DNA from: Bifidobacterium sp. ESL0704 | GTDB taxonomy: Bacteria; Actinomycetota; Actinomycetes; Actinomycetales; Bifidobacteriaceae | Direction: 5' to 3' | Length of the DNA stretch: 64,000 bases | NCBI RefSeq assembly: GCF_029392075.1 | Contig: NZ_CP113929.1 | Span: forward strand, 124,001 to 188,000 | In this document: one piece after another, positions 1 through 64,000 of the stretch | How positions within the stretch are numbered: the first letter of the stretch is position 1 | Layout: each line of letters starts with the position of its first letter | The notes under the pieces: generated by a model | Seen by the model: only the letters and a program-made list of their open reading frames with translations | Databases searched by the model: none | What the model was told of the DNA's origin: nothing | Position numbers and translations under genes: made by a program

Positions 1-252
1 TAATCTTCTAATCGGATTTCGTTTCGTTTTTTTCATCTTTCTCTCTTCCTGGTCGCGCGTGCACTGAAATGCATCGCAGTGCCATGATTTGAAATCCATG
101 TTTTTTATATTGCGTGTATTATAATATCACAAAAGAATAATTATTTTATAGGAAGAGATTTTTTTTGATCAGCAATGATATGATTAATTTTGTTTGTTAT
201 ATTTGTCATAAAACTTAGGGACAGACTGAAGCTTTTTGGGGAGAGGAATGAG
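1..252 (+). promoter_or_regulatory. AT-rich leader upstream of ABC operon
   Basis: This stretch is clearly more AT-rich than the genes that follow and has no supported ORF. A TATAAT hexamer lies at 120-125. The best upstream partner, TTGAAA at 89-94, is 25 bases away, which is too far for a standard promoter, so only the -10 element is suggested. The ribosome binding site for the first gene is GAGAGG at 241-246. Confidence 0.35.
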
Positions 253-954
253 ATGGGTTATATCGATGTAATCCACGAGGTTAAACGATACAATACCGGT
301 GGCAAAAGGCTGGTCGCAAATAACGATGTTACTTTTTCCATCGCGCAGGGCGAGCTGGTGATGATTCTTGGGGCCTCTGGCACCGGCAAGTCGACATTGC
401 TCAATGTCATCGGCGGCATGGATAGTTGCGATGAGGGCGATGTGATTGTTGATGGGGAGAACATCGCCAAATATAACGCCAAGCAACTCACCGAGTACCG
501 GCGGCTCGACGTCGGCTTCGTCTTCCAGTTCTATAATCTGGTTCCTAATCTGACCGCACTCGAGAACGTCGAGATGGCCTCCGAAATCGTCCCGTACGCC
601 AATGATCCCATGGAGGCGTTGGCCAGCGTCGGGCTCGCTGACCGTTGCAACAACTTCCCGTCCCAGCTTTCCGGCGGCGAACAGCAACGTGTCGCCATCG
701 CGCGCGCCGTGGCGAAAAGGCCGAAAATCCTCCTATGCGACGAACCGACCGGTGCCCTTGACTACAAAACCGGCAAGCAGGTGCTGCACATCCTTCAGGA
801 CATGAGCCAAAAGAACGGCGCCACGGTCATCATCGTGACCCATAATTCCGCCATTGCCCCTATGGCCAATCGCGTTATACGAATGCATGATTCGCGTATC
901 GCTGAGGTCAAGCGCAATGTTAATCCTTGTAATGTCGATCAATTGGAGTGGTGA
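253..954 (+). CDS. ABC transporter ATP-binding protein (LolD/MacB type)
   Basis: This is the ATPase of a MacB/LolD-type ABC system (233 aa) that would power the FtsX-type permease encoded directly downstream. Walker A is GASGTGKST at about residues 40-48, the signature LSGGEQQRV begins near 139, Walker B is [12 protein letters not shown] near 159, and the switch His of VTH is near 197. An in-frame TTG at 190 would lengthen the protein, but ATG 253 has GAGAGG seven bases upstream and fits the family's N-terminus. The stop codon overlaps or abuts the next start, so the two genes are translationally coupled. The family exports lipids, peptides or drugs, or drives cell-wall remodelling; the sequence does not reveal the substrate. 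Confidence 0.93.
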
Positions 955-956
955 TT

Positions 957-3900
957 TTGCAATCCTTGAGTCCGCACAGTGTCATGTCACAGCGTTCGGC
1001 CGCCGGCCGGAACGCCAGTAAGGATGCGTCTGATGCCGAGGTAGAGCTTGCCGATACCACCGCCCAAGGCTTCAGGTCTTCGCACAATAGCGCCAAATCG
1101 GAATTCTCGGCACAACGTGACTGGAAGGCCGGTTCTGGCTCGCAAGCAGAAGTCGGAGAAGAAGGGGACGATACCGAGGATTCGCAATCCGAATTTCAGG
1201 TCACGCTGACTATTCCTCACTTGCCGCTCCAGTCGGCGCCATCGCGAAAGCCGAATTCCGATTTAGACGAAACCGTTGTTTTCCCTAGGCATGCAGCTGC
1301 GAATGTCAACGGTTCCGCGCGAGACCACAAGGAACTTCCCAAATTTGCGCCGCGTGATACGCAACAGGCAACGCAACGGGCGCATAGCCACCTTCAGCAG
1401 CCGGCTCAAGCTCAGGCGCAACAGCCGGCGCAGGTTCAGCCGACTCAGGCCAAGCAGGCGCAGCCGGTTCAGGCTAAGTCGCAGCTTCAATCAGTGCATT
1501 CTCAATCTTCGCGCCCGCAATCTTTGCAGCCTCAGTTGCAGCCGGTTCATGCCACGCATACGTGGGCGGAGTATGATCCGTGGGCTCTCGACGGTGGCGA
1601 ACCCGCAGGCGGTTCGGTTCCGTTGCCAAAACGTCATCATTCCATCGTGGCGCATCAGACTTCTCAGGCCGATGCGGTGAGTGTGCCTCAGCCGCAGCAG
1701 CCCGCGCAGGTGCGGAGGGACGCGCCTCAGCCCCGGCAACAGCAGCAAACGCAACGGCCGCAGCAGTCGCAACAGCGCGTTCAGCGGCCTGTGAAGGTGC
1801 AGCAGGATGTGCAGCGCACCCAGCAACCGCACCGGCAGCAGAGTGCGTGGGGAGCGCAGCAGACTCAGTCGCAGCCGCAATCTGCCCGTCCACAATCTGC
1901 GCAGCCACAATCAGCATATTCTCAATCTTCGCAGCCTCAGTTGCAGCCGGTTCATGCCACGCATACTTGGGCTGAGTATGATCCGTGGATTCTCGACGGT
2001 GGCGAACCCGCCGGCGGTTCGGTTCCGCTGCCCAGTCATCATCGTTTCTTTGTCGCTCATCGGGCTTCTCAGGCCGATGCGAGCGTGCCTCAGCCTCAGC
2101 CTTTGCCTCTGCCGCAACCGCAGTCGCAGCAGCGCATTCAGCAGTCCGCGCAGGTGCGGCGGGACGCGCAACAGCCTCAGCAGTCGCAGCAGCGCATCCA
2201 GCGGCCCGTGAAGGTGCAGCAGGATGTGCAGCGTACGCAGCAGCCGCAAAGGCAGCAGAGCGTGTGGGGAGCGCAGCAGGCTCAGTCGCAGTCTCGATCA
2301 GCGTATTCTCAATCTTCGCGCCCGCAGTCTTCGCAGCCTCAGTTGCAGCCGGTTCATGCCACGCATACGTGGGCGGAGTATGATCCGTGGGTTCTCAGTG
2401 GTGGTGAGCCCGCAGGCGGTTCGGTTCCGCTGCCCCGTCCTAATCGGGTATCGTCGTTCGGAGGTCATACAAACCGTCGTTCGCCCGGGCAGGGAATGTC
2501 GGGAGCGCCTCGTCGGTACAGCAAACCGAACGATTCCTTCTCCTTCCATGCTCCGAAAGATGAGCGGTCGTTGTCGTGGTCGGTTTCGGCTCCGTCGACC
2601 AATCGTCGTCCGGCTCAACGTGTCAACAATTCCGCTACGCTTCCGCCCATTCCCGCGCGGCCTCACGCATTCGGCGCCTCCGCGGTCGTCGCAGCCGCGT
2701 CCTCGAAGCTTCATGCCCGCGCTTGGGATAATTTCCAATCAAGCGGCAAACACAAGATTTCGCATCGTATGCTTTGGCGTGATACCCGCCGTTCGCTGGG
2801 CAAGTCGCTGGGCTGCTTCATCTCGATCGTGTGCATGGTGGCGCTGGGTTCGTTCGCCCTCGTCGGTCTGAATGTGACCGGACCGGATATGCGCAACACG
2901 GCCGACCAGTATTTCGAACAGCACCAGCTTGCCGATATTTCTGTGATCAGCAAAACCGGTTTCGACGATTCGCAGATCAAAGCGATTAAAAAGGCCTCCG
3001 GGGTCACGAAGGTCGAGTACGGCTTCTTCAAGGATGTCGCCGTTCGCCATCGCGATGAGAGCATGCGTATTTTCTCGAGTACCCACAGTATTTCCAGTTA
3101 CGCCTTGCGCAGCGGCTCGATGCCGAAGAAAGCCAATGAGATCGCGATCGATGCTCAGCAGGCCAAAAAGCATCCGGTCGGTTCCACCGTGTCTTTCATG
3201 GAGAAACCCGGTCCGAACGGACGGACCATGCTCAAAGGCACTAAATATAAAGTGACCGGTGTGGTCGATTCCGTGGAAATCATCGGTTCGGTCAATCGTG
3301 GTCTTTCGGATTCAGGCTCGGGATCTCTCGACGGCTATGGCGTGGTCCTTCCGAAGGCGTTCGCCGCCTACACGTCATATAATATTGCGCGTTTGCGCTA
3401 CAAGGCCCTTGACGATATGCCCAATCATATTTCAAGTGATTATGACAAAAAGGTCCAACAGGAAAAGGATCTGCTGGCCGATTCGCTCGACAACCGTGAT
3501 GCCGAAGTCTCGCAGACTTCCGATTCCCAAGCCGCGCCTTCCACTAGTAGCGTTGTTCCTGCTTCCTACGGCAACGCCTCGGCAGCAGCCCAGACGCAGT
3601 CCGAATCTACGTCTGTGCTTCCTACCTACTCGATCGATTCAAGGCGCGATGTTCCTGGCGGTGCCGGATATGTGGCCTATGATTCCATTTCCCAAATCAT
3701 CGATTCGCTCGGTGGTCTTTTCCCTATATTCATGTATCTGATAGCCGCTCTTCTGACGTTCACCTCCATGACGCGTTTCGTCGACGAGGGACGTGTGGGT
3801 GCAGGCACGCTCAAGGCGTTCGGCTATTCGGACTGGGATGTGATGAAGAAGTTCATCGCCTACGGTTTCATAGCTGGCTTGACCGGCGGCATTATCGGTG

Positions 3901-5309
3901 CCGCAGCAGGGCAATTGGGTATGCCGCGGATCGTCTATAACGCCTACAGCACGGGCTTTGATGTGCCGTCCTCACATCTGCGGCTTGGAGTCGTGGCCAC
4001 GGTGGTTGCGCTCATCCTTGCCTTCGCGGCCACTGTGTTGCCGGCCTATATCGCGGCCAGCCGCCAGCTCAAGGAAAAAACGAGTGCGCTTCTTGCGCCG
4101 AAGCCTCCGACAGGAGGGGCTTCCATCGCTTTGGAGAAGGTTGATTGGTTCTGGAGCAAGCTTAACTTCAAGAACAAGATCACCTTGCGCAACATTTTCC
4201 GTTATAAGATTCGTACCATCACCACGATAATCGGCGTCGTCGGAGCACTTGCACTGCTTGTTGGGGGCGTCGGCGTGCAGCGTTCGGTCGATTCGATCAA
4301 TAATCTGCAATACGGCAATGTCATTCAATATGACCTCATCGCCGGGCAGAGCAATCAGGTGACCAGCACTCAGCAAAAGCAGATATCCAAGGAATTGCAC
4401 AGCAACAGTATCAAGCGGTTCACTTCGATTCGTTATGAGCAAGGCAACATGAACGCCGGCCCGTACCGCAACAATCAGGACCTGACGATTATCGCTGCCA
4501 AGAACGCAGGGGCTTTTGATGGTTATGTGGACCTGCACGAGAGGTCCAGCAAGCGTCATCTTGACCTTGATAATTATGGTGCTGTGATTTCCGAGCGGCT
4601 CGCGAAGCTCAACAATGTCAAAGCGGGCGACAACATGACCATTCAGGATGCGAACGGCCACAATCGCGTGATCCCCATCAGCGGGGTCTGCGAAATGTAC
4701 ATCGGCCATTTCATCTTCATGAATTCGCAGTCGTACAAAAAGATATTCCACCAGGACTACGTTCCCAACGCGAATATGATCGGACTGAAAAACCGCAGTT
4801 CCTCCAACGCGAAGCATGAGGCGGCAAAGTTCATGGCGCTCGACGGCATTACCCAGGTCTCGCAGAATTCGATGCTCGTTGACCAGACCAATATGCTCGT
4901 GCGTTCGCTGAGCCTTTTGATGCAGGTGCTGATTGCCGTATCGGTTCTGCTCAGTGTCGTCATTCTCTATAATCTGAACAATCTCGACATCTCCGAACGT
5001 TTGCGTGAGCTGAGCACCATCAAGGTGCTGGGTTATTACAACCGCGAAGCCACGATGTATATCTACAGGGAGACTCTCGGGCTCACCGCCGTTGGCGTCC
5101 TGGCCGGTGCGGGTGTCGGTGTTTGGCTGCATGAACGCATCCTCAAGCAGGTTTCAACCGAGAACATGATGTTCAACCCGAGCACCACTGGCGGGCAATT
5201 CCTGTTCCCGATCCTCCTGATTGTGGTGATCACGCTTATTCTGGCCTTCTACGTGTCGGCAAGAATAGCGAGAATCGACATGCTCAAGGCTCTGCAGTCC
5301 AGGGAGTAA
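957..5309 (+). CDS. Giant FtsX/MacB-type ABC permease with Q/P-rich repetitive N-terminus
   Basis: This is a permease of about 1450 aa partnered with the ATPase just upstream. The first 600 or so residues are predicted cytoplasmic and disordered, rich in Gln, Pro, Ser and Ala, and contain three copies of a block built around HTWAEYDPW and GGEPAGGSVPLP. A canonical double FtsX permease follows: a first membrane segment near residues 615-640, a large extracytoplasmic domain, three segments near 920-1035, a segment near 1090-1110, a second extracytoplasmic domain, and three segments near 1320-1445. Both FtsX modules are in one chain. The start is uncertain. GTG 948, GTG 951 and TTG 957 are in frame, and GGAG at 945-948 is best spaced for TTG 957. 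The family is clear, the substrate unknown, and the N-terminal extension is far longer than usual. Confidence 0.9.
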   Translation: MQSLSPHSVMSQRSAAGRNASKDASDAEVELADTTAQGFRSSHNSAKSEFSAQRDWKAGSGSQAEVGEEGDDTEDSQSEFQVTLTIPHLPLQSAPSRKPNSDLDETVVFPRHAAANVNGSARDHKELPKFAPRDTQQATQRAHSHLQQPAQAQAQQPAQVQPTQAKQAQPVQAKSQLQSVHSQSSRPQSLQPQLQPVHATHTWAEYDPWALDGGEPAGGSVPLPKRHHSIVAHQTSQADAVSVPQPQQPAQVRRDAPQPRQQQQTQRPQQSQQRVQRPVKVQQDVQRTQQPHRQQSAWGAQQTQSQPQSARPQSAQPQSAYSQSSQPQLQPVHATHTWAEYDPWILDGGEPAGGSVPLPSHHRFFVAHRASQADASVPQPQPLPLPQPQSQQRIQQSAQVRRDAQQPQQSQQRIQRPVKVQQDVQRTQQPQRQQSVWGAQQAQSQSRSAYSQSSRPQSSQPQLQPVHATHTWAEYDPWVLSGGEPAGGSVPLPRPNRVSSFGGHTNRRSPGQGMSGAPRRYSKPNDSFSFHAPKDERSLSWSVSAPSTNRRPAQRVNNSATLPPIPARPHAFGASAVVAAASSKLHARAWDNFQSSGKHKISHRMLWRDTRRSLGKSLGCFISIVCMVALGSFALVGLNVTGPDMRNTADQYFEQHQLADISVISKTGFDDSQIKAIKKASGVTKVEYGFFKDVAVRHRDESMRIFSSTHSISSYALRSGSMPKKANEIAIDAQQAKKHPVGSTVSFMEKPGPNGRTMLKGTKYKVTGVVDSVEIIGSVNRGLSDSGSGSLDGYGVVLPKAFAAYTSYNIARLRYKALDDMPNHISSDYDKKVQQEKDLLADSLDNRDAEVSQTSDSQAAPSTSSVVPASYGNASAAAQTQSESTSVLPTYSIDSRRDVPGGAGYVAYDSISQIIDSLGGLFPIFMYLIAALLTFTSMTRFVDEGRVGAGTLKAFGYSDWDVMKKFIAYGFIAGLTGGIIGAAAGQLGMPRIVYNAYSTGFDVPSSHLRLGVVATVVALILAFAATVLPAYIAASRQLKEKTSALLAPKPPTGGASIALEKVDWFWSKLNFKNKITLRNIFRYKIRTITTIIGVVGALALLVGGVGVQRSVDSINNLQYGNVIQYDLIAGQSNQVTSTQQKQISKELHSNSIKRFTSIRYEQGNMNAGPYRNNQDLTIIAAKNAGAFDGYVDLHERSSKRHLDLDNYGAVISERLAKLNNVKAGDNMTIQDANGHNRVIPISGVCEMYIGHFIFMNSQSYKKIFHQDYVPNANMIGLKNRSSSNAKHEAAKFMALDGITQVSQNSMLVDQTNMLVRSLSLLMQVLIAVSVLLSVVILYNLNNLDISERLRELSTIKVLGYYNREATMYIYRETLGLTAVGVLAGAGVGVWLHERILKQVSTENMMFNPSTTGGQFLFPILLIVVITLILAFYVSARIARIDMLKALQSRE
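1531..2440 (+). repeat. In-frame 134-codon repeats in the permease gene
   Basis: Segments beginning CTCAGTTGCAGCCGG start at 1531, 1936 and 2338, spaced 405 and 402 bp, so the frame is kept. Each encodes the conserved block around ATHTWAEYDPW, followed by GGEPAGGSVPLP. Between them are Gln-rich stretches that also repeat, marked by QRPVKVQQDVQRTQQP. The array therefore has two full units of about 134 codons plus the end of a third. The YDPW block is more conserved than the Gln-rich linkers. Confidence 0.9.
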
Positions 5310-5612
5310 CGGACGGGGCCTTTTAGCCTAGCCGCGCTTCAGCGTTCCTCGGGTGTTCCTCGGGAGGCCTTTCATTAGGCTTCCCGGGGCTGTTGTCTCT
5401 CGGAGGCTGCTGCCCAAGGGGCGTCGTCTGGCGCCGCAGCCCAGGGGATGTCGCCCGAGGGTCGTTGTCTGAGGCCGTTACGTAGGAAGTTGCTACCGGG
5501 AAGCTGTTGCGTAGGAAGCTATTACCCTCTGAGCCCGTTATCTAATGTCCGAGGCTGTTGCATAGGAAGTCGCATCCAGGAAGCCGTTTGTGTATGGCTG
5601 CTGAGCGCGTAG
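5310..5612. other. Intergenic region with degenerate short repeats
   Basis: There is no supported gene. Imperfect copies of a segment like GCYGTTRCGTAGGAAGYT recur around 5467-5585. An inverted pair (GGGAGGCCT near 5360 and AGGCTTCCC near 5378) could form a terminator-like hairpin after the permease gene, but there is no clear T run. Confidence 0.4.
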
Positions 5613-5972
5613 TCAGCTGTTCGGCCGATGCTGGTCGTTGTTCATCGGAGCCGTGGCGCCTTCGTTGCTGCGCCGCACGATTTCCTTCGTCAAGGCCTCT
5701 ATGCTGAACAGTCTTAGTGAGTTGTTGCCGCGTACCCCAGCGGCTTCGTCGATGCTGATGACGCCGGTGTCCACCAAGGCGTTGATGGGGTTGATTCCAT
5801 AACAACGGGCTATGGTGATGATCTCGGAGGTCGCCAGCTCGTCGGATTGGAACCGCTTGTAAAGCGTCGCGTACGGGATATTGGTACGTTTGGCGATGCT
5901 GTTGATGGAGTCGTCGTGGGTGATTCTGCGTAGCCAGGCAATCTGCTTGCCGGATGTGTTTGTTTTTTCCAT
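5613..5972 (-). CDS. Small helix-turn-helix protein
   Basis: This is a 119-aa protein. Its N-terminal part (about residues 8-60) reads like a Cro/CI-type HTH: SINSIAKRTNIPYATLYKRF has the alternation of a recognition helix, followed by a short helical bundle (ITIARCYGINPINAL). The C-terminal third is polar and not recognised. ATG 5972 is preceded by a weak GGAA site. It reads toward the permease gene and is divergent from msmK, with a very AT-rich upstream region. Similar small HTH proteins are common in bifidobacteria, often without known targets. DNA binding is a family-level inference. Confidence 0.7.
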   Translation of the reverse strand: MEKTNTSGKQIAWLRRITHDDSINSIAKRTNIPYATLYKRFQSDELATSEIITIARCYGINPINALVDTGVISIDEAAGVRGNNSLRLFSIEALTKEIVRRSNEGATAPMNNDQHRPNS

Positions 5973-6599
5973 ATTCTTATTTTCCGATAATTGCGTAAAA
6001 AAAGTAAGACTTTAAAAATAGTGCTTACGTTTGACGTTTACGTATAGCGTATTAAAACTGGTTGATGTTTCGCCTAAAATAATAATATGTATTGCATTGA
6101 TAGCAAGAAAAGCCAATTGGCAGTAAGGTTTACGGCGGATTTCTTCACAAGATAATATTAATAATTTATTTGTAATAAATAAAAGTAAAATACTCAAAAG
6201 AGGACTGCAAATTCACAGAAACACTTTACGTCAAAAGTTTTATTTAATTTATAAAAATATTTAGTAAAAATGAATAACGACTCAAATTTTCGTCGACAGC
6301 ATAAAACAATAGCGCTTTTTGCACTGTATATATTGCATATCGCCATGCTCTTGCTGTCATGTTAAGTGCTTGGACTGGCTCGCGTCAGGCTTGTACCTTT
6401 TGTGGCGTGTTGTGCGATATTTCGACATTGACCGTGTATAGTTGTTTTTGAGTCCGATGGGGAAGGAACCTCGAAAGGCTTCACTCATAATGAAATGAAA
6501 GTGCGGAAATTCGCTTGCCGAGGTTGGCTTGCGGGTGGATGCAAACCCCTTCACAACGGATCGTTCGGCACGTACCTGCCGATGAAAGGAAATTAAATT
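5973..6599. other. AT-rich divergent intergenic region
   Basis: This 627-bp gap separates the HTH gene from msmK. From 5990 to about 6350 it is strongly AT-rich compared with the flanking genes. It must contain the promoters of both divergent genes. The msmK ribosome site is AAAGGA shortly before ATG 6600. I see no convincing -35/-10 pair, operator or RNA gene. Confidence 0.4.
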
Positions 6600-7727
6600 A
6601 TGGCAAAAGTCGTATTTGACCATGTCACTCGTATCTACCCGGGCAATACGGAGCCCTCGGTATCCGATCTCTCGCTTGACATCAAAGATGGCGAATTCCT
6701 CGTGCTCGTCGGCCCCTCTGGCTGCGGCAAGTCAACGACCCTGCGTATGCTCGCGGGCCTCGAGGAAGTCAACAAGGGCAAGATTTTCATCGGCGATAAG
6801 GACGTCACCACGATGCAGCCGAAAGACCGCGACATCGCTATGGTCTTCCAGAACTACGCACTCTATCCGCACATGACCGTTGCCGACAACATGGGCTTCG
6901 CCCTGAAGATCGCCGGCGTTCCGAAGGATCAGATTCGCCAGCGCGTCGAAGAGGCCGCCAAGGTCCTCGATCTGACCGAGTTCCTCGACCGCAAGCCGAA
7001 GGCTCTCTCCGGTGGTCAGCGTCAGCGTGTCGCCATGGGCCGCGCAATCGTTCGTAAGCCTAAGGTCTTCCTGATGGATGAGCCGCTTTCCAATTTGGAT
7101 GCAAAGCTCCGTGTGCAGACCCGTACGCAGATCGCCGCCCTGCAGCGTCAGCTCGGCGTCACCACCCTGTACGTCACCCACGATCAGACCGAGGCTCTGA
7201 CGATGGGCGACCGCATCGCCGTCATCAAGCTGGGCATCCTCCAGCAGGTCGGCGCTCCGACCGAGCTCTATGACAAGCCGCAGAACGTCTTCGTCGCCGG
7301 CTTCATTGGCTCGCCGTCCATGAACATCAACACGCACCCTGTCGTTGACGGCAAGGCGAAGATCGGCAGCGACACCGTCGAGCTCGACAAGGACGCCGTC
7401 GCCAAGCTTACCCCAGAAGACAAGGGCCGCATCGTCGTCGGCTTCCGTCCCGAGGACGCAACGCTCGCCGCTCCTGACGAGGCCAACGCCTTCTCGCTGA
7501 AGGTTGAGAACGTCGAGGATCTGGGCAGCGACGGCTACATCTACGGCAACATCATCACCGATGGTTCCGCAGCCGAGTCCTCTGCGATGATGTCCGACCA
7601 GAACAAGCTGACCACGATTCGCGTGAACCCGCGTCAGCTGCCGAAGGTCGGTGACACCGTCAAGATCAAGATTGATCCGTCCAAGATGCATCTGTTCTCC
7701 CCGGCCACCGAGCTGCGCCTGAACTGA
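6600..7727 (+). CDS. msmK: Sugar ABC transporter ATPase, MsmK/UgpC family
   Basis: This 375-aa protein is the ATP-hydrolysing subunit of carbohydrate ABC importers. Walker A is GPSGCGKST at about 38-46, followed by the Q-loop in MVFQNYALYPH, the signature LSGGQRQRV near 136, Walker B VFLMDEPLSNLDA near 155 and switch region VTHDQTEA near 192. The C-terminal third is the MalK-type regulatory (TOBE/OB) domain. The gene is monocistronic, with a good ribosome site and a strong terminator. In Gram-positive bacteria one MsmK serves several sugar importers that lack their own ATPase. The importer at 24.8-28.0 kb is such a system, so this is its likely partner (inference). Confidence 0.95.
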   Translation: MAKVVFDHVTRIYPGNTEPSVSDLSLDIKDGEFLVLVGPSGCGKSTTLRMLAGLEEVNKGKIFIGDKDVTTMQPKDRDIAMVFQNYALYPHMTVADNMGFALKIAGVPKDQIRQRVEEAAKVLDLTEFLDRKPKALSGGQRQRVAMGRAIVRKPKVFLMDEPLSNLDAKLRVQTRTQIAALQRQLGVTTLYVTHDQTEALTMGDRIAVIKLGILQQVGAPTELYDKPQNVFVAGFIGSPSMNINTHPVVDGKAKIGSDTVELDKDAVAKLTPEDKGRIVVGFRPEDATLAAPDEANAFSLKVENVEDLGSDGYIYGNIITDGSAAESSAMMSDQNKLTTIRVNPRQLPKVGDTVKIKIDPSKMHLFSPATELRLN

Positions 7728-7750
7728 TTCGCGTTTCGCATCGCTTAACT

Positions 7751-7787
7751 AAAAGGTCCGTACATTCGTGTGCGGGCCTTTTCTTTT
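7751..7787 (+). terminator. Rho-independent terminator after msmK
   Basis: AAAAGGTCCGTAC pairs with GTGCGGGCCTTTT (13 pairs including two G-T wobbles) around the loop ATTCGT, followed by a T-rich tail (TTCTTTT). It lies 23 bases after the msmK stop. Confidence 0.88.
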
Positions 7788-7885
7788 GATCGGCGCCGGT
7801 TCGCTGATGTCTTGCTGATGTCTTGATCTACTGATTGTGCTGGCGGCTGGCTACTGGCGTTTTTACGACGTTATGCGGCGTTTTT

Positions 7886-8219
7886 GCGTCGTGAATCCTC
7901 CATTAACTCAGGATGGTGGCGCTTATGTGACGCTGGGGGAGGCTGTTGTGTCGTAAATCCTCCATTGACTGGAGGTAGTGGCGTTTTCGTGACGTTATGT
8001 GGTGGTGGGGCGTCGTGTTTGTTCCGGTAGCCCAGGTTGTTGGAGCTTTTGCGACGCGGTGTGGTGTTTTTGCGTCGTAAATCCGCCATTGACTCAGGTT
8101 GTTGGTGTTTTTGTGACGCTGGGGGGAGGCTGTTGCGTCGTGGATCCTCCATTGGCTGGAGGTGGTGGCGGATTTGTGACGCCAAGGCTTGCCATTGCGT
8201 CGTGAAACTGCCAGGAGCC
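7886..8219. repeat. 62-bp tandem hairpin array (5 units plus a partial)
   Basis: Units starting GCGTCGT (or GTGTCGT) begin at 7886, 7948, 8010, 8072, 8135 and 8197, giving spacings of 62, 62, 62, 63 and 62 bp. Most units begin with GCGTC and end with GACGC, so the unit can fold on itself. An inner hairpin CCTCCATTGACTGGAGG or CCTCCATTGGCTGGAGG is kept in two units. The third unit is the most diverged. No ORF is credible here. It lies between msmK and the DUF4032 gene. Confidence 0.85.
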
Positions 8220-8223
8220 TAAT

Positions 8224-8258
8224 GGCGGATGGCGGATGGCGGATGGCGGATGGCGGAT
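8224..8258. repeat. Heptanucleotide microsatellite (GGCGGAT)5
   Basis: Five exact tandem copies of GGCGGAT lie just before the DUF4032 gene. Heptamers shift the reading frame when the copy number changes. An in-frame ATG (8236) lies within the array, but better start codons lie downstream, so copy-number change would more likely affect spacing than the protein. Confidence 0.9.
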
Positions 8259-8331
8259 AAAGCCGCCACTATCCTGCGCGGGCGGTAGATTGAGAGGTAT
8301 GGAAATAAGTGGTGGGATGCAAGGAATGCAA

Positions 8332-10164
8332 ATGGACCCAAGAGCGCTGAAAGCGACATCCGTAACTGCCTCCGAGGTGGGAGGCACCGATGTCGCCGAG
8401 CCGCATGCGCTGCAAATCACTGCCGCCAGCTCAAATCCGAAGATGTTCACCCTGCCTTGGGAGAAGCCGCTGGCGACCTGGCCCAAGGAACTGTTGGCCA
8501 ACCTGCCGCGAGGCATCTCCAGGCACGTGGTCCGTTTCGTGCACGTCGGTGACGAAATCTATGCAATGAAGGAAATCACCAGCCGCGTCGCCGCACACGA
8601 ATATGAGCTTTTGCGACGCTTACAGAAGCTTGAGCTGCCTACCGTGCGTCCAATCGCCGTGGTCACCGGACGGCATACGCGTGAGGGCGAGCCGCTCGAA
8701 TCCATGCTGGTGACCAAGCAACTCAAGTTCTCGCTGCCTTATCGCGCTTTGTTCGCCGGAAATCTGCGGCCCGACACTGCCGACCGTCTCATTGACGCGC
8801 TCGCCGTGCTGATGGTTCGTCTGCATCTTTCCGGTTTTTATTGGGGTGACGTTTCGCTTTCCAACGTTCTTTTCCTGCGCGACGCCGACGCGTTCTCGGC
8901 CTTCCTGGTCGACGCGGAAACCGGTGCGCTCTATACAACGCTGACCGAGGGCCAGCGCAACTACGACATGGATCTTGCCCGCACCAACATCATCGGCGAA
9001 CTGATGGACCTGGCTTCCGGCAAATTGCTGCCTGACGAGGTCGACGAGGTCGGGGTCGGTGACAGGCTTATCGAGCGCTATGCCTCACTATGGGGTGCGT
9101 TGACCGATCAGGAGGACTTCGGTCCCGACGAGATGTGGAAGATCGAGAAGCGCGTCAACAAGCTCAACGATTTGGGCTTCGATGTCGATGAGCTTGAAGT
9201 CAAGACCGCTGATGACGGCAAGCGCGTGCTTGTCCGTCCACGCGTGGTCGATGCGGGCTACGCTTCACGCAAGTTGCTGCGTTTGACGGGCCTTGACGTG
9301 CAGGAGAACCAGGCTCGTCGGTTGTTGAACGATTTGGACGCCTACCGTGCCTCCACTTGGCGTGATGGGGAAGAGCTGGAAATCGTGGCGACCGATTGGA
9401 TGCGCGAGGTTTTCGAGCCCGTTGTTCGCATGATTCCCAAGGAATACCGCTCGAAGATCGAGCCGGCGCAGTTCTTCCATGAAGTCTTGCAGAATCGTTG
9501 GTTCATGGCCGAAAGGGCCGGACATGACGTATCTACGGCCGTGGCGGCAAGCGACTACATCAAGCACAATCTGCCTAAGTATAACCTCGATTCGAGGGCG
9601 CTTGCCGAAATCAACGAGGACGCCGATTCGGGCGTGGTCGACGATAGCTCGACGTATGACAATCCTGCTGATGGCACGGTGAATGGCGACAACGGGGAAA
9701 GTGACGTTACGGATACCGTTGGTTTCGACAATGACGACGTTGACAGTATCAATCGCGGTGATTACGCCGATCTCGGGGACGGTCTGGGCAACCTTGGGGC
9801 GACTCTGAGCGTTGGAGCCGATGACGGGATTGACCGCGATACCCAAGTATCCGAGGACTTGTGGCCGACCTCGCCTGATCCTGCGCCCACAGAGAGAAGC
9901 GCGCGTGGGCCGAGTCAGGCTGATGCTGACGGCGGGGAATCCGCAGGTGCCGGTGATTCAGCGGCCGGTGCTGGTTCTGGCTCTGGTTCTGGCACCGCTA
10001 CGGAACCTGGCTCTGTTGCAGGTGCTGGTGATTCTGGTTCCGGTCTCGCAGCTGTCGGCGATGGCGAGAGCTGCAACACTGCCACTTCTGCTGACAACGC
10101 ATATGACGATGATGACTATGATCCGGCCGAATACGATCAGGATGCCGCTGTCTGGAGTCATTGA
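8332..10164 (+). CDS. DUF4032 / lipopolysaccharide-kinase-like protein
   Basis: This is a kinase-fold protein of about 610 aa. The N-terminal half has the actinobacterial DUF4032 pattern: YAMKEITSRVAAHEYELLRRL (ATP-lysine and helix-C region), then LHLSGFYWGDVSLSNVLF, a variant catalytic loop resembling Kdo/WaaP and RIO kinases, then VDAETGALY as the metal-binding segment. The last 150 residues are acidic and low-complexity, ending in Gly/Ser/Ala runs, and are probably disordered. In-frame ATGs at 8236, 8299, 8317, 8326 and 8332 are possible starts; AAGGA at 8321-8325 best suits ATG 8332. The biological role of DUF4032 is not established. A lipid or protein kinase activity would be inference. 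Confidence 0.85.
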   Translation: MDPRALKATSVTASEVGGTDVAEPHALQITAASSNPKMFTLPWEKPLATWPKELLANLPRGISRHVVRFVHVGDEIYAMKEITSRVAAHEYELLRRLQKLELPTVRPIAVVTGRHTREGEPLESMLVTKQLKFSLPYRALFAGNLRPDTADRLIDALAVLMVRLHLSGFYWGDVSLSNVLFLRDADAFSAFLVDAETGALYTTLTEGQRNYDMDLARTNIIGELMDLASGKLLPDEVDEVGVGDRLIERYASLWGALTDQEDFGPDEMWKIEKRVNKLNDLGFDVDELEVKTADDGKRVLVRPRVVDAGYASRKLLRLTGLDVQENQARRLLNDLDAYRASTWRDGEELEIVATDWMREVFEPVVRMIPKEYRSKIEPAQFFHEVLQNRWFMAERAGHDVSTAVAASDYIKHNLPKYNLDSRALAEINEDADSGVVDDSSTYDNPADGTVNGDNGESDVTDTVGFDNDDVDSINRGDYADLGDGLGNLGATLSVGADDGIDRDTQVSEDLWPTSPDPAPTERSARGPSQADADGGESAGAGDSAAGAGSGSGSGTATEPGSVAGAGDSGSGLAAVGDGESCNTATSADNAYDDDDYDPAEYDQDAAVWSH

Positions 10165-10177
10165 GCTTTGTAAGTAA

Positions 10178-10224
10178 ATATGAAAATCTCCCATTGGGAT
10201 TATTTCCATGGGAGATTTTCATAT
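10178..10224. terminator. 17-bp perfect hairpin between convergent genes
   Basis: The arms at 10178-10194 and 10208-10224 are perfect reverse complements (17 bp) around a 13-base loop. The element sits between the stop codons of the DUF4032 gene and rlmB, so it probably terminates transcription from both sides. It lacks a clear T run, and its long perfect stem resembles other intergenic hairpins in this window. Confidence 0.7.
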
Positions 10225-10262
10225 ATCGGTTGGTGCGAAGAAATCAGCAGAAAAATCGTTGG

Positions 10263-11267
10263 CTATTCGGCGCTATCGGCCTTTTCGCCGGCCTTGCTGC
10301 GGGCTCGGGAGACGGCGTAGAGGCTGATGCCCGCCGCTACCGAAGCGTTGAGTGACTCGACTTCGCTGGAAATCGGGATGCCGGCGATGGAATCGCAAGC
10401 CTCGCGCACCAAACGGCTCAGGCCCTTGCCTTCCGAACCGAGCACGACGACCAATGGATCGGTTTCGAAACCGGACTCGCCGACAATGGCGTTACCGCCG
10501 CCATCAAGCCCGACCACGTAGTAGCCGCGTTCTTTCAGCGCCTCGATGGCCTTGGTCAGATTGACCACGCGGGCCACGGGCAGATGTGCGGCGGCGCCGG
10601 CCGAAACCTTCCATGCAGCTGCGTTGACGGAAGCCGAGCGGCGTTCCGGCAAGATGACGCCATTGGCTCCGAATGCCGCCGCCGAACGGATGACGGCTCC
10701 GAGATTCTGCGGATCAGTGACGCCATCGAGGGCGATGAAGAGCGGCCTGGCGTTGATGCGTGCGCTGCGCGAATCGGCCTCCTCCATGGCATGCGATTTC
10801 TTGTCGGCCTTATCCGCCAGTTCCGCAAGCGTGTGGTACTGATAGGGTTGCACTTTCAGGACGATGCCCTGATGGTTGCGCGAATGCGCGATGCGATCCA
10901 TCTCCAACCGGTCGGCCTCGAGCAGATTGAGCCCCTGCATACCGGCGAGCTTCACGATTTCGCGGGTGCGATCGTCGTGCTCGATGCGATTGGCGATATA
11001 TAGCTGCGTGCTTGGTACGCCCACGCGCAGCGCCTCAAGCACCGCGTTGCGTCCGACCACCAAATCGTCAGAATCCGAAGTGTAGTGTGCCGCGCGACGG
11101 CGTGCTGCCAGCCGAGGGTCGGCGAAACGGCGCTTTTCGTTCTGCTTCTTGGCGCGATATGCCTTGTGATACACGCGGTCCTCGGCTTTGGGCGTCGGTC
11201 CGCGGCCCTTCAATGCGTTGCGATGTTTTCCGCCCGAACCTTTGACCGGGCCCTTCTTGTTAGTCAT
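10263..11267 (-). CDS. rlmB: 23S rRNA (guanosine-2'-O-)-methyltransferase, TrmH/SpoU family
   Basis: This enzyme of about 334 aa uses S-adenosylmethionine to methylate a ribose 2'-OH in 23S rRNA (G2251 for E. coli RlmB). The N-terminus is basic (MTNKKGPVKGSGGKHRNALKG). A SpoU substrate-binding domain with VVGRNAVLEAL follows, then the knotted SPOUT domain with the three family motifs: DGVTDPQNLGAVIRSAAAFG, VVLGSEGKGLSRL and IPISSEVESLNASVAAGI. An upstream in-frame start at 11315 would add 16 residues, but the Lys-rich start at 11267 is what the family shows. It converges on the DUF4032 gene. Confidence 0.93.
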   Translation of the reverse strand: MTNKKGPVKGSGGKHRNALKGRGPTPKAEDRVYHKAYRAKKQNEKRRFADPRLAARRRAAHYTSDSDDLVVGRNAVLEALRVGVPSTQLYIANRIEHDDRTREIVKLAGMQGLNLLEADRLEMDRIAHSRNHQGIVLKVQPYQYHTLAELADKADKKSHAMEEADSRSARINARPLFIALDGVTDPQNLGAVIRSAAAFGANGVILPERRSASVNAAAWKVSAGAAAHLPVARVVNLTKAIEALKERGYYVVGLDGGGNAIVGESGFETDPLVVVLGSEGKGLSRLVREACDSIAGIPISSEVESLNASVAAGISLYAVSRARSKAGEKADSAE

Positions 11268-11403
11268 ACTCCCAATTGTCCCAGCACCCCGCGCCAACGT
11301 GCTCGGCGAATGCAAGCTGCGAGCAAAATCAGGATTAGAGGACCGAAGTCTTGATTTTCATCGCATGAGCGGTACGTTTAGGGTTTTATCGGTCGTGCGG
11401 ATT

Positions 11404-11722
11404 GTGATTATCTCTGCGTTGAGCCTGTTGGTGCAGGGGTAATCACGGAAATGGGCTGGAAAGTGTGATTGTCTCTGTAAAAGTGTCGGTTGTGCAGAGA
11501 AAATCACGGGAATGGGCTGGGAGGTGTGATTGTCTCTGTAAGGGTACCGGTTATGCAGAGATAATCACGGAAATAGGCTGGAAAGTGTGATTTTCTCTGT
11601 AAAAGTGTCGGTTGTGCAGAGATAATCACGGAAATAGGCTGGAAAGTGTGATTTACTCTGTGGATAGGCTGTTGATGCAGAGATAATCACGGGAATGGGG
11701 CCAAAACCGTGATTATCTCTGC
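11404..11722. repeat. 61-bp tandem hairpin array (5 units plus a half)
   Basis: GTGATT begins at 11404, 11465, 11526, 11587, 11648 and 11709, an exact 61-bp period. In each of the first five units GTGATTNTCTCTG (slightly varied) is followed after about 16-20 bases by CAGAGATAATCAC, forming a 12-13 bp stem; the sixth site has only the left arm. The loops vary more than the arms. Units are joined by GGAAATRGGCTGGAAAGT. This stretch between rlmB and dcd holds no plausible gene. Confidence 0.92.
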
Positions 11723-11837
11723 ATGTGGGGGCAGTCGGCTCAGCCGAAGGTGTGTAAGAGAGCCCAAAGCGGCGGCAATCCTTGTGCCGACAAGATGCCG
11801 GGCGGGGTGGCTGATGCCAATGGGCCGAACTTCTCAA

Positions 11838-12419
11838 TCAGTCCTTGATTTCGGCCTTATAGAAGTTGACGTATGAACGCGACGGAGTAGGGCCGCGCTG
11901 GCCTTGGTAGTGCGAGCCCACGCCGGTCGAGCCGTAAGGATGCGCTGCCGGCGAGCTGAGCTCGAAGAAGCACATCTGCCCGATTTTCATTCCCGGCCAG
12001 AGCTTCACTGGCAGGGTGCTCACGTTGGAAAGTTCCAGCGTGATATGCCCTTCGAAGCCGGGATCGATGAAACCTGCGGTGGAATGGGTCAGGATGCCGA
12101 GACGGCCCAGCGAGCTCTTGCCTTCCAGCCGTGCCGCGATGGTGCCATCGAGCTTGACGTATTCCCACGTCGAAGCCAGTGCGAATTCGCCCGGATGCAT
12201 GATCCACGGTTCGTCCGGCCCGACCTCGAATTGTTCGGTGAGGTCGCCTTGATTTTCGGCCGGATCGACGTAAGTGTACGCATGATTGTTGAAAAGCCTG
12301 AAATACCGGTCGAGGCGCACGTCGATGGAAGCCGGCTGCACCATTTCGGGCGTCCACGGGTCCAGCGAGATATGGCCGTCGGCTTGGGCGGCGAGGATGT
12401 CGCGATCTGACAGCAGCAT
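11838..12419 (-). CDS. dcd: dCTP deaminase (probably bifunctional DCD-DUT)
   Basis: This 193-aa protein of the dUTPase/dCTP deaminase superfamily starts at [17 protein letters not shown]. The motifs [45 protein letters not shown] (residues about 107-141) and [10 protein letters not shown] are the conserved nucleotide-binding and catalytic segments. It deaminates dCTP; actinobacterial members often also hydrolyse dUTP to dUMP, feeding thymidylate synthesis. The bifunctional activity is likely but not proven by sequence. GGAGGAA lies just upstream of ATG 12419. Confidence 0.95.
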
Positions 12420-13160
12420 ACGTTCCTCCAGATTGGGTTACGCTCCGAGCGCTCGGCTAGACAGAACCGTGGAAACCGCGATGTTGTCTAGTCAACGTTG
12501 GATTACTTTCTGCTTCCAAGTGTAGACGTTACCGACGTCGAAACAGGCTTGATGCCCGTACGTAGCGGATTCGTGAGTCGGAATAGGGCCTCGAGGCATT
12601 TTGGCATTGTGCTTTTACCCGCTGTTCCGGTGCCTGTTCCGTGCCTGTTCCGGTGCCTGTTCCGTGCCTGTTCCGGTGCCTGTTCCGTGCCTGTGCCGGT
12701 GCCTGTTCCGTGCCTGTTCCGTGCCTGTTCCGGTGCCTGTTCCGTGCCTGTGCCGGTGCCTGTTCCGTGCCTGTGCCGGTGCCTGTTCCGGTGCCTGTTC
12801 CGGTGCCTGTGGGCCATGTTCGTCATCGCCTTTTTGCCGATTGAACTTCGCCCGGCCTTGATGTTTGATGTCTAGTGTCGGAATCTTGAATCGAGGGTGT
12901 TTGCCGCTGGTGGTAGCCGCCTGGCCGTTGATGCTGGCCGTTAATGTCTGGCCTATGGCATTTACACTGATGTATTTGCGCGCCAGGGCACGGAGGCACG
13001 GCGTTGTGGGCTTGCGCTCGAATCGTCAGGTTACGGAGGTTTCGTATATGCTTGGGGACGGGAAATTTTGGCGAAAATCCGGGAAAACAGGCGGAACGAC
13101 AATAATTTTCAGGTAATTTTCAGGTAATCCGATTCTTGCGCCAAGGATAGTGTAGTTATA
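12420..13160. other. Large intergenic region with minisatellite
   Basis: This is the first part of a gap of nearly 1.2 kb between dcd and the gene at 13602. The 5' end must hold the dcd promoter, reading leftward. Apart from the minisatellite at 12622-12810 I see no supported feature; short ORFs here are repeat-encoded or shadow frames. The 3' end holds a possible promoter for the RNA candidate that follows. Confidence 0.4.
12622..12810. repeat. 11/12-bp minisatellite, 16 copies
   Basis: Sixteen tandem copies of CTGTTCCGGTGC (12 bp, nine copies) or CTGTTCCGTGC (11 bp, seven copies) run without interruption. Some 12-mers carry CTGTGCC instead. The mix of 11 and 12 bases keeps no single reading frame, which argues against a coding role. 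It lies upstream of dcd. Confidence 0.95.
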
Positions 13161-13167
13161 TAAGAGT

Positions 13168-13280
13168 TGTCAGCAAGAGCTGACCGGTGATCTTGAGATT
13201 TTGGATCTTGCCGATAATTGAACCCTTTCTTCTTCTCTCTTCTCTTCCCCGGTACGTTCTAGTACCGGGGTTTCTCTTTT
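13168..13280 (+). ncRNA. Candidate small structured RNA with intrinsic terminator
   Basis: A promoter-like pair, TTGCGC (13136-13141) and TATAAG (13159-13164, 17-base spacer), precedes a compact structured stretch. Hairpin one is GTCAGC-AAGA-GCTGAC at 13169-13184. A second hairpin pairs GATC near 13189 with GATC near 13204, with CGG/CCG closing it. A pyrimidine-rich run follows, then a strong terminator stem CCCCGGTAC/GTACCGGGG (13247-13270) with TTTCTCTTTT. The predicted RNA is about 110 nt. It matches no RNA family I recognise. It could instead be a long leader for the gene at 13602, but the terminator lies 320 bases before that gene. Confidence 0.4.
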
Positions 13281-13299
13281 CTTGTAGGTTTGTCGGCTG

Positions 13300-13366
13300 T
13301 CGGTTTGTCGGTTTGTCGTTCTGTCGTTCTGTCGTTCTGTCGTTCTGTCGGCTGACGGCTGACGGC
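13300..13366. repeat. Short octanucleotide repeats
   Basis: Tandem TTCTGTCG units (four copies) are flanked by TGTCGGTT and GCTGACG variants. They lie between the terminator at 13247-13280 and the gene at 13602. No coding or structural role is evident. Confidence 0.75.
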
Positions 13367-13601
13367 TATTGGTCTGCCGATGCGGTTGCCATCTACGATA
13401 TTGCAATACAATACACGGCGTTGCGTGTGGCGCAGTGGCATTGACGCACGAAGCGTGACCAAAGTACGTTATGTTGGCCTCTTGCGATGTACACTAAAGC
13501 CAGCGGTTTATTCCGTAGACGAATCTGCCAGCAGGTTCGCCTTTGGATTTTCGGCTGCGTACACGCAAATATGGATTTGAACAGACAGGACAGATGGCGA
13601 T

Positions 13602-14255
13602 ATGAAAGAGGATTCCGACCATCAAATCAATCAGGCTGACGCGCAGGTTCGCAATGGTTCCCAGCTCGAGAACGCCCATATGTATAACGTCGACGAGTTG
13701 CGTCGTCACAGTCCCGCATCACAACGCAAGGCCCGGCATCGCAAGTCCTTTATTATCAGTGCGATAGTGGTTGTCGTCGTTCTCATTCTTATCGCGGTGG
13801 CGCTGCAGGTATCGCTCAAAACGCTTAAGCATAATACGGATCCATTGTTTGCAGATGGTACGTCCAAGACGGTTCAGGGAAAGACCAAAGCGCCGGAAAA
13901 CGATGCCAATCAAATGAAGCAGGGTATCGAGCAATTCGCCGGCACCTGCACAGGCGGTTGGATGGATGTCGATATTGCCAGCCAGCTGCCAGGCGTGGGC
14001 GCCGCATCGTTCTGCAAGGCCACGCAGGTCGCGTTCGTTACGTTCCAGACGAAGGCCGCGGCATCGATGGACGGTGACATGGTGCGCTCGCAGGCGCCCA
14101 ATCTCATCAACCGATATGCGGGCGACAAGATTGACCAGAACGATTTGCGCGTGCTGAGCAACGACCAGTGGATGGCCGTTGGTAAGAAGGATGCAATGAC
14201 GGCTTTGCAGCAGCAGTGGGGTGGCAAGCTCGAGGAGCTTAGTTCCGGCGATTGA
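13602..14255 (+). CDS. Membrane-anchored protein of unknown function
   Basis: This is a 217-aa protein I do not recognise. Residues 1-48 are polar and cytoplasmic, with basic residues (RKARHRK) just before one hydrophobic segment (FIISAIVVVVVLILIAVALQVSL, about 50-72), so the C-terminal 145 residues should lie outside the cell (positive-inside rule). That domain has two Cys (GTCTGG and SFCKA) that could form a disulfide, and conserved-looking WMDVDIASQLPG and LRVLSNDQWMAVG. The gene stands alone with long gaps on both sides. Confidence 0.8.
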   Translation: MKEDSDHQINQADAQVRNGSQLENAHMYNVDELRRHSPASQRKARHRKSFIISAIVVVVVLILIAVALQVSLKTLKHNTDPLFADGTSKTVQGKTKAPENDANQMKQGIEQFAGTCTGGWMDVDIASQLPGVGAASFCKATQVAFVTFQTKAAASMDGDMVRSQAPNLINRYAGDKIDQNDLRVLSNDQWMAVGKKDAMTALQQQWGGKLEELSSGD

Positions 14256-14619
14256 AACTGAAGAAACACCCGTGCTGACTGGACGATGGCGCGGTTTGGA
14301 AGAGGGCTGCCTGTTGGTCGCGTGTTGGCAAGAGGAGATTGCTCGTTTCTGAAGGCGGTTCACGGATTATCAGCCTTTTCGTGGTTCGGAATCGTGGTGT
14401 TGCTTGTTGCTTGTTGCTCAAGGCGCGCAATATACTGGCTCAACAGGCTCCCCCCGAATTCGATGTCGTTGAATGCGATGTGAATGCGATGATGCCAGCT
14501 CCTCTCTCTTTTTTCCCTACCCAAAAAGCGCGCGTTCAATATCGGTCGGTACGATGCCATCCGTTTGTCTTGAATCTGCAAGTGAACATTTTTAGCCGCT
14601 GTTGGGCTGGCCGTTTATC
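14256..14619. other. Intergenic region, nothing recognised
   Basis: This 364-bp gap separates the membrane protein from the esterase. I see no terminator, RNA gene or credible ORF. The esterase promoter should be here, but no clear hexamers stand out. Confidence 0.3.
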
Positions 14620-15444
14620 ATGGTGACTATGAGCGATGAAGCAGTAAACAGCGAACATTCCGACAAACCAGGTTCGAATGGAGGAAACGTGGAAAACGTT
14701 GGAAACGGCTTAGTTGGCCGTCAATCCGATGCTATTCCCGGGCGTTTCGGCGACCCGATGGAGATTTCCCATGTCATCTATTCCCAAGGCGGCGGCAGGG
14801 CTCGGCCCACGCGGCCGATGTTCCTGTGCCTGCACGGCTGGGGTTCCAACGAACAGGATCTGGCCGGGATGATGCGTTACGTCGCTCCCGGCAACGATTA
14901 CGTTTCGCTGCGTGCGCCACTGGTGCTGCAAGCCGAGGGGCCGGGCGAGTTCGGCAGCGGTTCCGGGGCCTACAGCTGGTTCCATGACGGCGTGCCCGCC
15001 GGCGAGGATTTGGACAGGGACATTTTCGCTGCGGCCACCGCTGTCGACAACTGGGTCAACGAACATGTCGACGCTGACCGTGAGCTGGTGCCTATCGGAT
15101 TCTCGCAGGGTGCGGCGCTTGCGATTCATCTGTTGCGCGTGCATCCCGAGCGTTACCGTGCGGTCGCAGCACTTTCCGGTTTTGTGGCTCCGGGGCAGGT
15201 TGCCGGGACGACTCCGGCCGACGATCGGCTTGCAGAGATGGAAAAGCCGGTTTTCTATGGTTACGGAGACCGCGACAACGTCTTGCCGAAGTATGAGATT
15301 TACGGCGCGACCGCCTGGCTTGAGGAACATACATGGCTGACGGTGAAGAATTATCACCAGCTCGACCATGCCGTAAGTCCAGCCGAATTCACCGACCTGA
15401 CCCAATGGCTCCTGCTCAACAACATCTCATCGGGTGTGGTGTGA
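14620..15444 (+). CDS. Phospholipase/carboxylesterase-family alpha/beta hydrolase
   Basis: This serine hydrolase of about 274 aa has an alpha/beta fold. The oxyanion segment is FLCLHGWGSNEQDL, the nucleophile elbow is PIGFSQGAAL (Ser of GFSQG), the acid is Asp in YGYGDRDNVLP, and the base is His in LDHAVSPAEF. This order matches the YpfH/EstB-like carboxylesterase (Abhydrolase_2) family, which acts on short-chain esters or lysophospholipids. No signal peptide is seen, so it is probably cytoplasmic. TTG 14602, ATG 14620 and ATG 14629 are possible starts. The natural substrate is unknown. Confidence 0.88.
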   Translation: MVTMSDEAVNSEHSDKPGSNGGNVENVGNGLVGRQSDAIPGRFGDPMEISHVIYSQGGGRARPTRPMFLCLHGWGSNEQDLAGMMRYVAPGNDYVSLRAPLVLQAEGPGEFGSGSGAYSWFHDGVPAGEDLDRDIFAAATAVDNWVNEHVDADRELVPIGFSQGAALAIHLLRVHPERYRAVAALSGFVAPGQVAGTTPADDRLAEMEKPVFYGYGDRDNVLPKYEIYGATAWLEEHTWLTVKNYHQLDHAVSPAEFTDLTQWLLLNNISSGVV

Positions 15445-15528
15445 TTTACTGCTTGGCAAGCGTGATTTCAGAACGCAAGCGTTACATAGTGCCTTTTCCA
15501 GTTGCTCGGATCCATTACCGATTCCTTT

Positions 15529-15655
15529 AGTGCTGGAAAACGGATTTTCCGAGGAAGTTGTATGCAGTTTTCCAGCACTAATGTTAATGGCATGCGTGCT
15601 AGTGCTGGGAGACGGGCTCTTGTGGCTGCGTATGTGCAGTTTCCCAGCATTAAGC
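15529..15655. repeat. Two AGTGCTGG hairpins
   Basis: AGTGCTGGAAAAC (15529) pairs with GTTTTCCAGCACT (ending near 15579), a 13-bp perfect stem around a loop of about 25 bases. A second copy begins at 15601 with AGTGCTGGGAGAC and ends with GTTTCCCAGCATT. The changes on one arm are largely matched on the other. The same arm sequence in a variant form recurs at 63047-63327, so this is a dispersed family. Confidence 0.85.
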
Positions 15656-15659
15656 GTGT

Positions 15660-16150
15660 TGGCCAAACCGTTAAGCGGAGAATCCGGTGGACTCTCTGTA
15701 GGCTTGGTGAGTGCGATGCCTCGAGTGCAAAAGAGCGATGGGAGCCCAAGTAAAGTATGTTTTTCCAACGCCACCAGCCCCATGGGCTCCGTGTAGGCGA
15801 GCTGAGCGCGATGCATCGAGCACGAATGATGCAGGTCGAAATGAGTGCCATTGTACAGTTGAGTGCCGGTTACGGTTTCGCCTCAGTATCAGCTGGCTGA
15901 GGCGTTAAGCTTGAAGCCTTGTGGGCTCCGCGTAGACGGAGCTGAGCGCGCTCGAAGCGCGCGAAGGATGCAAGTTGAATGGGGCCTCTTGCGCAGTTAG
16001 ATAACTTCTTACAGTTCTGCTTCCGCATCAACCTGGCGAGCCGTTAAGTAGAAAGTCCAGTGGACTTTCTGTAGGTGAACTGAGCGCGATGTATCGAGCG
16101 CGAATGATGCAAGTTGAAATGAGTGCGGTTGTAGAACCGGATATCCTATT
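15660..16150. repeat. Tandem ~140-bp structured repeats, abutting antiporter 3' end
   Basis: Three to four diverged units each contain GTTAAG, then a hairpin (for example GAAAGTCC-AGT-GGACTTTC at the last unit), then a GTAGGNGARCTGAGCGCG segment with a second hairpin (GCGCGCT-CGA-AGCGCGC in the middle unit), then GATGCAAGTTGAA. Each unit closes with a version of TTACAGTTCCGCCTCAGCAT at 15870, 16009 and 16150 (spacing 139 and 141). The 16150 copy is the true 3' end of the antiporter gene. An inverted remote copy lies at 57838-57965. Confidence 0.8.
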
Positions 16151-18228
16151 TACAGTTCCGCCTCAGCATCAACTTGCATCACATACACGTTCCTTCTCAG
16201 ACGCTTCGCTTGGTTGCGTGAAATTTCTCCGGAATCAAGCATGTCCTGAATGACGCTGAGCTCGATGGAATAGCTTTCGTGCTTGACCTCGTCGATTTGT
16301 GGAGCGTTCTTGGCTGCGGCCACAATGTCCTTGCGGCTGCGTAGTTCGGCACGTGCGCGCTGGTAGTCGCGCAGCAACAGCGTGCAGTATTCCGATTTGT
16401 AGGTATCGCCGTGCATTTCCTTGTAGAGCCGGTTAATGACGTGGTCGATGGCATCGATTTGGGTGGCTCGCAGATAATAGTAAATTTCATGCTCGTTGAG
16501 CATCGGCGCTGAACGGCGGAACTTGTTGTTGGCTCGCCTTGCCAGCGTGGTGATCTGACGCCGTAGCGCATGCGCTCGCCCGCGAATCTGCGAGACTGCA
16601 CGATGATGGGTCTTCTTGTCGGCCGTGTGCCGCAGCGTGTTCATGATCTGGTCCATCATGCGCTCGCACGCCTCGATCTGCAGCTTCTGATTGTGCTCAT
16701 TCATTTGCGTGTCGGCCTGGGTGTTGGCGAGTCGGTCGCGTACGTAATCTTTCTCCCAGTGCAACGCATCGATCTGCAGAGTCTCGAATTCCTCGATGTC
16801 GAAGCCGCCGATGCGTTGGCGTAGGCGGGTGATGCGGCTGTTGTAGGAATCGATGACGGGCAGGATTACGCGGCGATTGTCATCGGTGACGCGGTTCGAA
16901 AGTTCCTGCACGGTGCGGGTCAATTCCTCGATGGTGATTTCGATGAGCTTTTCTGATTCGTCGGCATCGTCTTTGGCCGGTGCGAGCAGCGGCAGCATGA
17001 AATTGGCCAGCAGCAGCGTCAGCACGATCACACCGGAAGCAATGAAAATAAGCTCGTTGCGCATCGGGAACGCGTCGCCGGAGATGACGCTATACGGGAT
17101 GGTGAACATCAAGGCAAGGGTGATGGTGCCCTTCGGCCCGCCGAATGTCATCACCGCCGCGTCGCGTAGGGAACGCGGTTTCAGAGGTACGCGTTTGCCG
17201 GTTTCGGGGTCGCGGGTCGGGGCGGCGATGAGCCAGACCCACAGGAATCGAATCGCGATGGCAACGACGGTGACGAGCAGGATGATGCTGATCAGCGCGG
17301 TATTGCTGACATTATGGCTCAGCCAACTGGCCCGCATGGCGCTCGGCAGCTGCATGCCGAGCAGAATAAATACAGTGCCGTTCAAAACGAACGAGAGTAC
17401 GGCCCACACGCTGTTCGAAACGATATTGGTGCGCGCGACGTTCGGCCCTCCGATGCCGTTGCGGTCGAAATGAACGGTCAAGCCGAAAGCAACCACCGCA
17501 AGAATGCCGGAGATATGAAGTTCCTCGGCTCCTAGAAATACCAGGAATGGCAGGAAGAGCTCCATGAGAATGCGCGTGGTCATTGTCTCCCAGCCCAGCT
17601 GTCGCGCCAAGGCGAAAATCCAGTTGGCGAGGAAGCCCGCGACGATGCCGACGATAATCCCGCCGAAGAACGAGAGCAGGAAATCCTTGGTAGCGTTGGC
17701 CATCGAGAAGGAACCGGTGACCGCTGCCAGAATCGAGAACTGGAAGCCGATGACGCCGGAAGCGTCGTTAAAGAGCGATTCACCGGTCAGTATTCCGGCC
17801 TGTTGCTTGGTCAGTGTCGCTTCGCTGGAAAGCGAGGACACTGCCACGGCGTCGGTCGGCCCGAGCGCCGCGCCCAGCGCAAACGCCGCCGCCAATGGAA
17901 TCACCGGCCATACGGCGTGCAGCATGAAGCCGACGACAGCCATGGTTCCCAGCGCCAGCCCGATGGCCATGGGCAGCGAGAATCTCAACGTTTTGAAGAG
18001 CATCCGTTTGTCGATTTCGTGCGCTTCGACGTAAAGCAGGGGAGCGATGAACAGCACCATGAACAGTTCGGGGTCAAGCTTGACGTGCGGGAAAACCGGC
18101 AGGAAGGCGAGGGCGATGCCGAGCGCGATTTGGACAAGCGGGGTCGATATTCGCGGAATAAAACGGCTGACGAACGACGAGAGCACAACGGCCCCCAGAA
18201 TGCAGAGGATCAGCTCGAAAATTGCCAC
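16150..18228 (-). CDS. Na+/H+ antiporter, CPA1 (NhaP-like) family
   Basis: This is a 692-aa monovalent cation/proton antiporter. The first 420 residues contain 11-12 membrane segments with the CPA1 core: ALGAALGPTDAVAVSSL and LTGESLFNDASGVIGF (ND of the ion-binding site), then PRSLRDAAVMTFGGPKGTITLAL. The remaining 270 residues are a charged, helical cytoplasmic tail as in bacterial NhaP/NhaK proteins. The start is GTG 18228, with AAAGGA about 11 bases upstream. Its role is pH and sodium homeostasis. The last codons (VDAEAEL) belong to the DNA segment that is repeated downstream. Confidence 0.92.
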   Translation of the reverse strand: MAIFELILCILGAVVLSSFVSRFIPRISTPLVQIALGIALAFLPVFPHVKLDPELFMVLFIAPLLYVEAHEIDKRMLFKTLRFSLPMAIGLALGTMAVVGFMLHAVWPVIPLAAAFALGAALGPTDAVAVSSLSSEATLTKQQAGILTGESLFNDASGVIGFQFSILAAVTGSFSMANATKDFLLSFFGGIIVGIVAGFLANWIFALARQLGWETMTTRILMELFLPFLVFLGAEELHISGILAVVAFGLTVHFDRNGIGGPNVARTNIVSNSVWAVLSFVLNGTVFILLGMQLPSAMRASWLSHNVSNTALISIILLVTVVAIAIRFLWVWLIAAPTRDPETGKRVPLKPRSLRDAAVMTFGGPKGTITLALMFTIPYSVISGDAFPMRNELIFIASGVIVLTLLLANFMLPLLAPAKDDADESEKLIEITIEELTRTVQELSNRVTDDNRRVILPVIDSYNSRITRLRQRIGGFDIEEFETLQIDALHWEKDYVRDRLANTQADTQMNEHNQKLQIEACERMMDQIMNTLRHTADKKTHHRAVSQIRGRAHALRRQITTLARRANNKFRRSAPMLNEHEIYYYLRATQIDAIDHVINRLYKEMHGDTYKSEYCTLLLRDYQRARAELRSRKDIVAAAKNAPQIDEVKHESYSIELSVIQDMLDSGEISRNQAKRLRRNVYVMQVDAEAEL

Positions 18229-18602
18229 GGATTATCGATTCCTTTCTTGGTTTGGCTTCATTGCGGTTCGGCGGTTTAACGGTTCGGACATATGCGGACA
18301 CTTCTTATATTCACTATAACGAATGGATGTTTCGGCATTATGCCTCAAGCTTTGCCGATTTGAGGAATCGTAAAGGTTCCGGGTCGGGCCCTCGATGATT
18401 TTCTTGGTAATACGGCCTATTTTGTTTGATAAACACCGTTTACAAGAATTTGTGGGCGCTGAAAGTAATGCATTATTCTGTACAATCTTTTCACGTTTTT
18501 ATCTTGATCGCCGGTTGGATTGAATCAGACTATCGGACGCTGTTACCTCGAACCCGGCCGTTTCCCGTATTTGGTTGTTGATTGCTTTTACACTTAAGGA
18601 TT
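18229..18602. other. Divergent intergenic region
   Basis: This gap separates the divergent antiporter gene and tadA and must hold both promoters. I see no clear operator, RNA or repeat. AAGGA at 18596-18600 precedes tadA's ATG by only two bases. Confidence 0.3.
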
Positions 18603-19154
18603 ATGGACACTGCGAGTTTGCGCTGCGCGATGGATGCCGCGCTTGACTTGGCGCGTGAAGCGGCAGATGTCGGCGAGGTGCCGGTGGGTGCCGTTGTGCT
18701 TGATGGCGACGGCGTGGTTATCGGCCGTGGCCGCAACCGGCGTGAAGCCGATGGTGACCCACTTGCTCATGCCGAGGTGATGGCGCTGCGCGAGGCGGCG
18801 GACTCACGGAAAAGTCGGATGAACGAGGGCGCGGGTCATGCTCGCAGCAATGACGACGATAGCCGCGATGACCAGACTATGAACAAGTTTGCCAGGCAAA
18901 ATGCTTGGAATCTGGCCGATTGTACGTTGGTGGTCACGCTTGAGCCATGCCCGATGTGCGCAGGAGCCGCTCTGCAGACACATGTTGGGCGGATTGTGTT
19001 CGGCGCGTGGGACGCCAAGCTGGGTGCATGCGGCTCGGTCTGGGATATTCCGCGTGATCCCCATGTCGGTGCTCGCCCCGAGGTGGTCGGCGGGGTGCGC
19101 GAGGCTGAGTGTGCGCAAGTGCTCGCCGATTTTTTCGTCTGTCGTCGTAAATGA
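18603..19154 (+). CDS. tadA: tRNA-specific adenosine deaminase
   Basis: This 183-aa zinc deaminase converts A34 to inosine in tRNA-Arg(ACG), which is needed to read CGN codons. The zinc/catalytic motifs are HAEVMAL (His ligand and catalytic Glu) and PCPMCAGAAL (two Cys ligands), with VGEVPVGAVV at the N-terminus. Between the two motifs is an insertion of about 35 residues rich in Asp, Arg and Ser (near residues 66-100) that most TadA proteins lack. ATG 18603 gives the standard N-terminus; an in-frame TTG at 18582 is possible. A single-gene unit. Confidence 0.94.
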   Translation: MDTASLRCAMDAALDLAREAADVGEVPVGAVVLDGDGVVIGRGRNRREADGDPLAHAEVMALREAADSRKSRMNEGAGHARSNDDDSRDDQTMNKFARQNAWNLADCTLVVTLEPCPMCAGAALQTHVGRIVFGAWDAKLGACGSVWDIPRDPHVGARPEVVGGVREAECAQVLADFFVCRRK

Positions 19155-19241
19155 TTCAATTATCGAACCCGTTGACAGCCGTTCCGGCAAATAAATCATA
19201 GAAATCGTTCATCATCGTGTGAAATTGCCTCATTATAAGAG

Positions 19242-19385
19242 ATGTTGGTGCCACCAAGTTGCTCTTTTTTGAGGGAATTGCCTTCATAATGTGCGTTTTT
19301 GGGGGTCTTGGTGCACCAAGACCCCCAAAAAACGACGAAATTCACACTTATTCTTTCAAAACGGCCTGCTTGGTGGCACCAACAT
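19242..19385. repeat. Nested palindrome between convergent genes
   Basis: The outer arms 19242-19258 and 19369-19385 are perfect reverse complements (17 bp, containing TTGGTGCCACCAA). Between them an 18-bp-per-arm perfect palindrome with no loop spans 19296-19331, centred on GGTGCACC and flanked by TTTTTGGGGG and CCCCCAAAAA. All four arms share TTGGTG/CACCAA. It lies between tadA and the TSUP gene, so it may also end transcription from both directions. Confidence 0.92.
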
Positions 19386-19454
19386 ACTGAAATGTTGGAA
19401 ATGTTGTTTACAAGAGGATGGCATACGCGGGGTAGTGGCTGTACGAGCAGTGAG

Positions 19455-20321
19455 TTATTTGCGTGACGGCAACGGCGCGATGCCGGGCGTGATCTTCAGG
19501 GCGGTCCAAGCGGAGCGCAACATAATGACGAAAAGATAGGCCGCAAGCAGATATGAGCCAACTTTTGCCGAGACAAACGCGGCAACCCAAGCTCCCAGCG
19601 GCGTGGCACAAGCCGCTGCAATGCCAATGATCAAGCCGTTCTTGAGATGCACCAATCCGCGCTTCCAATTGGCGATGGTGCCGGTGATGGCGCTGGGGAA
19701 CATGGCCAGCAGCGAGGTGCCACGGGCGATGAGGTCGCTTGCTCCGAACAGCAGTGAAAGCGCCGGCACGGTGACGGCCCCGCCGCCGATGCCCAGCAGC
19801 GCTGAAAGTACGCCGATGAAAATGCCAAGCAGCACAAGCAGAATGCCCTTGATCGCGGTCAGATGGATACTGGAGTTGCGCGAAGGCGTCAGCACCAGTT
19901 GGCTGACTAAGACAAACGCCAGAAATACCACGAAGAACCAGCGCAGGAACACTTCGGAAAGCCGTGAAAGCAGCCAGCTGCCGATTTGTGAGCCGATAAT
20001 CGTGCCGACGACCATCAACAGTGCCGCAATCCAATCGACGTGCCCGCTCATCGCGTAGGAAACCACGCCGGAAATCGAAAGCGGGATGATTGCGGCCAGC
20101 GAAGTCGCCGCTGCGTGGCGCTGGGTCATGCCGAGCCACACCAATACCGGCACGATGATCGATCCGCCGCCGATGCCGAAAAGTCCGGAGAAGAAGCCGG
20201 CGATCAGGCCGACGACAATCATTACGACGATTTGCTGCGCTGGTCCGAGCGTAACGGGCGTCTCTTCCTTGATTTCCGTTTCCGTTTTGGTTTCGTTCGC
20301 CTCGTGTTTCTGCTCGTCCAT
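19455..20321 (-). CDS. TSUP-family membrane permease (TauE/SafE)
   Basis: This 288-aa protein is predicted to have eight membrane segments. The two halves carry the repeated TSUP signatures GFFSGLFGIGGGSIIVPVLV and GVLSALLGIGGGAVTVPAL. Family members export or import sulfite, sulfonates and related organosulfur compounds; the substrate here is not clear. Longer in-frame starts exist (20417, 20333), but GAGGAA with a six-base spacer supports ATG 20321 (MDEQKHEANETK). The N-terminal 35 residues are Glu/Lys/Thr-rich and cytoplasmic. It is divergent from the alpha-galactosidase gene. Confidence 0.9.
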   Translation of the reverse strand: MDEQKHEANETKTETEIKEETPVTLGPAQQIVVMIVVGLIAGFFSGLFGIGGGSIIVPVLVWLGMTQRHAAATSLAAIIPLSISGVVSYAMSGHVDWIAALLMVVGTIIGSQIGSWLLSRLSEVFLRWFFVVFLAFVLVSQLVLTPSRNSSIHLTAIKGILLVLLGIFIGVLSALLGIGGGAVTVPALSLLFGASDLIARGTSLLAMFPSAITGTIANWKRGLVHLKNGLIIGIAAACATPLGAWVAAFVSAKVGSYLLAAYLFVIMLRSAWTALKITPGIAPLPSRK

Positions 20322-20387
20322 TGCGTTCCTCATTTTCTTGTTCGTCTCGATGCCGCTGCGTGCGTTGCCGCGGTCGATGGCCGTACA

Positions 20388-20407
20388 CCATACACCATAT
20401 TGTATGG
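20388..20407. promoter_or_regulatory. Inverted repeat, possible operator
   Basis: CCATACA-CCATAT-TGTATGG is a perfect inverted repeat (7-bp arms, 6-base spacer) in the 341-bp divergent gap between the TSUP gene and the alpha-galactosidase gene, 67 bases before the TSUP start. The symmetry suits a dimeric repressor. Which regulator binds is unknown. Confidence 0.4.
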
Positions 20408-20662
20408 AGGCCGGCAAAGTTTCCGCCTTGATTCGCGGTGAAAAGTCATGATGTGGTCAAATCGAGGAGAATGAATCGATATTTTCCTTCTGAAAGCCGA
20501 CCGGCCCGTCATCAAAGGCCGGCGATATAGTTGCCTGTTTCGCAGACACGCGCATCTTTGGGAAAGGAAATCGTACTGTTTTATCATCAAAAGCAATATG
20601 GTGACCGGCTGATTCAATCTGGACTGTTCATGAACGCAGCCGCTTTACGGCAAAGGACCACG

Positions 20663-23023
20663 ATGGCGCGTATGCAATTGTTCACAGGCATTTCGGCGGA
20701 TGGCACGAAGGTTCGTGTCGCGTATGGCGAAGACAGCCCCGCCAGCGTCGCGCTCGCATTGCTGTTTGCTGGCGACGAACTGCCGCGTCTGGTGTACTGG
20801 GGCAGACCTTTGCCATATCCGGAAACGTTGATCGATTCGTATGCCGCGTTACGCCCGCAACGTGTCTCCGGCGCGTTGGATGAAACCTCGTGGCCGACCG
20901 TTTTGCCGACGCAAGCCGAAGCGTGGAGTGGTGCGCCGCGTTTTGTGGTGCGTCGCGGTGGCGTGGAGCTTTTCTGCAAGTTTGCCGTTGAAGATATCGC
21001 GATTGAGAACGGCCCAGAGGCTTCGCGGGTAACGCTAAAAGCCGCGGATCGGGAGCAGGGAGTCGGCCTCACCTGGACTTGCGAATTGGTGACGGGCGGT
21101 TTGATCCGCCAGCGTGCCATTGTCGAGAACGTGTCTGCCGAGGCCGCTGCCGGGTTCTCTGGTATTGCTCGATCTGGTGATGCTCGATCTGACGATACCC
21201 GATCCGGTATTGCTCGATCCGGTGATGCCCGATTCAGCAACGCTCGATCCGGTGATGCCCGTCCCAGCGAGAACCAGTATGCTCTGTCATCGTCCCCGCT
21301 CGAGATCGACAAGGTGGAGCTCGGCTTTGCGCTTCCCGCTCAAGCCTGCGAAATTCTTACGACCACCGGCCACCACCTTCGCGAGCGCTCCCCGCAGCGC
21401 CAACCGTTCAATATCGGCCGCTTGGAACGTCTCTCCTTGGTCGGCCGCCCAGATTTCGACGCCTCGCTGCTGCTGGTGGCAGGTGTGCCGGGCTTCGGTT
21501 TCGAGCGCGGGGAGAGCTACGCGGTCCACGTCGGTTGGAGCGGCAACAGCGCGCTGAGCGCCGAACGCCTGCCCTATACGCAGGGAGTCATCGGCGGCGG
21601 CGAGCGGCTTTTCGGTGGCGAAATAACCTTGGAAACCGGTCAGGAATATAGCACTCCGTGGGTGTACGGTTCATACGGCGACGGCCTCAACGAGGTGGCT
21701 TCGCGCTTTCACGCTTACGTTCGCAGTCTCCATCCCAATCTCCGCCAAAAGTCGCGTCCGGTCATTCTCAACACTTGGGAAGCCGTTTATTTCGATCAGA
21801 ATTACGAGACGTTGCGGGCGCTCGCGGACAAGGCGGCGGCCATCGGTGTCGAACGGTTCGTGGTCGATGACGGCTGGTTTGGCTCGCGTCGAGACGACAC
21901 TTCCGGGCTTGGCGACTGGCAGGTTTCCAAGGATATCTGGCCTGATGGCCCTCGCAGTCTGAAGGCTCTTTCCGATTACGTACACGGCAAAGGCATGGAA
22001 TTCGGCCTGTGGTTCGAGCCGGAGATGGCCAACCCTGATTCCAACGTGGTGCGCAATCATCCGGACTGGCTGCTGCGCCCGACTCCCGGCCGTCTGCCGA
22101 TGCAGGGGCGTAGCCAGCAGACGCTCGACCTCAGTAATCCTGAGACTTTCGCCTACATTTTCGAAGCAATCGATAAAGTCGTGGCCGACCTCAAACTCGA
22201 TTACATCAAATGGGATCACAACAAATACGTTACCGAAGCGGTTTCCCCGTATTCCGGCCGTCCTGCCGTGCATGCCCAGACGCTTGCGGTCTATAGGATG
22301 TTCCGTGACCTGAAAGCCAACCATCCCGGCCTTGAAATCGAGAGTTGCGCGTCCGGGGGCGGCCGCATCGGCCTCGGCATTCTCGCTCTGGCCGACCGTG
22401 TCTGGGTTTCCGATTGCGTCGATCCGTTGGAGCGGGCCGATATCCAGCGCTATACCTCGCTGCTCGTTCCGCCGGAGATGATGGGGGAGCACGTCGGTGC
22501 GAGCCCGGCCCATTCCACCGGCCGCGTCACCAGCCAGGAGCTGCGCCAGGCGATGGCGTTCTTCGGGCATATGGGCGTGGAATGGAACCTCTTGAAAGAA
22601 CCGGAAGAAGATGTCGAAAAACTCGGCCGCTGGATTGCCGAGTTCAAGCGGTACCGAGATGATTTCGCCACCGGTTTCGCGGTTCATGGCGACGCTCCGG
22701 ATTCCTCGGTTCGTCTTGACGGAGTGGTTTCCGCCGACCGGAGCCGCGCGGTTTACCGCTTTACCCAGGTCACCACATCTCAGGTCTATCCGGCCGCTCC
22801 GGTGCGTTTGCCGGGCTTGGATTCAAGCGCCGTTTATCATATTCGCCCGCTTCCCATCGATATGGATCTGGATATTGACGGCCAATCCAACGGTCAAACC
22901 CCGCTTGGTTGGTGGAACGAACAAGGGATTACCTTGCCTGCAACGTCATTGGAGGCATACGGCATCCGTCCGCCGAGCCTCAATCCCGCGCAGGCCGTGC
23001 TGTTCCTTGCCGAGTGTGTGTAA
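20663..23023 (+). CDS. Alpha-galactosidase, GH36
   Basis: This 786-aa enzyme hydrolyses terminal alpha-1,6-galactosyl units of melibiose, raffinose and stachyose. An N-terminal beta-sandwich is followed by the (beta/alpha)8 domain with GH36 landmarks: NTWEAVYFDQN, RFVVDDGWFG, LWFEPEMANPDSNV, LDYIKWDHNK (the Asp near 517 is the predicted nucleophile), ESCASGGGRIG and WVSDCVDPLERADIQ (predicted acid/base Asp near 583). AAAGGA five bases before ATG 20663 decides the start; the frame is open back to 20531. Residues about 168-202 are a low-complexity insert of repeated ARSGD units. No signal peptide, so it acts on imported oligosaccharides. It converges on the ROK gene. Confidence 0.95.
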   Translation: MARMQLFTGISADGTKVRVAYGEDSPASVALALLFAGDELPRLVYWGRPLPYPETLIDSYAALRPQRVSGALDETSWPTVLPTQAEAWSGAPRFVVRRGGVELFCKFAVEDIAIENGPEASRVTLKAADREQGVGLTWTCELVTGGLIRQRAIVENVSAEAAAGFSGIARSGDARSDDTRSGIARSGDARFSNARSGDARPSENQYALSSSPLEIDKVELGFALPAQACEILTTTGHHLRERSPQRQPFNIGRLERLSLVGRPDFDASLLLVAGVPGFGFERGESYAVHVGWSGNSALSAERLPYTQGVIGGGERLFGGEITLETGQEYSTPWVYGSYGDGLNEVASRFHAYVRSLHPNLRQKSRPVILNTWEAVYFDQNYETLRALADKAAAIGVERFVVDDGWFGSRRDDTSGLGDWQVSKDIWPDGPRSLKALSDYVHGKGMEFGLWFEPEMANPDSNVVRNHPDWLLRPTPGRLPMQGRSQQTLDLSNPETFAYIFEAIDKVVADLKLDYIKWDHNKYVTEAVSPYSGRPAVHAQTLAVYRMFRDLKANHPGLEIESCASGGGRIGLGILALADRVWVSDCVDPLERADIQRYTSLLVPPEMMGEHVGASPAHSTGRVTSQELRQAMAFFGHMGVEWNLLKEPEEDVEKLGRWIAEFKRYRDDFATGFAVHGDAPDSSVRLDGVVSADRSRAVYRFTQVTTSQVYPAAPVRLPGLDSSAVYHIRPLPIDMDLDIDGQSNGQTPLGWWNEQGITLPATSLEAYGIRPPSLNPAQAVLFLAECV
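21161..21268 (+). repeat. In-frame 15-bp repeats within the alpha-galactosidase gene
   Basis: Units like GCTCGATCYGGTGAT repeat about seven times with variation, encoding A-R-S-G-D-type pentapeptides. The period of 15 bp keeps the frame, so unit gain or loss would only change the length of a loop in the N-terminal domain. Confidence 0.85.
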
Positions 23024-23162
23024 GGTCTGTCGCAAAGAAATCGGGTTTGCCGAGAATTTCTTGGGATAAGCGGAAGTATCGGCAACGGCAGGTGCGTTTT
23101 TGCAGTTTTTATTTCCGGACCAAAACCAATTCGTAATGGCCGCACTACATAACACCCGGCCG

Positions 23163-24530
23163 TCAGCCGATGAACCGCTCGATGACGCGGCTTGCGGCGG
23201 CCAAGGCCCAATTGTTCCAAGAGAAGTTAAGGATTTCGAAATCGACCGATGACGCCTGGCTCGGCCGGTACCAGTCGATGCCGCTGCGTATCGATTCCGT
23301 GTTCAGTTGTGCGAGCGCCGAGGTTTCGCCGTCGATAAGGATTTTCTCGGGCATTGTCAGGTTGGCGACCGTCGAGATCAGCGCTCCCAGCCGGAAGCAC
23401 AGGTTGTTGATTAGCAGTCTTACCTGTGGTTTGCCGACCTGTGCGTCGGCGATGATGTCGTGAATATCGGCCGGCCGTCCGATGGTTGTGGAATATTCCT
23501 GCGAAAGGGAGTCGCTGGTCAGGCATTGCGAGCACCCGACGTGCCCGGCGTAGCAGCGCGGTCCGTTCGGATCGACCAGAATGTGGCCGACCAGTCCGTA
23601 GCTTTTGTCGGGGTAATCGACCGGTCGCCCGTTCTCGCACAACGCGTAGCCGACCCCGCTGCCGATGGTGAGCATGGCGAAGCGCGGCAGGCCGACCCCA
23701 CGCCCGAACCAGCTTTCGTGGTTCAACAGCGAGTCCATATCGTTGAAAATCGCGGTGGGAATGCCGCAGCGTTGTTCGATCATTCCCGCGAAATCGATGG
23801 CGCCGTCCCAGTGCAGGAACGGGGCGTGGGTGATGATGCGGTCGTGGTCGATATGCCCGCCGATGCTCACGGCGATGGCCACGGGTTTTTCCGCCTTCGC
23901 ATCGTGGTGATTGTTTTGAATTGTTGCGGCTGTTTTGTGTTCGTTGTCAGCGGGAGTCGACCGGGTTGCGCTTAATGCTGCGGTGAGCTGCTTGACCATA
24001 GTCGCTACACAGGAAGCCACGGTCTCGGGGTCGGTGGAAGCTAGAGGCTGCGAAATTGGTGGGCATACCGGCCGGCACGTCATATCGGCCAAAGCGGCTG
24101 TCGCCTCCATGTCGTGGATATTGATTCCGATGACCGTGTGCTCGCTGGCCTTGAGCCGCAACCTGGTTTGGGGCCGCCCGCGCTTGCTGCCATTTTCTTT
24201 CGCATGGAAATCAAAAGGAAGTTTGCCTGGTCTGGAGTCGCTTTCTGGTGCTTCCTCGATGACGTTTTCATATTCCAGGTCACTGGTGATTCGTGACAGT
24301 GCCCCTTGCGAGAGCCCGAGAATCTGGGCCAGCGTGGTTCTGGAGATTGGCCCGTATTTTGTGATTGCCCGCGCTACACGATGGGTATAATCCGAGCCTT
24401 TGAACCATTGTGGCAGAGGCATTGCCGGCATGCGTGACGAATTACTTGCCTGTGCTGTGTTGTCGGCTGCGGTGGAACCTCGAACGCCGGTAAAGTTGGT
24501 CGATAGCCTGCTTTTCTTATCGCTGTTCAT
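23163..24530 (-). CDS. ROK-family transcriptional regulator
   Basis: This 455-aa protein has an N-terminal winged helix (ARAITKYGPISRTTLAQILGLSQGALSRITSDL, about 45-80) and a C-terminal ROK sugar-kinase-like domain with AVSIGGHIDHDRII, TIGSGVGYALCENGRPV, and a zinc-type Cys motif CYAGHVGCSQC. ROK repressors sense sugars or sugar phosphates. It is divergent from the ABC importer operon and convergent with the alpha-galactosidase gene, so it most likely controls alpha-galactoside use (inference from position). An upstream in-frame start at 24566 exists; AGGA before ATG 24530 is better placed. Confidence 0.92.
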   Translation of the reverse strand: MNSDKKSRLSTNFTGVRGSTAADNTAQASNSSRMPAMPLPQWFKGSDYTHRVARAITKYGPISRTTLAQILGLSQGALSRITSDLEYENVIEEAPESDSRPGKLPFDFHAKENGSKRGRPQTRLRLKASEHTVIGINIHDMEATAALADMTCRPVCPPISQPLASTDPETVASCVATMVKQLTAALSATRSTPADNEHKTAATIQNNHHDAKAEKPVAIAVSIGGHIDHDRIITHAPFLHWDGAIDFAGMIEQRCGIPTAIFNDMDSLLNHESWFGRGVGLPRFAMLTIGSGVGYALCENGRPVDYPDKSYGLVGHILVDPNGPRCYAGHVGCSQCLTSDSLSQEYSTTIGRPADIHDIIADAQVGKPQVRLLINNLCFRLGALISTVANLTMPEKILIDGETSALAQLNTESIRSGIDWYRPSQASSVDFEILNFSWNNWALAAASRVIERFIG

Positions 24531-24609
24531 GATGTCCTGGGCTCCTTGAGTTGGCGGATGAAACAATTTCGTCAGCTTTCCCTTTATTGATTACCTTGGG
24601 TATCGATAA

Positions 24610-24668
24610 TAATTTCTTTCCTAAAAATCAAGAATACCTCGAATTTGTTTCTATAAAGAAAGAAATTA
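24610..24668. promoter_or_regulatory. Inverted repeat in ROK/importer divergent promoter
   Basis: TAATTTCTTTC (24610-24620) and GAAAGAAATTA (24658-24668) are perfect 11-bp inverted arms separated by 37 bases, in the 235-bp gap between the ROK gene and the binding-protein gene. The AT-rich arms resemble operators of ROK repressors, and the spacing could support looping. Binding is inferred. Confidence 0.45.
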
Positions 24669-24765
24669 ACGGAGTTGGAATGAAATTTTCGCTGTTCTAT
24701 AGTCTTTGGAACAACAAAACATTGTGGCGAAGGCGTCGCGATGACAAGCCAAAGGAGTCCGTGAG

Positions 24766-26109
24766 ATGAAAGATATCGTCCATACACGTGGCAGTGCTAC
24801 TAAAGGTAGTGGCGGCCACGCGAATCGAACCTCGCCGCATGCCTTGGCCTGCGTTGCCAAGGTTTTGCGCAAGGGTCTTGTGCTGCTTTGCGCGCTCACA
24901 GTAGGTTTGTCACTGGCTGGTTGCGGAGCTTCCAATAGCCAGCAGGTAACTCTCGATTTCTTCCAATACAAATCCGAGGCTGCCGACCAGTTCAAGAAGA
25001 TGGCACAGCAGTTCGAGCGCGAAAACCCCGATATCCGCATTAAAATCAACAATTCCGCGAGCGCACAGACCGACCTGCGCACCCGCTTCGTCAAAAACCG
25101 CGTCCCCGATGTCATCACCTTCAACGGCGATATCAACTTCGGTTCCTTCGCGGCGACTGGCGTCTTCCACGATTTCACCGGTGATCCGCTCGTCAAAAGA
25201 CTGAACCCCGGCATGGTCAAGATCGCCAGGAATCTCGTGCAAACGACCGATCCCGCCAAGAAACGCCTTTACGGTCTGCCATTCGCTGGTAACGCTTCGG
25301 GGTACATCTATAACAAGGCGATTTGGCGCAAGGCCGGCGTCGACCCAAACAATCCGCCGAAAACATGGACGGCCTTCACCCAGATGCTCGACACGTTCAA
25401 AGCGCAGGGCATCGATCCGTTGCAGGCCACGCTTGCCGAATCTTGGACCACGCAGGCGCCGCTCGCCTCTTTTGCTGGCACGCTTGTTCCCGAAAGCAAG
25501 TACGTCGACTTGAAGGAAGGCAAGACCGATTTCAAGAAGCTCTGGACACTTGCCGGCCAGCGTGAGATCGACCTTTACCGGTATGCGCAAAGCGACAAGG
25601 GCGTCACCTATCAGCAGGGCACGCAGAATTTCGCCAAAGGCACCGCTGCGATTATCCCGCTTGGCACCTATGCGATTCCGCAGATCACGATGATCAATCC
25701 CAAGGCCGACCTCGGCTTCGCCCAGCTTCCCGCCACCGACAACGCCAAGGCGCAGGTGCTTACAGCCGGTGATGACGTGATGCTCACGATGGGCGCGAAC
25801 ACCAAGCACCCGCAGGAAGCCATGCGCTTCATCCGCTTTTTGATGCAAAAGAAACAGCTCGACGCCTACGCCGACGCACAATCCGCCATCACACCACTCA
25901 AAGACACGCATTTCGGCAACAAGGCGCTCGCCACGGTGCGTCCGTTCTTCAAGTCCAACCGCGTCGCCGATTTCTGCGACCACTACATACCGGCATCCAT
26001 CAACATCGGCGGTTACCTGCAGGGCATGGTCAACAGCGGCGACGTCGGGCAGTTCACCGATTCCATGCAATCCGAGTGGGACAAGGTCCAGGCTCGGACG
26101 TTCGACTGA
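24766..26109 (+). CDS. Oligosaccharide-binding lipoprotein of ABC importer
   Basis: This 447-aa extracellular solute-binding protein (family 1) is the capture subunit of a CUT1-type importer. It has a lipoprotein signal: a basic n-region, the segment [17 protein letters not shown], and lipidated Cys at about residue 53. The n-region is longer than usual, but AAAGGAG well placed before ATG 24766 supports this start. The mature part has typical SBP features ([38 protein letters not shown]). It is first in an operon with two permeases. The adjacent GH36 enzyme points to raffinose-family sugars as substrate. Confidence 0.94.
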
Positions 26110-26139
26110 GACAAGATCCAAGAGAATAGGGAAATAATC

Positions 26140-27093
26140 ATGACTTCTGCAACACCTAGCGCAGCGTCAAGTGCCGCGCCCTCGCTCAGCAAATCGACGA
26201 CTGTGCCAAAACGCAAGAAATCTGCCTTCTCCGATCGCAAGGTCGACCACGCCTTCTACTGGATGGCGGTTCCCGCGGCCATCGTTTTCGCTGTGTTCCT
26301 CTACTGGCCGTTCCTGCGTGGCATCGGCTATTCGTTCACGAATTCCAAGGGCTTCGGCGACTATAAATGGATCGGTTTCAAGAACTATGGCGCACTGTTC
26401 CGCGATAGCCGCGTCGGCCATGCCTATCTGTTCACCTTCCTGATCGCTGTGTTGATCACGATGCTGATCAATGCCATCGCGCTGTTTCTCTCGGTGGCCT
26501 TGAACGGCCGCATCGCCTTCAAAAACGGTTTCCGCGCGATTTATTTCGTGCCCTATACCCTTGGTGTGCTGGTTATTGGCTATGTTTTCAAGTACATTTT
26601 CATGACGCCTCTTCCGTCGCTCGGCAAGACGCTTGGCATTAGCTGGCTTTCGCAATCGCTGCTGACCAGCGAGCAATATGCGTGGGTGCCGATCGTCTTC
26701 CTGTCGGTCTGGCAGGGCGTCGCTTATTCCGTGCTCATTTATCTCGCCGGTCTGCAGACTATTGATGAGGAAATCTACGAGGCGGCAGCCATCGACGGCG
26801 TCAATGCGTGGCAGAAATTCTGGAAGATCACCTTCCCGTTGATCGGCCCGTTCTTTACCATCAACCTGGTGCTGTCGCTCAAGAACGCGTTCAACACCTT
26901 CGACCAGGTCGTCGCCTTGACCGACGGCGGTCCCGATTCCAAGACCGAAACGGTCACCTACCTCATCTGGAAGGGCGGCCTCACTGGCGGCGAATACGCT
27001 TACCAGACCGCGAACGCCGTGTTGTTCTTCGTCGTTCTAGCCGTCATCGCATTCATCCAGCTCAGGATTTCCAACAGTCAGGAAAAGGTCTGA
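26140..27093 (+). CDS. Sugar ABC importer permease 1 (MalF/MsmF type)
   Basis: This is a 317-aa inner-membrane permease with six predicted membrane segments. The EAA loop that docks the ATPase is EEIYEAAAIDGVNAWQKFWKITFPL (about residues 209-233). It starts 30 bases after the binding-protein stop, with AGGGA before ATG 26140. The cytoplasmic N-terminus is Ser/Ala/Lys-rich. With the next gene it forms the heterodimeric channel. No ATPase is encoded in the operon. Confidence 0.95.
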   Translation: MTSATPSAASSAAPSLSKSTTVPKRKKSAFSDRKVDHAFYWMAVPAAIVFAVFLYWPFLRGIGYSFTNSKGFGDYKWIGFKNYGALFRDSRVGHAYLFTFLIAVLITMLINAIALFLSVALNGRIAFKNGFRAIYFVPYTLGVLVIGYVFKYIFMTPLPSLGKTLGISWLSQSLLTSEQYAWVPIVFLSVWQGVAYSVLIYLAGLQTIDEEIYEAAAIDGVNAWQKFWKITFPLIGPFFTINLVLSLKNAFNTFDQVVALTDGGPDSKTETVTYLIWKGGLTGGEYAYQTANAVLFFVVLAVIAFIQLRISNSQEKV

Positions 27094-27107
27094 GGAAAGG
27101 TCCAATC

Positions 27108-28013
27108 ATGTCTGCAACTACAATTCCCGCAACTTCTGTTTCGCCGGCTTCCGTTTCTTCAGTCCCGTCCGGCTCAGGAGAGAAACCCAAGAAATACCGC
27201 CGAGACCACAACATCAATTGGTGGCTTACCGCGCTTATCGCGGTACTTTCACTGACGGTGCTTGTTCCGTTGTATTTCACCGTTGTCACCGCATTGAAGA
27301 CGCCGGCCGAAGCTGGTACGTTCGCTTTGCCGACGAGCTGGCAATGGCATAATTTCGCCGACGCCTCGGCCAAGGTGAACTACCCCAAGGCCGCGCTCAA
27401 TTCGGCGATCATCACCGTCGCGTCCGTGCTGTTGACGCTGCTGACCAATACCTTCGTGGCCTACGCCATCGCCCGCAATATGGATAAGCGCTTCTTCCGC
27501 TTCCTGTATTACTTCTTTATCGCCGCGATGTTCGTGCCGTTCCCCGTCATCATGCTCCCGCTGGCCAAGCAGATGGGTTCGTGGCACCTCGACAACCAGC
27601 TCGGTCTAATCATCCTGTACACCGTGCTCGGCCTGGGCACGAACCTGTTCATTGCCACCGGCTTCATCCGTTCGATTCCGGTCTCGCTTGAGGAGGCCGC
27701 GCGTATCGACGGGGCAAGTACCTGGACCATTTTCTGGAGGATCATCTTCCCGTTGATGGGCCCGATCAACGCCACCATCGGCATTCTCACGGCGCTGTGG
27801 GCTTGGAATGACTTCCTGATGCCGTTGATTGTCTTGACCGACCAATCGAATCAGACCATTCCGTTGGCTCAGTATGTCTTCAGCTCGCAGTTCGCCACAA
27901 ACTATCCGATGGCGTTCGCCAGCTATCTGATGGCCATGGCCCCAATCCTCATCGTCTACATCTTCGCCCAAAAGTGGGTTGTAGGAGGGGTGATGCGTGG
28001 GGCCTTAAAGTAA
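27108..28013 (+). CDS. Sugar ABC importer permease 2 (MalG/MsmG type)
   Basis: This is a 301-aa permease with six membrane segments and an EAA loop EEAARIDGASTWTIFWRIIFPL. The frame is open upstream to 26808, but ATG 27108 gives the normal family N-terminus (MSATTIPATSVSP) and follows a GAGGAAAGG site 14 bases after the preceding stop. It is the last gene of the operon; a repetitive hairpin array starts almost at the stop codon and may terminate or process the message. Confidence 0.95.
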   Translation: MSATTIPATSVSPASVSSVPSGSGEKPKKYRRDHNINWWLTALIAVLSLTVLVPLYFTVVTALKTPAEAGTFALPTSWQWHNFADASAKVNYPKAALNSAIITVASVLLTLLTNTFVAYAIARNMDKRFFRFLYYFFIAAMFVPFPVIMLPLAKQMGSWHLDNQLGLIILYTVLGLGTNLFIATGFIRSIPVSLEEAARIDGASTWTIFWRIIFPLMGPINATIGILTALWAWNDFLMPLIVLTDQSNQTIPLAQYVFSSQFATNYPMAFASYLMAMAPILIVYIFAQKWVVGGVMRGALK

Positions 28014-28440
28014 AAAATCGAAGATTTTTAGAAGAACCCTGTGGGTTCTTCGGCTTTAAGGCCCTTGGCGGGACCGCCAAGAAAGAATTGAGTCCGCCCG
28101 TAAGGGCGGTCAAAAATGGCAGGCGCGGTTAAGTAAATCCTTCGGATTTAGAAAAGCCCTGTGGGCTTTTCGACTTCACTGCCCTCGCCGGAACCGGCGA
28201 GAAGGTATTGAGCCCGTCCGAAGGGCGGTCAAAAATTGCAGGACCGGTTAAATAAAAAATCGGAGATTTTTTAGGGGAGCCCTGTGGGCTCCCCGACTTT
28301 ACTGCGCTGGCCGGAATCGGCCAGAAGGGATTGAGTCAATCCGAAGGGCGGTCAATAATGGCACGAACCCGTCAAGTAAAAAATCGAAGATTTTTAGAAG
28401 AACCCTGCGGACTCCTATCTCCAACAGCCCTCGCCCAGAT
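28014..28440. repeat. Tandem ~120-bp units of four covarying hairpins
   Basis: Three full units (from about 28007, 28130 and 28249) and a partial fourth (28375) each carry hairpins in the same order. P1: AAAAATC/GATTTTT, AAATCC/GGATTT, AAAAAATC/GATTTTTT. P2 with loop TGT: GAAGAACCC/GGGTTCTTC, GAAAAGCCC/GGGCTTTTC, GGGGAGCCC/GGGCTCCCC. P3: CTTGGCGG/CCGCCAAG, CTCGCCGG/CCGGCGAG, CTGGCCG/CGGCCAG. P4: CCGCCC/GGGCGG and CCGTCC/GGGCGG, lost in unit 3. Stems change on both arms together while the loops and joining sequences (TTGAG, GGTCAAAAATGGCA) stay similar. Unit 4 is decayed after P2. There is no ORF. Confidence 0.93.
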
Positions 28441-28643
28441 CAACCCTCCTTCAAACCCGTTTCATCGGGCGCCGATTCAGAAATGCCCAATGAAACGGTT
28501 TCCGGGGTTATGCCTTCATTCAAAGGGCTCTCACTATTGAGTTTTGTGAGGTAAGATACATATATAGGTATGTGCCTTTGTGAGGGCAGACCTGAGTCCG
28601 CCTCTCGCATGCAGCAGTATCCACGGCGAAGTGAGGAGTAATT
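28441..28643. promoter_or_regulatory. Upstream region of otsAB
   Basis: This region lies between the decayed last repeat and the trehalose gene. ACATA-TATAGG-TATGT near 28558 is a small inverted repeat. An inverted CCGTTTCATCGGGC / CCCAATGAAACGG pair lies near 28458-28502. GAGGAG precedes ATG 28644. Promoter hexamers are not clear. Confidence 0.35.
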
Positions 28644-31376
28644 ATGGCTCGTTTAATTATTGTTTCCAATAGACTTCCGGTGTCTCTGCATGCCAAACCC
28701 GATGGTACTTACGCACTGAAGCAAAGCATCGGTGGTCTGGCCACGGCAATTGGCCCGTACCATAAGTCCCATAACGATTGTCTGTGGGTCGGCTGGAGCA
28801 GCATCGATCCCGAAACGCGCACGAAGGTCGAAATCGACAAGATTCGTGACGAATTCGCGCGTCGCCGCTGCGTTCCGATTTTCCTGACCCAGCGGGAGAT
28901 CGACGGATATTACGCCGGATATTCCAACGATACGCTGTGGCCCCTGTTCCACGACTTCGCGCATGAGGCCAAGTTCGATTCGTCCACTTGGAAGATTTAT
29001 CAAGAGGTCAACCAGAAGTTCGCCGATACCGTCGCTCAGCTCGTCAACCCTGACGATACCGTGTGGATTCAGGATTATCATCTTTTGCTGCTCCCGGCCA
29101 TGCTACGTGCTAATTTCCCCAAGCTCAAAATCGGTTGGTTCCTTCATATTCCGTTCCCGAGCCCCGAGATTTTTCGCCAGCTTCCCAACGGCAAGGATTT
29201 GCTCGAAGGCCTGATGGGTGCGGATCTGCTGGGCTTCCACACCGAAGATTTCTGTGTGAATTTCCTGGCTTCTGTCCGTGCACTTATAGGCATCGAGGTC
29301 GACAAGGATGGCCGCATTCCTGTCGGGAACGGCGCGTCGCAACGTTTCGTCACGGTCGACGCCTTCCCCATAGGCATCGATTACGGCCTTTACCGCCGCA
29401 ACGCCCATTCCAGCCTCGCACAGGCCATGCGCCACGGCATCGAGGCCGTCAGCGGCAAGCGCACAAGGCGAGTCAGCACCTCGTTGACCGCAGAATCCCA
29501 GGCCGCAGCGGAGGCGAGCGATCAGGAAGAAAACTGGTGGAGCGCCCATACAGGTGACGAACTTCCCGAGGTCGAGCTTGCACAGTCGGCCGCGGCCAAA
29601 CGTGGCACCGAAGACAACAAGGTGGTCGTCTCTGTCGACCGCCTCGATTACACGAAGGGCTTGCCGGAGCGTCTGCGTGCATTTGATTTGATGCTGAGCC
29701 GCTATCCCGAGTGGGTCGGCCACGTTACGTATTACCTTTTGGCGACGCCTACGCGCGAGGACGTGGAGACATATCGCAAGTTGAAAGATCAGGTCGATCA
29801 GCTCGTCGGTGAGATTAACGGCAAGTATTCGCTTCTTTCCTGGGAGCCGATCCATTACATCACCCGTTCCCTGCCCATCAAGCCGGTTTGCGGTATCTAT
29901 ACGGCAGGCGACGTGGCGCTGGTCACCCCGCTTCGAGACGGCATGAATCTGGTCGCCAAGGAATATCTGGCCGCTCGCGATGGCCGTGACGGTGCGCTGG
30001 TGCTTTCCGACGAATGCGGTGCCGCCCGTGAGTTGACGGACGCGTTCATCGTCAACCCTTATGACACCGAAGCGGTGTGCGAAGCGCTGCATTCGGCCTT
30101 GGAGATCAGTTCTAGTGAGGCCAAGCGCCGCAATGCCGCCATGCAGGCCCGTCTGAAGTATCGCACCGCAGGATTGTGGAGTGCGGAATTCCTGAGCACA
30201 TTGCGTCAGGTCAGTGATCCGCGTATGGCCGATCGTCGCCTGCAAAGTGCCCAACGCGACCATCTGGTTCGCGAGTGGGGTCAATCGAAGCACAAGCTTG
30301 TGCTGTGCGATTACGACGGCACCTTGACGCAAATCGTGCGTACGCCGGGCCGTGCCAAGCCGACGCATCGTTTGCTTGATTTGCTGCGCGAGGTTGGCTC
30401 CATCCCTGATGTCGATCTTTATCTGGTCTCCGGCCGTACCCGCGAGACGATGAACGAGTGGTTCGGTTGCCTGCCGATCGGTCTGATTGCCGAGCACGGG
30501 GCTTGGCACACCAAGCCGATTGCCGGGGAAACCGCCAAAAACGCGGACGGCAGGACGATTACTCCCAAGCGTTACTGGCGGCGTGCCGACGGTCTTCCAG
30601 ACCCCGACGAGTGGCGTCCGATTATCGAGACCATTATGAACAAATCCGTCTCCCGCGTTCCGCAGTCGTTCATCGAATACAAGTCCACGGATCTGGCGTG
30701 GCACTATCGCATGAGCGACCAGAAGCTGGCTCTGGAGCAGCGCGAACGTCTGGTTGACGAGCTGAACAAGGTCTGCCCGCAGTATGGCTTGACGGTCATG
30801 CGCAATGCTAAGGTCATCGAGGTCTGCCCGGCTAACGTCAGCAAGGGCGAGGCGGTAAAACCCCTGTTGGGAAGCGGTCGGTACGATTTCGTGCTCGCGT
30901 TGGGTGATGACACCACCGACGAAACCATGTTTACTGCGGTATCCGGCTGTGCGCCCGCCAAAGATCAGGACGATGTGCTCGGGGCGTTCGAAGCCGACAA
31001 CGCTGGTGCTGCTAAGGTCGGTGTCGCGCAGTCATCTGCCACTGTCGGTACGACGATGTCTGAAAGTGACGCCGCGAAACCCGCCAAAAAGCCCGCAGAG
31101 CCCGAAGTCGCGTGGACCATCAAGGTCGGTGCCGGAGAGACCAACGCCCATTCGCGCATCGCCACCCCGACCGATACCGCGCGATTGCTGGGCTACCTGG
31201 TGGCTGAATCCGAGGCCGTCGCCGCCGGTACAGCACTTGACGATAAGCCGCAAACCAAGCCTAGGAACAAGAACAAAAAAGCCTCGAAGGCGAAAACTCC
31301 GACGAAAATGAAAGCTTCTACGAAGGTTAAGGCCGCGGCAAAAGCCAAGTCCGCTTCCAAGGCGACGTCGAAATAA
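28644..31376 (+). CDS. otsAB: Fused trehalose-6-phosphate synthase/phosphatase
   Basis: This is a 910-aa two-domain enzyme. The GT20 synthase comes first ([15 protein letters not shown], then [13 protein letters not shown] near 142 and [14 protein letters not shown] near 331) and makes trehalose-6-phosphate from UDP-glucose and glucose-6-phosphate. The HAD phosphatase follows (DYDGTL near 556, [10 protein letters not shown] near 751) and releases trehalose, a stress protectant. Two inserts stand out: a linker of about 50 residues before the VDRLDYTKG motif and an Ala/Asp-rich one in the phosphatase. The last 40 residues are a Lys/Ala tail of KAKT/KASK type. GAGGAG before ATG 28644 fixes the start. 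Confidence 0.94.
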
Positions 31377-31672
31377 TCGAAGGCATTGATACAGTTATTG
31401 CCGCGGTGGCTAGTGGTAAGTAGTAAGTATCGGTATCTTTTCTGCGTTGAAGCTGTAGGAAAGATTACAGTGCGACTTTGCTGGGTTCATTGGACTTGAG
31501 ACGCTGGTGGATGCGTTGACGGGTGAAATCTGTGACAATAACTCCATCATTGGTGGGTTGACCGTCAAGTTCGTCAATAAAGCCAGCGTCCTCAAGCGTG
31601 CATTTTCGAACGCGTATTCGTATTTTGGAATATCATGCCGGCCGTCATGCCGTGCCGCCGTACAATTCCGGT
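31377..31672. other. Intergenic region, nothing recognised
   Basis: About 300 bp between otsAB and ilvA, without a clear terminator or RNA. The ilvA promoter should lie in it. Confidence 0.3.
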
Positions 31673-32938
31673 ATGAAACAGGAAGACGTTGTCAAGGCAC
31701 TGCAGCATGATCATGCGGCCGAGTTGAAGAAGGCTGCCGAGAGACTCAAAGGCACCGCTCGTCACACGCGTATTATGCCTTCACCGGCTCTTTCCGAGGC
31801 GACCGGTCATGAGATTCTTTTAAAGCCGGAGAATCTTCAGGTTACCGGTTCCTTCAAGATTCGTGGAGCATACAACAAGATTGCCTCTTTGTCGGAAGAG
31901 GAATTGGCCAAGGGCATCGTCACCGCGTCTGCGGGCAATCACGCACAGGGTGTTGCTTATGCGGCACGCGAGCGCCACGCGAAGGCGACCATTGTGATGC
32001 CCGAAAGCACCCCGCCCTTGAAGGTCGACGCCACGAAGTCCTACGGCGCCAACGTCGTGTTGCACGGCAACCTTTTCGACGATGCCGCCGAATACGCCTC
32101 CGAGCTTTCGCGGCGTGACGGATTGGTCTACGTCCATCCCTTCGACGATTACGAGGTGCTGTGCGGGCAGGGCACCATCGGCCTTGAGATTCTTGAGGAC
32201 GTACCGAATGTCACCGATGTCGTGGTTCCGCTGGGTGGAGGCGGCTTGGGTGCCGGCGTGGCGCTCGCCATCAAGACGTTCAAGCCGGAGGTTCGCGTCA
32301 TCGGCGCGACCCCAGAAGGTTCGCCTGCTTTCAAGAACTCGTTTGCTGCCGGCACGGTCGTTCCGGCCGACAAGGTGGTCACGTCCGCCGAAGGCGTTGC
32401 CGTCGGCCATCCCGGCGATCTTACGTTCGCGATTTTGAACGAATACCTTGATGACCTGATTACTGTATCCGAGCGTGACATCAACGAGATGATTCTGTTG
32501 ATGATGGAAAAGCACAAGCTGGTGGTAGAGGCCGCCGGTGCGGTATCGCTGGCCGCGCTCGAGCATCTGAGCCTGCGCTCGCGGGTTTTTGCGCAGGCCA
32601 AGGGCAAGCACGTCATCGTGCCGATCATTTCCGGCGGCAACATCGACACGGTCACCATCGGAGCTGTCATACAAAAGGGTATGATCGCCCGCGGCCGCAT
32701 CATGAACTTCGAGGTCGAACTGCCCGATACCCCGGGCCAGTTGGTCAAGGTCGCGCAGGTGCTTGCCGATGCCCGCGCCAACGTCATCGAGCTCAACCAC
32801 GACCAGTTCAAGGCCTCCGGGCACTATACGGACTCGGTATCGCTCGGCGTCACCGTCGAGACGAACGGCCCCGATCATATCGCCCAGGTCCTCAAAGCCC
32901 TCAAGGCCGCCGGTTTCGACCCGAAGCGCATCTACTGA
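31673..32938 (+). CDS. ilvA: Threonine ammonia-lyase
   Basis: This 421-aa PLP enzyme converts threonine to 2-oxobutyrate and ammonia, the entry step to isoleucine. The PLP Lys is in SFKIRGAYNK (about residue 62), the phosphate-binding Gly loop is PLGGGGLGAG near 187, and one C-terminal ACT domain starts near 345 (FEVELPDTPGQLVKVAQVL). The single ACT domain and length match the TdcB-like, shorter class common in Gram-positive bacteria. The frame is open to 31598, but ATG 31673 (MKQEDVVKAL) gives the usual N-terminus, with only a weak ribosome site. Confidence 0.94.
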   Translation: MKQEDVVKALQHDHAAELKKAAERLKGTARHTRIMPSPALSEATGHEILLKPENLQVTGSFKIRGAYNKIASLSEEELAKGIVTASAGNHAQGVAYAARERHAKATIVMPESTPPLKVDATKSYGANVVLHGNLFDDAAEYASELSRRDGLVYVHPFDDYEVLCGQGTIGLEILEDVPNVTDVVVPLGGGGLGAGVALAIKTFKPEVRVIGATPEGSPAFKNSFAAGTVVPADKVVTSAEGVAVGHPGDLTFAILNEYLDDLITVSERDINEMILLMMEKHKLVVEAAGAVSLAALEHLSLRSRVFAQAKGKHVIVPIISGGNIDTVTIGAVIQKGMIARGRIMNFEVELPDTPGQLVKVAQVLADARANVIELNHDQFKASGHYTDSVSLGVTVETNGPDHIAQVLKALKAAGFDPKRIY

Positions 32939-32953
32939 TACTCATGCTTTGCC

Positions 32954-33013
32954 AATAAAGGTGTGGGTACCTTCCGCGGATTTCATTCCGGCGAAGGTAC
33001 CCACACCTTTATT
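32954..33013. terminator. Bidirectional terminator after ilvA
   Basis: The arms at 32954-32973 and 32994-33013 are perfect reverse complements for 20 bases (AATAAAGGTGTGGGTACCTT and its partner), with further GC-rich partial pairing inside and T/A runs outside. It lies between the convergent ilvA and PNPOx-like genes. Confidence 0.92.
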
Positions 33014-33082
33014 TAAGGCTCGCAACTTGTTTTGGAGAAGCGACCGGTAAAGATGCGCGCGGAACGGCAGGTCGCCTCATCC

Positions 33083-33502
33083 TCATCGAATCGTCAAGGT
33101 ATCGATATGCTCGAGGTCTTGGGTCACGGTCGCCGTCTCGAAGCCGATTTCGTAAAGCAGCATATCGTCGCCCCCGTATTGCAAGGTCTCGGCATAGCCC
33201 GGAATCTTGGCGTCGAACCGATCGGCGATGTCTTTAATGGCCCTGTTGCTCGGACGTGCGACGCCTTGCGCTTTGACATGTGCGTTGCCGGTGTGAGGAA
33301 CGGTCGTGAACGCGACGTGGCCGTTCGCCCGAATTTCCGCTACTTTGTTGTTGTCCTTGAAGGTTGTGAAATACAGAAGATTGTCGTCCGGATCGAAATA
33401 GAAATTGACGATTCTCACGTCAGGCATGTTGTCTACAGAAGTGGCGAGCGCGATTTCCGTCTGTTCCGCCATGATATGCAAAAAGGTCTCTTGAGTTTCC
33501 AT
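33083..33502 (-). CDS. Pyridoxamine 5'-phosphate oxidase-like flavoprotein
   Basis: This 139-aa split-barrel protein fits the PNPOx-like FMN-binding family: IALATSVDNMPDVRIVNFYFDPDDNLLYFTTFKDNNKVAEI is the N-terminal barrel and TGNAHVKAQGVARPS the later strand. Members include flavin/F420-binding reductases and many of unknown role; true PdxH activity is unlikely given the short length. It follows the Sir2 gene by 14 bases, so the two are probably co-transcribed. Confidence 0.85.
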   Translation of the reverse strand: METQETFLHIMAEQTEIALATSVDNMPDVRIVNFYFDPDDNLLYFTTFKDNNKVAEIRANGHVAFTTVPHTGNAHVKAQGVARPSNRAIKDIADRFDAKIPGYAETLQYGGDDMLLYEIGFETATVTQDLEHIDTLTIR

Positions 33503-33516
33503 GACAATACGTCCTT

Positions 33517-34275
33517 TTATTCTTTGTTCTCGGCGATGGTCCGGTCCACCAGTTCCGGCAGCGCCTTGGCGATGTCGTCGTGGATGAGCGTGGTGGCGAT
33601 GTTGTCATATTGCGTGCGTCCCATATTCATAATGGTCATCGGCACCCCGGCCTGTACGGCGGTCGGCGCCAGCGATGCGGCAGGGAAGACCTCGAGCGTC
33701 GAGCCGATCACCCAGAACTCATCGGCCTTGGCCACCCGCGCCATCGATTTTCCCATCGCCCCGTCCGGCAGCATCTCACCGAAGTAGACCACGTCGGTTT
33801 TGATCAGCCCGTTGCAGGGCATGTTGCCGCTATACGGCAGCTTGCGGTGGCAATGTGGGTCCGGCTCGTTATCGAGATTGTCCATAATATCGGCGGTTTT
33901 ATATTCGGCATGGCATTTCATGCAGTGCGAGGTGCCGATGGTGCCGTGTAGGTTGACGATCAGATCGCTGGAATTACCGGCCTTCTCATGCAAAGCATCG
34001 AAGTTTTGCGTGGCCAGCAGCGTCAGCAGTCCTGCTTTCTCCAGCTTCACCAGTGCTTTGTGCGCTTCGCCGGGCTGCGCGTTCCACACCGGCGACGCCT
34101 TCTGCCAAGCCCAGGAATATTCGCGTGCCTTCTTGTCGCTTATGAACGCGTCGATGTCATAGACGCTCATTTGATCCGGGTGTTTGGTCCACACCCCGTC
34201 CGGTCCGCGAAAGTCAGGGATTCCTGCCGAAGTTGAAATGCCGGCACCAGTCAATACCGCAATTTTTTTAGCCAT
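33517..34275 (-). CDS. cobB: Sir2-family NAD-dependent protein deacylase
   Basis: This 252-aa sirtuin removes acyl groups from lysines using NAD. Motifs in order: VLTGAGISTSAGIPDFRG (NAD binding), LATQNFDALHEKAG, NLHGTIG (catalytic His), then a zinc module with CMKC and a later Cys pair spread over HCHRK and MPC, then DVVYFGEMLP and VIGSTLEVFPAA. ATG 34275 is the natural start. It probably leads a two-gene operon with the flavoprotein gene. Confidence 0.92.
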   Translation of the reverse strand: MAKKIAVLTGAGISTSAGIPDFRGPDGVWTKHPDQMSVYDIDAFISDKKAREYSWAWQKASPVWNAQPGEAHKALVKLEKAGLLTLLATQNFDALHEKAGNSSDLIVNLHGTIGTSHCMKCHAEYKTADIMDNLDNEPDPHCHRKLPYSGNMPCNGLIKTDVVYFGEMLPDGAMGKSMARVAKADEFWVIGSTLEVFPAASLAPTAVQAGVPMTIMNMGRTQYDNIATTLIHDDIAKALPELVDRTIAENKE

Positions 34276-34855
34276 ATAGAGTATTGTAGCCGGGCTTCAT
34301 AGAGCTTGATTGTGTGCCCACGTATATAAAAGGGTCTTTTTGCCGTGGAAGTCACGCCGGGTTTGGTTGGTTGCGATCGACGATTGATGTGCAACAACAT
34401 GGACTGAGGGGATAAGTGTGGAGAGCGGCGGGTCATGCGCGGTACTGCACGTCAGGCGGTATCGGGCGGACGTACGCCTGGAACGTGTGGTGCGTAGAGC
34501 GCTGCAAGGCCGCAAGCCGCTTGTAGGTAAATAAGGAATTGCCATTGCCGTGCGTTGACCCGTCTCAATAGCTGAGACAAGTTCATTGGGGAGGGGAAAT
34601 GAAAAAGGCTTTGTTTGCCGGTACTTTGCTTTGACACGCCGTAAAAAGGAATTAAGTCGATTTGATTCTTGATAGTAAGGGTCTAAAATAACGCGTAAAG
34701 GTGCAGAGACACCTGAAGTGACACGCCGAAAGAATCGCATCATTGCAACGGTTCTTAAGGTTTTTGCGCCCTTCGACTTGCGCGATATCGGATTGTCGCG
34801 TATATTTACATCTTGCTGCTCAACACGACAGCTTCTCTTCCAAGAGTTAAGTTGT
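34276..34855. other. Upstream region of the first rRNA operon
   Basis: About 580 bp of unique DNA between the Sir2 gene and the duplicated rRNA block. It contains no credible gene. Two promoter candidates lie in it: TTGATT (34662-34667) with TAAAAT (34684-34689, 16-base spacer), and TTGCGC (34778-34783) with TATATT (34801-34806, 17-base spacer). Confidence 0.5.
34778..34806 (+). promoter_or_regulatory. Candidate rRNA operon 1 promoter
   Basis: TTGCGC, 17 bases, TATATT. The second operon has GACTTGCGT at exactly the same distance from its 16S gene (46762-46770), although the surrounding DNA differs. This positional conservation supports a real rRNA promoter. Confidence 0.6.
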
Positions 34856-35071
34856 TTGTTGGTGTGGTGGTGGTTTGAGAACTCAAGAGTGTGTCTGTAC
34901 TACTTTTTATATGTAAAGCTTTTTTTGATTGCCAGTCCGGCGCGTGCCTCGTTTTCGGGGTGTCCTAGGGGGCTTAATTCGTGTCGGGGTTTTTAGTGTG
35001 GACCATTCCCCCTTATGGAATGGTTCCGTCAATTATTATTATGAGAGTCGTTGAACGGCTTTTCTGCAAGT

Positions 35072-40084
<5,013 letters not shown>

Positions 40085-40246
40085 CTCCAACCATCGCGGT
40101 TGGGCGTGGGGATTCCTCTGCGAATGACATTCGGGCGACACTAGCGCTGGAATGGCACAACTCGATATGCATCAGACACGCGTCCGCTTTCCGGTTCCCG
40201 AGCCGCCACATGCCGCGGTCCCCCGGGACCGTGATAACATAAGATT

Positions 40247-40363
40247 TGCGGCGGCCATAGCCCAGGGGAGACGCCCGGTCCCATTCCGAACCCGGAAGCT
40301 AAGGCCTGGCACGGCGATGGTACTGCACCCGATAGGGTGTGGGAGAGTAGCCCGCCGCCGCAT
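40247..40363 (+). rRNA. rrf: 5S ribosomal RNA, copy 1
   Basis: About 117 nt. The terminal stem pairs TGCGGCGG with CCGCCGCA, and the core contains CCATTCCGAACCCGGAAGCT. Confidence 0.95.
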
Positions 40364-40373
40364 CACACTTCAC

Positions 40374-40405
40374 AAAGGGGAAGGCCTCATGGCCCTCCCC
40401 TTTTT
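40374..40405 (+). terminator. rRNA operon 1 terminator
   Basis: AAAGGGGAAGGC and GCCCTCCCCTTT form a stem around a short loop, followed by TTTTT, 10 bases after the 5S end. Confidence 0.9.
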
Positions 40406-40723
40406 CGTATGCCCGCGCACACCCGCACGGCCCCGCGGGCACGGGCGTGCAGGCCGCCGGGCACACGCGGCGGGCCGGCGCCGCGCGGGCACGCACGGGA
40501 CGGGGGCACGGCAGGCCGGACACCCGCCGGCGGCCGTCCCCCCGGCCCGGTCCCGCGCTTCGCCGCCGTCCCGCCGTTCCCCGGCCGGAGGCCCCCGGCC
40601 ATGCGGGACCCGCAAGAAAACACGGTTTCCCCTACCGCCCGGGCAGGTGGCTGAGTTAAAAATTTTGCAGTTGCAATCGCCCAGGTACATCTTGTCGGAA
40701 CCTGCAGAAGCTAACATTGCACT
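40406..40723. other. GC-rich tail after rRNA operon 1
   Basis: The stretch 40410-40640 is extremely G+C-rich and low in complexity, and is shared with the second operon up to 40636. ORFs predicted in it are compositional artefacts. From 40637 unique DNA leads into the GNAT gene. Confidence 0.6.
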
Positions 40724-41164
40724 ATGACAGTAGCGCTGCGCAAGATCGACAAATCGAATTTCTATCAAGTCCTTGACTTGCGTCGTCCTCAAGGCGAGGA
40801 TTATGTGGCTTCCAACAGCGTTTCCCTCGCCGAGGCATGGCTCTATAGGGATGAGCACACTGTCCATCCTTTTGCAATCTATGACGATGACGTCTTGGTG
40901 GGCTTTGCCATGACCCATGACGATTGGGATCACAGAATTTGCGATATCTGGCGGATAATGATACCCGAAGAATATGTGAACCATGGGTATGGCTCACATA
41001 CGCTGGAACTTTTGGCTCAAAAAGCGAAAGCTGCCGGTATGGTTCGCTTGCGTTTAAGCTACGTACCTGGCAATGCCATGGCCGAACACGTATATGCCAA
41101 GGCGGGTTTCACTGCTACCGGTGAGATAGATGACGGTGAGATCGTCATGGAGAGGCCCTTGTAG
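40724..41164 (+). CDS. GNAT-family N-acetyltransferase
   Basis: This 146-aa protein has a GNAT fold. VHPFAIYDDDVLVGFAMTHDD is the central beta region, ICDIWRIMIPEEYVNHGYGSHTLELL contains the acetyl-CoA loop in the form QxxGxG-like (NHGYGS), and YVPGNAMAEHVYAKAGFTATGE is the conserved C-terminal strand-helix. The substrate is unknown; diamine (SpeG/BltD-like) acetylation is possible. It is the first gene of the island between the two rRNA operons. ATG 40724 lacks a strong ribosome site. Confidence 0.88.
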   Translation: MTVALRKIDKSNFYQVLDLRRPQGEDYVASNSVSLAEAWLYRDEHTVHPFAIYDDDVLVGFAMTHDDWDHRICDIWRIMIPEEYVNHGYGSHTLELLAQKAKAAGMVRLRLSYVPGNAMAEHVYAKAGFTATGEIDDGEIVMERPL

Positions 41165-41330
41165 CTTTTATGTTTCATGGTAGAGCCATGGATGCAGGCG
41201 GGTAGTGTAGACGTTGTGTTGTGAGATGCCGAAAGATTTTTCAACCGTCTTGTTTGCACTCCAACTTCATGCTGTGGATTTCGCAATGAGTACCATTGTT
41301 CTGTACTCGTAACGGATATGTTAGACTCTC
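41165..41330. other. Short gap before toxin-antitoxin promoter
   Basis: No feature is seen apart from the promoter/operator that follows. Confidence 0.3.
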
Positions 41331-41358
41331 TATAAAACGTACACGAATAGCGTACGTT
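41331..41358 (+). promoter_or_regulatory. Toxin-antitoxin promoter with palindromic operator
   Basis: TATAAA at 41331-41336 looks like a -10 element. Immediately after it AACGTAC-ACGAATAGC-GTACGTT (41336-41358) is a perfect inverted repeat with 7-bp arms. Such palindromes overlapping the start site are the usual target of Phd/YefM antitoxin autoregulation. Confidence 0.6.
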
Positions 41359-41389
41359 AATGGAAACAAGATTTATTGCAGGTGAAAAT

Positions 41390-41653
41390 ATGGATACGTA
41401 TACACCAACAGCGGCCAGAAAAAACCTCTATCAGATTCTCAAAGACGTTAATGTCCAGCGCAAGCCCGTGGTGATTTCTCCAGCGCGGGGAAACAAGGAT
41501 GAGGAGGCTGTAGTCGTCAATCGAGCGGATTGGAACTCGATGATAGAGACGCTGTATCTGGAAAACACTGGTACGTTGGCTACTGCAGAAAATCGACGTG
41601 CGGATAACTCTGGAACCACGGATATCGACGATATCGATTGGGATATGCTGTGA
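41390..41653 (+). CDS. Type II antitoxin, Phd/YefM family
   Basis: This is an 87-aa antitoxin. The N-terminus MDTYTPTAARKNLYQILKDV followed by PVVISPARG and EAVVVNRADWNSMIETLYL is the Phd/YefM DNA-binding fold; the acidic C-terminal tail (ADNSGTTDIDDIDWDML) is the part that typically wraps and neutralises the toxin. AGGTGA precedes ATG 41390; an upstream in-frame ATG at 41360 lies at the operator and is less likely. The stop codon overlaps the toxin start by four bases. Confidence 0.9.
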   Translation: MDTYTPTAARKNLYQILKDVNVQRKPVVISPARGNKDEEAVVVNRADWNSMIETLYLENTGTLATAENRRADNSGTTDIDDIDWDML

Positions 41654-41913
41654 CCTACCGAGTAGCGATCAAAAATTCCGCCAAAACCGATCTCAAAAAA
41701 CTCAAGCGTTCACATCTCCAGCAATCGTTCATGCAGGTGGTGGCGGATTTGGAATCCGACCCCTACCAGCCGACCCAATCATTTGAAAAGCTTCAGCCTG
41801 CCAGTAGAGGTTTGTATTCGCGTAGGATCAACAGCCAGCATCGTGTGGTCTATGATGTTGATGATCGGACCAAGACGGTGACGATTTATGCTGCTTGGAG
41901 CCATTACGAATAA
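41650..41913 (+). CDS. Type II toxin, YoeB/Txe family mRNA interferase
   Basis: This 87-aa RelE-superfamily toxin starts at GTG 41650 in the GTGA overlap with the antitoxin. YRVAIKNSAKTDLKKLKRS, then FEKLQPASRGLYSRRINSQHRVVYDV is the conserved core, with the basic residues and the His that contact RNA. The C-terminus AAWSHYE retains His-Tyr near the end, as in YoeB. Family members cleave mRNA at the ribosome when the antitoxin is lost. An in-frame TTG at 41638 is a weaker start. Confidence 0.9.
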   Translation: MTYRVAIKNSAKTDLKKLKRSHLQQSFMQVVADLESDPYQPTQSFEKLQPASRGLYSRRINSQHRVVYDVDDRTKTVTIYAAWSHYE

Positions 41914-42382
41914 AAGCAGACGAGGGTTTAACAGATCTTGACAGCGTGGTTGGGACTTTTCTGTTCGACCGATATGACAGGCAGCGTGGCCAAACCGTTC
42001 AACGGTTGAACCGGAATGCAGATTGGTCGAGGCGATGAGTTTGCAGCTTTCTCGTTTGATAGGGCTCTTCTGTCTTTAGGTATTCGATGAGCTGATTACT
42101 GGTCAGGTGTGGTTTCATATTTCGATTGGAACGATGGCTGCGAAAGGTCTCAAGGAAGCGAACATAATGTCCATTATCGGCTCTTCTGGAGAGCGGATGA
42201 ATAATTCTTCTGTATAGCTCTCAGTTTGAGAAGCAGATTTTTAAATATGGGATTAAGGTGTAAATAGGAAATTTTCATTTTGAACAAGGTGCTCATTTTT
42301 GTGACTTGAGATAGTGTAATCAAAGAAAATAACCTGTTGTAATATTTTTAGTCATAACAGAATCCAGCAAGGGGTAAAGCTG
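41914..42382. other. Intergenic region upstream of mcrBC
   Basis: This 469-bp gap has no supported gene and becomes AT-rich from about 42230. AACCGTTCAACGGTT near 41992 is a small palindrome. The restriction operon promoter should lie near 42280-42360, but no unequivocal hexamers are visible. Confidence 0.4.
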
Positions 42383-45040
42383 ATGTCGAACAATCAAATT
42401 GATACTTGGACGAGTTTTTATGGTGAGCTTTCGTCTAAACTTGAGCAATATCAAAATAAACGGGTTGATTTGGCAAGGCATATTACCAATATTTATGCAT
42501 CTTTGAAGGAGCAGAACTGGGAAGGAACTGACGAGAGCAGACATATACAGGGGGATATCGATCCGTTCACAGTATTCAATCTGTTTAACGGCTCGAAAGC
42601 GATGAAGACGCGTAAACAGTTCATGGGTGCATTGCGTCAAGAGCTGGGTCTGAAGGCTAAAGTACCTGAAAGTCTTAATGGTATCCCAATCCGGCATATC
42701 GGAGTGCCGACATTTTACAACGATCAGCATCAAAGACGAAGCTGGGAAATTGATCAGTTGTGGCACCTGTTTACCGTGGCGCGTAAGTTGTCCTCCGGGG
42801 CTCATCGAACCGACACGCAAGTAGAGGAGTTCATACAGGCGTTCAATGATGTGAAGCGAATTAACAGGATGGGATGGAATCTTTCCACGGGGTTGAGCTG
42901 GATTCAGCCGTACTACTTTATCTCATTGAACCAATATAACCGCAAATTCATATTGTCTGAACGGAACGGATTCGATGAAGCTGCCAAGCGCATACGGGAT
43001 TGGGGCAATGTTCCTGATGGCCCTGATGGCAAACAGTATCTTGCGTTCCGTGACGATTGTGCTAAAACAATCGAAAAGGTCCCCAATCGGTATTCTAACT
43101 TTGCGGATTTGACGTATCAGGCATGGAAAGCTCACGTCTCTCCCCATAAATCTCAGTTGTCTGAGCCGCATCAGTCCGCGTCTTGGATTCCGTTCTATGA
43201 AGAATTGGCTGATAAACTCTTGCCATTTCACTCTAATCGGGGCACGTTCTCCACCGCGGGCTCGCTTCTCGGACATATCCGGCATGCCTTCGATACGCTT
43301 CAGGAGGGTGGAATCGGGCTACCGAAACTTGAAAATGATTGGAATCCTACGGATATAGATCCCTTTACGGTTTTCGGTACTTTTAATAAGAAACTAAGCG
43401 AATCACATCAATGGATGATAGCTGAGGCGTATAAAAAAGAATTTGGCGTGAAAGCCGATGTACCCCAATCGTTTGAAGGTATACCTAAAACCAGTAACCA
43501 GCAGGCGACGTTCTATCTGTTTCAGGATACCAGACCTCAGAATGAGATAGATAGTTTCTGGGAACTGTTCCAGCGAGGTATCGAGCTGGCGAGAAACAAT
43601 GATGAAGTGAGTCGGTCGGCGTTCATCGAGGCGTACGATTCAGCCAGAATTTTCAGGCTTATTAAGTGGAGGCTAACGATTGGATTGTATTGGATACGGC
43701 CAAATACATTTGTCAGCCTTGACGACAAGACCCGAAACAGTATAGAAAATGGGAGCTTAGGGCCAGAGTGTTCACGTCTCATTCGTAGTTGGAATGGTGC
43801 CAGACCGACTGGCGAACAGTATTTGGAACTATGCGAGGCATCTCAAAAAGTCATCAATAGCGACGTCAGTAAGTATTCGTCATTTTCTGATGTTGTTGGT
43901 GAAGCATATGAGGCATCAAGACATAAATCGTCGGATACAAGTACTGGCGCCGAAACATTCTCAGACGGAGCCATGTCTACTGACGATGGAGACGGCGGTG
44001 TCCCAATAGCCGACGGGTCTATTGGAGCAGAAAGCGCAGAATCCAGTAATCCCAACGGGAAAGGTGGCAAGGGCCCGATAGATATCGACGAAGATGGAAC
44101 CGACGAACAAGACAGGGTTGTCAACCCGATGGTTGACGACATTGTCGATTTATTGACGAAACACAATTTCCCGAACATTATCCTTCATGGCGCTCCGGGT
44201 ACAGGTAAGACTTATCTGGCTAAGCAAGCTGCTGCGAAGATCATCAAGGTCGACGATATCAGGGCGCTCGCGGAAACGCAGCAGTTCGGTTTTGTGCAAT
44301 TTCATCCCAGTTATGACTACACGGATTTCGTGGAAGGGCTGCGGCCAGTCATTTCGTCAACGTCACAGTCTGGTTTTGAATTGCGCCCTGGCGTTTTCAT
44401 GAAATTCGTTGATCAAGCGCGCAAAGACGAGGACAATCCTTACGTTTTTATCATTGATGAGATCAACAGAGGTAACATTTCTCGAATTTTCGGTGAATTG
44501 TTCTTTACGCTGGATCCTGGTTACCGCGGGCCCAAGGGACGGGTAAAAACGCAGTATGCCAATTTACATGACGATTGCAGAAAGGCCAAGGCGTCATATC
44601 AATTCAATGAGTGGTTCTGGATTCCTAAGAACGTATATATTCTCGGTACGATGAACGATATTGACAGGTCAACGGAGAACATAGATTTTGCTATGCGTCG
44701 CCGTTTCCGGTTCAAACAGGTCGATGCGGAATCGAGCAGATTCATGTTGGAACCTGACGAACAGGATGAAGACCAAACGGTAACCAGGAAAAAACAGGCT
44801 TTGGCGGGAATGAACGCATTAAACCATAAGATTGAAACCCAGCCTGGATTGGGTAGAAGCTATTGTCTTGGTGCCGGATATTTTAAGGGCGTTGCAGCGG
44901 GTGATGAAGAATTCGACGATCTGTGGCATTATGCGTTGGAACCGTTGTTGAAGGATTACCTTTACGGTGTTGCCGCCGAAGGTGTCTTGCAGGAGTTCCA
45001 CAGTGAATACCTCTCTGCTGTGAATAGTGCGAAACAATGA
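42383..45040 (+). CDS. mcrB: McrB-like AAA+ GTPase of type IV restriction system
   Basis: This is an 885-aa NTP-driven motor subunit. The AAA+ core has Walker A GAPGTGKTYLA (about 603), the McrB-type VQFHPSYDYTDFVEGL, Walker B YVFIIDEINRGNISRIFGEL (about 687), and GTMNDIDRSTENIDFAMRRRF (about 755). Upstream is a tandem duplication: residues about 5-255 and 264-510 each read W-x-x-FY-x-EL...DIDPFTVF-x-x-F...F...W-x-x-GL-W-I-x-P...F-x-S-L. These are presumably recognition domains. An acidic linker (about 512-575) joins them to the motor. The classical E. coli McrB DUF3578 domain is not evident. The downstream gene overlaps it by four bases. DNA modification specificity is unknown. Confidence 0.88.
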   Translation: MSNNQIDTWTSFYGELSSKLEQYQNKRVDLARHITNIYASLKEQNWEGTDESRHIQGDIDPFTVFNLFNGSKAMKTRKQFMGALRQELGLKAKVPESLNGIPIRHIGVPTFYNDQHQRRSWEIDQLWHLFTVARKLSSGAHRTDTQVEEFIQAFNDVKRINRMGWNLSTGLSWIQPYYFISLNQYNRKFILSERNGFDEAAKRIRDWGNVPDGPDGKQYLAFRDDCAKTIEKVPNRYSNFADLTYQAWKAHVSPHKSQLSEPHQSASWIPFYEELADKLLPFHSNRGTFSTAGSLLGHIRHAFDTLQEGGIGLPKLENDWNPTDIDPFTVFGTFNKKLSESHQWMIAEAYKKEFGVKADVPQSFEGIPKTSNQQATFYLFQDTRPQNEIDSFWELFQRGIELARNNDEVSRSAFIEAYDSARIFRLIKWRLTIGLYWIRPNTFVSLDDKTRNSIENGSLGPECSRLIRSWNGARPTGEQYLELCEASQKVINSDVSKYSSFSDVVGEAYEASRHKSSDTSTGAETFSDGAMSTDDGDGGVPIADGSIGAESAESSNPNGKGGKGPIDIDEDGTDEQDRVVNPMVDDIVDLLTKHNFPNIILHGAPGTGKTYLAKQAAAKIIKVDDIRALAETQQFGFVQFHPSYDYTDFVEGLRPVISSTSQSGFELRPGVFMKFVDQARKDEDNPYVFIIDEINRGNISRIFGELFFTLDPGYRGPKGRVKTQYANLHDDCRKAKASYQFNEWFWIPKNVYILGTMNDIDRSTENIDFAMRRRFRFKQVDAESSRFMLEPDEQDEDQTVTRKKQALAGMNALNHKIETQPGLGRSYCLGAGYFKGVAAGDEEFDDLWHYALEPLLKDYLYGVAAEGVLQEFHSEYLSAVNSAKQ

Positions 45041-46599
45041 CAGATCCGGTGCAGAGACCTGAGGATGCCAAGCAGGGCAATTATACGCAGATTGAGCTTG
45101 CCGACAATAGCATTGTTGCCGATTCCGTTCAATTGTCTGGCAGCGAGTTGGTGAAAAACATTGGTAACCGTACCTTGAAAAATCTCTCTGATAACACCGG
45201 TAATACGGAATTCAGCGCTTCTGGCATATATCGTGTGAAGCGTCCCAATCGTCTTTTTATCGTTTCGGGAAGACTAGGAAAGTACAACGATCTCGAAGAG
45301 ACCAATGTTGTTCTGAGAAAGATTGACGGAAAATGGAAGACGGGGAATGTTATGGGTTTCCTTGGCTACAAGGATGAGCGGCTCACCATAACCTCTCGTT
45401 TTCTCAAGGAATCGGACGAGGGGGAGCTTGGGAAACCCTCGAGGGACTATTTCCTGCAGTACATGTTGCAGAAAGTGCTCGGTTGGAAACAGAACCTGGT
45501 CAATCTATTGGCGAACGATGACAGAAATGCTCAGATATTTGATTTGCTATTGCTTTTGTTCCCGCAAAAGCTGCATCAAGCATTGCTGAAAGGCTCCTAT
45601 CGTGAATATGTGAGGAAAGAGCATAACGACACTTCGGTACGAGGCGTCCTGACATTCAATGAATACATCAAGTACGACGCCCACCAACACCCTGACCGAA
45701 TATGGTATAGGACATCCGAATTGAGCCCGGATAATGACTTGATGCAGTTGATACGTCATACGATAGAAGTCATTAACAGTTTTTTCGGTGAGCTTGGACG
45801 GGCAGTGTTGTCCGATTATCGTGTCGTGCAGGATATAAAAACGGTACGGATGGAGACTAATCCGTCATATAACCGGTGTCGGCGAGATGAGCTTATCAAG
45901 CGCAACAAGGCCAAAACGGTTCGCGGTAGCTATGCCGTTGAAGAATATTTTGATTTGAAGGAGTTGTGCATTGCTATCCTTGAGCACCGTAACGTGGGGC
46001 TTGCGGGTCGTGATGATGACGAATTGAGTGGTGTTCTGTTTGACGGAGCATGGCTGTGGGAGGAATACATCAATAAGCTGTTTCAAGAGAATAAAACGTT
46101 GAAGGGCAAGATGTTTCATCCGGAAAATCGTACAAAGAAAGGACAGCAAAAGCTGTTTGCCAAAACCAAAGGTGTCCCGCGAAAGGTTGGAGAAATATAT
46201 CCGGATTTCATCAGCAATGACGGGCGCACAGTCATTGATGCAAAGTACAAGCGTACTACTGGGATATACGGCCGTGATTATCAGCAAGTACTGGCGTATA
46301 TGATTCGCTTTGGCGCAGAGCATGGATATTATGTGCATCCTTTGGAAGTTGGCGAAAAAGAAGAAATAGTGACGATGAATGTACTTAAGGGAATCGACAC
46401 GAGTTGTTGTACCGACGGTACCGCGCTTAACCCGGATACGGATATTCAACAGGTGTGGGTAAAAAAGGTCGGTCTTCGGATACCGAGGAATGCTGAGGAC
46501 TATGAGTGCTTTTGCAATCTGATGAAAGAGGAAGAAAGGAAGCTGATAGATGGGATATTGCACGACAGTGATGGGGATGGAAATGAGAATGATGGATGA
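45037..46599 (+). CDS. mcrC: McrC-like endonuclease subunit
   Basis: This 520-aa partner of the McrB-like motor starts at ATG 45037 inside the ATGA overlap. The N-terminal half is the McrC beta-rich domain (EFSASGIYRVKRPNRLFIVSGRLGKYN and GFLGYKDERLTITSRF). The C-terminal nuclease is of PD-(D/E)xK type: an upstream acidic segment, then EIYPDFI and VIDAKYKR near residues 385-405, as in McrC. The pair would cleave incoming modified DNA after GTP-driven translocation. Codon use appears less GC-biased than in core genes, consistent with acquisition by transfer. Confidence 0.88.
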   Translation: MTDPVQRPEDAKQGNYTQIELADNSIVADSVQLSGSELVKNIGNRTLKNLSDNTGNTEFSASGIYRVKRPNRLFIVSGRLGKYNDLEETNVVLRKIDGKWKTGNVMGFLGYKDERLTITSRFLKESDEGELGKPSRDYFLQYMLQKVLGWKQNLVNLLANDDRNAQIFDLLLLLFPQKLHQALLKGSYREYVRKEHNDTSVRGVLTFNEYIKYDAHQHPDRIWYRTSELSPDNDLMQLIRHTIEVINSFFGELGRAVLSDYRVVQDIKTVRMETNPSYNRCRRDELIKRNKAKTVRGSYAVEEYFDLKELCIAILEHRNVGLAGRDDDELSGVLFDGAWLWEEYINKLFQENKTLKGKMFHPENRTKKGQQKLFAKTKGVPRKVGEIYPDFISNDGRTVIDAKYKRTTGIYGRDYQQVLAYMIRFGAEHGYYVHPLEVGEKEEIVTMNVLKGIDTSCCTDGTALNPDTDIQQVWVKKVGLRIPRNAEDYECFCNLMKEEERKLIDGILHDSDGDGNENDG

Positions 46600-46842
46600 T
46601 GCAGAAAGAGTTTCAAAAAAAGTGTGGCCATAACCATTGTCTTTTGATAATTTTTTATATATTGAAAACTAAGAAGATTGTTGTAACGCTAAACAGATGG
46701 AATTTCGACACGCCGAAGAAACGTTGAAATTTCACCGAATATTGACCTTTTGTTCGAATGCGACTTGCGTAAGTGAGACACCTCGTGTAAGTTATCTACT
46801 TGCTGCCTGACGGCGACAACAAATCTTCGAGATTGATTGAAG
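46600..46842. promoter_or_regulatory. Gap and candidate promoter of rRNA operon 2
   Basis: Unique DNA between mcrC and the second rRNA block. TTGCGT (46765-46770) with TAAGTT (46788-46793, 17-base spacer) is in the same position relative to the 16S gene as TTGCGC/TATATT of operon 1. The -10 is a poorer match, so this operon may be weaker. Confidence 0.45.
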
Positions 46843-47058
46843 TTGTTGGTGTGGTGGTGGTTTGAGAACTCAAGAGTGTGTCTGTACTACTTTTTATATG
46901 TAAAGCTTTTTTTGATTGCCAGTCCGGCGCGTGCCTCGTTTTCGGGGTGTCCTAGGGGGCTTAATTCGTGTCGGGGTTTTTAGTGTGGACCATTCCCCCT
47001 TATGGAATGGTTCCGTCAATTATTATTATGAGAGTCGTTGAACGGCTTTTCTGCAAGT

Positions 47059-52141
<5,083 letters not shown>

Positions 52142-52302
52142 CTCCAACCATCGCGGTTGGGCGTGGGGATTCCTCTGCGAATGACATTCGGGCGACACTA
52201 GCGCTGGAATGGCACAACTCGATATGCATCAGACACGCGTCCGCTTTCCGGTTCCCGAGCCGCCACATGCCGCGGTCCCCGGGACCGTGATAACATAAGA
52301 TT

Positions 52303-52419
52303 TGCGGCGGCCATAGCCCAGGGGAGACGCCCGGTCCCATTCCGAACCCGGAAGCTAAGGCCTGGCACGGCGATGGTACTGCACCCGATAGGGTGTGGGA
52401 GAGTAGCCCGCCGCCGCAT
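52303..52419 (+). rRNA. rrf: 5S ribosomal RNA, copy 2
   Basis: Same as copy 1 over its 117 nt; a one-base difference (CCCC against CCCCC) lies just upstream. Confidence 0.95.
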
Positions 52420-52429
52420 CACACTTCAC

Positions 52430-52460
52430 AAAGGGGAAGGCCTCATGGCCCTCCCCTTTT
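52430..52460 (+). terminator. rRNA operon 2 terminator
   Basis: The same stem as after operon 1, with four Ts instead of five. Confidence 0.88.
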
Positions 52461-52997
52461 CGTATGCCCGCGCACACCCGCACGGCCCCGCGGGCACGGG
52501 CGTGCAGGCCGCCGGGCACACGCGGCGGGCCGGCGCCGCGCGGGCACGCACGGGACGGGGGCACGGCAGGCCGGACACCCGCCGGCGGCCGTCCCCCGGC
52601 CCGGTCCCGCGCTTCGCCGCCGTCCCGCCGTTCCCCGGCCGGAGGCCCCCGGCCATGCGGGACCCGCAAGAAAACACGGTTTCCCTACCTTTGAAAACCC
52701 CACACCTGCAAAGCACGGGACTCGACGGCAAGATCCCTCGCACGACGGAGTCTTCCCGTGAAAGAATTCCTGCGCGAATTCCATCGTCTCGATGTTATTG
52801 CGGGTACGGCGGCGCGGCTGCGCAGAACCGACAAATTTTAGCCGAGCGGGCTTCGTTAGCTGTCCTTAGACATCGCCTATGAGGGCCCCGCCCCGCAACA
52901 AAAGAGCGGAATTTGACCTCTGCATTCCTTCTCGGTATTGAAAAGAAGATTTTGGAAATACCGTCCAGTCGTCATCTTGGCATTAGCCGGATATGAC
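52461..52997. other. Region downstream of rRNA operon 2
   Basis: The GC-rich shared tail runs to 52689. From 52690 the sequence is unique. A short reading frame ending at 52841 (KEFLREFHRLDVIAG) looks protein-like in codon pattern and may be the tail of a lost gene, but it is too short to identify. Confidence 0.35.
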
Positions 52998-54053
52998 TTA
53001 TTTTAGATAAACAGTGAAACTATGATTTGATTTATATTCGGTAAAGGAACAGCAATGTTCATTTTGATTAGCGAAGAAATTCTTGATGCCATATCTGAAG
53101 CCGTCTAGCAGGAATGTTGTCGCTTCTTCAGAGACTCTGGCATGGGGTACCAGCGCATCGAAGACATGGAACGCACCCGGAAAAACGCGAAACCTCGTCT
53201 CCACGCCCGCGGCGGCCAGACGATCCATATAGGTGACCGTTTCATCGTGGAACGGTTCGATATCGCCTACACAGCTCAACGTTGGGGGAAGCCCGCTTAA
53301 ATCTTGAGCCCTGGCTGGAGCGGTATACGCCGGTACATTGCCGGTAACTCTTCGCTTCCCCAGATACATATTCCAGGACAGGCGGTTCGAAGCTGTGTTC
53401 CAGACAGGGGCATCGCTGTCGCACGAGCTCGGGGTCTCTCGGTCGTCAAGCATCGGGCAAATTGGTACTTGGAACGCGATATTGACGTCTTTCCGGTCCC
53501 GTGCCAAAAGACTCACCGCGGCTGTAAGATTGCCGCCTGCGCTGGCTCCTGCGACAATCAATTGGTCTGGGCGCGCACCCAGCTGCTTGGCGTGGTCTTT
53601 GAGCCACAGCAGTGTCCAATAGCAATCCTCAAGAGCTGCAGGATACGGCGCTTCTGTGGATTTACGGTAGTCTGGAGCTACAAGAACGGCATTGGTGGCG
53701 TCCACAATCTTTTCAAAATAAAAGGCTTCAAGTTCCGGGGATTCAAGGGCGAATCCGCCTCCATGTATCCAAAGGATGCCAGGAACCGAAGTCGAGGACG
53801 AATCTGCATTGGCGGCCTTGCCAGTAGTTTTTGTCTTTGGCCGGTAGATACAGATACGTAGATCGGTGCCGTCGGGTCTGCGAAGATGCCGCTGTTCATA
53901 ATGCAAATGTGTATAGTTGACGCCGTTCAGCAGACGTGTTGCCATATTTGCCCAACGGATTGAAGTAGGGGTGAAATATGGCAGAACGCGCCGGATTATC
54001 TTCCCCGTGCTTCGCAGTTCGGGGTCTATCATCTCGTCGCTGATGTGTGCCAT
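52998..54053 (-). CDS. Alpha/beta hydrolase, HSL (type IV lipase/esterase) family
   Basis: This 351-aa esterase carries the hormone-sensitive-lipase family oxyanion motif in GILWIHGGGFAL, the nucleophile elbow VAGASAGGNLTAAV, and the later Asp (DIEPFHDETVTYMDRL) and His (GAFHVFDAL) of the triad. No signal peptide, so cytoplasmic. Its start (ATG 54053) overlaps the end of the damaged regulator frame upstream, suggesting the two formed an operon. The final 25 residues are atypical (FTEYKSNHSFTVYLK) and may result from a changed 3' end. Confidence 0.88.
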   Translation of the reverse strand: MAHISDEMIDPELRSTGKIIRRVLPYFTPTSIRWANMATRLLNGVNYTHLHYEQRHLRRPDGTDLRICIYRPKTKTTGKAANADSSSTSVPGILWIHGGGFALESPELEAFYFEKIVDATNAVLVAPDYRKSTEAPYPAALEDCYWTLLWLKDHAKQLGARPDQLIVAGASAGGNLTAAVSLLARDRKDVNIAFQVPICPMLDDRETPSSCDSDAPVWNTASNRLSWNMYLGKRRVTGNVPAYTAPARAQDLSGLPPTLSCVGDIEPFHDETVTYMDRLAAAGVETRFRVFPGAFHVFDALVPHARVSEEATTFLLDGFRYGIKNFFANQNEHCCSFTEYKSNHSFTVYLK

Positions 54054-54388
54054 TCCTCGCCCCTTATTGGAGATATGCCAAGTGATATCCGCTCGTTCAT
54101 CAAATAAATATAACTTGGCATATTGATTGTGACTTGTTTCTTTGAAGAAGATGATTTGTCCGTTGCAGACTTCAACAAAACCTGAAGATTATGCAGATAC
54201 GTTGCAAACGCGTTCCTGCCTGTCGAAGTCGCTGAAACGTAATCACCGGCTTCCTGCCCTCGAAGGTTTTGTTGATGGAAACGTAACCGGCTTCCTTCAA
54301 CTTGGGTCAGGTGAACCGAGAGATTGCCGTTGGCCATATTCAGAAGCTGCTTGAGTTTTGAGAACGACAAGGATTCGTCGTTGTCCAA
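54029..54388 (-). pseudogene. Winged-helix regulator with compensating frameshifts
   Basis: The open frame (119 aa from TTG 54388) begins SFSKLKQLLNMANGNLSVHLTQ and later has SATSTGRNAFATYLHNLQVLL, both typical of small ArsR/MarR-like winged-helix (DUF24-type 'transcriptional regulator') proteins. The middle 23-25 residues make no sense in this frame. The same DNA read one base later gives LKEAGYVSINKTFEGRKPVI, the expected beta-wing. So an extra base near 54300 and a missing base near 54240 cancel. The expected N-terminus is also missing behind a stop, with GIVSNTDQ in another frame. Likely a pseudogene, unless sequencing errors explain it. Confidence 0.65.
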
Positions 54389-54548
54389 AACTGGTCAGTG
54401 TTGGATACGATGCCAAAAAATATTGAAATTTCGGGGTTTGTAGCATAAAACAATTTAAAAAACAAGTCTTTTTTTCTTTGTGGTTTTCCTTTACTCTGTA
54501 GTCATTGCGGCACAACACTGTCGCAGAACAGAGTGAAGCGGAGCGGCA
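54389..54548. promoter_or_regulatory. Upstream region of the iron cluster
   Basis: This 160-bp AT-rich gap must hold the promoter of the FTR1 gene. I see no clear IdeR/DtxR-type box. GGAG five bases before ATG 54549 is the ribosome site. Confidence 0.35.
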
Positions 54549-56525
54549 ATGCGTGTGAAGGCGGGACTGACCAAGTTTGTGGCACTGTTGCCATTGCTGG
54601 CGGTGGCGGCGATGATCGCATCGCTATTGGTGCCACAGAATTCTGCAATTGCAGCGGATAACAAAGCCTCAAATTCTGTAAGCTCGGATGCTTCGCAACA
54701 TTCAAATCTACGAGCTGAAACAGGTCAGCTAGTACAAATTAACCAGACAGCTCCAGAATACCCGTACTCCAATGGAACAGAAGCGACTGAGAATCAGGCA
54801 AAATCCAGCGGTTTTGCGTTCGCGACGGGTGCTTTTCTGCCTGATACAAGCCTTGAGAATCAGGGACATTCAGTGCGGCCTGTGGCGGATAGCGTTACGG
54901 CGGAAGATGACACCTGGAGCGGGGTGGCCAAAGAGCTTGGTAAGGGGCTTACACAGGTTGGCAGCACTTACGCTTCCGGGGACAAGGCTACGGCTGCCTC
55001 GCAGATGAGTGCGGTTTCGACCAGATATACCGCCTCCAACTTCGGCAGGGCTGTGCAGGAAACGCTTGGTGCTGATCGCCAGCAGGGCGAGATGAGCCAG
55101 TTCCAGTCCGTACAGCAACTGACGTATGGCGATGGGCATGGCGCCGATCTTGGCTCGCAGATTGCCGCGCTTTCCAACGAACTTAATACGGCTGCCGCAC
55201 AACTTGACGCCAGCCCGAATCTCGCCAAGCCTAAGGCATATGCGGCTCGGATTGAGCAAACGGTCAAGGCGCAGCGCAAAGTCCTGCAGAAGAACAAGAA
55301 GACCAAGTTCTACGGTAAGGGGAGCCGCACCTGGCTTCAGGTGGCCGGGCAGATGGGCAAGGTCATCGATCAGGGCGTTGCCGCAGCCAAAGCCGGCGAC
55401 GGTGAAAAAGGTTCCGATAAGGTGAACGTCGCCTACTACCAGTACTACGAAAAGCTCGGGTTCGAGAAAAACGTGATGAACGCGATTTCCGGCTCGCGCG
55501 TCTCCTATATGGAAAGCTGTTTCAAGGAACTGCGCAAAGCCATGATACGCGGGGATGCGCCGGCGAGTATCAAAAAACAGGCCAATGAGCTCAAGGCCAA
55601 TCTCGTTGTCGACGCCAAAAAACTCGACGGCGGAGCCGAGGCCCAAGTCAACGGCGCCACGAAATTCGCCACCAGCTCCATCGGCCAGTCGTTCCTGATT
55701 CTGGTACGCGAAGGGCTTGAAGCACTGCTCGTGGTCGCGGCCATTATCGCCTACATGCTTAAAAGTGGCAACAAGAAACTGGTGCGTTGGATCTATCTCG
55801 GCGTCGTTGTCGGGCTCATCGGTTCGGGGCTGATGGCGGTGCTCTTCGCGGTGTTCTTCAACGGCAACGGGCCGCAGCAGGAGATCATGGAGGGCGTGGT
55901 CGCGCTGATCGCGATGCTCATGCTCATCTACACCAGCAACTGGATGCTTTCGAAATCCGATACCGAGGCGTGGAAGTCTTATATCGGCAGCAAAACGAAG
56001 AAGGCGATTTCGAATGTCGCGGCGGCTGATTCACTGACGTTCGCCGGGGTGGTATCACTGGCCATGCTGAGCTTCCTGGCGGTCTTCCGCGAGGGCGCCG
56101 AGACGGTGATGTTCTATCAGAGCGTCTATTCGATGACGAAGGATTCGCGCGGCATGTGGATTGGCGGCTTGGCGGCTGCGGTCGTGCTGATTATCGTCTT
56201 TGTGCTGATTCGCTTCACTTCCGTCCATATCCCGTTGCATCCGTTCTTCCTGATCACGTCGGTATTGTTGGCCGTCTTGGCCGTTACGTTCGCAGGTGGC
56301 GGCGTGCATTCGCTCATCGAAGGAGACGCCGTCAACGGAACGTATCTGGCAAGTATGCCGACCAACGAATGGCTTGGGCTCTACCCATATACAGAAACCA
56401 TCGTCGCGCAGATTATTGCCGCCGTGGTGATTATCGGGTTGTTCGTCGTTTTCGGTATTCGCAAGCACCGCGAAAAGGTGGCGAAAAGTGCCGGATCTTC
56501 TGATTGCAAGGAGGCGTTGGCATAG
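54549..56525 (+). CDS. FTR1-family iron permease
   Basis: This 658-aa membrane protein moves iron across the membrane. A signal peptide (MRVKAGLTKFVALLPLLAVA..., cleavage near 36) is followed by an extracytoplasmic domain of about 340 residues, then seven membrane segments. Two iron-binding REXXE motifs are visible: LVREGLEALL near 387 and VFREGAETVMF near 514. It is first in the cluster with P19, DUF2318 protein, two permeases and an ATPase, the arrangement of FetMP-like systems. Related bifidobacterial loci have been described as ferrous iron uptake systems (bfeUO). The large N-terminal domain distinguishes it from yeast-type FTR1. Confidence 0.93.
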   Translation: MRVKAGLTKFVALLPLLAVAAMIASLLVPQNSAIAADNKASNSVSSDASQHSNLRAETGQLVQINQTAPEYPYSNGTEATENQAKSSGFAFATGAFLPDTSLENQGHSVRPVADSVTAEDDTWSGVAKELGKGLTQVGSTYASGDKATAASQMSAVSTRYTASNFGRAVQETLGADRQQGEMSQFQSVQQLTYGDGHGADLGSQIAALSNELNTAAAQLDASPNLAKPKAYAARIEQTVKAQRKVLQKNKKTKFYGKGSRTWLQVAGQMGKVIDQGVAAAKAGDGEKGSDKVNVAYYQYYEKLGFEKNVMNAISGSRVSYMESCFKELRKAMIRGDAPASIKKQANELKANLVVDAKKLDGGAEAQVNGATKFATSSIGQSFLILVREGLEALLVVAAIIAYMLKSGNKKLVRWIYLGVVVGLIGSGLMAVLFAVFFNGNGPQQEIMEGVVALIAMLMLIYTSNWMLSKSDTEAWKSYIGSKTKKAISNVAAADSLTFAGVVSLAMLSFLAVFREGAETVMFYQSVYSMTKDSRGMWIGGLAAAVVLIIVFVLIRFTSVHIPLHPFFLITSVLLAVLAVTFAGGGVHSLIEGDAVNGTYLASMPTNEWLGLYPYTETIVAQIIAAVVIIGLFVVFGIRKHREKVAKSAGSSDCKEALA

Positions 56526-56851
56526 ATGAGAAAACGGAATATCGCTGCGGGCACGGCCCGTATCGTGTGGTTTGCGATTGCGGATATCCGGCACTATTGC
56601 AGGCAGACGATCAGCATGACAGCGGTTAGTGGCTTGATCATAATGCCGGCTCCAACGGTTCCGGGAGCAAGCGGTGAACAAAATCGTTCGGCACACATAG
56701 ACGTTCGACAGATGACGGATATTCCCCTTACAGGGAAAGCTGCGATATGGCTTGGCGCGTATTGATTGAGCGGTTGCCGAATTCGTCTTATACAACTGCG
56801 GACAGAAACAAAACAGAGTAACAACCATTACACAACAAATAGGAGAAAACA
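56526..56851. other. Intergenic region between FTR1 and P19 genes
   Basis: About 325 bp. A 79-codon frame starting at ATG 56526 directly after the FTR1 stop lacks family resemblance and is left uncalled. AATAGGAG before 56852 is the ribosome site of the next gene. Confidence 0.35.
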
Positions 56852-57499
56852 ATGAAGAAAAGCAAACTCACCGGCCTGCTGACCGCTGTGGTCGCCGGGG
56901 CGCTCGCGTTCTCGTTGGCCGCGTGCGGGTCGAACGGCTCGGGCTCCGCTTCCGGATCGGGCGACAAGGGCAAGGCCAGCTCGTCATCCTCGCAGAGCGC
57001 CCAGAAGAAGGCCAACAGCAACGGTGCGAAGTTCGAGGAGATTCCGATCGGACACGACCAGCAGATCTTCCCGCTCAACATCGCGACCGTCTACTTCCAG
57101 CCGGTCGACATGTACCCGCAGGGGATGGGCCTTTCTGCGGCCGAGTCGAACCTGCACCTCGAGGCCGACATCCACGCGTTGAAGGACAACAACCTGGGCT
57201 ACGGCACCGGCGACTTCATCCCGAAGCTTACCGTCAAATACCAGATTCAGGACAAGAACGACCCGAACAACAAGCAGGACGGCACGTTCATGGAGATGAA
57301 CGCCGACGACGGGCCGCACTACGGCGCGAACATCAAGCTCGACAAGGCCGGGCAGTACAAGCTCACCTACACCATCTACAGCCCCGAAACCAACGGCTGG
57401 ACGCTGCACGTCGACCCGGATACCGGCGTCAAGGGACGTTTCTGGACCAAGCCGATCGTGGCGAGCTTCGACTGGAACTACGTCGTGCATCAATGGTGA
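56852..57499 (+). CDS. P19/Tp34-family iron transport lipoprotein
   Basis: This 215-aa lipoprotein has lipobox SLAAC (Cys about residue 25), a Ser/Gly/Lys-rich linker to about 60, then a P19 beta-sandwich. Predicted metal ligands are visible: VDMYPQGMGLS (Met), LEADIHAL (Glu, His) and DGPHYGANI (His). P19 proteins bind copper and iron and pass iron to the FTR1 permease. It is the periplasmic-type partner of the gene upstream, anchored to the membrane here because the cell has one membrane. A strong 24-bp hairpin follows 25 bases after the stop. Confidence 0.92.
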   Translation: MKKSKLTGLLTAVVAGALAFSLAACGSNGSGSASGSGDKGKASSSSSQSAQKKANSNGAKFEEIPIGHDQQIFPLNIATVYFQPVDMYPQGMGLSAAESNLHLEADIHALKDNNLGYGTGDFIPKLTVKYQIQDKNDPNNKQDGTFMEMNADDGPHYGANIKLDKAGQYKLTYTIYSPETNGWTLHVDPDTGVKGRFWTKPIVASFDWNYVVHQW

Positions 57500-57524
57500 C
57501 TGCTTCTGCAGATAACTAACTGAC

Positions 57525-57614
57525 GTGGTGGGGCGATATGTATTGTGTTCAACACGCTCCGGGCCGCTCAGGCCAAGTCTTTACGGTTTCACACAACACA
57601 TATCGCCCCACCAC
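57525..57614. repeat. 24-bp-stem hairpin after the P19 gene
   Basis: The arms 57525-57548 and 57591-57614 pair over 24 bases with one mismatch (left arm starts GTGGTGGGGCGATATGT). The 42-base loop contains a small GGCC-GCTCA-GGCC hairpin. There is no T run, so simple termination is not the obvious role. Confidence 0.9.
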
Positions 57615-57619
57615 TCAAC

Positions 57620-58052
57620 GGATCTAATTCACTACGAGATGGATGTTCACCATGATGTAAAGCGACTGGAGCGGATAAAAATAGTTTTTGCTTGGTTGCG
57701 AATGTTTTTAACTGACGTAACGTTTAGCTCGCGAAGATTTAGCAGTTTACGTTTATTCCGTATTGCTATCTCATTTAATTGTTAATGCTAATGATTCGTT
57801 GGTTGAGTAGTTGTCTGGGAATATGCTTGCTGAGACGTAAAGCTTGGCCTAAGCAAAATCGCAGATTTTGCCTTCGCGCTCGATACATCGCGCTCACTGA
57901 GCTTACGAAAAAGTCCACTGGACTTTTCGCTTAACAGCTCAGCCAGTAAGGGTGTCGAAGCAAGTATATTCCCAGACAACTGCGTCAGTTGATTCCTTGG
58001 TAATGAGATAAAAGCTAGCTAATTGCGACTGGCAAGGATAAGGATTCGAGAA
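57620..58052. other. Intergenic region with dispersed repeat
   Basis: This AT-rich gap of about 430 bp precedes the DUF2318 gene and holds the inverted repeat copy at 57838-57965. AAGGA before ATG 58053 is the ribosome site. A separate promoter for the second half of the iron cluster is likely here. Confidence 0.4.
57838..57965 (-). repeat. Remote copy of the 15.7-16.1 kb structured repeat
   Basis: Read on the minus strand it gives CTGGCTGAGCTGTTAAGCG, then GAAAAGTCC-AGT-GGACTTTTTC, then CTCAGTGAGCGCGATGTATC, GAGCGCGAA, and a further hairpin GCAAAATC-TGC-GATTTTGC. The order and loops match the units at 15660-16150, 42 kb away and in the opposite orientation. Confidence 0.88.
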
Positions 58053-59327
58053 ATGCTCGAGGAATTTGTGGGGGCGCTGCCGGGGATGGTGGCGCCGGCG
58101 CTGCTCGTGATGACGCTGAGCGTGCTGCTCGGTGTGGGCGAGGGACGCGATAGGCCCGTCAGCCGGCAGTGGCGACTTTATGGGCTGCTCGTCGGGATTG
58201 TGGCGGCGTTGATCTTTACGGTGTTGCGCGTGCTGGTCATTGTCGATCGGCGCTCCGGGGTCAATCTGCCGGTACTCATTGGCTGTGTGGTGTGCGACGT
58301 ACTCATTCTGGCGATTATGGCCTGTTCGAAACGGCTTGTGCGCGACTGGCACAAGCATCCGGTTCGACTCCATGTGGCTAACGCGGTCTGCGCGATCGGC
58401 ATCGCACTGACTACGTTCTTCGCCTCGCAGGACGTCTTCATGCAGCTGACCAGTTTTGTGGAGACCGGCGAATCTCCGTTCACTTCCAAGATGCTGCTGC
58501 GCGCGCTTGGCTTCGCCTTGGGTATTGCCGCAGCCGTTGTGGTGGCGGCCATTTTCCGCACCATGCGCACGACCGCCGTGCGCGGCAGTTTCCTAGCGGC
58601 TTCGATGCTGATGCTGCTGGTTTTGCTGATTCGCCACCTGACACAGCTCTGCTCGCTGCTGATGTCGATGATGATCGTCGAATTCGACGGAACGGCGTTC
58701 AGCGCGCTGATCGTTGCGGCGAACAATGATATGAAACTGGTCATCGCTTCGGTATTGGTATTTATTATTCCCGTCATTGCCTCCATCGTTGCCGGGTTCC
58801 GCACGCCGTTGGCCGGTGCCAATGATGCCGTGGTCCGCGAACACAAAGCGTTCCGGCGTCGTGCCAAAGCCGCAGGAGTATGGAGCCTGATCGCCATGAT
58901 TGTGGTGACGGTCGCGCTGACGGCCGGTGTCGCCAAAGTCCACGAACAACCTTCGCTTTCGCCGCCGGAAGGGTATTCACAGCATAACGGCATCGCCACC
59001 ATCGCCTTCAACAAGGTGGATGACGGCCATCTGCACCGCTTCCAGTACAAGGCCAAGGACGGCACGGTGATGCGCTTCATCATCATCAAGAAGAACGGCG
59101 GCTCCTACGGCGTCGGCCTTGACGCCTGCCTGACCTGCGGCGACGCGGGCTATTACGAAAAAGACGGCAAGATCATCTGCAAGCGCTGCGAAGTGGAGAT
59201 GAACGTGGCGACCATCGGCTTCAAGGGCGGATGCAACCCGATTCCGTTCCCGTTCGAGGCATCGCACGGCAAGATCACCATACACACCTCCGACCTCGAC
59301 GCGTTGTCGTCGCATTTCAAGGAATGA
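58053..59327 (+). CDS. Membrane protein with C-terminal DUF2318 domain
   Basis: This 424-aa protein has about eight membrane segments in residues 1-300, then an extracytoplasmic DUF2318 domain with CLTCGDAGYYEKDGKIICKRC (two CxxC pairs near 357-377) and GGCNPIPFPF. The cysteines suggest an Fe-S or other metal centre. The domain is typically found beside FTR1/P19 genes, where it may pass electrons or metal. AAGGA eight bases before ATG 58053 supports this start; TTG 58023 is also open. Confidence 0.9.
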   Translation: MLEEFVGALPGMVAPALLVMTLSVLLGVGEGRDRPVSRQWRLYGLLVGIVAALIFTVLRVLVIVDRRSGVNLPVLIGCVVCDVLILAIMACSKRLVRDWHKHPVRLHVANAVCAIGIALTTFFASQDVFMQLTSFVETGESPFTSKMLLRALGFALGIAAAVVVAAIFRTMRTTAVRGSFLAASMLMLLVLLIRHLTQLCSLLMSMMIVEFDGTAFSALIVAANNDMKLVIASVLVFIIPVIASIVAGFRTPLAGANDAVVREHKAFRRRAKAAGVWSLIAMIVVTVALTAGVAKVHEQPSLSPPEGYSQHNGIATIAFNKVDDGHLHRFQYKAKDGTVMRFIIIKKNGGSYGVGLDACLTCGDAGYYEKDGKIICKRCEVEMNVATIGFKGGCNPIPFPFEASHGKITIHTSDLDALSSHFKE

Positions 59328-59550
59328 GGGAGACGATGACGCTCATGCACGATTATTCCAACATGGTTTTTGGGCTTGGACGGCGGTTGATGCCGCGAAC
59401 CCATGTTCTGGAAGCCCTTCATCATGGGTTTGTGGCTCAGAAGCGGAATTATGCCGCGAACCCATGTCGGGACAGAACGGATTGGTTGCGTTGCCGTGCT
59501 TGGACCATAGATGAGCACAACAGTTTTGTGATGAAAAGAGGGTGACGGTA
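59328..59550. other. Intergenic region with direct and inverted repeats
   Basis: ATGCCGCGAACCCATGT occurs at about 59391 and again at about 59453. AACCCATG and CATGGGTT form a hairpin between them. No gene is credible. A GAGGG site before ATG 59551 serves the next gene. Confidence 0.5.
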
Positions 59551-61059
59551 ATGTTCCTGTTACGAATGGTGTTTCGCTCGTTTTCACGGCAGCTCAAGCG
59601 GCGGTTGCTGATTGCGGTGACCGTATGCCTGTCGGCCACGATCTGCGTGGCGATGCTCGGTGTCGTCTTCGATGTGGGCGACAAACTCAATGCCGAACTG
59701 TCGACGTACGGCTCGAATATCGTGGTGCGTCCCAAGGCCGACGCGGTGGTGTCGGACTTGTACAATACTGCCGACGCGGGCAATGGCGCCGAAACCGCCG
59801 ACCCGACTTCGTTCCTCAAGGAATCGGACGTGCCCAGCATCAAGACGACGTTCTGGGCGTTCAATATCACCGATTTCGCGCCGGAACTCAACGTGAACGC
59901 CACGATCGATGGGCGTAATGTGCCGGTGACGGGGACGTGGTTCGCCAAGAAAGTGCCGCTTGCGACCGGCGAGAGCGTCGTCGCCGGAGTCAAGGGCATG
60001 CGTTCGTGGTGGAAGATCGACGGGGCCTGGGCCAAGGACGGAACGGGGGCTGCAGGAACCGGCAAGGTCGTTGCGGCGGCTGATGCCGGTAAGACTGGTA
60101 GTGGCCAAGTGTCCGGGCAATCCGAAAACGACATGAATACGAATACGGACATGGATGACAATAGCGGAAAGCAAACCGTTACTGCCGACTTCCCAAATAC
60201 GCAAAACAAGGAAAACAAATCTCATTCCGAGAATGCCAACGGTGTCGTTCAGGGGATGATGGGCAAGGAACTGGCCGGTGATACCCATACCAAAGTCGGG
60301 CAGACCGTTACGGTTTCCAAGGTCGCGGCCGACGGACAGCATCGCAGCCAGCGTGTGCGGGTTGTCGGGATTTTCGATTCGGGCGACAATGATTCGAGCG
60401 GTCTGTACATTCCTTCGTGGTCGGCTCAGAGGCTCTCCGATTTGCCGGATTCCATCGACAAAATCGAGGTCAAGGCGCTCACCACTCCCGAGAACGCGTT
60501 GGCACGCAAGGCTGAGAAAGACCCGGCGGCACTGAGCCAGGAGGAGTGGGAGACCTGGTATTGCACGGCCTATCCGTCTTCAATCGCCTATCAGATCGAG
60601 GAGGTCATGCCGGGAGCCGTTGCCAAGCAGGTACGGCAGGTGGCGGCGTTGCAGGGCGACGTTTTGCACAAGACGCAGGCGGTGATGATTTTGATGACCG
60701 CCTTGAGTCTGATTGCGGCGGCCATCGCCGTGGCCAATCTCATGGCGTCTTCAATCGGTGAGCGCGGTTCGGAACTGGCGCTCTTGAAAGCCATCGGCGC
60801 GACGGATGGTGCGGTTTCAAGGCTGATGCTCACCGAAACGGCGGTCATCTCGCTGATTGGCGGACTGGTCGGTGCCGGGCTTGGATCGTTGCTCGCGCAG
60901 GTCATCGGGCATGTCGTTTTCGGCTCGGGGGTGGTGATGCGGCCGATGGTATTCGTGCTGGTATTCGTGCTGTTGACCGTGACCATTCTGATTGCCTCGT
61001 TCTCCTCGATCCGTTCGATTCTGCACCTGCGTCCGGCGGAGGTGCTGCATGGTCGCTGA
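59551..61059 (+). CDS. FtsX-family ABC permease 1 of the iron cluster
   Basis: This 502-aa MacB-type permease has a first membrane segment (LLIAVTVCLSATICVAMLGVVF), a large extracytoplasmic domain, and three C-terminal FtsX segments (MILMTALSLIAAAIAVANLMASSIGERGSELALLKAIGA, then two more). The extracytoplasmic domain has a polar insert of about 80 residues rich in Asp, Asn, Gly and Ser (near 170-240). GTG 59542 is an alternative start. With the next permease and the ATPase at the window end it forms an ABC module seen with FTR1/P19 systems. Confidence 0.92.
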   Translation: MFLLRMVFRSFSRQLKRRLLIAVTVCLSATICVAMLGVVFDVGDKLNAELSTYGSNIVVRPKADAVVSDLYNTADAGNGAETADPTSFLKESDVPSIKTTFWAFNITDFAPELNVNATIDGRNVPVTGTWFAKKVPLATGESVVAGVKGMRSWWKIDGAWAKDGTGAAGTGKVVAAADAGKTGSGQVSGQSENDMNTNTDMDDNSGKQTVTADFPNTQNKENKSHSENANGVVQGMMGKELAGDTHTKVGQTVTVSKVAADGQHRSQRVRVVGIFDSGDNDSSGLYIPSWSAQRLSDLPDSIDKIEVKALTTPENALARKAEKDPAALSQEEWETWYCTAYPSSIAYQIEEVMPGAVAKQVRQVAALQGDVLHKTQAVMILMTALSLIAAAIAVANLMASSIGERGSELALLKAIGATDGAVSRLMLTETAVISLIGGLVGAGLGSLLAQVIGHVVFGSGVVMRPMVFVLVFVLLTVTILIASFSSIRSILHLRPAEVLHGR

Positions 61060-61182
61060 TCGCAATGGGTATGAGCGCACGCGCAAGTATCAATGCCAAC
61101 GTCGGAATATGCGGGTGCGCTGTGCGCTATATGGCTTTATCGCAGGAAATGGCGGAAATGACGGGAATGAAAGGAGGACGGC

Positions 61183-62994
61183 ATGAGTGATGTGAAACGT
61201 GACCAGCATGATTCAGGTGTCGGTAGCAGCGTTGACAGGCGCGTCGCCCCGCCTGCTGAAGGCAGAGCAAGCACCGCCGCAAACGCCGTCGGTGTCTCCG
61301 ATGGGCGGCCGATGACGAATCGTCGTATGTTTTTCCGCATGCTCTTGAGCGCGGTGTTCCGGCGGCGCTCGCGGGCTTTGATGGCTGTGGTCGCGTCTCT
61401 GGTGGGTGCGGCGACGCTTTTCTGTCTCGCGGCGATTTGTGTGGCGGTGCCGCAGCAGATGAACGAGGAGATGCGTGCTTACGGTGCCAATCTCATTGTG
61501 ACCCCGACCCAGCGGACCGTCGGCGGAAAGGCCGTTGAAAGCGCTAACGGTGACAATGTGGCGGATTCCGGCTTTGACCGGAAATCCGTCGAAGCGCTGG
61601 ATACGGCGGTTAAAAGTGTTGGTTCTGAACGTTCGGCTTCGTACCGATACGAAAATACGCGTATCAACTCGTTGCCGTTTGTGGTGGCGGGCATCGATCC
61701 GCACGAGGTGAAGGCGCTGAACCATCACTGGAGTGTGGAAGGTAAATGGCCATCGAACGGCGGGGTGATGCTCGGACGCGACGCGGCGACGAAACTCGAC
61801 GCCAAGATTGGTTCGGTTATCACTATCAAGTACAGTCCTGGCAAGAACGTGGCCGCCGCGGCTGGCGGAACTGATGGTTCCAATGGTTCCGGCAACGCTG
61901 GTTCGGGCAGTGGAAGCTCAGGTTCGAACAGCTCGACCAGTGGTAGCAGTGACACTGATGGTTCCAGCACCGGCTCAGCCGCACCGGCAAACGGCAATTC
62001 GTCGGGTCATGACACGCAAAACATGAAGGGCATGAATATGTCCGATTCGTCGCATGCCGATGATGTGCGGCAGGGCATGGCCGACGCGACGGTGAAGGAC
62101 AAGCTGGGCAAGGCGCTGGACGGCATATCGGCGGAGGCCAAGACCCCCGATATGCCGGGTATGGATATGTCGGCTACGGGCGCACAAGGTATGAAGGGCG
62201 CACAAAGCATGCCGGGTATGAAGATGTCTGCCGCAAGCCCCGGTTCCGTCAACCTCGCGGTATGGGAATCGGTGGGTTCAAGCCTCAAGAATGCCGATAA
62301 TTATTCCGGTTCGGTCGAGCCCGCTGAATGGAAGCCCACGGCTCCCAACGCGGGTGGGATGGAATTCCGGGTGGACGGCATCGTCGACACCGGCGGCAGC
62401 GAGGATGATATGGTCTATGCCAACAATCTTGACGTCAACAAGCTCACCGGCTTTGAGCGCGGTGCGGACGTCGTCGAATTCTCCGTTGACGCAAGCGATG
62501 CCGGGCTGAGCGACTTGACAAATGCGGTCAATAAGAAGGCCTCGCTCAACGCCAAGGCGCAGAAGGTCACGAAGATCACCTCGTCCAATGTCCGTATCAT
62601 TACGATGCTGCAGACGCTGTTCTGGATTGTCACCGTGGTGGTGCTTGTGCTGACGCTCGTCGGGGTCGGCACCACGATTTCGTCCATCGTCTCCCAGCGG
62701 CGCAACGAAATCGGCTTACGCAAGGCGCTCGGTGCCTCATCTGGCGATATCGCAGTGGAGTTCACAGTCGAGGCGGCGCTTTACGGGCTGATCGGGGGGT
62801 TGCTTGGTACCGCCATCGGCTATGTGCTCGCCCGCGCGTTGAGTTCTGCCGTATTCGGGCAAAAGTTGTCGCTCAATTGGCCGCTGGCGCTCGCTTCTGT
62901 GTTGGTGGCGATGCTGGTCGCGGTGCTCGCTTCGTTGCCGCCTGTGCGCAACGCGGTACGGATTGACCCGGCTGTCGTGCTGCAGGAGGAGTGA
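61183..62994 (+). CDS. FtsX-family ABC permease 2 with Met-rich segment
   Basis: This 603-aa permease has the same MacB architecture: a first membrane segment near 65-90, an extracytoplasmic domain, then three FtsX segments (TMLQTLFWIVTVVVLVLTLVGVG... to the end). The extracytoplasmic domain carries a Gly/Ser linker (about 225-270) and a Met-rich stretch (about 280-350) with MKGMNMSDSSH, MPGMDMS and MPGMKMS. Met-x-Met clusters commonly bind Cu(I) or related metals. AAGGAGG before ATG 61183 is a strong ribosome site. Three hairpins separate it from the ATPase gene. Confidence 0.92.
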   Translation: MSDVKRDQHDSGVGSSVDRRVAPPAEGRASTAANAVGVSDGRPMTNRRMFFRMLLSAVFRRRSRALMAVVASLVGAATLFCLAAICVAVPQQMNEEMRAYGANLIVTPTQRTVGGKAVESANGDNVADSGFDRKSVEALDTAVKSVGSERSASYRYENTRINSLPFVVAGIDPHEVKALNHHWSVEGKWPSNGGVMLGRDAATKLDAKIGSVITIKYSPGKNVAAAAGGTDGSNGSGNAGSGSGSSGSNSSTSGSSDTDGSSTGSAAPANGNSSGHDTQNMKGMNMSDSSHADDVRQGMADATVKDKLGKALDGISAEAKTPDMPGMDMSATGAQGMKGAQSMPGMKMSAASPGSVNLAVWESVGSSLKNADNYSGSVEPAEWKPTAPNAGGMEFRVDGIVDTGGSEDDMVYANNLDVNKLTGFERGADVVEFSVDASDAGLSDLTNAVNKKASLNAKAQKVTKITSSNVRIITMLQTLFWIVTVVVLVLTLVGVGTTISSIVSQRRNEIGLRKALGASSGDIAVEFTVEAALYGLIGGLLGTAIGYVLARALSSAVFGQKLSLNWPLALASVLVAMLVAVLASLPPVRNAVRIDPAVVLQEE

Positions 62995-63046
62995 GCATGA
63001 AAAATACCATGATACGGGAATACGGTTGGCCGTGAAAATCGACGGT

Positions 63047-63327
63047 AGTGCTGGTAAACGGACTTTAACGCGCGGCAAAGGTCCGTTTACCAGCACGAAA
63101 GTGACGATGACTGCCAATCGGCGTGTGAGCGAGGAACGTAATGACAAGAATGGGCGCGGTAGTGCTGGTAAACGGACTCTGACACGTTCTAAGAGTCCGT
63201 TTACCAGCAGCAATGTGAATGGCTACTGATAAACGGATGAATCCGATGAATGTGTTAATCAGCGTAGGCAACAACGTAGATGCTGGTAAACGGACTTGTA
63301 AACGACGGTAGAGTCCGTTTACCAGCA
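63047..63327. repeat. Three TGCTGGTAAACGGACT hairpins
   Basis: The left arm TGCTGGTAAACGGACT (or a near copy) at 63049, 63163 and 63281 pairs each time with AGTCCGTTTACCAGCA or GGTCCGTTTACCAGCA ending at about 63095, 63209 and 63327. Stems are about 15-16 bp and loops about 14-18 bases. The loops differ. A diverged form with AAAAC in place of TAAAC lies at 15529. Confidence 0.92.
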
Positions 63328-63368
63328 GCGACGCAACAATTATTTGGTAATGAATGAAAGGAGTGGCT

Positions 63369-64000
63369 ATGCTGCTCGAACTTGATCATATTTCGAAGAT
63401 CTACGGCGACCTTCACGCGGTGGATGACCTCAGTCTCACCGTCCCGGCAGGGCAGTGGCTTGCGGTAGTCGGTTCGTCCGGTTCCGGCAAGACCACGTTG
63501 ATGAACATCATCGGCTGCATGGATTCGCCCACCAAGGGTTCGGTGACGCTGGAAGGCCGCGAACTCAACGATCTGAACGCCACCCAGCTGGCCGATGTGC
63601 GCAAGAACGTCATCGGCTTGGTCTTCCAGAAGTTCTATCTCGTACCGCACCTCACCGCCGTCGAGAACGTGATGGTGGCGCAGTACTACCATTCGGTGGT
63701 CGACGAGAAGGAAGCACTTGAAGCCCTTGACCACGTCGGGCTGAAGGACCGCGCAAAGCACCTGCCGAGCGAGCTTTCCGGCGGCGAGCAGCAGCGTGTG
63801 TGCATCGCCCGTGCGCTGATCAATCACCCGAAGCTTATTCTGGCCGACGAGCCGACAGGCAACCTGGACGAGAAAAACGAGAAGATCGTGCTCGACCTCT
63901 TCCGTGAGCTGCACGAACAAGGCACGACGATTATCGTCGTGACACATGATGCGCTGGTCGCCTCGTGTGCGCAGCGCGAGATCATGCTGAACCACGGCGT
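63369..64000 (+). CDS. ABC transporter ATP-binding protein, iron cluster (partial)
   Basis: This is a MacB/LolD-type ATPase whose 3' end lies beyond the window; 210 codons are seen. Walker A is GSSGSGKTTLMN near 36, the signature LSGGEQQRV near 138, Walker B LILADEPTGNLDEKN near 157 and switch VTHDALV near 194. AAGGAG precedes ATG 63369. It would power the two FtsX permeases upstream as the last visible gene of the iron cluster. Confidence 0.93.
   Translation, partial: MLLELDHISKIYGDLHAVDDLSLTVPAGQWLAVVGSSGSGKTTLMNIIGCMDSPTKGSVTLEGRELNDLNATQLADVRKNVIGLVFQKFYLVPHLTAVENVMVAQYYHSVVDEKEALEALDHVGLKDRAKHLPSELSGGEQQRVCIARALINHPKLILADEPTGNLDEKNEKIVLDLFRELHEQGTTIIVVTHDALVASCAQREIMLNHG

Follow-up and report, generated by a model that had tools for sequence, protein, structure and literature searches.

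Folded repeats behind Bifidobacterium genes whose first stem pairs with host-gene codons

Introduction

How can the two arms of a stem change together from one tandem copy to the next, and what is the element that does so directly behind a permease gene of Bifidobacterium? The question arose from a DNA stretch of 64,000 nt (hereafter the window), in which a sequence-only reading described three units of four hairpins starting at position 28014, the last unit decaying, with stems rewritten on both arms at once. On that reading, either the fold itself is important, in RNA or in single-stranded DNA, or templated repair corrects the arms; the units were assigned to no known family. Template switching in inverted repeats, according to the accessible text of PMC8794818, rewrites both stem arms of RNA genes at once and leaves perfect pairing, and the accessible text of PMC8604942 extends it to coding DNA, in which codons and amino acids can change when an arm is coding.

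The array in the window

The tandem array lies at 28000–28410 and consists of three units and a decayed fourth (Table 1). Tandem Repeats Finder gave a span of 28005–28414, with a period of 123 and 3.4 copies, and a repeat search yielded unit-to-unit spacings of 120 and 123. The folding energy of 27990–28460 was −197.6 kcal/mol, against −153.2 (sd 5.9) for 100 dinucleotide shuffles, none of which was as good (z −7.55). Covariation was judged by counting paired cells against shuffled and arm-slid controls. When the three units were aligned with two units of the orthologous array of genome G092, 96.4% of 110 cells were paired and both sides had changed in 9 of 22 pairs, a value reached by 0 of 500 shuffles; sliding the arms by 1–3 columns lowered the pairing to 35.5–51.8%. 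These five units contained 13 cells with two-sided and 4 with one-sided changes, the count excluding P1, whose gaps are misplaced by MAFFT, and the outer stem, whose 5' arm falls outside the alignment. P4 is partly broken, helix 3 being paired in 86.7% of cells over the five units.

The tandem structured array with stems rewritten on both arms is thus borne out, and the P2 stems originally quoted, like the P1 and P3 stems, were found where Table 1 places them. Other details of the first description needed correction. The location behind the permease was right, but the element starts at 28000, inside the permease coding sequence. The four hairpins described are there, but a fifth stem of unit 1, joining 28000–28010 to 28054–28064, had been overlooked, as had the coding nature of its first arm and the dispersal of the family behind many unrelated genes. 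Three units do exist, but the decayed one is a fourth, present only as a 5' fragment that ends near 28410–28414.

The permease ends in GALK here and in GAVK in all 29 orthologs listed, and the antisense arm of unit 1 matches the altered codon. In units 2 and 3 the antisense arm lacks a match within its own unit and can be read as A-V-K codons. Since A-V-K is what the orthologs carry at this place, the outer units look like relics of former first units.

Table 1. Host gene and units of the tandem array (positions in the window)
Feature	Position	Strand	Evidence or remark
Host gene, ABC sugar permease (BPD_transp_1)	27111–28013	+	Open frame; PF00528, E 9.6e-23
Permease stop codon TAA	28011–28013	+	Last permease codons form the 5' arm of the outer stem
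Unit 1, outer stem, 5' arm GGGCCTTAAAG (codons ..G A L K)	28000–28010	+	Full pairing with 28054–28064
Unit 1, P1 hairpin AAAAATC-GAA-GATTTTT	28013–28029	+	Fold and sequence
Unit 1, P2 hairpin GAAGAACCC-TGT-GGGTTCTTC	28031–28051	+	Fold, sequence and pair counts
Unit 1, outer stem, 3' arm CTTTAAGGCCC	28054–28064	+	Antisense to the gene tail
Unit 1, P3 hairpin	28065–28080	+	Fold, sequence and pair counts
Unit 1, tail motif ATTGAG-P4-GGTC..AATGGCAGG	28087–28123	+	Most conserved part of the family
Unit 2	28124–28242	+	Decayed gene-tail copy; P1 28134–28150, P2 28151–28171, P3 28184–28201, tail 28207–28242
Unit 2, old antisense arm CTTCACTGCC	28174–28183	+	
Unit 3	28243–28365	+	P1 28254–28272, P2 28274–28294, P3 28307–28324, tail with broken P4 28330–28365
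Unit 3, old antisense arm CTTTACTGCG	28297–28306	+	
Unit 4, 5' fragment (gene-tail copy, P1, 5' half of P2)	28369–28410	+	93% identity to unit 1, 28003–28044

Downstream of the array lies a trehalose-phosphate synthase gene, which is not a host gene. The window contains further repeats: a tandem array at 11403–11721 (period 61, about 5 copies), with inverted arms like CAGAGATAATCAC and GTGATTATCTCTG in each unit and variants on both arms; another at 7884–8182 (period 62, 4.8 copies) with inverted ends resembling GCGTCGT...GTGACGC; and about 16 copies of the 12-nt tandem repeat CTGTTCCGGTGC at 12622–12810. Rfam identified an msiK RNA motif at 6538–6597 (65.5 bits).

Distribution and layout of the family

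A blastn search with the array against 112 Bifidobacterium genomes yielded matches in 27, at other gene ends. A model of the conserved 3' part, R1, was built from 31 copies and matched 75 of the 112 genomes at E 0.01 or better, 22 of these 75 having contributed sequences to the model; the maximum was 33 matches in one genome (G043). The unit 1 tail was matched by R1 at genome positions 152085–152129 (E 7.2e-8), its sequence being itself in the building set, and units 2 and 3 were matched with E values of 3.4e-9 and 8.2e-6. The R1 search also revealed a second array in the genome of the window, behind leuD. Among 297 genomes of the order, 14 of them Bifidobacterium, matches were found in 7, all of the genus, and in 0 of the 283 others. 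The tail pattern occurred in 75 stretches of 84,980 species genomes, 74 from Bifidobacterium and one from a Bacteroidetes MAG, a handful of chance matches being expected by our arithmetic; the named bearers include B. catenulatum subsp. kashiwanohense JCM 15439 and B. subtile. Exact matches to the pattern numbered 0 in viral contigs, which gives no support for a viral carrier. No Rfam 15 family matched the element at the gathering score, either in the window, where the best hit by E-value in 27900–28700 (E 1.2) was unrelated, or at 13 loci of relatives.

The order within a unit is 5' outer arm, optional P1, P2 (loop NGT), 3' outer arm, P3 and the tail ATTGAG-P4-GTC..AATTGCAGG, so that the outer stem encloses P2 and, where present, P1. 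The pattern gave 204 distinct tails, 151 with a P2 by the NGT rule and 53 without. An open frame of at least 100 codons ends within 80 nt before P2 in 129 of the 151 elements, against 32 of 151 in the antisense control. Host genes checked by profile comprise the permease, uppS, a peptidase C1-like gene, a glycosyltransferase, a GHMP kinase, ppa, gnd, leuD, ilvC, lepA and ffh. Judged by their last five residues (GAVKG, GSVKG, RGAVK, SGAVK, RGALK, GAIKG), 52 of 124 distinct gene tails are ABC-permease-like, a name drawn solely from the C terminus except for the gene in the window.

At L066, L099 and L131 the host genes end in WLSR, WLTR or WLGR and their stop codon lies inside the 5' arm of the element, as if it supplied a new C terminus. 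In a frequent form of P3, CCTGAGCGAGGC-GGTA-GCCGAGCGAAGG, two tandem G.A pairs are possible between short helices. At the permease loci L016 and L017 (genomes G102 and G098) the P2 of the first unit differs, and each decayed second unit resembles the first unit of the other locus, the unit order being apparently swapped.

The outer stem and the host-gene codons

In a first unit, the first stem joins the end of the upstream gene (its last codons or its stop codon) to a segment within the element that is antisense to it. An outer stem of at least 8 Watson-Crick pairs was found in 76 of 140 distinct P2 units, against 34 of 695 units with swapped right flanks, and was absent from the other 64. It was present in 75 of 119 units behind an open frame and in 1 of 21 other units; in those 75, the 5' arm was wholly coding in 51, overlapped the stop codon in 23 and lay past it in 1. 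The antisense-arm match follows synonymous codons. When antisense arms were exchanged between copies of one gene, the pairing fell in 5 of 8 gene groups, namely GAVK permeases (n = 13), VKG permeases (n = 39) and gnd (n = 10), each with p 0.0002, ppa (n = 8, p 0.004) and the peptidase ending in MGALA (n = 7, p 0.015); the effect was not significant for uppS (p 0.18), galK (p 0.33) and aga (p 1.0), with n = 3 each. The arm therefore matches the individual gene copy and not merely a protein motif. Inverted copies of the downstream flank with a score of at least 30 were found in 18 of 136 own and 2 of 136 swapped comparisons.

The pyrophosphatase loci

The pyrophosphatase gene ppa is present in 111 of the 112 genomes; of 30 loci examined, 14 carry the tail and 16 do not. 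By eye, the codon after GAC agrees with its antisense partner in 13 of the 14 tail-bearing loci (GTG/CAC in six, GTC/GAC in five, GTT/AAC in one and GCC/GGC in one); at the remaining locus, in G004, GTT stands against GAC, giving a U.G pair. The alignment was restricted to the ten loci free of a nested insert, the four that have one being set aside; in it 97.7% of 348 cells were paired, with two-sided change in 12 of 36 pairs (0 of 500 shuffles as high) and 31.6–50.6% pairing in the slid-arm controls. On a tree from ppa and RNase P sequences, the topology of which was taken as computed, the variable valine codon position underwent five changes of pair state, with no mismatch.

The nested insert, at L192, L195, L196 and L209 (ppa of G068, G024, G055 and G004), is a second hairpin element without the tail motif; it lies downstream of the ppa stop codon and ahead of the first P2, and it comes with a repeated piece of the gene tail.

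The ten-locus alignment supports the initial proposal that folding matters or that the arms are repaired from a template. The sequence-only reading had named two findings that would speak against it, a lack of covariation in a wider alignment and units confined to this locus; the ppa loci do covary, and relatives occur in two thirds of the genus genomes searched. The lack of an Rfam match agrees with its failure to place the units in a known family.

Changes in paired positions

One-sided and two-sided changes numbered 1:31 in the ten ppa loci and 21:53 in RNase P from the same ten genomes (Fisher p 0.003), and G.U cells amounted to 1 of 340 in the element against 97 of 1104 in RNase P (p 9e-11), the RNase P structure used for both comparisons being an RNAalifold prediction and not a curated one. 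Many of the stem changes at ppa are direct flips, for example from C-G to G-C, for which no wobble pair offers a bridge. Two-sided change without intermediates points to template switching, that is, fold-back copying.

The loops and the mismatches point to selection on the folded sense strand. The initial P2 test accepted NGT loops only and could have hidden inverted ones, and it was repeated without a loop rule. Of the 130 triloops then found, 103 were NGT and 0 were the inverse, ACN. Template switching alone would give such inversions, and their absence is expected if the loops are selected. G.U exceeded A.C mismatches in P2 (8:1), in the outer stem under a relaxed rule (11:2), in P3 (5:1) and in P4 (2:0); the pooled ratio of 26:4 has p 3e-5 if the counts are independent, which those from related loci are not. 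The relaxed outer stem also contains 21 G-G and other mismatches, the terminator hairpins of the same loci have a G.U:A.C ratio of 20:5, and in the ppa alignment alone A.C cells (3) exceed G.U cells (1). We take the fixed loops and the G.U excess as signs of selection on the folded sense strand, acting together with template switching, and strand-biased mutation (transcription-linked C-to-T) could also account for the G.U excess.

Transcription and spread

A terminator-like hairpin follows the element at 13 of the 14 filled ppa loci and follows the gene at 13 of the 16 empty ones, which would place the element within the transcribed 3' UTR. Under a stricter rule applied to 123 loci, terminator-like sites beyond the 3' end of the element were only slightly more frequent in the sense direction (31 of 123) than in the antisense direction (24 of 123). 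An intrinsic terminator (GC-rich hairpin plus T run) was considered as the identity of the element and rejected, being contained in 0 of 123 elements; the idea of an integron attC site was set aside after inspection alone.

A copy of the gene tail stands behind the element, with a score of at least 32, at 24 of 107 single-unit loci, against 5 of 518 swapped pairs. At a score of at least 24 there are 38 such loci, about 7 being expected by chance, with direct copies of 12 to 72 nt; at ppa of G017, 66–67 nt are repeated almost perfectly. The segment formed by P3 and the tail is 89–94% identical between elements behind unrelated genes, as for the glycosyltransferase locus L097 and L058, the lepA locus L225 and L152, and the uppS locus L021 and L114. 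Similar elements with an upstream identity below 60% form 104 pairs, a number that overstates spread, since some are nested units of one gene (e.g. ppa). The tail copies suggest insertion; a clean empty site with both flanks aligned was not found, the element-free permease and ppa orthologs being too divergent downstream for junctions to be placed.

Two candidate movers were rejected. Y1 transposase (PF01797) occurs in only 7 of the 112 genomes and not in the genome of the window, and reverse transcriptase (RVT_1, PF00078) in only 8, against 75 with elements. Terminal inverted repeats, sought between the left 40 nt before P2 and the right end, reached a score of at least 16 in 3 of 129 own and 20 of 645 swapped comparisons.

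Discussion

The data show a family of non-coding repeats of about 120 nt, specific to Bifidobacterium, dispersed and placed in the sense direction behind stop codons, with gene-specific pairing, two-sided changes, a direct copy of the gene tail behind the element and decay of later units. We consider it somewhat probable (roughly 55% for the reading as a whole) that these repeats are a mobile, tandemly growing 3'-UTR element that folds on the sense strand and is kept paired both by template switching and by selection on the folded strand. Copies would spread to new gene ends by a mobile process for which the Y1 and RVT_1 candidates are too rare, and after arrival the element would multiply in tandem on the side next to the gene. 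While the folded strand is replicated, template switching would rewrite one arm from the other, and the gene codons and the element would therefore change together. Selection would keep the folded sense strand, most likely as an mRNA 3'-UTR structure that shields or shapes the 3' end; single-stranded DNA is less likely as the selected form.

Ordinary compensatory selection on a functional 3'-UTR RNA, in which one arm mutates alone and its partner follows, would dispense with template switching. It would fit stems that vary while loops and tail stay, the excess of G.U over A.C, and the sense orientation behind genes, but the intermediates that it requires are almost absent at ppa when compared with RNase P, and many flips lack a wobble bridge; we regard it as unlikely. 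We judge no more favorably the proposal of a selfish single-stranded DNA element like REP/BIME, with hairpins serving as substrate for a transposase or recombinase and the gene-tail pairing arising as a by-product of insertion and hairpin-templated correction. Dispersal, tandem growth and tail copies agree with it, as do the loops: hairpins with GNA or GNNA loops have particular stability as DNA; 101 of 127 P4 loops are GNA, and at least 34 of 61 P3 loops are GNNA, of which 29 have a pyrimidine in the third position and so are not GNRA. Against this stand the rarity of both candidate enzymes relative to the elements and the lack of a terminal inverted repeat, and the long upkeep of coding-side pairing at ppa after insertion is left unexplained by such an element itself.

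Were the arrays only a mutational by-product, old tandem repeats would have been turned into perfect palindromes by template switching, with no selected function. The very perfect arms and the double changes would be expected, and switching is known to homogenize arms, also in coding DNA, in the accessible text of PMC8794818 and PMC8604942. Loop-inverting switches should, however, have produced ACN loops, P3 and the tail are conserved across unrelated genes, and the repeats sit just behind stop codons in the sense direction, all of which makes this reading very improbable.

The mobile 3'-UTR element favored here may, more tentatively, be welded to its host gene: with half of the fold made of host codons, and gene and element locked together by fold-back copying, it could act as a template that edits C-terminal codons and occasionally amino acids, as the GALK permease with its matching antisense arm, beside the GAVK orthologs, would illustrate. 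As part of the same tentative proposal, the array would preserve earlier versions of the gene end, in which the outer-unit arms GCAGTGAAG and GCAGTAAAG, both read as A V K, might represent older tails.

Small dispersed folded repeats are a known kind of element, and the host-specific antisense arm that covaries with codons is not met in Rfam or in the literature searched; no paper describing this element appeared among the titles and abstract openings, most subscription papers being outside the search. The template switching of PMC8794818 and PMC8604942 is similar, judging from their accessible text, in that both arms are rewritten, pairing is perfect and coding arms may change, but the events there are scattered over RNA genes and yeast genes, whereas here a dispersed family sets an antisense arm behind many genes, so the process recurs. 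REP/BIME sequences with RAYT transposases are likewise, in the accessible part of PMC2817692, short hairpin repeats scattered over extragenic DNA, frequently in runs of several. REPs alternate, whereas neighboring palindromes do not in the window or in the other arrays, which are direct repeats; a gene-matched arm is added here, and 105 of the 112 genomes have no Y1 transposase. The pneumococcal BOX, RUP and SPRITE repeats are small, dispersed and predicted to fold when transcribed, and SPRITE adjoins the 3' ends of genes; they belong to another genus, fold differently and are set apart here by description, the accessible text of PMC3049150 describing no host-gene-specific arm. MITEs are also small, non-coding and dispersed, with direct copies of flanking sequence, but the element lacks terminal inverted repeats, its direct copies vary in length and no parent transposon was found.

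If this reading is true, a non-coding dispersed element and coding sequence evolve together, base for base, at the synonymous sites of dozens of genes within a single genus. The loci would then offer natural replicates for the old question of whether paired stem changes arise by selection acting on one side at a time or by template switching in one step. An important gut genus would have a structured 3'-UTR family behind core genes such as ppa, gnd, leuD, uppS, ilvC, lepA and ffh, with the warning that coding ends behind which such elements stand would not evolve freely.
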